DNA from: Candidatus Cloacimonadota bacterium
GTDB taxonomy: Bacteria; Cloacimonadota; Cloacimonadia; Cloacimonadales; JAMOQM01
Assembly (NCBI GenBank): GCA_027064005.1
Contig: JAMOQM010000115.1
Span: 1-34,355, forward strand
DNA length: 34,355 nt
Reading direction: 5' to 3'
Below the pieces are notes generated by a model. The model did no database searches, was not told where the DNA came from, and saw nothing but the letters and a program-made list of their open reading frames with translations. Below are positions 1 through 34,355 of this stretch, piece by piece; the first letter of the stretch is position 1, and every line of letters starts with the position of its first letter. Both the position numbers and the translations under genes were made by a program.

Positions 1-376
1 AAAAGATGTTGTTCAAAACGAAGGAAATAATTCTGCAACTTGGACTGTCGGTGCTCAACCATCAATTGGTGATATCACTATAACAAATTCCACAGAAGAT
101 ATTACAACCTTTATGCACAATGGTGATGATTTAACAATCGATTTCTCATTGGTAAATCCGGAAGAGATTGCTTCATTATCAGTTTCCTTAGATTCAGATG
201 ACGCTCAAACATATACTTTCACAAGTACTGAAATCGCAGCAAATGTATCTCATACATTTAATAATGTTGTTGAAGCTGATCCGACCGGAACAATTACGGC
301 AATAGTTTCTGCAACTTCAGTTTCCGGTGGAGTAACAAATAATTACTCAAATACAGGAACCATTGCAATTGATAAC
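1..376 (+). repeat. Copy 1 of a near-identical 636-nt-period tandem repeat (partial)
   Basis: Bases 1-376 match 637-1012 with an offset of exactly 636 nt (212 codons). I count about 9 substitutions over 376 nt, and the first ~130 nt look identical. Divergence becomes complete just after the shared GATAAC. The unit encodes part of the surface protein, so this is a coding repeat. More copies may lie upstream of the window. Confidence 0.93.
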
Positions 377-1936
377 GTTCTTCCGGTAATTTCAAATATC
401 TCATACTCAGCAATGAGAGCTTCCGATTTATTGGAAGGAATGACTTATACAATTACAGCCGATATTAGCGATGCTGATTCCGGAGTTGATGCAAATAGTA
501 TTCTTCTAAATTGTACTGAATTATCATTAACAGATATTCCCGCTTCAAATTATGACGGAACAACTGCGACTTGGAATAACGTTCTTGTAATTCCAACTCC
601 ATTCAATCCTGATAATTTAACTGTTACAATTTCTGCAAAAGATGTTGTTCAAAACGAAGGAAATAATTCTGCAACTTGGACTGTCGGTGCTCAACCATCA
701 ATTGGTGATATCACTATAACAAATTCCACAGAAGATATTACAACCTTTATGCACAATGGTGATAATTTAACAATTGATTTCTCATTGGTAAATCCGGAAG
801 AAATTGCTTCATTATCAGTTTCATTAGATTCAGATGACGCTCAAACATATACTTTCACAAGTACTGAAATCGCAGCAAATGTATCTCATACATTTAATAA
901 TGTTGTTGAAGCTGATCCAAACGGAACAATTACGGCAATAGTTTCTGCAACTTCAGTTTCCGGTGGAGTAACAAATAATTACTCAAATACAGGAACTATC
1001 GCAATCGATAACTTGTTACCTGAAATAACGGAAACAGGATATTCAATTTCTGATGATGTTATTTCACTTCAGGTTAAAATTGTTGATGCCGGTATCGGTA
1101 TTGATAAAGATAGCATTTGGGTGGATTTATCAGAATTTACCGGTTCTACAAAACGTGTTGCTGATTCTTATGATAATGAATACGCTATTTGGAATTTAAG
1201 TTGGCAAAATGATTTGAATTCTCAACCTGTAGATGGAAATCTTACTATTTATTCTAAAGATAAATTTGGTAATGGTCCTGCTACTTTAGGAATATCTATT
1301 CAAGATACTCCGACAATTACTATCTCAACAAACGAATTAGCATTTGCCAGTACATATTTTGGACATAATTCAGATTCACAATCAGTTGTTTTGAATAATA
1401 TTAGTTATAATACTCTTATTATTAATTCAATTTCATTACCATCCGGGTTTGAAGTACAATTAGAAAATACTGATACTTGGACTGGTAATATCACTGAATT
1501 TGAGATTGCTCCGAGAACTTCTAAAAATATAGAAATTAGATATTCTCCAATCCAAAATGTTCAATATTCAGGAAATGCAACTATCACAACAAATGATCCG
1601 AATAATGCATCAGTTTTGATTAGTTTGTCAACAGGTAATGAAGGAACACCTACCACTTTCTTGAAACCAAACATCTTTACTCCAAATGGTGATGGTATTA
1701 ACGATGATTATCGTATTGGTCCATTTACCCTTGATGGAAGCAAAACTGCTGAATTCAAAGTATATAATTTAAAAGGTCGTCCTGTTCTTTCTCTATCTTC
1801 TCCTGCAAATCAAGAGATTGTCTGGAATGGTAAGAAAGATACTAATCATAAATTAGCGGAAGGAAATATCTATTTCTATAGGTATCTGATAAATGGGAAA
1901 TTATATCGCAGTGGTAAAATATACATCATTAAATAG
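2..1936 (+). CDS. Large repeat-containing surface protein with T9SS type B C-terminal domain (5' partial)
   Basis: The frame is open from base 2, so the gene begins outside the window; the first ATG (113) lies inside a repeat and is not the start. The visible 644 codons contain alternating beta-sandwich (Ig/cadherin-like) modules of about 105 residues, present as a nearly duplicated 212-residue unit. An ASH/choice-of-anchor-like module follows (NELAF...TTNDPNN, about 1330-1640 nt). The protein ends with the gliding-motility-associated type B sorting domain (FTPNGDGINDDY, VYNLKGRPVL, EGNIYFYRYLINGK), about 90 residues. In this family the tail directs export through the type IX system to the cell surface. 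No catalytic motif is visible, so an adhesin or structural surface layer is likely (inference). A barrel-like protein follows after 12 nt. Confidence 0.9.
   Translation, partial: KDVVQNEGNNSATWTVGAQPSIGDITITNSTEDITTFMHNGDDLTIDFSLVNPEEIASLSVSLDSDDAQTYTFTSTEIAANVSHTFNNVVEADPTGTITAIVSATSVSGGVTNNYSNTGTIAIDNVLPVISNISYSAMRASDLLEGMTYTITADISDADSGVDANSILLNCTELSLTDIPASNYDGTTATWNNVLVIPTPFNPDNLTVTISAKDVVQNEGNNSATWTVGAQPSIGDITITNSTEDITTFMHNGDNLTIDFSLVNPEEIASLSVSLDSDDAQTYTFTSTEIAANVSHTFNNVVEADPNGTITAIVSATSVSGGVTNNYSNTGTIAIDNLLPEITETGYSISDDVISLQVKIVDAGIGIDKDSIWVDLSEFTGSTKRVADSYDNEYAIWNLSWQNDLNSQPVDGNLTIYSKDKFGNGPATLGISIQDTPTITISTNELAFASTYFGHNSDSQSVVLNNISYNTLIINSISLPSGFEVQLENTDTWTGNITEFEIAPRTSKNIEIRYSPIQNVQYSGNATITTNDPNNASVLISLSTGNEGTPTTFLKPNIFTPNGDGINDDYRIGPFTLDGSKTAEFKVYNLKGRPVLSLSSPANQEIVWNGKKDTNHKLAEGNIYFYRYLINGKLYRSGKIYIIK
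637..1012 (+). repeat. Copy 2 of the 636-nt-period coding repeat
   Basis: Second copy of the segment at 1-376. Most differences are third-position changes (for example GAG/GAA); two adjacent codons change an amino acid (Pro-Thr-Gly to Pro-Asn-Gly, and Asp-Asp to Asp-Asn). This is consistent with a recent duplication or gene conversion under protein-level constraint. Confidence 0.93.
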
Positions 1937-1948
1937 AGGAGTAGAAAA

Positions 1949-3631
1949 ATGAAAAAATATATACTTGTAGCCCTATTAGCGATAATTATGATGAGCGTAT
2001 TATCCGCTAAGGAATTTATCCCCGCTCAAGAAATGGACGGATATAATATGAGATTCAAAACTTATTATTATGATAAGTTTGATGATTATGATATTGATTT
2101 CACAGGTTTTATGATAAGTAATCCTAAAATATTTAAAAACTTTTCATTAGAGACTGACTTCCAAAGTTACGGTGATAAAGTTTATAAAAAGATGAATTTA
2201 AATTTATCTTTAGGTTATACTTTCAGCGATAGATATACACTTGCTTTTTCAGCTGGAGGCGTTTATCAAACAATTGATAAGGACAAACTGATATTTGGTG
2301 CGGATGAAGATTTGCCTAATGACAATTCTAATGCCATCACTTATGGTGCAAGCGGATATGCAAAAATCTTAGATGGTAAATTAAATCTTGATTTTGGTAT
2401 TTGGAATATTAATGAACCCAATATTACTCTTTTAAATAATGGCTCCGATATTGAAAAAATGAAGGTTAGAGCTGATGCTAAATGGCAAGTTACCAACAAT
2501 CTTCAATTAGGAACTTATTACGAAAGAGAAAATGATGAAGATTATTTCGGTGCAACTTTTGCTTATTCATTCTCAAACCCAACTTTCGTAATGAATGTTG
2601 AAGGCGATGAAGAGAAAGTTACTATTATGCCTGAAATTGATTTGATTAACTACTGGAATTTCAAAGTAGGTTATGATTATTATTACGGAGATAGTTCTGA
2701 TTTGAATAATACAAACTACTATATTGAAGCAGCTTACCAAGTTCCAAACAAGAAAATGATTCCAATTTTCATGTTTAATGATAAACGCTTTAATGGAAAT
2801 AGAATTGTTACCTTCAATGACAGATTACCTTTAGAATTCAAAATCAAAAATTCTCCTCGTTTAAGATACGTAACAGTTAATCTTGATAATAAAAATTATG
2901 TTTTCGATTCAAATATCAGAGAACGTAATAGTAAATCATATAAAGCTGATTTGGAACTTAATGACGGCGTAAATAATCTTGTAATAGCTACAAAAGGTAT
3001 TGCCGGTGGAGAAATAAGAAAATCAATCCAAATAATCAAAAAAGAAAGAATGATCAATATCATAAATTTCTTTAAAAATATGTTGTTTAAAGAAGTTAAA
3101 ACTATCCAATGGAAAAGTACTCTTGAAACAGGTAGTTTTGATATTTCTTTACTCGATACAAAAAATTCTGAGATTAAAAAAATTAACGAAAATCCAATTG
3201 ATGTTAATTGGACTTCTAAAGATTTGATTTCTAAAAATTACAGTTTAATCTGGAATGATTCTACTTTGATAGACAGTATGTATTATAAAATCAAAATTAG
3301 AAATGATAAAAATAATATCGAAACTATCAGCGACTCATTTATGTATATCCATCCAAAACCGGTTGTTGATACTGTTGTCGTTGTTAAGAAAATAGTTAAG
3401 AAAAAACATAAAAAACGCTATATCGTTAGACATAAACCTAAAAAGGTTATTGAACAACCTAAACCGGAACCAAAACCGAAACCGAAACCGGTTGTTGCTC
3501 CTAAACCTGAACCAAAACCGGAACCAAAACCGGTTGAACAGCCTAAATCAAAAGGTTACGGACTTCCAATCGCAATTGGTGCCGGTGTAATATTGTTATC
3601 ATTGTTCTTCTTTAAAAAGAAGAAAAAATAA
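1949..3631 (+). CDS. Putative T9SS-associated outer-membrane barrel protein with TonB-like linker and C-terminal helix
   Basis: 560 residues; the start ATG has a GAGGAG ribosome site and lies 12 nt after the type B cargo gene, so the two are probably co-transcribed. A signal peptide covers about residues 1-20 (MKKYILVALLAIIMMSVLSA). Residues ~25-275 show alternating amphipathic beta strands with many Tyr/Phe/Asn, resembling PorP/SprF-type barrels, which in Bacteroidota commonly follow type B cargo genes. The family assignment is inference, as I see no PorP signature. Residues ~285-465 look like Ig-like beta domains. Next come a Lys-rich stretch (KKIVKKKHKKR), a Pro/Lys/Glu linker (PKPEPKPKPKP), a ~17-residue hydrophobic helix (LPIAIGAGVILLSLFFF) and five terminal lysines. 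A barrel plus a terminal membrane helix is an unusual architecture. Confidence 0.7.
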   Translation: MKKYILVALLAIIMMSVLSAKEFIPAQEMDGYNMRFKTYYYDKFDDYDIDFTGFMISNPKIFKNFSLETDFQSYGDKVYKKMNLNLSLGYTFSDRYTLAFSAGGVYQTIDKDKLIFGADEDLPNDNSNAITYGASGYAKILDGKLNLDFGIWNINEPNITLLNNGSDIEKMKVRADAKWQVTNNLQLGTYYERENDEDYFGATFAYSFSNPTFVMNVEGDEEKVTIMPEIDLINYWNFKVGYDYYYGDSSDLNNTNYYIEAAYQVPNKKMIPIFMFNDKRFNGNRIVTFNDRLPLEFKIKNSPRLRYVTVNLDNKNYVFDSNIRERNSKSYKADLELNDGVNNLVIATKGIAGGEIRKSIQIIKKERMINIINFFKNMLFKEVKTIQWKSTLETGSFDISLLDTKNSEIKKINENPIDVNWTSKDLISKNYSLIWNDSTLIDSMYYKIKIRNDKNNIETISDSFMYIHPKPVVDTVVVVKKIVKKKHKKRYIVRHKPKKVIEQPKPEPKPKPKPVVAPKPEPKPEPKPVEQPKSKGYGLPIAIGAGVILLSLFFFKKKKK

Positions 3632-4108
3632 GATAAATTAAAGGCGGATTTCTTCCGCCTTTTTTTATTCCCTAAAAACCTATTTTAGTTTAAAATATAA
3701 TATCCCAAATCATTAAAATTAATTCCTATAAATAACTTGTTGAAATTAGGCTGATTAAATTTCAATATAGACCATTAATATTGTGCTAAAATAAACTACC
3801 GATTGTGTAACAAAATAAAATACCAATAACACTTGTAAATGTACCTCGACGTTGTACGCCGTTTGAAATATAAAAAATAGCTAACTCATAACAACTTACA
3901 AACTCGTTATACGCCATTCCAATAATGAAAGTAACCAAAGCAGAAAGTCTAAAAATAATTACATACTTATTAAAAATAGATTTAGAATTTCCGGCAATCT
4001 ACAAATTCTCTTCACCAATTTAAAGTGCGAAGGAACCAATAAACTATTCTATGTAATTCTTGACCAAAATTCGGCAGAAATTATTTCTGAAAAAAAAAGG
4101 AGATTTCA
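3632..4108. other. 477-nt intergenic region without a convincing gene
   Basis: After the terminator the sequence is AT-rich and shows no recognised RNA or mobile element. An ATG at 3925 opens a 32-codon frame ending at 4023 (starting MKVTKAESLKIITYLLKIDL). A second frame, shifted by 2, reads on as sensible-looking codons to about 4110 (NLQILFTNLKCEGTNKLFYV). This could be a frameshifted remnant of a small gene, but I recognise no family. A TTGACC (4059-4064) and the AAGGAG ribosome site of the peptidase gene lie at its right end. Confidence 0.5.
3641..3668 (+). terminator. Rho-independent terminator after the barrel gene
   Basis: AAGGCGGA (3641-3648) pairs with TCCGCCTT (3654-3661) around a 5-nt loop, followed by a T run. 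It sits 10 nt after the stop codon and closes the two-gene T9SS unit. Confidence 0.92.
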
Positions 4109-6958
4109 ATGAAAAAAATTACAACACTTATATTTATTCTTTTTGCAATTAACATTTTCTCACACCCAAAAATTCCTATTTCAAACCCTGACAATACTTT
4201 GAAATATACAGCACGTGCCGATTCTCTTCACGGTTTTGATATTACAAAATATACTTTGAATATTACGATTGATGATGAGAACCACTATATTTCCGGAAGT
4301 GTAATTACAAATATTACTGCTGAAGAAAATCTAACTTCAATAGAATACAACCTTGTTGCTCTTGATGTCGATAATGTTAAAGTAAATAACCAGAATGTCG
4401 ATTTTACCTTCAATGATAATATTATAAATATTCCTCTCCAAAATATCAATGAAGGTGATAACTTCACAACAACAGTAACCTATCATGGAAATCCGGTTTT
4501 AACAGGTGGAGTTTATAATCTCGGAATGTTTTTCCAATCAAATGTTGTTTTTACAATTTCAGATCCAAATGCTGCCAGAAATTGGTGGCCTTGCTATGAT
4601 CATCCTTGGGATAAGGCGATTGTGGATTTGAATGTTACAGTTCGTGATGATTGGAATGAAGCGTCCAACGGAATCAGAACCGGTATTGATGATAATAATG
4701 ATGGAACTAAAACATATCATTGGGCTGGTGAAAACCCGATGACAACCTTTCTGGTAACTGTTTCAGCTTCTAATTTTGTAGAATTGGATGACGATTTTAA
4801 CGGTATTCCGATTATGAATTTCGTTAATCCTGCAATTGAAAATTCAGCTTTGACGGATTTTTCAAATTTACCTTTTATGATGCAAGTTTTCACCCAAAAA
4901 TATGGAGATTATCCTTTTGAAAAATATGGAAATGTTGTGGAACCAATGTCCACTTTTGGCGGGATGGAACATCAAACAATGACAACCCTTGCCTCCAATA
5001 TTATTGATGGAAATCATGGAAATGAAACGACTATTGCTCATGAATTGGCTCATCAATGGTTTGGAGATTGTTTGACTCCGCTAACGTGGAAAGATGTCTG
5101 GCTTTCAGAAAGTTTTGCGACCTATTCGGAATGTGTTTATACCCAAGAATGGCAGGGATTTGAGGCGATGAATAATTACGTACAATCCTCTTATCATAAT
5201 TATTATAAAAATTGGATGAGTGCAAATGGTGTTCGTCCCGTTTATAATCCTCCCTATGATGAAACTTTTGCTCCTCCTGTTTATGAGAAAGGTGCTTCGG
5301 TTTTACATATGTTAAGATTAAAAGTTGGTGATGATGTTTTTTGGCAAATTCTTCAAACGTATTTTCAAGCTTTTCATAATTCAAATGTTGTTACTAATGA
5401 TTTCAAAAATATTGCTGAACAAGTTTCCGGTTTGGATTTAGGTCAATTTTTCCAGCAATGGATTTTTCAACCCGGTTTGCCATCTCTAAAATATGCAATT
5501 TTTAATGATGAAGATAATGCTCAATTTCAGGTTGTTTCTAAAACATTTTCTAACTCCGATACCGATTTTTACCTTGATTTCCCAATTTCTGTAAATACAA
5601 CTACCGAGCAAGATTCATTTCTTGTACAAACAAATCCTAATGATTGGACTTCCTACCAAAATTCTTATTCCGGAGAAATAAATTCTTTTGAAGTTGACCC
5701 TCATAATTGGGTTTTTACAATTCATAATTATAATATTAAACCTGAAATTTCTTATGCTTTAGCCACAGATAATCAAGTATTTATTTCGTGGACCGGTTTA
5801 CCTTTTGATATTGATGGTTACAATATTTATCGCTCTCAGTCTGAAAATGGTGATTTTGTTAAAATTAATGATGAAATAATTACAAATACAAATTTTATTG
5901 ATGAATCCGTTCAAAACGGGAATTCCTATTACTATTATATTTGTGCTCAAAAAAATGATACTTATCTTTCTGAAAAATCTAATATTGTAAATGCAGAGCC
6001 TATTTCTTTTCCAATGGATCAAGGATACCTTTTTGTTGATGAAACACTAAATGGAGCCGGTAGTCCTGCAAATCCTAATGATGAAATGGTAGATGATTTT
6101 TATGTAGCAAGTTTTGGAGTTTCAAATTATTCTCAATGGGATGTTATGGAGCAAGGTTTACCTACCATAAATGATATTAAAAATTACAGTGTGATTATTT
6201 GGTATGACGATGATTTTTCTCAGCATTTGATTGAGGATGATATTCCGGCTTTAGAAAGCTTTATACTTGCCGGTGGAAATGTTTTGATTTCAGGATGGAA
6301 AACAGCTGATGCCTTGGATGCTGTTTTTTTGCATGATTTTGTAGGTGTAAACAGTGTATCTTTGGATAATTCGCCCCATTTTTCAAGTGCAATTTCAAAT
6401 TCCTTTCCTGATTTGATACTTAATCCTGATAAAATTATTCCAAATTGGAATGGAAAACTGCCGATGGTAGCAACTTTTAATGAAGCTGAAAATCCGATTT
6501 ATAGTTTTCAAGGTGAAGGAGATTTTGTAAATAATACCTGCGGAGTTGAAAAATCAAATAATGGAAATTGCTTTTTATTAGGTTTTCCGCTCTATTTTAT
6601 TCAAGATGAGAATGTTGCTGATTTTGCTTCTTTTCTGGAAAATGAATGGAATGTTGGTAATGATGATGATAATTTTGTACCTGAAAATTTACATCCAATT
6701 GTTGTTTATCCAAATCCTTCCCAAGTTTCTCGCTCCAACAATTTGAATGTAAAATATTATTCCCTAAAATCCGGAAACGTTGAGATGGAAATTTATAATA
6801 TTAAAGGTCAAAAAATACAAAGAATTACCTCGAATCTTAAAAAGGGAAATAATAAAATCCGATTAAATTTTAATGATAAATTAAGCTCCGGAATTTATTT
6901 TCTCAAAATTGTAAATTCAGATAGAGTTTCAACAAAGAAATTTGTCGTGGTTCATTAA
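4109..6958 (+). CDS. Secreted M1-family zinc metallopeptidase with T9SS type A sorting domain
   Basis: 949 residues, AAGGAG ribosome site, N-terminal signal peptide (MKKITTLIFILFAINIFS). The M1 aminopeptidase core is clear: GGMEH at residues 284-288 (exopeptidase motif), HELAH at 311-315 with the third zinc ligand Glu334, and Tyr392 in VYEKG as the likely transition-state Tyr. After the catalytic and helical region (to about residue 480) comes a fibronectin III-like module (~550-630). A segment (~635-850) with an alpha/beta look (LFVDETLNG, YSVIIWYDDD, GGNVLISGW) resembles the class I glutamine amidotransferase/ThuA fold. The C-terminal ~90 residues (VVYPNPSQVS...GQKIQR...LSSGIYFLKI) are a type A T9SS tail. 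Predicted role: extracellular or surface peptide hydrolysis. It stands alone, convergent with tsaB. Confidence 0.93.
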   Translation: MKKITTLIFILFAINIFSHPKIPISNPDNTLKYTARADSLHGFDITKYTLNITIDDENHYISGSVITNITAEENLTSIEYNLVALDVDNVKVNNQNVDFTFNDNIINIPLQNINEGDNFTTTVTYHGNPVLTGGVYNLGMFFQSNVVFTISDPNAARNWWPCYDHPWDKAIVDLNVTVRDDWNEASNGIRTGIDDNNDGTKTYHWAGENPMTTFLVTVSASNFVELDDDFNGIPIMNFVNPAIENSALTDFSNLPFMMQVFTQKYGDYPFEKYGNVVEPMSTFGGMEHQTMTTLASNIIDGNHGNETTIAHELAHQWFGDCLTPLTWKDVWLSESFATYSECVYTQEWQGFEAMNNYVQSSYHNYYKNWMSANGVRPVYNPPYDETFAPPVYEKGASVLHMLRLKVGDDVFWQILQTYFQAFHNSNVVTNDFKNIAEQVSGLDLGQFFQQWIFQPGLPSLKYAIFNDEDNAQFQVVSKTFSNSDTDFYLDFPISVNTTTEQDSFLVQTNPNDWTSYQNSYSGEINSFEVDPHNWVFTIHNYNIKPEISYALATDNQVFISWTGLPFDIDGYNIYRSQSENGDFVKINDEIITNTNFIDESVQNGNSYYYYICAQKNDTYLSEKSNIVNAEPISFPMDQGYLFVDETLNGAGSPANPNDEMVDDFYVASFGVSNYSQWDVMEQGLPTINDIKNYSVIIWYDDDFSQHLIEDDIPALESFILAGGNVLISGWKTADALDAVFLHDFVGVNSVSLDNSPHFSSAISNSFPDLILNPDKIIPNWNGKLPMVATFNEAENPIYSFQGEGDFVNNTCGVEKSNNGNCFLLGFPLYFIQDENVADFASFLENEWNVGNDDDNFVPENLHPIVVYPNPSQVSRSNNLNVKYYSLKSGNVEMEIYNIKGQKIQRITSNLKKGNNKIRLNFNDKLSSGIYFLKIVNSDRVSTKKFVVVH

Positions 6959-6963
6959 TTAAT

Positions 6964-7003
6964 AAAGAGAGAGATAGAGCAAGTTAAGCTTTATCTCTCT
7001 TTA
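6964..7003. terminator. Bidirectional terminator-like hairpin between converging genes
   Basis: An AGAGAGATA arm (about 6968-6976) pairs with TATCTCTCT (6992-7000), with extra A/T pairs at the base and T/A runs on both flanks. It lies just after the M1 peptidase stop. The right arm lies inside the 3' end of tsaB, so one structure could serve both strands. Confidence 0.75.
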
Positions 7004-7679
7004 ATTTTTCCTCTCTAACAATTTCGGCTTGTGATTTTCTCATATAAAACGGTTCTAACGAAGCTATTTCATTAAAATTATAAACCGGAACTATTTCCCT
7101 CAATTCAAACAAGCTTATCAATGATGCGGCTAAAGCCAATGACTGATGTTTCAAAACAAAATCAGCCTCAATTGTCTTATTGATTAATTCTTTATAGACA
7201 TTAACTCCACTGCCAATTACGGTTACCTTCCCTTCGATCAAATCAAGAAACTCTTGCGGTTTGAAATTCCCGGGTGCAATAATTTCCTCTAATTTTGGAG
7301 AATACATTCCCGCATAAACCTCACCCATTTTGGCATCATTAAAAACTACAATATTATTGGCATTTCCAAACAAATTTGCAGCTGACATTTCAATAGAATT
7401 AAACGGAATTATCGGAATTTTATTAGCATAAGATAGACCTTTCGCTGTTGCAAGTCCGATTCTTAAACCTGTAAATGAACCCGGTCCGTTAGAAATTAAT
7501 ATCGCATTTATGTCATTAATCGATATTTTACATTGTTCCATTCCAAAAGCTATTTGAGGCATTAATCTTTCAGAATGGGTAACTTTTAAATCTAAAAATT
7601 GAATGTATTCAATCTTGCTATTCTTTGATATTGCAATACTTCCGGAAGTTGAGGAAGTATCTATTGCTAAGATATTCAT
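6984..7679 (-). CDS. tsaB: tRNA threonylcarbamoyladenosine biosynthesis protein TsaB
   Basis: 231 residues, the usual TsaB length. The N-terminal ASKHA-fold strand (MNILAIDTSS) and the hallmark GPGSFTGLRIG at residues 65-75 identify it. TsaB is the non-catalytic partner of TsaD (with TsaE and TsaC) that makes t6A37 on ANN-decoding tRNAs in the cytoplasm. The AGGTGG ribosome site 8 nt before the ATG supports the start. It is transcribed alone, diverging from the acyltransferase gene across a 97-nt gap. No other tsa gene is in the window. Confidence 0.95.
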   Translation of the reverse strand: MNILAIDTSSTSGSIAISKNSKIEYIQFLDLKVTHSERLMPQIAFGMEQCKISINDINAILISNGPGSFTGLRIGLATAKGLSYANKIPIIPFNSIEMSAANLFGNANNIVVFNDAKMGEVYAGMYSPKLEEIIAPGNFKPQEFLDLIEGKVTVIGSGVNVYKELINKTIEADFVLKHQSLALAASLISLFELREIVPVYNFNEIASLEPFYMRKSQAEIVREEKLKRDKA

Positions 7680-7719
7680 ATTTAACCACCTTTTTCAAAT
7701 TATTTTTTTTATACATTTC

Positions 7720-7749
7720 TTGACTGTCAAGCACATTTGGAAATAATAA
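7720..7749 (+). promoter_or_regulatory. Candidate promoter for the acyltransferase gene
   Basis: TTGACT at 7720-7725 and TAATAA at 7744-7749, spacer 18 nt, 57 nt before the start codon. The -10 match is weak. It follows the same spacing to the start as several TTGACA boxes elsewhere in the window. Confidence 0.4.
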
Positions 7750-7776
7750 ATCAATATTAAGAAATAAGGAATTAAA

Positions 7777-8679
7777 ATGAATAAAAAATTTAAAAATATC
7801 TATGAAATAATTCTTTTTAAAATGACGCTTGGAACGTTAAAATTACTGCCATTTAAACTTACTTTTAAATGGTCGGCAAAGTTAGGAATTTTTGCCGGAA
7901 TGATATTAGGTATTAGAAAGAAAGTGGCATATTCTCAAATCAAAGAATCTTTTCCTGAAAAAACCGATCAAGAAATAAAAAAAATTCTTAGAAGAATGTA
8001 TGAAAATATTGGCTATCAATCTATTGAATTTTTTATAGGAAATAGAACAGATTTATTGAAAAATGTAACTTCGGAAGGTTTTGAGTATTTGCGTGAAGCT
8101 TATGAAAAAAATAAAGGCGTAATTATAGTCAGTGGACATTTTGGAAATTGGGAAATGGCAGGAGAATTTATTGCATCAAAAGGAATGCGATTCGGAGCTG
8201 TCGTTAAACGTCAAAGAAATCCTTATGTTAATGATTATATCGAAAACCGCCGAGCAGGTTCTAATATTCATCTAATTTATAAAAAACGTTCTTTTAGAGG
8301 TATTGTTAAAGAATTAAAAAATGGATCAGGTATTGCCTTTTTATCTGATCAAGCTGCCAATAAACAAGGTATAAAATTGAATTTTCTTGGACGCGAAGCA
8401 TCCGTTAATATTGGAGCAGCTAAACTAGCCCTTAAATTCTCCGTACCGATCGTATTTTGCTATTCCCTCCGTGAACCCGATAATTCGCTGTCATTTCATT
8501 GTCATAAACCAATTTTTATAGAAAATCTTGACGAAAATCAAAAAAATATTAAATATCTAACTCAGGCTTTAAATTCTGAGATTGAAAATATCGTAAAAAA
8601 ATATCCTGAAAATTGGTTTTGGGTCCATAAAAGATGGAAAAATGCTAATCAAGGAAAGGACCCCGAACTTTATAATTAA
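7777..8679 (+). CDS. LpxL/HtrB-type lipid A (lysophospholipid) acyltransferase
   Basis: 300 residues with an AAGGA ribosome site. The catalytic HX4(D/E) motif is present as HFGNWE (His121, Glu126). The downstream family blocks FLSDQAAN and the C-terminal WFWVHKRWK, typical of Kdo2-lipid A late acyltransferases, are also seen. An N-terminal hydrophobic/basic segment fits inner-membrane association. Predicted reaction: transfer of an acyl chain from acyl-ACP to a lipid A precursor; the acyl-chain specificity cannot be read from sequence. The glycosyltransferase-like gene follows 17 nt downstream in the same direction. I leave the symbol empty because LpxL, LpxM and LpxP types are not separable here. 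Confidence 0.92.
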   Translation: MNKKFKNIYEIILFKMTLGTLKLLPFKLTFKWSAKLGIFAGMILGIRKKVAYSQIKESFPEKTDQEIKKILRRMYENIGYQSIEFFIGNRTDLLKNVTSEGFEYLREAYEKNKGVIIVSGHFGNWEMAGEFIASKGMRFGAVVKRQRNPYVNDYIENRRAGSNIHLIYKKRSFRGIVKELKNGSGIAFLSDQAANKQGIKLNFLGREASVNIGAAKLALKFSVPIVFCYSLREPDNSLSFHCHKPIFIENLDENQKNIKYLTQALNSEIENIVKKYPENWFWVHKRWKNANQGKDPELYN

Positions 8680-8696
8680 CAAACAATGAGGTTGTT

Positions 8697-9995
8697 ATGA
8701 AAATTGTTTACGTTTTACCCAATAAAATATTTGATAAGAATACTTATGAAAATTCTTTAAAACATATTCTTTTCCATTTTAACAAGAAAAACGAAATTAT
8801 TCCTTTCGTTCCATTTATTGAAAATATCGATCCATTTCATAAAGAAATTGTTTATGAAAAAGATAATATTCTTGTTGAAACAAATCAAATCATTGAAGAT
8901 AATCTCTATTATTTGACTGTAAAAAAAATAGATTCAGACTTTGATTTTGAAAATGCCGATTCTCTGAAATTTTTCAGTGAAGTCGTTTCAAAGTATATTA
9001 ATGAAAAAATAAAACCCGATGTCGTTCACGTATTTGGTTCGGAATTTGGATATCTGGTAAAATTATTGGATAATAAAATCAAAACAATCTTCAATATTAA
9101 CAAAATAACTCAATCATCAAAACTAATCCAATCATTAAATTCTATTGGAGAATCTGAAAGTTACTCACCTTTACTTTACGGAGCAATCTATTCGGATGCT
9201 GTAATTTTTCCTTCCAAAAAACTCATTCTCCAAATCCAAAAAGGCGAAATTAAAAGCGATTTACAATCAGTAATTTTAAAAAGATACAAAAATGTTTTCG
9301 GGATAATTCACGGAATTGATTATAAAATTTGGAATCCTAAACATGATCAATACCTAAAACATAATTTTTCTTCAAATGAAATTTTTAACAAAAATCTCTG
9401 CAAATCCAAAATGCAAAAGTTTTTGGACTTAGAAACAAATAGTTCTATTCCTTTAATTATTTTTGGAAAAGATATTAATCCTGAATCCGGATTTGATATT
9501 ATTAAAAGTCAACTGAAATTTATGTCAAAAATGAAGATTCAGTTTGTTATTTTTGGAAAGCCTGCTGAAAAATATTTGAGCTGTTTATTGAATTTAAAAG
9601 ATAAATATCACAATATAAAATTTGTTAATAATCCTAATGAAACTTTCTTGCACAAGATTTTATCATCTTCTGATATTTACATCTCGCCGGCAACAATAAA
9701 TACCAATAATTATTTTCACTTAAAAGCAATGAGATACGGAGTTGTTCCACTTACTTATAATACCGGAATTTACGCTGATACAATAATCTCAAATCTTAAT
9801 AATTCTAAAAAAGCTAATGGATTTTTGTATTTAAATAAAGATTCCGCTTCATTTATTTCAAAGCTAAAGGAAGTTGTGGAAGTTTTTAGTGAAAAGGAGT
9901 TGTGGAATTCTTATGTTAAAAATGCAATGGAAAAAGATTTTTCTTGGAAAGACATTCTTAAAGAATATGAAGATTTATATGTGAGAGAGATTTAA
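8697..9995 (+). CDS. Degenerate GT5 (starch/glycogen synthase-like) glycosyltransferase
   Basis: 432 residues, TGAGG ribosome site. The overall pattern is GlgA/GT5: an N-terminal Rossmann half with PDVVHVFGSEFG, the linker IIHGIDYKIWNPKHD (compare NGID..W.P in GlgA), then a C-terminal Rossmann half with IFGKDINPESGFDII and AMRYGVVPLTYNTGIYADTI. The usual N-terminal Lys-x-Gly-Gly-Leu ADP-glucose motif is missing: the start reads VLPNKIFDKNTYENSL. The usual Lys-x-Gly after the HGID block is also not obvious. It may be a divergent or inactive glycogen synthase, or another glycosyltransferase. It is co-directional with the acyltransferase gene, and a GH13 enzyme lies elsewhere in the window. Confidence 0.75.
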   Translation: MKIVYVLPNKIFDKNTYENSLKHILFHFNKKNEIIPFVPFIENIDPFHKEIVYEKDNILVETNQIIEDNLYYLTVKKIDSDFDFENADSLKFFSEVVSKYINEKIKPDVVHVFGSEFGYLVKLLDNKIKTIFNINKITQSSKLIQSLNSIGESESYSPLLYGAIYSDAVIFPSKKLILQIQKGEIKSDLQSVILKRYKNVFGIIHGIDYKIWNPKHDQYLKHNFSSNEIFNKNLCKSKMQKFLDLETNSSIPLIIFGKDINPESGFDIIKSQLKFMSKMKIQFVIFGKPAEKYLSCLLNLKDKYHNIKFVNNPNETFLHKILSSSDIYISPATINTNNYFHLKAMRYGVVPLTYNTGIYADTIISNLNNSKKANGFLYLNKDSASFISKLKEVVEVFSEKELWNSYVKNAMEKDFSWKDILKEYEDLYVREI

Positions 9996-10023
9996 AAAAA
10001 ATAACGACGAGGAAATCTCGCCG
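9993..10023 (-). terminator. Probable terminator of pgk
   Basis: CGACGAG (10005-10011) pairs with CTCGCCG (10017-10023) apart from one A-C mismatch, loop GAAAT. Read on the minus strand the stem is followed by a T run (complement of the A run at 9993-10000). It abuts the end of the glycosyltransferase gene. Confidence 0.65.
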
Positions 10024-10029
10024 ATAAAG

Positions 10030-11316
10030 TTATATCTTTTCGTGCAAAGCCTGAACCGGTGCCAATCCTAAAGGATTACCATGTTCAATCGCTTTTAAAA
10101 CTGCCCCGCCACCTGTAAAAATGTAATATTTAGGATGGTCGAGAGCAACAATATAAAGTCCGGGAAGGAGTCGCTTTAATTCCTGCATCGTATCCCCGCC
10201 TCCATATAATTTTACCGCTTCTTGATTATCATCAATCAATTTATCAAGAGCAATTGTTCCTTCATTAAAATACGGTGTTAACCCCATCACAGCGTTAATG
10301 AATATTGTCCTAGCGTTCATAAATATATCTTTCACATTTTTTTCGTCAAAAGAATCCGGGTGAATATCTAAAACATAATTAAATTTCATTCCCGGTTTAA
10401 GATCCTTAATTGAATGCATTCTTGAATTTTCAGAAGTAGGATAATCAATCTCATCTGCTTCAATAAAATATGGTAATTCCACTAATTTTTCTTCGTATTG
10501 TTTGGCAAATTCCACAAATCTATGAGCAGAATCCAGATCATTTTGATTTATGCCTTTGATGGAAACCCCATATTTGGCAGAAATATAAGCGTTGTAAATT
10601 ACTCCCCCGAGAATTAAATAATCCGCTTCTTTTAAAAGAGCAAAAAGTGGCTCTATTTTCGTATCAAATTTCGAACCGGCAACAACTGCCACAAATGGTC
10701 GTTTGGGATTGTAAATTCGATCGAGATTTTTTACTTCTTTTTGCATTAAAAATCCGGCGTACGATGGAAGATATTTGGTAATATTAGTTGTGGAAGCATG
10801 CGGTTGCCACGAGCCAAAAGCATCATTAATATAAATATCGGCAATTCCGGCTAATTGATTGGCAAATCTATCAGCATCTTCCCCACCTGCTTCTTCACCG
10901 TGAAACCATCTGGTATTAGGAAGATAAATCGCATCAATTTCACTATTCCTTAACTCTTTTATGAGATGATTTATCGAAGTCTCAATCCCAAGATATCCAA
11001 AATCTTGATGAGAATAAAAATCAGGAATTTTAATTTTAATATGTAATTTGTTTTCCAAATATTCGACAATTGGTTTAACGGACGTCTTTTCTGAAATTTC
11101 AATATTACCGTTTTCTTTATTTTTTGGGCGACCTTCATGTGTCATTAATATGATTTTTCCGCCTTTGGCATTTATGTGATATAAAGTACCAATGGTTGCA
11201 TCAATTCGATATGGATCATGAATAATACCTTCTTTAACGACATTGTGATCAACTCTGACTAAAACAATTTTGCCTTTTAAATCCGCGTCTTGAATAAGTG
11301 GGAACAAGTCTTTCAT
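10030..11316 (-). CDS. pgk: Divergent phosphoglycerate kinase
   Basis: 428 residues from the ATG with a GGAGG site at 11321-11326. A TTG 12 nt upstream is in frame, but it overlaps that site and is rejected as the start. PGK interconverts 1,3-bisphosphoglycerate + ADP with 3-phosphoglycerate + ATP in the cytoplasm. Family blocks are recognisable but altered: VLVRVDHNVV (usual RVDFNVP), MTHEGRP (usual SHLGRP), PNTRWF, NDAFGSWQPHAST, GSKFDTKI (nucleotide-site Lys), AVMGLTPYF (usual NGPMGVFE), GGGDT and FTGGGA. The substrate Arg/His residues seem kept, so activity is likely. It follows the T9SS protein gene but is separated from it by a strong terminator hairpin. Confidence 0.88.
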   Translation of the reverse strand: MKDLFPLIQDADLKGKIVLVRVDHNVVKEGIIHDPYRIDATIGTLYHINAKGGKIILMTHEGRPKNKENGNIEISEKTSVKPIVEYLENKLHIKIKIPDFYSHQDFGYLGIETSINHLIKELRNSEIDAIYLPNTRWFHGEEAGGEDADRFANQLAGIADIYINDAFGSWQPHASTTNITKYLPSYAGFLMQKEVKNLDRIYNPKRPFVAVVAGSKFDTKIEPLFALLKEADYLILGGVIYNAYISAKYGVSIKGINQNDLDSAHRFVEFAKQYEEKLVELPYFIEADEIDYPTSENSRMHSIKDLKPGMKFNYVLDIHPDSFDEKNVKDIFMNARTIFINAVMGLTPYFNEGTIALDKLIDDNQEAVKLYGGGDTMQELKRLLPGLYIVALDHPKYYIFTGGGAVLKAIEHGNPLGLAPVQALHEKI

Positions 11317-11331
11317 AATTTCCTCCAAAAA

Positions 11332-11359
11332 AAAACTACCGAATTAATTCGGTAGTTTT
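11332..11359 (-). terminator. Perfect 28-nt palindrome/terminator abutting the pgk ribosome site
   Basis: A 28-nt perfect palindrome (arms 12 nt, TTAA loop) lies between the T9SS protein stop and pgk. On the minus strand its T tract runs directly into the GGAGG of pgk, leaving no room for a separate promoter downstream of the hairpin. It can end transcription of the upstream gene or act as an attenuator for pgk. Confidence 0.88.
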
Positions 11360-11376
11360 ACAAATAAATATTTTGC

Positions 11377-12495
11377 TTATTTTAGCAACAACATTTTTTT
11401 AATCGACTTGTAATTGTTTGTTTTCAAAATATAAAAATAAATTCCTGAGGAACATTTTAAATTATTTTCGTCCAAACCTCTCCAAGTTACAGAATAGTTT
11501 CCGGCTTTCATTTCTCGATTGTAGAAAGTTCTTACTTTTTGTCCCAAAACATTATAAATACTTAAATTTACATTTGAATTTTCCGAAACGGAAAAATCAA
11601 TATTTGTTTCCGGATTAAATGGATTTGGATAAGCATTACCTAACTTAGTTGCTTCCGGAACGTCAGGTGTATCATTATTTCCAAAAGTTTTGACTGTTAT
11701 CGGTTGAGATAATTCAGAAGTTCCGTTATTATTAAGAATTCTTAACCAATAGTAATATGTTTGATTCATCTCTACTTCTGAATCCATAAAATTGTAAGAA
11801 TTTTCTTGAGAAGTATTTGTACCGGCAATTAAAGTTGCATTCAATTTTATAGCATCTGTTGAATTTTCAGTCAAACTTCTCAAAACATCAAACCCCATAA
11901 AATCAGTTTCCGTTTGAGTAATCCAATTCAAGTTAACATAATTTTCATTTGTAAATGTAGCTGAAAATGAAGATAATTCTACAGGAAGAGTTGTCCCGTC
12001 ATCCATAACAAAATTATCAATATAAATAATTTCGTTTCCATCAAAATCAGTTTGATCATAAAATCTCAGTCCTACTGGAATGTCTTCATCGGCAGAGGCT
12101 GTATATGACCAAGTATATTCCTGCCACCCGGTTGTTGTATTATCGGAATAAGTATTGTCATAAGTACCAACATAGAATCTGATTTTTAAATGACCTTCGG
12201 TATTTTTATAGCGTAATGAAATTGTATATTCAGTACCTTCTGTAACATGAACGGTCTGTCTAAAATCTGTGTTTTTTTGAGAACCGGTAGTTACCTCCAT
12301 TGCACAAGAGCTATTACCTTCATAAACATTTTCAGCAACATTTTCTTGAGTTGGATTAATGCCGGAATCAATTGTTGTCCAATCGTCAGGTGTTCCCCCT
12401 GTCCAATTTTCAAATCCCGGATTTGCAATAATATTGATACCAAATAATGATATGCTAAATATTATCAAAATAAATAATACTGTTAGTTTTTTCAT
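11377..12495 (-). CDS. Secreted protein with CBM-like and Fn3-like domains and T9SS type A tail
   Basis: 372 residues from the ATG preceded by AAGGAG (about 12502-12508). A 10-codon in-frame extension upstream is less likely because the signal peptide starts here (MKKLTVLFILIIFSISLFG). Residues ~22-160 (NPGFENWTGG, DDWTTI, YTISLRYKN, YIDNFVMDD) resemble a carbohydrate-binding jelly-roll domain (CBM4/9 type). A fibronectin III-like module follows (VELSSFSATF, VNLNWITQTE), then a T9SS tail (AYPNPFNPETNIDFSV, NVLGQKVRTF, SSGIYFYILK). No catalytic domain is present. It is probably an exported glycan-binding or surface protein; the ligand is unknown. Confidence 0.88.
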   Translation of the reverse strand: MKKLTVLFILIIFSISLFGINIIANPGFENWTGGTPDDWTTIDSGINPTQENVAENVYEGNSSCAMEVTTGSQKNTDFRQTVHVTEGTEYTISLRYKNTEGHLKIRFYVGTYDNTYSDNTTTGWQEYTWSYTASADEDIPVGLRFYDQTDFDGNEIIYIDNFVMDDGTTLPVELSSFSATFTNENYVNLNWITQTETDFMGFDVLRSLTENSTDAIKLNATLIAGTNTSQENSYNFMDSEVEMNQTYYYWLRILNNNGTSELSQPITVKTFGNNDTPDVPEATKLGNAYPNPFNPETNIDFSVSENSNVNLSIYNVLGQKVRTFYNREMKAGNYSVTWRGLDENNLKCSSGIYFYILKTNNYKSIKKMLLLK

Positions 12496-12524
12496 GATAA
12501 ACTCCTTTTTACGTAATTTTCGCA

Positions 12525-12553
12525 AAATTAACAGCTTAACTGTTTTTTGTCAA
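12525..12553 (-). promoter_or_regulatory. Candidate promoter for the T9SS CBM-like gene
   Basis: On the minus strand TTGACA (12548-12553), a 17-nt spacer and TAATTT (12525-12530), 58 nt before the start codon. The spacer contains a small inverted repeat (AACAG...CTGTT). Good -35, weak -10. Confidence 0.42.
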
Positions 12554-13129
12554 ATCAAATATCTTTTTGAAATAACAAAAAATAATAAATTCAATAGTAA
12601 AGAAAAGAAACATTTTCTTTATACCTCTAACTCTCCGTACATATTGGCTTTAAATAATTTTTGCGGAAAATTATCAACACACTTTCCCCGACTATATTTA
12701 GAATATTTTTTACTATATAATCTAAAAAAATCTCCAATTTATATTAAAATCATCACGGACAAACTTATATATTTTCTTCCCCATATTGAGTTAGGTTTTT
12801 TGCATCTAAAAAGATTTCCTTCGCCAAACAAGAAAGGAGAATAATGAAGATATAAAGAACAAAGTTCAGCTTTCCGGGATTCCTTCTTATAATTTTTCAG
12901 TATGATTATTGTTCCCAAATATCCCCCTCCTAAACTTTTCCGATAGACAATCACCGTTTAAGAAAAAAGGAACTGAAAAGATCAAGTTTACAAGATTTGA
13001 ATGCAACACTTCACATTGCTACCTAAAAAAACAATCACACTTTTTTGAAAATGCCTGTTAAATTTTATATCCAACTTGACAGTATTTCTTCAAATTTATT
13101 TTTATGAGAACAAATAAATTGGAGTTTTT
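12554..13129. other. Intergenic region of about 600 nt with no supported gene
   Basis: The region separates the divergent T9SS-protein and alternative-glmU units. Open frames crossing it have no family features, biased composition and poor starts. Apart from the TTGACA boxes at its two ends I see no RNA, repeat or gene remnant. Confidence 0.5.
13076..13106 (+). promoter_or_regulatory. Candidate promoter for the five-gene glmU-like/thyX operon
   Basis: TTGACA at 13076-13081, 54 nt before the start codon. The -10 is unclear: T-rich stretches at 13097-13104 are possible, with no good TATAAT. Position and orientation agree with other TTGACA boxes in the window. Confidence 0.38.
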
Positions 13130-14368
13130 ATGAAGTATATAATATTTGATGACAATAAAATAGATGATTTCTATCCTTTAACTTTTACGCGTCCGGTCGG
13201 TGATTTGAAAACCGGAATCCTTAAATTACGACAGCGTTTATTTTCCTATTTTAATATGGAAAGTTATAATCTGGTAATTTCCGATAATCTTGAGAAATTA
13301 TATAGGAAAAGGCATCCTGATTTTTTTGTTAATGATATAATAAATGGCGAAGCAATTTTTATCAATTCCAGAATAATTATTAGTGATGAATTAGTAAAAA
13401 AAATTAATCAATGTCCTTTAAACTCATCCTTAATTTCAAATGGAAATATAGTTGCGGCAAAATTAAATTTGGAAAATAAAAAATTTACTTCGGAAACACT
13501 AATAGATTTTTTACAAGAATTAGATTCTCAAGAAATTGATGCTAATTTTTGGACTCATATTTGGGATTTGATCTCTGAAAATTCTAAGATGATACGTCAG
13601 GATTTTCAAGATTTTTTTTATGATAAAGATAATTTTTTTGAGACGGAAATGGGCGTAACTGTTCTAAATCCATATAATATTTGGATTGGTGAAGGTGTTA
13701 CAATGAAGCCGGGCGTTGTTATTGATGCAACTGAAGGTCCGGTTATTATCGATGAAAATGCAACAATTTTATCAAATGCTGTTATCGTTGGTCCAACTTA
13801 TATTGGAAAATCAACAACAATCAAAATTGGGGCAAAGATTTATGAAGGTTCTTCAATCGGTAAAATTTGCAAAGTTGGCGGAGAAGTTGAAGATTCAATT
13901 ATAACGTCATTTTCCAACAAACAACACGATGGATTTTTAGGACATAGTTATTTGGGGGAATGGGTAAATATCGGAGCCGATACCAATAACAGCGATTTGA
14001 AAAACAACTATAAAAATGTAAAAATGTATCACTACCCTTCAAAAAAGAAAATTGATTCCGAAACGAAATTCCTCGGTTGTATAATTGGAGATCATACCAA
14101 AATTGGGATAAATTGTTCAATAAATACCGGTAGTGTGATTGGAATAGGTTGTAATCTTTACGGACGAAATTTGTTGTCTGATTTCATCCCGGATTTTTCT
14201 TGGGGCGAAGCTGGAAATTTAACTTCTTATCACTTAGAAAAATTTGTGGAAACAGCTGCTCTTGTCAAAAAAAGGAGAAATCTTTATTTTGATTCTGAAG
14301 AAAAAGAACTTTACAACAAATTATACGAAAAGTTTTTGAATTATAATAATGACAAAGGAAATAATTAA
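13130..14368 (+). CDS. Alternative GlmU-type sugar nucleotidyltransferase/acetyltransferase
   Basis: 412 residues, TTGGAG ribosome site. The N-terminal ~175 residues form a nucleotidyltransferase-like domain with the block PLTFTRPVGDLKTGILKLR, typical of the bacterial alternative GlmU family described mainly from Bacteroidota. Residues ~180-350 form a left-handed beta-helix of hexapeptide repeats (IWIGEGVTMKPGVVID, AVIVGPTYIG, CIIGDHTKIGINCSI). Expected role: making UDP-GlcNAc from GlcN-1-P for peptidoglycan and lipid A (family knowledge, not proven here). First gene of a tightly packed operon; its TAA is followed directly by the next ATG. Confidence 0.85.
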   Translation: MKYIIFDDNKIDDFYPLTFTRPVGDLKTGILKLRQRLFSYFNMESYNLVISDNLEKLYRKRHPDFFVNDIINGEAIFINSRIIISDELVKKINQCPLNSSLISNGNIVAAKLNLENKKFTSETLIDFLQELDSQEIDANFWTHIWDLISENSKMIRQDFQDFFYDKDNFFETEMGVTVLNPYNIWIGEGVTMKPGVVIDATEGPVIIDENATILSNAVIVGPTYIGKSTTIKIGAKIYEGSSIGKICKVGGEVEDSIITSFSNKQHDGFLGHSYLGEWVNIGADTNNSDLKNNYKNVKMYHYPSKKKIDSETKFLGCIIGDHTKIGINCSINTGSVIGIGCNLYGRNLLSDFIPDFSWGEAGNLTSYHLEKFVETAALVKKRRNLYFDSEEKELYNKLYEKFLNYNNDKGNN

Positions 14369-15193
14369 ATGCAAAATATAGTGGAAATAGAATATCGTTC
14401 CGGAAATTTCGGATATTGTAATAACATACATAATCTTGAACTCATTCCTGAAATGCAGGTTATTGTAAATGTTGAACGGGGCGAAGACATTGTGAAAGTA
14501 ATTTCAAGCTCGATTAAAGAAGAAAGTATCAAAGGTCTTGGAGAAATAGATACGAATATTTTAAGAATCGCAACAGAATCTGATTTTGAGAAATTAACTC
14601 ACGTTATTGAATCTGAAGAAGAAGCTGTTAAAAAATTTAATGAACTTTTGGTGAAATATCCTTTTGAAATGAAATTAATAGATACGGTTTACCAATTTGA
14701 CGGTAATAAATTAACTTTCTTCTTTACAGCTGACGGACGTGTTGACTTCAGAATGTTTGTTCGAGAATTGGCATCTTATTTTAGAACCAGAATTGAACTT
14801 CATCAAACTTCAGGAAGAGATCAAGCAAAAAGATTAGGTGGAATTGGAATGTGCGGTCATGAATATTGTTGCAGTACTTTTCTCAGAAAATTTAATCAAG
14901 TAACAATTAAAATGGCTAAAGATCAAAATCTTTCCGGTAATTTATCAAAGATATCAGGACCTTGCGGCAGACTTTTATGTTGCCTGAATTATGAAGAAAA
15001 TTCTTACCTTGAAGAGCATAAAGGATTCCCGGAAGTTGGAGATAAAATAATTTATAATAAAAATGAAATGTATGTATATAAAATTGATTATTTGAATAAA
15101 AAAATCCATATGACAGATGATGATCAAAATTTTCAAATTCTTGATTTAGAACAATATACATTTTTAAGCAAGCAGCGTCATGGCAGACGATAA
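14369..15193 (+). CDS. PSP1-domain protein, RicT/YaaT-like
   Basis: 274 residues; its ATG begins on the base after the preceding stop. The PSP1 C-terminal domain shows FTADGRVDFRMFVRELA and GGIGMCGHEYCCSTFL. Cysteines at 162, 167, 168 and 199, 204, 205 form the two clusters (CGHEYCC, CGRLLCC) characteristic of RicT, which in Bacillus carries Fe-S clusters within the RicA/F/T complex and affects RNA maturation. No RicA or RicF partner is in the window. In FCB bacteria the role is not established. Its 3' end overlaps rlmN by 14 nt, so the two are translationally coupled. Confidence 0.88.
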   Translation: MQNIVEIEYRSGNFGYCNNIHNLELIPEMQVIVNVERGEDIVKVISSSIKEESIKGLGEIDTNILRIATESDFEKLTHVIESEEEAVKKFNELLVKYPFEMKLIDTVYQFDGNKLTFFFTADGRVDFRMFVRELASYFRTRIELHQTSGRDQAKRLGGIGMCGHEYCCSTFLRKFNQVTIKMAKDQNLSGNLSKISGPCGRLLCCLNYEENSYLEEHKGFPEVGDKIIYNKNEMYVYKIDYLNKKIHMTDDDQNFQILDLEQYTFLSKQRHGRR

Positions 15194-16229
15194 ACGAAAT
15201 ATCCTGCTTTTATCAAAAGATGATCTGAATGCATTTCTGAAAAGAATCTCGGCGAAAGCGTATATCGCTAATCAAATCTATAACTGGATTTTCAAAAAGT
15301 TCGTCTTTAATTTTGATGAAATGCTTAATATCTCAAAAGATATGAGAGCAATCCTCAAAAGTGAATTTTATTTTGATTTACCTGAAATTTCGACAATTCA
15401 GAAATCTAATGACGGAACAAAAAAATATCTTTTAAAACTCAAAGACGGTATGTTTATTGAGATGGTCTTAATTCCTAATTTGAAAAAAAATACGGTTTGT
15501 ATCTCATCACAAGTTGGATGTGCGAGAAATTGTAATTTTTGTGCAACAGCAAAATTGGGTTTAGTGAGAAATTTAACTGTAGCGGAAATTGTTGGTCAAA
15601 TACTATTGGTTTCAGGAGATCTCTTTCCTAACAAATTGACCAATATTGTATTTATGGGAATGGGTGAACCACTGGATAATTACGATAATGTAGTAGAATC
15701 AATTAGATTTATAAATAGAGAAGATACACTTCTTTTTAGTCCGAGAAGAATTACAATTTCAACTTCAGGAGTTATTCCCGGTATCGAAAGATTGGCTAAC
15801 GAAAATCTAAATGTAAAATTGGCGGTTTCATTAAATTCTGCAATTAATGAGAAAAGAGATGAAATAATGCCCATAAACACAACTTATCCTTTGGAAAAAC
15901 TAAAAAATCAACTTTTGAATTTTAGAAAAAAATCTAATTTTAGAATTACTTTTGAATATATAATGATAGCAAACTTCAATATGTCTAATTCTGATATTAA
16001 GGCTTTGAGAAAATTTGTAGGGGATATTTCATGTAAAATAAACCTCATTCCTTGGAATCCGGTTGAAAACTTACCTTACAAATCACCTTCAAAACACGAG
16101 ATAGAAAATTTTAGAAATAAGTTGTCGGAAAATTTAAATTTTGCAATTACTTTGAGAAACAGCCGTGGACAAGATATAGATGCTGCCTGCGGTCAATTAG
16201 TTGCTAAAAAAATATCTAGGGAGAGATAA
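15180..16229 (+). CDS. rlmN: 23S rRNA (adenine-2503-C2) methyltransferase RlmN
   Basis: 349 residues. The radical-SAM cluster motif CX3CX2C is present (Cys114, Cys118, Cys121 in GCARNCNFCATA). The C-terminal catalytic Cys337 lies in RGQDIDAACGQL, diagnostic of RlmN/Cfr. Other family blocks: NIVFMGMGEPLDNYDNV and the SAM-binding STSGVIPGI. RlmN methylates C2 of A2503 in 23S rRNA and of A37 in some tRNAs, using a 4Fe-4S cluster. The first Met gives a 14-nt overlap with the RicT-like gene, and the stop overlaps the deoC start (TAATG). The SAM/Fe-S content fits an oxygen-poor lifestyle. Confidence 0.95.
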   Translation: MADDKRNILLLSKDDLNAFLKRISAKAYIANQIYNWIFKKFVFNFDEMLNISKDMRAILKSEFYFDLPEISTIQKSNDGTKKYLLKLKDGMFIEMVLIPNLKKNTVCISSQVGCARNCNFCATAKLGLVRNLTVAEIVGQILLVSGDLFPNKLTNIVFMGMGEPLDNYDNVVESIRFINREDTLLFSPRRITISTSGVIPGIERLANENLNVKLAVSLNSAINEKRDEIMPINTTYPLEKLKNQLLNFRKKSNFRITFEYIMIANFNMSNSDIKALRKFVGDISCKINLIPWNPVENLPYKSPSKHEIENFRNKLSENLNFAITLRNSRGQDIDAACGQLVAKKISRER

Positions 16230-17017
16230 TGGATTTATATTATGAACTTGCGAAAGAAATTTTTGACTTAGATGGGAAAAAATGTAAATGCAAAGGTGGA
16301 CATAAAGTCTGTTTGGAATGCGAAAGATGTCGAGCAAAAGATAAAGATTGTTTGCCTGATTTAACAAAACCGATTGCAGGCTATATTGACCATACTAATT
16401 TAAAAGCGGAAGCAACGAGATATGATATAAAAATATTGTGCTCGGAAGCTGAAGAATTTGGTTTTAAAACTATTTGTATTAATTCTGCAAATGTTGCAAC
16501 AGCGAGAAATAAAGTTGAAAATAGTTTGATTTGTTCCGTGATTGGTTTCCCGCTTGGAGCAGTTCCAACAAATGTAAAAGTTTTTGAAGCAAAACAAGCT
16601 ATCACGGACGGTGCCAAAGAAATTGATATGGTAATAAATATCGGTGAGTTAAAATCAAAAGAATATTCTTATGTTTTGAAAGATATTACTGAAGTTGCCA
16701 AAGTTTGCCACGAAAACGGAGCTAAATTAAAAGTTATTGTTGAAACATGCTTATTGAATAAAACGGAAAAAATAAGTTCTGTTTTGATAGCAAAAAAAGC
16801 CGGAGCTGATTTTGTAAAAACTTCTACCGGAATGAATAAAGCCGGAGCGACTATCGAAGACGTAAAAATGATGAGAGAAATTGTCGGACCAAAAATGGGT
16901 GTAAAAGCAGCCGGTGGTATTCGAAATTATGAAACAGCACACGCAATGCTGGAAGCCGGTGCAAATCGAATCGGTGCAAGCCAAAGCATAAAAATCGCAA
17001 ATACGGAAACCGAATGA
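16229..17017 (+). CDS. deoC: Deoxyribose-phosphate aldolase with Cys-rich N-terminal extension
   Basis: 262 residues. The DeoC TIM-barrel starts near residue 48 (IAGYIDHTNLKAEAT). Key blocks: ICSVIGFPLGA, IDMVINIGELKS, ADFVKTSTGM (Schiff-base Lys) and MGVKAAGGIRN (second active-site Lys). It cleaves 2-deoxyribose-5-phosphate to glyceraldehyde-3-phosphate and acetaldehyde. The first ~45 residues are an extra segment with six cysteines and a histidine (C19, C21, H25, C28, C31, C34, C41), a plausible metal-binding knuckle that is not part of the common DeoC core. The gene overlaps rlmN by 1 nt and thyX by 4 nt, so this is strong translational coupling. Confidence 0.93.
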   Translation: MDLYYELAKEIFDLDGKKCKCKGGHKVCLECERCRAKDKDCLPDLTKPIAGYIDHTNLKAEATRYDIKILCSEAEEFGFKTICINSANVATARNKVENSLICSVIGFPLGAVPTNVKVFEAKQAITDGAKEIDMVINIGELKSKEYSYVLKDITEVAKVCHENGAKLKVIVETCLLNKTEKISSVLIAKKAGADFVKTSTGMNKAGATIEDVKMMREIVGPKMGVKAAGGIRNYETAHAMLEAGANRIGASQSIKIANTETE

Positions 17018-18363
17018 AAATAGAAATTGCAGGTTTTAATTTAGATAAAACCCTCTTTAATAACGACAGCGTAAAAACTCCGGAAACTATTTCGGCAGCA
17101 TACGCAAGAATCAGTCGTAGCACGAAGTCTGTAACAGAATTGAGAAAACAAGCATTGGATGAAGTTGCCAAAGCTAGAAAATCTAACGAATCAATAATTT
17201 ACGATTTAGGTCATAGTTCGATTGCCGAACATGCAGTTTTTAATATCGATATTATCGGAGTTTCACGTTTATTGTCCGAAATCATCCAGAAAAGTCGTTT
17301 AGCTTCTTTTACTGAAAAATCTCAGCGTTATGTTACAATGAAAGGTGATTTTGTGGTTCCGTATGAAATTATAGATACTCCACTGGAATCTCGATATATT
17401 GAATTTGTAGAGAACCAAAATAATCTTTATGAAAAATTGTATAAAAAGGCTGCAAAATATTTGGAAGAAATTCACTTTGAAGGAAGTAAGCGGGAATTAT
17501 TAGGTAAAGCGAAAGAAGATGCTCGCTATGTTTTGCCACTATCAACAGAAACTCAGATGGGAATGACGATAAATGCCAGAAGTTTAGAACATCTTCTTTT
17601 ACGACTTGACAGAACAAATTTGGACGAGGCAAAAGAATTAAAAAATCTTTTGGAAAAAGAAGTTAAATATATAACTCCTTCATTAATTAAATATACTAAA
17701 GCGGATGAATATTTATCTAATAAGCAAATTTTTGATTCCGTTAAACCTAATTTTGATGATGAACAAGTTGTTCTTTTGGAAAATTCAGATAATCCTGATT
17801 TGAATATTTTAAAAGCAATTTTTTTTAGAGAAAATGGTTTTTATTCGAATGAATATTTCAAGAATTTTACTAATGAAGATTATAAAGCAAAATATGATAT
17901 TATTTTTTCAAATATGAGAAGTTTTCATTCTGCCCCGCAAGAATTTGAAATCCCTGAGTTTATCTTCAAACTAAATATTTCTTCCAGTTGTTATGCTCAA
18001 CTAAAAAGACATAGATTATCAACCCAAATCAAATCAAAGTATAATCCTAATAACGGAATAGTTCTCCCACCTTTATTAAAAAAGATTGATTTTGATTTTT
18101 CGAATTCTTTTGATGAAAGAAATATTTTATTTGCTGAAATGGAAAAAATGAAGTCCGGACTTGGTAATTATGTAATGACAAATTCGGATAAAATCAAAGT
18201 TCTTTTTAAAGCAAATTTACGTGAAATTTATCATTTTGTACGACTTAGATCAGACAAACATGCACAATGGGAAATAAGGGAAGTTTCCCAAAAGATAGAA
18301 AAAATAGTCAAAAAAATTGCTCCTTTCGCTTCTTCAAAATTAGCAGGCAAGAGTGATTTCTGA
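17014..18363 (+). CDS. thyX: Two-domain (tandem) flavin-dependent thymidylate synthase-like protein
   Basis: 449 residues, about twice a single ThyX; starts with ATGA overlapping the deoC stop. The N half contains GHSSIAEHAVFNI and a signature (residues 93-106, KSRLASFTEKSQRY) that keeps the Ser, Glu, Ser, Arg and Tyr of the ThyX motif RHRxxSxNExSxRY but has lost RHR. The C half has RHR intact (332-334) in a shortened RHRLSTQIKSKY and the conserved HAQWEIRE block (416-423). ThyX makes dTMP from dUMP using methylene-tetrahydrofolate, FAD and NAD(P)H. The fused halves may complement each other in one active site (inference). Last gene of the operon, followed by a terminator. Confidence 0.85.
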   Translation: MKIEIAGFNLDKTLFNNDSVKTPETISAAYARISRSTKSVTELRKQALDEVAKARKSNESIIYDLGHSSIAEHAVFNIDIIGVSRLLSEIIQKSRLASFTEKSQRYVTMKGDFVVPYEIIDTPLESRYIEFVENQNNLYEKLYKKAAKYLEEIHFEGSKRELLGKAKEDARYVLPLSTETQMGMTINARSLEHLLLRLDRTNLDEAKELKNLLEKEVKYITPSLIKYTKADEYLSNKQIFDSVKPNFDDEQVVLLENSDNPDLNILKAIFFRENGFYSNEYFKNFTNEDYKAKYDIIFSNMRSFHSAPQEFEIPEFIFKLNISSSCYAQLKRHRLSTQIKSKYNPNNGIVLPPLLKKIDFDFSNSFDERNILFAEMEKMKSGLGNYVMTNSDKIKVLFKANLREIYHFVRLRSDKHAQWEIREVSQKIEKIVKKIAPFASSKLAGKSDF

Positions 18364-18386
18364 TAATTTTTGTTATTAAAAATTAG

Positions 18387-18418
18387 GAACTCTATTTTTG
18401 GTAGAGTTCTTTTTTTTG
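18387..18418 (+). terminator. Terminator of the glmU-like/thyX operon
   Basis: GAACTCTA (18387-18394) pairs with TAGAGTTC (18402-18409) around a 7-nt loop, followed by eight T. It lies 23 nt after the thyX stop. Confidence 0.92.
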
Positions 18419-18565
18419 AAAATCTATTCTAAATAACTTCATTTTTGATAATAGATATTCCTTACATTGGATATTTTTAAAAATTTTTTCTTCTCTTAAC
18501 ATACTGATATATAAGAATATATAGAACATTTTTCATAAACTAATATCATTTCGGAAAAAAACTAA

Positions 18566-18596
18566 TTGACATTGAATACGCAATTTCAAATATAAA
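18566..18596 (+). promoter_or_regulatory. Candidate promoter for the formate/nitrite channel gene
   Basis: A perfect TTGACA (18566-18571) and TATAAA (18591-18596) with a 19-nt spacer, 53 nt before the start codon. The spacer is longer than ideal. Confidence 0.5.
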
Positions 18597-18618
18597 AAAA
18601 AATATTTTGGAGGATTTG

Positions 18619-19395
18619 ATGGCAAATTTTACAGGACCTTCAGGCATAGCTGAAGTGGTAATCGAAAAAGTTGGTGTATCAAAATGTAAATTGGGATTAA
18701 TCCCGGTTATACTTTTAGGAATTTTAGCCGGAGCATATATTGCTTTCGGTGCTCAACTCGCAACAAAGATGTTTGTTTTGTTTCAAGATCCAGGTATGGC
18801 AAAACTTGTCGGTTCAAGTGTATTTAGTGTTGGACTCATGTTAGTTGTTATTGGTGGAGCGGAATTATTCACCGGTAATAACTTAATGTTTATGTCTGTT
18901 TTGTCAGGAAAAGCGAAATTATCCGACATGCTTACAAAATGGATCGTCGTCTATATTGCCAATTTCATTGGTTCAATGTTAGTAGCCTGGCTGATGTTTA
19001 ATAGTGGATTAGTTGGTGGAGCTATCGCAGATAAAGCAGTAGCAATTGCATCTGCCAAAATTCATTTAACTTTTGGGCATGCATTTATCAGAGCTATCCT
19101 TTGTAACTGGTTAGTATGTTTAGCTGTTTGGTTGGCAATTGCTTCACATGATGTCGTTGGTAAAATATTTGGAATATTTTTCCCTATTATGGCATTTGTT
19201 GCTTCAGGTTTTGAACATAGTATCGCCAATATGTACTTTATCCCAATGGGAATTATGTTAGATCCAACTAAGGTAACCTGGGGTGGTTTCTTCCATAATA
19301 TTATTCCTGTTACTCTCGGTAACATAGTTGGTGGAGCACTTTTCGTTGGATTAACTTATTGGTTAATTTATGCTAAAGCTTGCAAAAGAGCATAA
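18619..19395 (+). CDS. Formate/nitrite transporter family (FocA/NirC) channel
   Basis: 258 residues from the ATG with GGAGG at 18609-18613. An in-frame TTG at 18607 overlaps that site and is rejected as the start. Six hydrophobic segments fit the aquaporin-like FNT fold. Family blocks: AGAYIAFGAQLATKM, GGAELFTGNNLMFMSVLSGK (the omega-loop/Thr region) and ASGFEHSIANMYFIP, with the central pore His. FNT channels are pentamers passing formate, nitrite or hydrosulfide. Which one cannot be told from sequence; formate is plausible in a fermenter. No pyruvate-formate lyase is adjacent. A strong terminator follows and then mobA. Confidence 0.93.
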   Translation: MANFTGPSGIAEVVIEKVGVSKCKLGLIPVILLGILAGAYIAFGAQLATKMFVLFQDPGMAKLVGSSVFSVGLMLVVIGGAELFTGNNLMFMSVLSGKAKLSDMLTKWIVVYIANFIGSMLVAWLMFNSGLVGGAIADKAVAIASAKIHLTFGHAFIRAILCNWLVCLAVWLAIASHDVVGKIFGIFFPIMAFVASGFEHSIANMYFIPMGIMLDPTKVTWGGFFHNIIPVTLGNIVGGALFVGLTYWLIYAKACKRA

Positions 19396-19418
19396 AAAAT
19401 AATATTTATATTTATCTT

Positions 19419-19445
19419 GCCTGGTTTTTCCAGGCTTTTTTTTTG
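19419..19445 (+). terminator. Terminator between the FNT channel gene and mobA
   Basis: GCCTGG (19419-19424) pairs with CCAGGC (19430-19435), TTTTT loop, then a run of nine T. The T run ends about 6 nt before the mobA start codon. Confidence 0.92.
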
Positions 19446-19450
19446 TCCTC

Positions 19451-20053
19451 ATGAAATATAAAATGACAGCAGTAATTCTAGCCGGTGGCAAAAATTCTCG
19501 TATGAAACGAGAAAAAGCTTTTTTGAAAATTAATAGAATATTATTACTTGAGCACACTATCAATATTTTAAAACCACTCTTTAAAGAAATCATTATTGTA
19601 ACAGCAAAAAATGAGATAAAAGAAAAATTCAGTGATTATAAAATTGTCAAAGATGAATTTTGCGGTTGCGGACCACTTGCCGGAATTCATGTTGCTTTGA
19701 AGAATTCTAAGTTTAACGAGATAATGGTTTTTGCTTGTGATATGCCGAATCTAAATCCCAATTTAATTAATTCAGAGGTAGAAAAATATCGCAATTTGGA
19801 TAAAGCCGTGCAGGCATTTGTTCCAAAACATATTGAAGGAATCGAACCACTTCACGCGATATATTCCAAATCCGTATTAAACGATATTGAAACAAATTTG
19901 TTGTCGGGAAAATATTCCGTTCGTAGTTTTTACAATAAAATAAATATAAAATATTGGGAAATTGATGATAAATTTGTCTGCAATTTTATCAATATAAACA
20001 GCCAAGAAGATCTGGAAATAATAAAGCAAAAGTTAAAATTAGATTTGATTTGA
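19451..20053 (+). CDS. mobA: Molybdenum cofactor guanylyltransferase-like protein (MobA)
   Basis: 200 residues, the usual MobA length. Nucleotidyltransferase blocks: AVILAGGKNSRMKREKAFLK (GTP-binding loop), CGPLAGIHVAL and FACDMPNLNP (metal-binding Asp). MobA joins GMP to molybdopterin to give the dinucleotide cofactor used by formate dehydrogenases and related Mo/W enzymes. No other moa/mob/moe gene is in the window. There is no clear Shine-Dalgarno: both candidate starts (19451, and the in-frame ATG at 19463 before TAVILAGG) follow a terminator T run or AT-rich bases. A related MobA-like nucleotidyltransferase is possible. Confidence 0.85.
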   Translation: MKYKMTAVILAGGKNSRMKREKAFLKINRILLLEHTINILKPLFKEIIIVTAKNEIKEKFSDYKIVKDEFCGCGPLAGIHVALKNSKFNEIMVFACDMPNLNPNLINSEVEKYRNLDKAVQAFVPKHIEGIEPLHAIYSKSVLNDIETNLLSGKYSVRSFYNKINIKYWEIDDKFVCNFININSQEDLEIIKQKLKLDLI

Positions 20054-20173
20054 TTGATTTACTGTTTGATTCGGGAAACTGAATGAAAGCGATAATGTAA
20101 GCAAGATTTTGTATTATAAACTAAAATTTAATAATTAAAAGAATTCTCTCTGCAACTCTTGTCTTTATTAGAG

Positions 20174-20207
20174 TTCATTCGTAATAATTAGTGAAAATTT
20201 GTGGTTG
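20174..20207 (+). repeat. Dispersed intergenic repeat, copy A
   Basis: A 31-nt core beginning ATTCGTAATAATTAGTGAAA and ending GTGGTTG matches the reverse complement of 34262-34305 with four mismatches. It belongs to a class of ATTCGT/GTGAAAATT intergenic motifs that I recall from many environmental genomes (recollection, not searched). It lies in the gap between mobA and cls, followed by ATTCCGATGTTCTT, which is also shared with the second site. Confidence 0.7.
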
Positions 20208-20258
20208 ATTTTTTTCTTTGAATTCCGATGTTCTTCGTTTTTTTTAGGTTTAATTTCA

Positions 20259-21791
20259 TCATAATAATGGTGATAGCAATCTTGAAATTGATTCATAAGA
20301 TTTTACAAAGATTTTTTTATTAGAGATTTCATCTAACGTAATTTCTCTGCTATCGGAAAAATCTATTTGGAATTGATTGTAAATTTTGCGTGAAAAATCC
20401 TCATCATAAATTAAGGAATTAATTTCAAAATTCTCTTCAAAACTTCTGATGTCCATATTTGCACTCCCAATAGACACAAATTTATTATCAACAATGAGAG
20501 TTTTTGAATGAATAAAACCTTTTTGATATTCATATATTTTAATTTTAGCTTCCATAAGTTCCTTAAAATAAGAACGTGAACCATAAAAAACAATTTTATG
20601 GTCAGGAAAAGATGGAACAATAATTCGCACATCCACACCGCTGAGTGAAGCAGTTTTTAGAGCAGTGAGCATACTTTCGTTCGGGACAAGATACGGAGTT
20701 TGAATATAAATATATTTTTTCGCAATATTGATTGATGAAAAATAAGCCTGCATAATATTTTCCCAATTTGAATCAGCTCCTGATGAAATAATCTGAACAG
20801 GCACTTTATTTGTTATATTATGAGTAGGAAAATAATTATAAAAATCGATCATTTCCCCTCCCAAAAACAACCAATCTATAAGAAACGCTCTTTGAATTGA
20901 ATGTATTGAATCACCTTGAATTTTTAAATGGGTGTCTCGCCAATAACCAAAATATTTATTTTTACCATAATATTTATCCCCGATATTTACTCCACCGATA
21001 AACCCAATTTTACCGTCGATAATCGCAATTTTTCTATGATTTCTATAATTTAATTTACTCGAAAGAATGGGAAATTTAACGGGTAAGAATGGTTTTATTT
21101 CTATTGATTTTGTTCTAAGTTCATTTAGATAAGATTTTCCTAACCTCCAACATCCAACTGCATCATAAATTATATTAACTTTAATTCCTTCTGAAGATTT
21201 TTTTATGAGAATATCTTTAAGTTTGTTCCCAATTTCATCATTTGCAATTGAGAAATATTCTAAATGAATATGATGCTTTGCTTTTTCTAAAGATTGAAAG
21301 ATTGCGTCAATTGCGTCTTTACCGTTGAAATATGAAGTAATTTTATTGTTAATATTTAACTCGGAATTAGCGTTATTTTCTGCTAATGTAATTATTTTTA
21401 TGAATTCAGAATCAGCAAATTTTTTATTTCCCGCATAATCTATCGATGAAAATTGGTATAATTTTTCTAATTTAATAAGATCTTCTTTTTGTTTGATTGA
21501 AAAGATTTTATGTTTTCTATAATTTATTCCAAAAATGAGATACAAAACAAATCCGACAAATGGCAAAAAAATCATTATTTGAATCCATGCTAAAGTTGCG
21601 GTTGGACTTTTATTTTCTCGTATAATTAAAAAAATAACTGATAAAAGGATAATTAAGAAAAAATAGTTTGATATCTTTAAAAATATTTTTAACAATTCCG
21701 AAAATGAATTCCCTGCTGAAATAAAGTTAACCGAAAAAATTAAGCCTGAAATTAAAAGGAAAGAAACGATTATCCAAAAAATTCTTTTCAT
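20259..21791 (-). CDS. cls: Cardiolipin synthase (phospholipase D superfamily)
   Basis: 510 residues, typical Cls length. Two N-terminal membrane segments (about 5-25 and 38-58, plus a hydrophobic stretch near 70-88) precede two PLD catalytic motifs: NHRKIAIIDG with His252/Lys254 and IHSKTLIVD with His428/Lys430, each followed by GS/GG-N (GGVNIGD, GSANMDIRS). It condenses phosphatidylglycerol (or PG and another lipid) to cardiolipin at the inner membrane. The start codon lies directly after a terminator-like hairpin with no Shine-Dalgarno, 31 nt after the ppdK stop. Confidence 0.93.
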   Translation of the reverse strand: MKRIFWIIVSFLLISGLIFSVNFISAGNSFSELLKIFLKISNYFFLIILLSVIFLIIRENKSPTATLAWIQIMIFLPFVGFVLYLIFGINYRKHKIFSIKQKEDLIKLEKLYQFSSIDYAGNKKFADSEFIKIITLAENNANSELNINNKITSYFNGKDAIDAIFQSLEKAKHHIHLEYFSIANDEIGNKLKDILIKKSSEGIKVNIIYDAVGCWRLGKSYLNELRTKSIEIKPFLPVKFPILSSKLNYRNHRKIAIIDGKIGFIGGVNIGDKYYGKNKYFGYWRDTHLKIQGDSIHSIQRAFLIDWLFLGGEMIDFYNYFPTHNITNKVPVQIISSGADSNWENIMQAYFSSINIAKKYIYIQTPYLVPNESMLTALKTASLSGVDVRIIVPSFPDHKIVFYGSRSYFKELMEAKIKIYEYQKGFIHSKTLIVDNKFVSIGSANMDIRSFEENFEINSLIYDEDFSRKIYNQFQIDFSDSREITLDEISNKKIFVKSYESISRLLSPLL

Positions 21792-21794
21792 AAT

Positions 21795-21818
21795 AAAAGG
21801 GGCAATTAAGCCCCTATA
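21795..21818 (-). terminator. Terminator-like hairpin between ppdK and cls
   Basis: AGGGGC (21798-21803) pairs with GCCCCT (21810-21815), loop AATTAA. On the minus strand it is followed by TTTTATT and then immediately the cls ATG. Confidence 0.82.
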
Positions 21819-21822
21819 TTTT

Positions 21823-24546
21823 TTATTCTACAGCCGCTTGAGCAGCTGCTAATCTTGCAATTGGAACTCTGTAAGGTGAACAACTGACATAATTCATATT
21901 CACTCTATGACAGAATTTAACTGAACTCGGTTCTCCACCATGTTCACCACAAATTCCTACATGAAGATCCGGTCTTGTTTTTCTACCTTTTTCAATACCC
22001 ATTTTTACTAATTGCCCAACACCTTCTTGATCAAGAACTTGGAATGGATCAACTTTGAGGATATTTTTCTCAAGATAAACCGGTAAGAATGAACCGATGT
22101 CATCTCTGGAATAACCAAATGTCATTTGAGTTAAATCATTTGTACCAAAAGAGAAAAATTCAGCGTTTTCAGCAATTTCATCTGCTGTTAATGCAGCTCT
22201 GGGAATTTCAATCATTGTTCCGAGCAGATATTCGATTTTATCATTTCTTTCTTCAAATACTTTTTCGATTGTTGCTCTAATAATTTTTTCTTGATAAACC
22301 AATTCTTCTTTACGTCCAACAAGTGGAACCATAATTTCCGGTTTAGCATCAATTCCTTTTGCTTTTACATTTAAAGCAGCTTCAATAATTGCTCTTGCTT
22401 GCATTTCGGTAATTTCAGGATAAGTATTTCCAAGACGACATCCTCGATGTCCTAACATAGGATTAACTTCTAAGAGAGATTCAACTTTTTCTGAAATTGT
22501 TTCAAGACTCATTCCCATTTCTTTAGCCATTTCTTTTTGGTTTTCCATTTCTTTAGGAACAAATTCATGCAAAGGTGGATCTAAAAGTCTAATTGTTACA
22601 TGAAATCCGTCCATTGCTTCAAAAATACCTTCAAAATCCGATCTTTGCATTGGAAGTAATTTTTCAAGAGCTTTTCTTCTTCCGGCTTCATCATCAGCAA
22701 GAATCATTTCTCTAACAGCTTTGATTCTTTCACCTTTAAAAAACATGTGCTCGGTTCTGCAAAGTCCAATACCCTTAGCACCGAAATTGCGAGCAACTTT
22801 TGCATCGTGTGGTGTATCAGCATTTGTTCTTACATACATTCTTGTATATTTATCGCAAATAGTCATAAGTTTTGCAAAATCATTATCTAATTCGGAATCA
22901 CTTGTTTCAACTTTACCTTTGTAAACATGACCGGTAGAACCATTTAAAGAAATCCAATCTCCTTCTTTGAATTCTACACCGTCAGCAACCATTTTTCTTT
23001 CTTTATAATCTATTTTAATAGAACCTGCTCCCGAAACACAACATTTACCCATTCCTCTTGCTACAACGGCAGCGTGAGAAGTCATACCGCCACGAGCAGT
23101 AAGGATACCATTTGCAGCGTGCATTCCACGTAAATCTTCCGGAGATGTTTCTATTCTAACAAGAACAACTTCTTCGCCACGAGCTTTCCATTCTTCAGCT
23201 TCATCAGCAAAGAAAACGATTTTTCCTGTTGCAGCACCAGGTGATGCAGGAAGTCCTTTCGCTACAGATTGAGAAGATTTTAAGGCAACTTTATTGAAAA
23301 CAGGGTGTAATAATTCATCAAGTTTAGAAGGTTCTACTCTTTTCATCGCAGTTTTATCATCAATAACGCCTTCATCTAACATATCCATTGCTATTTTAAC
23401 CATGGCAGCACCGGTTCGTTTACCGGTTCTTGTTTGAAGAAGCCATAATTTTCTATCTTGAATTGTGAATTCCAAATCTTGCATATCTTTATAATGATCT
23501 TCCAATTTTTCTTGAACGCTATTTAATTGTTCGAAAATTTCCGGCATTGATTCTTCGAGAGAAGGATATTGAGATCTTCTTACTTCTTCGGAAACATTTT
23601 GTTGCTTTGCCCATCTTAAAGAACCTTCTTTAGTGATTTGTTGAGGAGTTCGAATACCGGCAACAACATCTTCACCTTGAGCGTTTATTAAATATTCTCC
23701 GTTAAAAATATTTTCTCCGGTGGCAGCATTTCTTGTAAAAGCAACACCGGTAGCAGAATTAACACCCATATTACCAAATACCATTGATTGAACAGTTACA
23801 GCGGTACCCCATTCACTCGGGATTCCGTTTAATCTTCTATAGATGATTGCTCTTTCATTATTCCAACTGCCGAAAACAGCACCGATTGCACCCCAAAGTT
23901 GATCCCAAGGATTTTCCGGAAAATCATTTCCGGTAACGTCTTTAATTGCTTTTTTAAATCTTACAACTAATTCTTGTAAGTTTTCTACAGATAGATCTGT
24001 ATCCAACTCTATATTATTTTTTTCTTTTACATCTTCAATAATTTCTTCAAAAGGATCGATATCATCTTTATTTTCAGGTTTCATTCCAAGAACAACATCA
24101 CCATACATTTGAACAAATCTTCTGTATGAATCCCAAGCAAATTTAGGATTTTCAGATTTTTTAGCAAGACCTTCAACAGCGTCATCATTTAATCCAAGAT
24201 TAAGTACTGTATCCATCATACCCGGCATTGAAACTCTTGCACCTGAGCGAACAGATACTAATAAAGGATTTTCTTTGTCGCCAAATTTTAATCCCATAAT
24301 TTTTTCTATATGTTTAACACCGTTTTCAACTTCTTCTTTTAATAATTCTATTGTTTTTTCTTTACCAAGTTCATAATATTCATTACAAACATCACTGGTA
24401 ATTGTGTACCCGGGAGGTACCGGAACACCTATTAAATTCATTTCAGCTAAATTGGCACCTTTACCTCCGAGAAGGTTTTTAAGTCCACTATTTCCTTCAG
24501 CTTCACCGTTACCAAAAAGATATACTCTTTTCTTATTATCACTCAT
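21823..24546 (-). CDS. ppdK: Pyruvate, phosphate dikinase
   Basis: 907 residues, GGAGG ribosome site. The N-terminal ATP-grasp domain starts at VYLFGNG and contains LLGGKGANLAEM and SVRSGARVSMPGMMDTVLNLG. The phosphohistidine swivel domain has GGMTSHAAVVARGMG (catalytic His491). The C-terminal PEP/pyruvate barrel shows GLCRTEHMFF, MLGHRGCRLG, FSFGTNDLTQ and GICGEHGGEP (proton-donor Cys866). PPDK reversibly converts PEP, AMP and PPi to pyruvate, ATP and Pi; in anaerobes it serves PPi-linked glycolysis or gluconeogenesis. It heads a unit with cls. A consensus-like promoter lies just upstream. Confidence 0.97.
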   Translation of the reverse strand: MSDNKKRVYLFGNGEAEGNSGLKNLLGGKGANLAEMNLIGVPVPPGYTITSDVCNEYYELGKEKTIELLKEEVENGVKHIEKIMGLKFGDKENPLLVSVRSGARVSMPGMMDTVLNLGLNDDAVEGLAKKSENPKFAWDSYRRFVQMYGDVVLGMKPENKDDIDPFEEIIEDVKEKNNIELDTDLSVENLQELVVRFKKAIKDVTGNDFPENPWDQLWGAIGAVFGSWNNERAIIYRRLNGIPSEWGTAVTVQSMVFGNMGVNSATGVAFTRNAATGENIFNGEYLINAQGEDVVAGIRTPQQITKEGSLRWAKQQNVSEEVRRSQYPSLEESMPEIFEQLNSVQEKLEDHYKDMQDLEFTIQDRKLWLLQTRTGKRTGAAMVKIAMDMLDEGVIDDKTAMKRVEPSKLDELLHPVFNKVALKSSQSVAKGLPASPGAATGKIVFFADEAEEWKARGEEVVLVRIETSPEDLRGMHAANGILTARGGMTSHAAVVARGMGKCCVSGAGSIKIDYKERKMVADGVEFKEGDWISLNGSTGHVYKGKVETSDSELDNDFAKLMTICDKYTRMYVRTNADTPHDAKVARNFGAKGIGLCRTEHMFFKGERIKAVREMILADDEAGRRKALEKLLPMQRSDFEGIFEAMDGFHVTIRLLDPPLHEFVPKEMENQKEMAKEMGMSLETISEKVESLLEVNPMLGHRGCRLGNTYPEITEMQARAIIEAALNVKAKGIDAKPEIMVPLVGRKEELVYQEKIIRATIEKVFEERNDKIEYLLGTMIEIPRAALTADEIAENAEFFSFGTNDLTQMTFGYSRDDIGSFLPVYLEKNILKVDPFQVLDQEGVGQLVKMGIEKGRKTRPDLHVGICGEHGGEPSSVKFCHRVNMNYVSCSPYRVPIARLAAAQAAVE

Positions 24547-24572
24547 ACTTTCCTCCAGTATTTTGCTTTAAG

Positions 24573-24601
24573 ATTATATTTTTAAATTAAATAATTTCCA
24601 A
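24573..24601 (-). promoter_or_regulatory. Promoter of ppdK
   Basis: On the minus strand TTGGAA (24596-24601), a 17-nt spacer and a perfect TATAAT (24573-24578), giving a leader of about 20 nt with the GGAGG site. A TTGACA box further out (24627-24632) has no good partner. Confidence 0.62.
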
Positions 24602-24871
24602 TTCATTTTTTTTCAGACTGCCTTTATGTCAATTATAAAGTTGATAATTTAAAACCGGTTAGATTAAAAAAACAAGAGAAATGAATTAATTATTTCATTT
24701 GTTTATTAAAGAATTTACTGAAGATGTAATTTGTAATTTCTTAGTAATGAAAAATAACTTGTCACATATTAAAGGAAATATTCCTTTTACTTTTAGATAA
24801 AAATACGCAGGCTAATGCTTAGCATAATCAGTGTTTCTTCTTAAAAGCAATAAATTATCGGAGAAATAATT
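24602..24871. other. Intergenic region between divergent ppdK and AAA-ATPase genes, with two inverted repeats
   Basis: The whole gap between the coding sequences is 325 nt. Besides the ppdK promoter it holds AAAGGAA/TTCCTTT (24771-24787, 3-nt centre) and ATGC/GCAT (24815-24825, TTA centre), both upstream of the AAA-ATPase gene. They could be operators or small hairpins. I recognise no gene here. Confidence 0.45.
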
Positions 24872-26446
24872 ATGAATAAAAGAAAAGAATTAACGACAAG
24901 TACCTATAATTTTAAGGGAATTATAAACTCTAATTGTATGTATGTTGATAAAACCAAAGAAATTTATAAATTAGTAAAAAGGCATAATGGTCAATTCTTT
25001 ATGTCTCGCCCCCGTCGATTTGGGAAAAGCCTTACTTTATCAACACTGGAATCATTCTTCAAAGGTGAGAAAGAATTGTTTAAAGGTCTTTATATTTATG
25101 ATAAAGATGATCTTGTTTGGGAAAATTATCCTATTATTAAATTATCAATGAATGCTATGAGTTCAAATACTTTAGAAGAATTCGAAGAAAATTTGGCAAT
25201 AGAGTTAAAAAGGATAGCAAGGCGGTTTAAGATAAAGCTTGAGACTAAAAGAGCAAGCCAAAGATTCAAAGAATTAATTGAAAATCTGGAATTTGAAAAA
25301 AATAAAAACGTCGTTATCCTTATTGATGAATACGATAAACCTATCTTAGACAATATTTTAGATAAAGCCGAAGTCTTAAAAATACGAACATTTTTAAAGA
25401 ATTTTTACGGCATCATAAAAGCTATGGAAGAATATTTGCGGTTTACATTTCTAACCGGAGTTTCCAAGTTTACGCAAGTTTCCGTTTTTAGTGATTTGAA
25501 TAATTTAGATGATATAAGTATGGATGAAGATTTTGCCACAATCTGCGGTTTTACTCAAAATGAATGCGAAAAATATTTTGACGAATGGATTGTTGAGAAT
25601 GCTGAAAAAAACAAAATGTCTAAAAAAGATTACCTTCAAAAAATAAAAGTCTTATATAACGGAATGAGATTCTCTCGAAAAGAAATTACGGTTTACAATC
25701 CGGTGTCTTTCACAAAAGCAATGGATAAAGGTAATTTTATTCATTATTGGTTTGAAACCGGCACTCCTTCAATGCTTCTAAAACTTCTCAAAAAAAATGA
25801 TTATAATATCGCAAATTTTGAAGGATTAAAATTGGATTCGGCAACTTTTTCAAGTTATGAAGTAGATAATATCAAAATAGAAGCTTTGCTTTATCAAACC
25901 GGATATTTGACAATTGTTGATTATGACGAAGAAACCGATGTTTATACTTTATCTTATCCGAATAATGAAGTCAAAACAGCTTTTATTAGAAATTTGGCTG
26001 AGTATTTTACACCTGTTTCTCCGGCTGAATATCCTACATTATTAGATCATCTCGTAAACGCTTTAAAACATAATGATTTGGAAAAAATATTCAATAAGAT
26101 ACTAAAAGTCTTTTATTCCGAAATTAATTATGATATTAAATTAAAACACGAAAGATATTACCAATCAATCTTTTACGTTCTATTTATGATGCTCGGAACT
26201 CGAATTGAAACGGAAGTCCACACCAATGACGGCAGAATGGATTGTGTTATCAAAACAGATTCTCATATTTATATCTTTGAGTTCAAATTGGATAAAACCA
26301 CAAAAGAAGCTATTGAACAAATCAAACAAAAAGAATACTATAATAAATATCTTCTTGATGAAAGAGAACTCGTTTTAATCGGTGTTAATTTCAATAGCAA
26401 CAACGGAACTATCAAAGAATGGGAAGTGGAAAATATTAAAAGTTAG
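24872..26446 (+). CDS. AAA-ATPase-like/PD-(D/E)XK nuclease-like protein
   Basis: 524 residues, GGAGA ribosome site. The N half matches the AAA-ATPase-like family found in expanded sets in FCB anaerobes: YVDKTKEIYKLV, FFMSRPRRFGKSLTLSTLE (Walker A 46-53) and VVILIDEYDKPI (Walker B, Asp152/Glu153). The C-terminal domain has the PD-(D/E)XK arrangement GRMDCVIK...YIFEFKLD (Asp457, Glu470, Lys472), followed by KEAIEQIKQKEYYNKYL. All key residues are present, so both activities may be intact. The biological role is unknown; defence or mobile-element functions have been suggested for related architectures, but nothing here proves it. It stands apart from the downstream amylase by 63 nt. Confidence 0.88.
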   Translation: MNKRKELTTSTYNFKGIINSNCMYVDKTKEIYKLVKRHNGQFFMSRPRRFGKSLTLSTLESFFKGEKELFKGLYIYDKDDLVWENYPIIKLSMNAMSSNTLEEFEENLAIELKRIARRFKIKLETKRASQRFKELIENLEFEKNKNVVILIDEYDKPILDNILDKAEVLKIRTFLKNFYGIIKAMEEYLRFTFLTGVSKFTQVSVFSDLNNLDDISMDEDFATICGFTQNECEKYFDEWIVENAEKNKMSKKDYLQKIKVLYNGMRFSRKEITVYNPVSFTKAMDKGNFIHYWFETGTPSMLLKLLKKNDYNIANFEGLKLDSATFSSYEVDNIKIEALLYQTGYLTIVDYDEETDVYTLSYPNNEVKTAFIRNLAEYFTPVSPAEYPTLLDHLVNALKHNDLEKIFNKILKVFYSEINYDIKLKHERYYQSIFYVLFMMLGTRIETEVHTNDGRMDCVIKTDSHIYIFEFKLDKTTKEAIEQIKQKEYYNKYLLDERELVLIGVNFNSNNGTIKEWEVENIKS

Positions 26447-26509
26447 AATATTTAATATGCGTAATCTTACCCTCTCATTTCAAAATTAAAAATTTATTAG
26501 GAGTTTTTT

Positions 26510-28336
26510 GTGTCTCAAAATGTTAAATTTATTTATAAACCCCTGACGGGGAGTCATCATGAAGTTTTTTTAGCCGGAGATTTTAATAATTGGAATCCAA
26601 CCGACCTAAAATTAACCGAAAAAAATGGTATTTACGAAATTAATCTGTTTCTGGAAGAAGGTACTTATTGTTATAAATTTGTAGTTGATGGATTTTGGAT
26701 CGTTGATGATTCAGCCTCAGATTTTTGCTTTGATGAATATAACAATAAAAACTCTCTAATTAAGATTGGGAAATTTTCTCAAAACAAGAATATTATTAAT
26801 GATGATTTTGACACACCGGATTGGGTTAAAAACGGCATAATTTATCAAATTTTCCCGGATCGATTTTGCAATGGAAATCCGGAAATAAATCCTGACTTCA
26901 AGGAATGGTATTATCAAAAAAGCAATATCCTTTCGGAAGCTTCCCGAAAAAATCTCTATGAATTTGTTGAAGATTGGAATGACTATAAAAAATTAAACAA
27001 TGCTCCCAATAAACATTTTCTATTTTATGGAGGAGACTTGGAAGGATTGCGTCAAAAAATAGATTATTTGGTCGATTTGGGAATCACGATAATATATTTC
27101 AATCCTTTAGTTCAAAGTCCCTCAAATCATAAATACGCCGCTCTTGATTTTCTCAAAATTGACCCGCATTTTGGAACAAATGAAGAATTTCGACAAATAA
27201 TGGATTTGCTTCATTCTAAAGGAATTAGAACAATTGTGGATTTTGCCTTTAACCATGTTGGCATAGAATTTTTTGCTTTTCAAGACAGTCTTAAGAATGG
27301 TCCTAAATCAAAATATTATAATTGGTTTGAATGGAAAAAATGGCCGATTCCCAATCCATTACCGGATAATTTTCAGGTACTTGATTATTATCAATGCTGG
27401 TGGGGACATTCCACGATGCCGGATTTGAATTATGATCTTTCTCGAAATCATCCTGATGAAAATTATATTAAGGATATTGAAAAAGCGGATGTAAATTGGG
27501 ACATAGTTAACCATATTGAGAAAGTTGTTGAATTTTGGTTAACCGATTTGGATATTGACGGATTTCGTTTAGATATTCCAAATGAAGTTCCTTTTTGGTT
27601 TTGGGAGATTTTTAGAAAGAAAGTTAAATCAATAAAAAAAGATGCTTATTTAGTTGGGGAAATTTGGCACAACGCTCACGAATGGGTCAATGATAAATAT
27701 TTTGATGCGGTTATGAATTATAATTATTTCCGAGATCCGATGTATAATTACTTCATTACCAATGAATTAAGCACTCAAGAATTTATGGGAATTTTAAAAA
27801 CCGGTTTAAGTTCATTTCCAAATCAGGCAAATCAAGTTATGATGAATTTATTAGACAGCCACGACACTTTTCGATGTTTGGAAACTTTGCAAAACAATAT
27901 TCAAATATATAAATTGATGATTATTTTTCAAATGACATATCCGGGGACACCTCATATTTTTTACGGTGATGAAATTGGAATGAGAGGTGGTTATGATCCG
28001 GATAATCGCAGACCTTTTAATTGGAATTATCAAACAAATGAAAACTTGGTAGATTTGAGAAAACATTTTAAGAATTTAATTAGGATTAGAAAACAGCATA
28101 AATCTTTGGTTTTAGGAAAATTTAGAGAAATAAAATCTGCGATTGTCTCCTTTTCAAGAAAATTTGAAGGAGAAAACTTGTTCATTTTGATAAATAAAAC
28201 CGATTCCGAAAAAGAAATTTCTTTAGATTCAAACAAAAAATTCTTTGATTTATTATCGGAAAAGGAAATAAAGACATCCGAAGGAAAAGTAAAAGTTCAA
28301 GCTGAATCAGGAATGATTTTAAAAGAAATTCCTTGA
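26510..28336 (+). CDS. GH13 alpha-amylase-family enzyme (neopullulanase/cyclomaltodextrinase-like)
   Basis: 608 residues; GTG start with TAGGAG upstream. No signal peptide, so probably cytoplasmic. Residues 1-~90 form a CBM48/AMPK-type glycogen-binding module (EVFLAGDFNNWNP, YCYKFVVDGFW). The GH13 barrel follows: WVKNGIIYQIFPDRFCNG, VDFAFNHVG (region I), DGFRLDIPNEV (nucleophile Asp355), VGEIWHNAHEW (acid/base Glu384) and LLDSHDTFR (Asp452). It should hydrolyse or transfer alpha-1,4 (perhaps 1,6) glucans or cyclodextrins. Within the window it links to the GT5-like gene as storage-glucan metabolism. Converges with the Omp85 gene 15 nt away, with no clear terminator between. Confidence 0.93.
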   Translation: MSQNVKFIYKPLTGSHHEVFLAGDFNNWNPTDLKLTEKNGIYEINLFLEEGTYCYKFVVDGFWIVDDSASDFCFDEYNNKNSLIKIGKFSQNKNIINDDFDTPDWVKNGIIYQIFPDRFCNGNPEINPDFKEWYYQKSNILSEASRKNLYEFVEDWNDYKKLNNAPNKHFLFYGGDLEGLRQKIDYLVDLGITIIYFNPLVQSPSNHKYAALDFLKIDPHFGTNEEFRQIMDLLHSKGIRTIVDFAFNHVGIEFFAFQDSLKNGPKSKYYNWFEWKKWPIPNPLPDNFQVLDYYQCWWGHSTMPDLNYDLSRNHPDENYIKDIEKADVNWDIVNHIEKVVEFWLTDLDIDGFRLDIPNEVPFWFWEIFRKKVKSIKKDAYLVGEIWHNAHEWVNDKYFDAVMNYNYFRDPMYNYFITNELSTQEFMGILKTGLSSFPNQANQVMMNLLDSHDTFRCLETLQNNIQIYKLMIIFQMTYPGTPHIFYGDEIGMRGGYDPDNRRPFNWNYQTNENLVDLRKHFKNLIRIRKQHKSLVLGKFREIKSAIVSFSRKFEGENLFILINKTDSEKEISLDSNKKFFDLLSEKEIKTSEGKVKVQAESGMILKEIP

Positions 28337-28351
28337 GTTTAGAAAGTTAAA

Positions 28352-29524
28352 TTACCACCGCTTGCCTATTTTCCAATAAACAGAAAATTCATTTGTACAA
28401 TGTGAAATATCAAGTGAAACATCGGTAACAAAATATTTTTTTATATGCAATCTCATTCCGGTACCGATAGCAGAATATTTTATTTTATACTTATTTTTAA
28501 TTTCTGAAGAATAACAGAAATCATAAAACAATTTATTCTCAAGAAAATAATAATCATTTTCATACCACCTTAATCGTGGTTCAAAATTTATTCCCCAATA
28601 AGATTTATATAACTTTTTATTGATATTAAAAAAATGATAAAGAAAAATTGAGTCTAAATTTTGCCAATAATATTGGGGTAACTTTTTGTCGATTTGTTTT
28701 GCTGAAAAATGAGCCATCAAATAGAATTGTTTAGTTACTTTAAAATAATTATATGAATCTAAAAAATAAATATTTTTTTTATACGGATAAATTAACTCGT
28801 CTCCAAATTGCACATAAAACCCATTCGTTGGTGTTTTTTTACTGTCCCGAGTATCTATTAAAAACTCTGAGATATAACCGTTTTCTATGGAAGAAGGATG
28901 AGTACTAATATCTGTAAGTAAATTTACCTGCCAATTATTGAAAAAGTTGTTATTCCGAAAATATGTCCATTTTAAAGCATAAAATTCATTTAATCGAAAA
29001 AGATAAGATAGCGAGCTTTTAAAAATCCGATATTTGTAATCTTCCCAAAAATTATTCTCAGATTCATATCTTTTCGATATTTTTTTATATGAAATAGCCA
29101 CACTCATCCCCGAAACATAAGCTTTATAAAAAGATAAGGTTTGTTCCTCGCCCACGCGAATTCTAAAATTGTACCCTTTTCCAAAAAGATTATTTCTTCC
29201 CACCATTACCGAATGTAAATTAGCTCCGATTTTCCATAAATGACCTTCCTTCACGTAAACATTTACAATCTTGGTATTTTCAGAATTATGGCATTTAATT
29301 TCCACTTTATCAAAAAAATCACTATCTTTAAGAAATTGTAAACTGAGATTTTTATAATAATCAAACTCTTCTTCTGAATAATTTTTATTTTTTTTAAGAT
29401 AAATAAAATCCAAAATTGTTTGTTTTTGCGTATAATAATTTCCAAAAACATTTATTTGAGATACTATAATTGCATCCAAATTCAAACAAAGAATTGCGAA
29501 AAACAAGATAATTATTTTTTTCAT
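28352..29524 (-). CDS. Small Omp85-like outer-membrane protein (one POTRA-like domain plus barrel)
   Basis: 390 residues from the ATG that begins the signal peptide (MKKIIILFFAILCLNLDA); an in-frame ATG 12 nt upstream is an alternative start. Residues ~20-90 resemble one POTRA domain (IVSQINVFGNYYTQKQTILD...FDKVEIKCHN...VYVKEGHLWKIG). The rest is a predicted beta barrel with the Omp85 block FLIDTRDSKKTPTNGFYVQFG and an aromatic C-terminal residue (GKRW). The usual loop motif VRG(F/Y) is not found. The cargo or function is unknown. It ends a minus-strand cluster with MoxR and a thermonuclease. Confidence 0.72.
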   Translation of the reverse strand: MKKIIILFFAILCLNLDAIIVSQINVFGNYYTQKQTILDFIYLKKNKNYSEEEFDYYKNLSLQFLKDSDFFDKVEIKCHNSENTKIVNVYVKEGHLWKIGANLHSVMVGRNNLFGKGYNFRIRVGEEQTLSFYKAYVSGMSVAISYKKISKRYESENNFWEDYKYRIFKSSLSYLFRLNEFYALKWTYFRNNNFFNNWQVNLLTDISTHPSSIENGYISEFLIDTRDSKKTPTNGFYVQFGDELIYPYKKNIYFLDSYNYFKVTKQFYLMAHFSAKQIDKKLPQYYWQNLDSIFLYHFFNINKKLYKSYWGINFEPRLRWYENDYYFLENKLFYDFCYSSEIKNKYKIKYSAIGTGMRLHIKKYFVTDVSLDISHCTNEFSVYWKIGKRW

Positions 29525-29557
29525 AATAACATCCAATCGGAAAATCTCAAAAGCGAA

Positions 29558-30544
29558 TTACAACTCATTAATGAGTTTATCAACAACACTGTCTGAATTA
29601 TATCCTTCGGCTTCAGCCGCAAATGAAATCAAAACCCGATGTCTCAAAATTATTTTTGCCACATATTTTATATCATCAATTGAAGGCGTGAATCTGTTTT
29701 CTAAAGCCGATTTTGCCTGAGCAGCAAGCACCATATATTGAGAAGCTCTCGGACCGGCTCCCCAAGAAACCCATTTTTTAATGAAATCCGGAGATTCGGA
29801 AGTATTCGGACGTGTACTTCTAACTAATTTTACAGCGTACTCCAAAACATGTTCACTGACCGGAATATGCTTTATCGCTTTTTGCAATTCAATAATTTGA
29901 GATGCTTTCAATACCGGTTTGATTTTGTATTCATCTTTTATATTGGACATATTAACAATTTTTTTCTCTTCTTCAAAAGATGGATAATCGATTTTAATAT
30001 TGAACATAAATCTATCTAATTGTGCTTCCGGTAAAGGATAAGTTCCCTCTTGTTCAATAGGATTTTGCGTTGCCAAAACAAGGAATGGTTTTTCTAATGA
30101 AAACGTCTTATTTCCGGCTGTAACTTGATATTCTTGCATCGCTTGTAAAAGTGAAGATTGTGTTTTCGGCGGTGTTCTATTTATCTCATCCGCCAAAATT
30201 ATATTTCCGAAAATTGGACCTTTAATGTAATCAAAAAATCTGTTTCCGTTAGTTTTATCTTCAGTTAAAATATCTGTTCCCGTAATATCGGATGGCATTA
30301 AATCCGGCGTAAATTGGATTCTGCTAAATTTTAAATCTAAGGTTTTTGCCAATGAGGAAATCATCAAAGTTTTTGCCAATCCGGGGACTCCTTCAATCAA
30401 ACAATGTCCGTTTGAAAAAAGAGCAATCATAATTTGTTCAATCACTTCATCTTGACCAACGATAATTTTATGTAATTCTTCCACAATTTCTTTTCGTGCA
30501 TTTCCTAAAGATTCCAACAAGGAAACGATATTTTTATCTTCCAT
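29558..30544 (-). CDS. MoxR-family AAA+ ATPase
   Basis: 328 residues, GTGGAG ribosome site. Walker A GVPGLAKT (52-59), FTPDLMPSDITGTD, Walker B ILADEINRTPPKTQSSLLQAMQE and the sensor region VLATQNPIEQEGTYPLPEAQLDRFMF are classic MoxR. These ATPases act as chaperones for complex assembly and usually sit beside DUF58 and von Willebrand A-domain genes. Neither is adjacent here: the neighbours are a thermonuclease and an Omp85-like protein. The target is therefore unknown. Start 13 nt after the thermonuclease stop suggests co-transcription. Confidence 0.94.
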   Translation of the reverse strand: MEDKNIVSLLESLGNARKEIVEELHKIIVGQDEVIEQIMIALFSNGHCLIEGVPGLAKTLMISSLAKTLDLKFSRIQFTPDLMPSDITGTDILTEDKTNGNRFFDYIKGPIFGNIILADEINRTPPKTQSSLLQAMQEYQVTAGNKTFSLEKPFLVLATQNPIEQEGTYPLPEAQLDRFMFNIKIDYPSFEEEKKIVNMSNIKDEYKIKPVLKASQIIELQKAIKHIPVSEHVLEYAVKLVRSTRPNTSESPDFIKKWVSWGAGPRASQYMVLAAQAKSALENRFTPSIDDIKYVAKIILRHRVLISFAAEAEGYNSDSVVDKLINEL

Positions 30545-30557
30545 TTATACTCCACTT

Positions 30558-31325
30558 TTATTTTATTAATTTTATTTGATTTAGATTTGAGACAATAATT
30601 TCCGGTCCGTTATAATTGCTCAATTTACCGGTTATTTTCAGTTTTTTATATTTGAAGAAAGAGTCCGGATTTTCTTTGAATAAGTTCCAACAATTTTTAA
30701 AAATCACGGCGGTAAAATCCTTTTTATAATTCTTACCAAAATTAAGATAGATTGCTTTTTTTGATTTGTATGTACTTGTAACATATCCTTTTACTTCAAC
30801 ATATTTTCCAATATTTTTATATAATTTTTTTAGATTATTCGCCGAAATTGTTTTGATTTTATTTTTCCAAATTCCGAGATGTTTTCTTTTTGCATAAGCT
30901 TCCGCAGAATTAAAAACAGCCGTATATTTCACATTTGGCGGAAAATTATAAACATAGGCAAATCCATCTTCGACCATCAATTCATTCAGCATTTTCCCAT
31001 TATCAAGAAAAATATAAGCTAACATTCTATGATATTTATCACGTTTATTTACATCAAATTCCAATCGGGATATCTTATGTTTTCTAAGAATTTTATTAAG
31101 ATGTCTTTTAGCTTCCGGTCCAAAAAATTCACCTTTTTTATGATATTTCGGATGGTCTATTTCCGGAGTATTTATTCCGGTAAATCTAATTCTTTCCTGC
31201 TTTCCATTTAATGAAATCAAGATAGTATCACCATCATAAATCTTTAATAATTTAATACTTTGATTTGAGGAAAAAAGAAATCCAAAAATTAAGAAAATAA
31301 ATACAAGAGAGAATATTTTTTTCAT
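30558..31325 (-). CDS. Secreted thermonuclease (SNase) with C-terminal OB-fold-like domain
   Basis: 255 residues. A signal peptide (MKKIFSLVFIFLIFGFLF) precedes the staphylococcal-nuclease domain (~24-155): KIYDGDTI, RIRFTGINTPEID (Arg47, Glu55) and DKYHRMLAYIF (Arg100), the expected catalytic set. Residues ~165-255 (YVEVKGYVTSTY, KLKITGKLSNYNGPEIIVS) look like an OB-fold nucleic-acid-binding domain. Expected activity: Ca-dependent cleavage of DNA/RNA outside the cytoplasm, for nutrient scavenging (inference). The ATG overlaps the stop of the HAD gene (TAATG). Confidence 0.9.
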   Translation of the reverse strand: MKKIFSLVFIFLIFGFLFSSNQSIKLLKIYDGDTILISLNGKQERIRFTGINTPEIDHPKYHKKGEFFGPEAKRHLNKILRKHKISRLEFDVNKRDKYHRMLAYIFLDNGKMLNELMVEDGFAYVYNFPPNVKYTAVFNSAEAYAKRKHLGIWKNKIKTISANNLKKLYKNIGKYVEVKGYVTSTYKSKKAIYLNFGKNYKKDFTAVIFKNCWNLFKENPDSFFKYKKLKITGKLSNYNGPEIIVSNLNQIKLIK

Positions 31326-32080
31326 TAGAATATGTCGAGCAAATTTTTTACACTTTCAATAATTTGGAAAGGTTTATCATTAAATTGATTTTCTATTCCG
31401 GCAAAGTATTTCCCGGTTTTAACTAAAAATCCTTTAAATCCCAGTTTTTGAGAACCTAAAATATCAAATTCAATATCATCGCCAACCATATAGACATCTT
31501 CACTTTTAGATAATCTCATTTGTTGTAAGGCAAAATCAAATAGCAATTTGGATGGTTTTCCGCAAGATTGTATTTTCTTTCCGGTAATGTACTCAAATCC
31601 GGCAGAATAGAAACCTAAATCGACAACTAATTTACCTTCTTTCTTATAATATTTAGTATTTTGGAGGACAATTAATTCCGAACCTGTTTGAAAATATTGA
31701 AAGATTTGATTTATTTGAGAATTCGTTAAACCGGTCCCATCATCGGAAATTATTACAACTTCAGGTTTTTCATTAAATTCATATTCGGAAAATTCTTGCT
31801 TTAAATCCTCAGAATAACAAATTTGAATAGATTTAACCCCTTTAGAATTTAGGATTTTTTTCGCAATCACAATCGGTGTAATAATCTGTTCTTTCCTAAC
31901 AATAAATCCTTTATTTAGTAAATTTTCAAATAAATGTTGAGTAGAAACTTCCGTTGTATTTGTTACAAAACAAAATGGTATTTTTTGCTTATTTATCTTT
32001 TCAATAACTTCTATCGCCCCATCAAGAACTTTATCGTCAACCATTAAAGTCCCGTCAATATCGAAAATAATTCCTTTCAT
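31325..32080 (-). CDS. HAD-superfamily IIA (NagD-like) phosphatase
   Basis: 251 residues, the NagD-family length. Motif I FDIDGTL (Asp7, Asp9), motif II FVTNTTE, a type II cap, the CGKPSKLLFDFAL lysine block and the C-terminal VGDDIEFDILGSQKLGFKGFLVKTGKY place it in HAD-IIA (NagD/HDHD2/LHPP-like). The substrate is probably a small phosphate ester such as a nucleotide or sugar phosphate, and cannot be specified. It follows transketolase after a short hairpin and overlaps the thermonuclease start. Confidence 0.9.
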   Translation of the reverse strand: MKGIIFDIDGTLMVDDKVLDGAIEVIEKINKQKIPFCFVTNTTEVSTQHLFENLLNKGFIVRKEQIITPIVIAKKILNSKGVKSIQICYSEDLKQEFSEYEFNEKPEVVIISDDGTGLTNSQINQIFQYFQTGSELIVLQNTKYYKKEGKLVVDLGFYSAGFEYITGKKIQSCGKPSKLLFDFALQQMRLSKSEDVYMVGDDIEFDILGSQKLGFKGFLVKTGKYFAGIENQFNDKPFQIIESVKNLLDIF

Positions 32081-32089
32081 AATAGTCCT

Positions 32090-32111
32090 AAAAAAGGGGA
32101 AAATTCCCCCC
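32090..32111 (-). terminator. Short terminator-like hairpin between transketolase and HAD genes
   Basis: GGGGA (32096-32100) pairs with TCCCC (32105-32109), loop AAAT. On the minus strand six T follow and then AGGACTATT and the HAD ATG. The stem is short (5-6 bp), so it may leak. Confidence 0.7.
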
Positions 32112-32117
32112 GATAAT

Positions 32118-34019
32118 TTATTTTAATGATGATTTGATTCTATCTGCAATAGAATCCACATCCAATTTACAAAGTTTATAAACGTCTGATGATTTCCCTG
32201 ACATTGCATAATCTTCAACACCAAATTTGGTTAATTTACAGAAAATACCATTCTCCAACATTTTATCGGCAATTGTATTCCCTAATCCCGATTTCACATT
32301 ATGATCTTCATAAGTAAAAATATGACCTGTTTTTGCAGAAGATTTTATAGCCTCAATGTCGATATCAGATAAACAACTGAAGTTTACAACTTTAATATTG
32401 ATTCCTTCTTCTTTTAATTTATCGGAAATTTTAACAGCGTTTCCGGCTAAAGTTCCGGTTACAAAAAGAGCGGCATCATTACCTTCTCTGAAGATATCTG
32501 CTTTACCATATTCAAAAGAATATTCTTCTCCAAAATAAATCTCGTTTTTATCATCCTGAATAATATCTAATTTTGAACGCCCCATTGCAACTAAGAAATT
32601 TCCAGGTTGAGAAGCAATATAACGTGTAACTCTGTCTGTTTGATTTGGATCCGCAGGAACAATTACTTTGAAATGATAGAGGTTTTTCATAACACCAATA
32701 TAATCTATACATTGATGAGTTTTACCGTCTTCCCCAACATCCAATCCGACATGAGTAGTTATAACTTTAAAATTAGCCTCATTTATATCGTTTAATCGCA
32801 ATTGATTATAAACTTCATCTACACCAAAAACACCAAATTCCGCCCAAAAAACTTGGATTCCTTCCATTGACATTGCTCCACCGGCAGTTGCAACATGATG
32901 TTCCATGATTCCACTTTCAATAAAATTTTCAGGCATAACTTTTTGGAATGAATTTGTTTTCACGCTTCCTGCCAAATCACAATCGAAAACCGCAATCTTA
33001 GTTTTAGAATTTCTATTATTTTCAGCAACTTCTGCAAGAGCATTTCCCCAAGCACTTCGATTATCGGTTTTAGAATCATAAATATGACATTTTCCGGGGT
33101 TGATATCAATATCATAATTTACTATATGATTTATTTTTTGACCGGTATATTGGCTTCTTAATTTTTTGTAATAATCAAGTTTATTCTCAGCTTTTAATTC
33201 TTGTAAAGCTTTTGAAAGGTCTTTTTCAGAAAGAGTTGAACCGTGAAATTTCTCTTTATTTTCCATAAAAGATACCCCTTTTCCCATAATCGTATTACCA
33301 AGAATGAGAACCGGTTTGTCAATAGAATCTGCATTATCCAAAGCTTCGGAAATTTCCGTAAATGAATGCCCGTTAATTTCTATAACTTCCCAGCCATCAG
33401 CAAGATAATTAGCTTTGATATTATTGGGCATAACTTTATTTATATCACCGCTAATCTGCAATTGATTATAATCAATAAAAGCTGTAATATTGTTTAATTT
33501 GTATTTTATCGCAAATCGGCGAGCTTCAGAAATTTGCCCTTTTTGATTTTCTCCATCACCCATTATAACATAAATACGGTTTTCAATCTTATTAATTCTG
33601 CAACCCAAAGCAAATCCGGTAGCTGCCGAAAGTCCCTGTCCCAAATTTCCTGTACCGAGTTCTACACCTTTTACGTCAGTTTCAATATGTCCTTCATAAA
33701 TTGATCCGGCTAATCTAAATTGTGAAATTGCATCATCAATATTGAAAAAACCATTCAAACCAAGAGTAGAATAAACGGCAGGTGAAATATGACCGTTACT
33801 AACAATTACCCGATCTCTCTTCGGATCTTTTGGATCTTTTGGATCAATATTAATTTTCTTATAAAGTGTTAAAAGATAATCAATTGTTGACATCGAGCCA
33901 CCCGGATGTCCGGAATTAGCAAGAGTTGTCATATGTAAAATAGCACTTCGAGCTTGAATAGATTCAGTTTGTAAATTTTCAATTCCTTGCTTGTCTAATT
34001 TTTTTAATTCAGGATTCAT
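32118..34019 (-). CDS. tkt: Transketolase
   Basis: 633 residues from the ATG preceded by AAGGAG (34026-34031). A start 30 nt upstream (34049) is in frame but has no ribosome site. N-terminal TPP-binding half: TTLANSGHPGGSMSTIDYL, GDGENQKGQISEARRFA and FIDYNQLQ. Pyrimidine half: ESGIMEHHVATAGGAMSMEG (with the conserved Glu), EDGKTHQCIDYIGVMKN and VIVPADPNQ. C-terminal half: VNFSCLSDID and EDHNVKSGLGNT. It exchanges two-carbon units among pentose-phosphate-pathway sugars with TPP and Mg. The sequence is divergent from E. coli TktA, but motif order is complete. Head of the minus-strand cluster. Confidence 0.93.
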   Translation of the reverse strand: MNPELKKLDKQGIENLQTESIQARSAILHMTTLANSGHPGGSMSTIDYLLTLYKKINIDPKDPKDPKRDRVIVSNGHISPAVYSTLGLNGFFNIDDAISQFRLAGSIYEGHIETDVKGVELGTGNLGQGLSAATGFALGCRINKIENRIYVIMGDGENQKGQISEARRFAIKYKLNNITAFIDYNQLQISGDINKVMPNNIKANYLADGWEVIEINGHSFTEISEALDNADSIDKPVLILGNTIMGKGVSFMENKEKFHGSTLSEKDLSKALQELKAENKLDYYKKLRSQYTGQKINHIVNYDIDINPGKCHIYDSKTDNRSAWGNALAEVAENNRNSKTKIAVFDCDLAGSVKTNSFQKVMPENFIESGIMEHHVATAGGAMSMEGIQVFWAEFGVFGVDEVYNQLRLNDINEANFKVITTHVGLDVGEDGKTHQCIDYIGVMKNLYHFKVIVPADPNQTDRVTRYIASQPGNFLVAMGRSKLDIIQDDKNEIYFGEEYSFEYGKADIFREGNDAALFVTGTLAGNAVKISDKLKEEGINIKVVNFSCLSDIDIEAIKSSAKTGHIFTYEDHNVKSGLGNTIADKMLENGIFCKLTKFGVEDYAMSGKSSDVYKLCKLDVDSIADRIKSSLK

Positions 34020-34355
34020 TAATAACTCCTTTAATTTGTCCCTTGTCATTATTAATTTTTATTTCCGAAACTTATCGGCTTTTTCATTCTTTTTTTTAGT
34101 TGTATTTATGTCAAATCAGAAATCTAATTTTTTGGTAAGAAAAAGGAAAAACTAAAATGAAGAAAGAAGTACAACGACTTTGTAAGTCGTTACAAACAAA
34201 AATTAAGAACATCGGAATGTACGACCAACGGGAGTTCTTCCGATTGTTCGACTTCAACAATCAGCCACTAATTTTCACGAATTAATACGAATTAACACAA
34301 ATTTAAGAAAGAAAAGTAAAAAGAAAAAACTAAAAAGTAAAATGAAGAATGTAAA
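34020..34355. other. Intergenic region at the right edge with hairpins and a repeat
   Basis: Contains a minus-strand TTGACA (34109-34114) as a candidate -35 for tkt. Two inverted repeats follow: AACGACTT/AAGTCGTT (34173-34191, 3-nt loop) and GAAC-ATCGGAA paired with TTCCGAT-GTTC (34207-34249, one bulged base, ~20-nt loop). The dispersed repeat comes next, then an A-rich tail. A 42-codon frame at 34157-34285 spans these structures; I do not treat it as a gene. Confidence 0.55.
34262..34305 (-). repeat. Dispersed intergenic repeat, copy B
   Basis: The reverse complement contains ATTCGTATTAATTCGTGAAA followed by ATTAGTGGCTG, matching 20174-20207 with four mismatches over 31 nt. Here it is part of a longer structured segment with two hairpins, and the flank shares AAGAACATCGGAAT (34206-34219) with the complement of 20222-20235. 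Confidence 0.7.

Follow-up and report, generated by a model that had tools for sequence, protein, structure and literature searches.

The stretch of DNA analysed here, called the window below, covers 34,355 nt of a Candidatus Cloacimonadota bacterium (GCA_027064005.1, contig JAMOQM010000115.1, positions 1 to 34,355, forward strand). Its first gene (2-1936, +) encodes an adhesin-like repeat protein whose C-terminal domain (CHU_C / Bac_Flav_CTERM, 1667-1936) marks it as a type B T9SS cargo, as the preliminary description had recognised; the domain matches the Pfam CHU_C model at E 3.2e-10 and TIGR04131 at E 2.2e-6, the latter below the TIGR04131 cut-off, and is the strongest CHU_C match in the whole genome. 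This genome holds 62 matches to the CHU_C model, most of them type A cross-matches by appearance. The 5' end of the cargo gene is missing because the window begins at the contig edge inside it, and the missing part was sought on the other contigs of the assembly but not found. Within window 1-936, the gene contains a 636-nt repeat unit whose copies are 98% identical; the repeat lies at the contig edge and probably stands for a longer array that was collapsed, in which case the adhesin would exceed its assembled length. Two further window proteins carry type A T9SS sorting domains, namely an M1-family peptidase-like protein (4109-6958) and a CBM/fn3 protein (11377-12525).

The second gene (1949-3631, +) starts with ATG 12 nt behind the cargo stop codon, with the RBS AGGAG (1937-1941, +) read from the sequence of the gap, and encodes a protein of 560 aa. 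A signal peptide is predicted at residues 1-20 (1949-2008), a hydrophobic N-terminus with LSA at its end, followed by a predicted 14-strand outer-membrane barrel of a divergent PorP/SprF-PorV shuttle type (residues 32-265, 2042-2743), assigned from AF2, Foldseek, hhalign with controls and the TIGR03519 matches of homologues. Ig domain 1 (residues 273-364, 2765-3040), which is present in every family member, was delimited by AF2, a weak Big_13 match and the family alignment; Ig-like domain 2 (residues about 369-465, 3053-3343), where model confidence is low, was recognised by alignment with relatives from genomes G003 (two copies) and G116 (one copy). A Lys-rich patch and a Pro/Lys/Glu linker follow at residues 467-538 (3347-3562), as judged from composition and predicted disorder; the linker with its PKPEPKPKPKP repeats comprises 74 residues, including 20 Lys and 17 Pro. 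The protein ends in the terminal hydrophobic helix LPIAIGAGVILLSLFFF (residues 539-555, mean KD 2.45) and KKKKK (556-560), together at 3563-3628; AF2 places a helix at 541-559 with low pLDDT, and the tail aligns with that of the G003 relative. Among the 25 ORFs of the window, this protein has the most hydrophobic C-terminus, and its whole 560 aa sequence contains no cysteine. An intrinsic terminator (3640-3669, +), consisting of a 9-pair stem and then a T run in the sequence, ends the cargo-barrel operon. All elements first listed for this protein, from the signal peptide, beta region and Ig modules to the Lys-rich patch, proline repeats, hydrophobic helix and lysine end, are thus confirmed. 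The layout is real and not due to chance: six other genes share the conserved N-terminal 360 aa, and the terminal helix can be aligned with its G003 counterpart.

The AF2 model of the window protein, computed from a four-sequence alignment, places 14 strands within residues 32-265 and an Ig fold at 273-364, with disorder starting at 467 and a C-terminal helix at 541-559. Its mean pLDDT is 57.9, with values of 70-82 over much of the second half of the barrel and 63-89 in the Ig domain 1 block. A LysM-bearing homologue from G010, modelled separately, again shows 14 strands plus the Ig domain, and in both models confidence is moderate for the barrel and low for the tail. Both models match 14-strand barrels of the PDB, OmpG and FadL, in Foldseek, so the 14-strand FadL-like outer-membrane barrel typical of PorP/SprF type B shuttles is found in two models. 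The top PDB match of the G010 model is the solved T9SS PorV (6h3i_F, E 2.9e-6), and the PorV chain 8gl6_F is among the first ten PDB matches of the window model. Sequence searches of the PDB gave low-complexity matches only with the window protein and no match with the family profile. The early proposal that the N-terminal part is a barrel has held in both models, and an outer-membrane barrel is a well-supported prediction for the window protein.

The TIGR03519 (PorP/SprF) model matches across the barrel in four of the seven family members, at E 5.2e-7 (G003, the best), 8.6e-6, 7.7e-4 and 8e-4, all four scoring below the curated cut-off of 90.55 bits. The window protein itself matches none of the PorP or PorV models searched, so the PorP/SprF search proposed at the outset gave matches below cut-off in four homologues and none in the protein for which it was suggested. 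Searches of the family with PF11751 and NF033709 and a PHROGs search gave no match. When the family profile was aligned by hhalign (signal peptides removed) with PorV-family barrels of Cloacimonadota, the probability was 86-96%, against less than 3% for unrelated barrels and noise level for reversed and column-shuffled profiles; this is the profile-level homology to PorV-family barrels that would be looked for in a PorV/PorQ family member. PorQ-like barrels of Cloacimonadota were also considered as kin and set aside at a profile match of just 1.6% (hhalign). On the four homologue matches and the hhalign probabilities set against their controls, the barrel is classed by sequence as a divergent member of the PorP/SprF-PorV superfamily, under curated cut-offs.

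Related genes were found only after an alignment had been built, as the window protein alone used as query gave nothing. The survey sample consisted of 125 Cloacimonadota genomes, with the profile search confined to this phylum, and the barrel family comprises seven genes in six of them. All six members with upstream sequence sit 7-12 nt behind a CHU_C type B cargo gene (12 nt in the window, 7-11 nt in the relatives), whereas the seventh gene starts at a contig edge; this adjacency spans several families and is the genetic linkage to type B CTD cargo that characterises PorP/SprF shuttles. TIGR04131 matches at E 1e-6 or better occur once per genome in 11 of the 125 genomes, all six barrel genomes among them, for which the chance is about 1e-7 if genomes are independent (hand calculation), a figure weakened by their relatedness; the adjacency in every case stands apart from this figure and is therefore unaffected by genome relatedness. 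The family accompanies most of the few convincing type B cargos of Cloacimonadota, and the pairing of barrel and type B cargo, the T9SS link first proposed, is well supported. In G107, a type B cargo is paired with a PorV-family barrel bearing TPR repeats. The type B cargo of G119 (L112:3811-4971), which closely resembles that of G116, has no adjoining barrel in the intergenic space and contig edge that were searched. TIGR04131 matches in G053, G109 and G111, three of the five genomes that lack this barrel family, were rejected as type B cargo, being type A-like when the hits were read.

The same pairing bears on the possibility that the barrel serves generally as a porin or tether of the outer membrane and has a type B cargo gene beside it only incidentally. 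In favour of this stand OmpM and SlpA, barrels reported to bind peptidoglycan through a stalk (PMC10628300, PMC9388160) and alike in joining a barrel to a wall-binding stalk in the periplasm; they are, however, SLH-based general porins or tethers with no T9SS cargo link and no membrane helix. Given the adjacency in 6/6 cases across several families at gaps of 7-12 nt and the profile kinship of the barrel to T9SS shuttles, an incidental neighbour is unlikely.

After Ig domain 1, the family members diverge. The arms of the window and G003 proteins consist of extra Ig-like domains (one and two, respectively), a linker and the terminal helix, and 9 of 5000 shuffles align as well as these two tails do. 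The arms of the G018, G010 and G089 proteins carry two LysM domains each, while in two genes of G116 the arm is a caspase domain (Peptidase_C14), with a DUF4384 gene next. The caspase-ended shuttle barrels of G116 lie at L027:2455-4962 and L028:1-2355; caspase-DUF4384 pairs without a barrel occur in G092 and G094 (L106, L107). The terminal helix is found in only two of the seven members and is missing from the LysM and caspase members; conversely, domain search detected no peptidoglycan-binding domain in the window protein, LysM being confined to the three homologues. The C-terminal arm is thus exchanged within the family, between linker plus helix, two LysM domains and a caspase domain, and this is a new point. 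The spacer from Ig domain 1 to LysM is about 64 residues in the LysM members, and in the window protein it is an Ig domain plus 74 residues; the longer spacer of the helix members is what one would expect of a helix that has to extend as far as the inner membrane; this is consistent with such a placement and is not proof of it. The resolution of the barrel-region tree is too poor to order the arm exchanges. Tail-only similarities in other genomes were discarded as low-complexity linkers of kinases, SPOR-like and FtsZ-like proteins.

The window protein had initially been read as a possible tether between the two membranes. The idea of a tether gains from the three relatives in which two LysM domains replace the tail, and the homologues retain the link to T9SS cargo; however, five of the seven members have neither linker nor helix and end in LysM or caspase domains. 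What the family shares in general is therefore a periplasmic arm with exchangeable ends, and not an outer-to-inner membrane tether.

Other functions of the arm have also been considered. It could signal or regulate, informing the periplasm or inner membrane of the cargo's status at the barrel, an idea expressed most clearly by the two G116 members with their Peptidase_C14 end and following DUF4384 gene, a pair that exists without a barrel too; but LysM is a binding module with no signalling role known by itself, and the window tail offers five lysines only and no other cytoplasmic domain, so we give this function a small chance. Similarly, the helix and KKKKK could form a cleaved C-terminal sorting signal of the PEP-CTERM, GlyGly-CTERM or sortase type, in which case the inner-membrane anchor would be lost. 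The motif, helix and basic end share the general layout of such signals, and the G003 tail has PEPEPEPKG ahead of its helix; nevertheless, PEP-CTERM or similar models do not match the window protein, the exosortase PF09721 is absent from the six family genomes in a search whose positive control matched, and the LysM relatives use the same protein end for domains that stay attached, which makes cleavage improbable. Least probable is a TonB-like arm that transmits force from an inner-membrane motor so that barrel and cargo are pulled or moved along the surface: the window protein does combine a Pro/Lys/Glu linker with one membrane helix, as TonB does, and SprF in Flavobacterium is linked to a track that moves (PMC12635249), but the likeness claimed in the preliminary description proved to lie in composition alone, with a match at E 0.1 confined to low-complexity sequence, the TonB C-terminal domain was not found in the window protein, the helix of TonB is N-terminal and TonB has no barrel, there is no cysteine for a disulfide of the SprF-GldK type, GldL and GldM are undetected, and the LysM relatives favour static anchoring.

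The window protein is best read as a self-anchoring type B T9SS shuttle with a built-in anchor, a reading that we regard as fairly likely. Barrel fold, family kinship, cargo linkage and arm exchange are supported by computation, and we infer cargo binding, topology, inner-membrane insertion and load bearing. The signal peptide and the 14-strand barrel would place the protein in the outer membrane as the carrier for the repeat protein encoded upstream, where the barrel would take the type B domain of the cargo from the SprA translocon and keep the cargo on the surface. An even number of strands leaves the C-terminus of the barrel on the periplasmic side, where the Ig spacers and the extended linker (about 23 nm when fully stretched) would carry the C-terminal anchor. 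In the three LysM relatives, this anchor would be the two LysM domains, presumably on peptidoglycan; in the window and G003 proteins, it would be the terminal helix, for which the simplest placement is in the inner membrane with the Lys end cytoplasmic, and the window shuttle is probably tied to the inner membrane here. With LysM exchanged for a helix, the inner membrane suggests itself as the other point of anchorage. Static anchoring is a better analogy than a moving track because the window protein has no cysteine and its siblings carry LysM. A further step is proposed more tentatively, with doubt slightly outweighing belief: a single chain would combine an outer-membrane barrel holding a surface protein with an inner-membrane-anchored span of the periplasm, and the periplasmic end of the family would act as a plug-in slot for helix, LysM or caspase. 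A covalent link between the barrel and an inner-membrane helix poses an assembly problem, in both Sec release and BAM insertion.

In Bacteroidota, a PorP-like barrel is the binding partner of type B cargo, and PorE ties static complexes to the wall (PMC9143113, PMC12618676). For instance, P. gingivalis forms a PorP-PorE-PG1035 complex with PorE on peptidoglycan (PMC9143113), and a type B cargo, its own shuttle and PorE are found in operons (PMC12618676), while SprF is joined through cysteines to a moving track (PMC12635249). The Cloacimonadota family resembles the PorP/SprF type B shuttles (TIGR03519, PF11751) in its 14-strand barrel, in its gene position beside type B CTD cargo and in the significant sub-threshold matches of four members. 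It differs from them in the arm: described PorP/SprF proteins have a short periplasmic tail, as in SprF, whose CxC is disulfide-bonded to GldK, whereas the arm here has 200-500 residues and exchangeable ends; the CxC C-tail, a feature of gliding shuttles only, is absent from the cysteine-free window protein. As in the PorE-PorP-PG1035 complex of Porphyromonas gingivalis (PMC9143113), a barrel-held type B cargo would be tied to peptidoglycan in the LysM members, but PorE is a lipoprotein of its own whose C-terminal domain binds peptidoglycan, and here LysM, terminal helix or caspase domain is fused to the barrel. One polypeptide would thus do the job of a cargo-bound PorP plus PorE. In the open-licence papers searched, neither a fusion of a T9SS shuttle with LysM or OmpA nor a barrel with an inner-membrane helix had a precedent; preprints and most subscription journals lie outside this set.

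T9SS in Cloacimonadota has been proposed and is little studied. The SprA translocon was found in 116 of the 125 genomes, including that of the window; the GldM model gave nothing above cut-off in the 125 genomes and the GldL model nothing in six genomes, although a model miss is not absence. The energy chain of the Cloacimonadota T9SS may be divergent or different, and with GldL and GldM undetected the secretion machine of the phylum is incompletely understood. The phylum also has PorV-family barrels with C-terminal TPR (L032/L111, L035, L039, L045), at L111:4512-5972, L035:793-2274, L039:817-2280 and L045:829-2280, each directly after a gene whose C-terminal domain is FlgD- or type B-like; at L035, L039 and L045 a conserved third gene with no family assigned follows. 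These are like the present family in having a shuttle-like barrel that is encoded after a cargo-like gene and ends in a periplasmic domain, but have TPR in place of Ig and anchor and are nearer PorV_fam in sequence. In addition, conserved pairs of a FlgD_ig-ended protein (with lamin-tail domains in L103) and a PorV-family barrel of about 285 aa occur in L100, L101, L102 and L103, and are a possible further cargo-shuttle pair.

How type B cargo stays on the surface after leaving SprA is an active question. Bacteroidota use a shuttle together with either a second protein that binds the wall or a moving track; the family described here provides natural shuttle-anchor fusions and extends type B shuttles to Cloacimonadota. 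These fusions orient the shuttle with its C-terminus in the periplasm, support the static anchoring that has been proposed, and offer swapped anchors for comparison. If the helix lies in the inner membrane, the barrel would be joined directly to that membrane, an arrangement for which the open-licence papers searched gave no description and from which the question of its assembly would follow.
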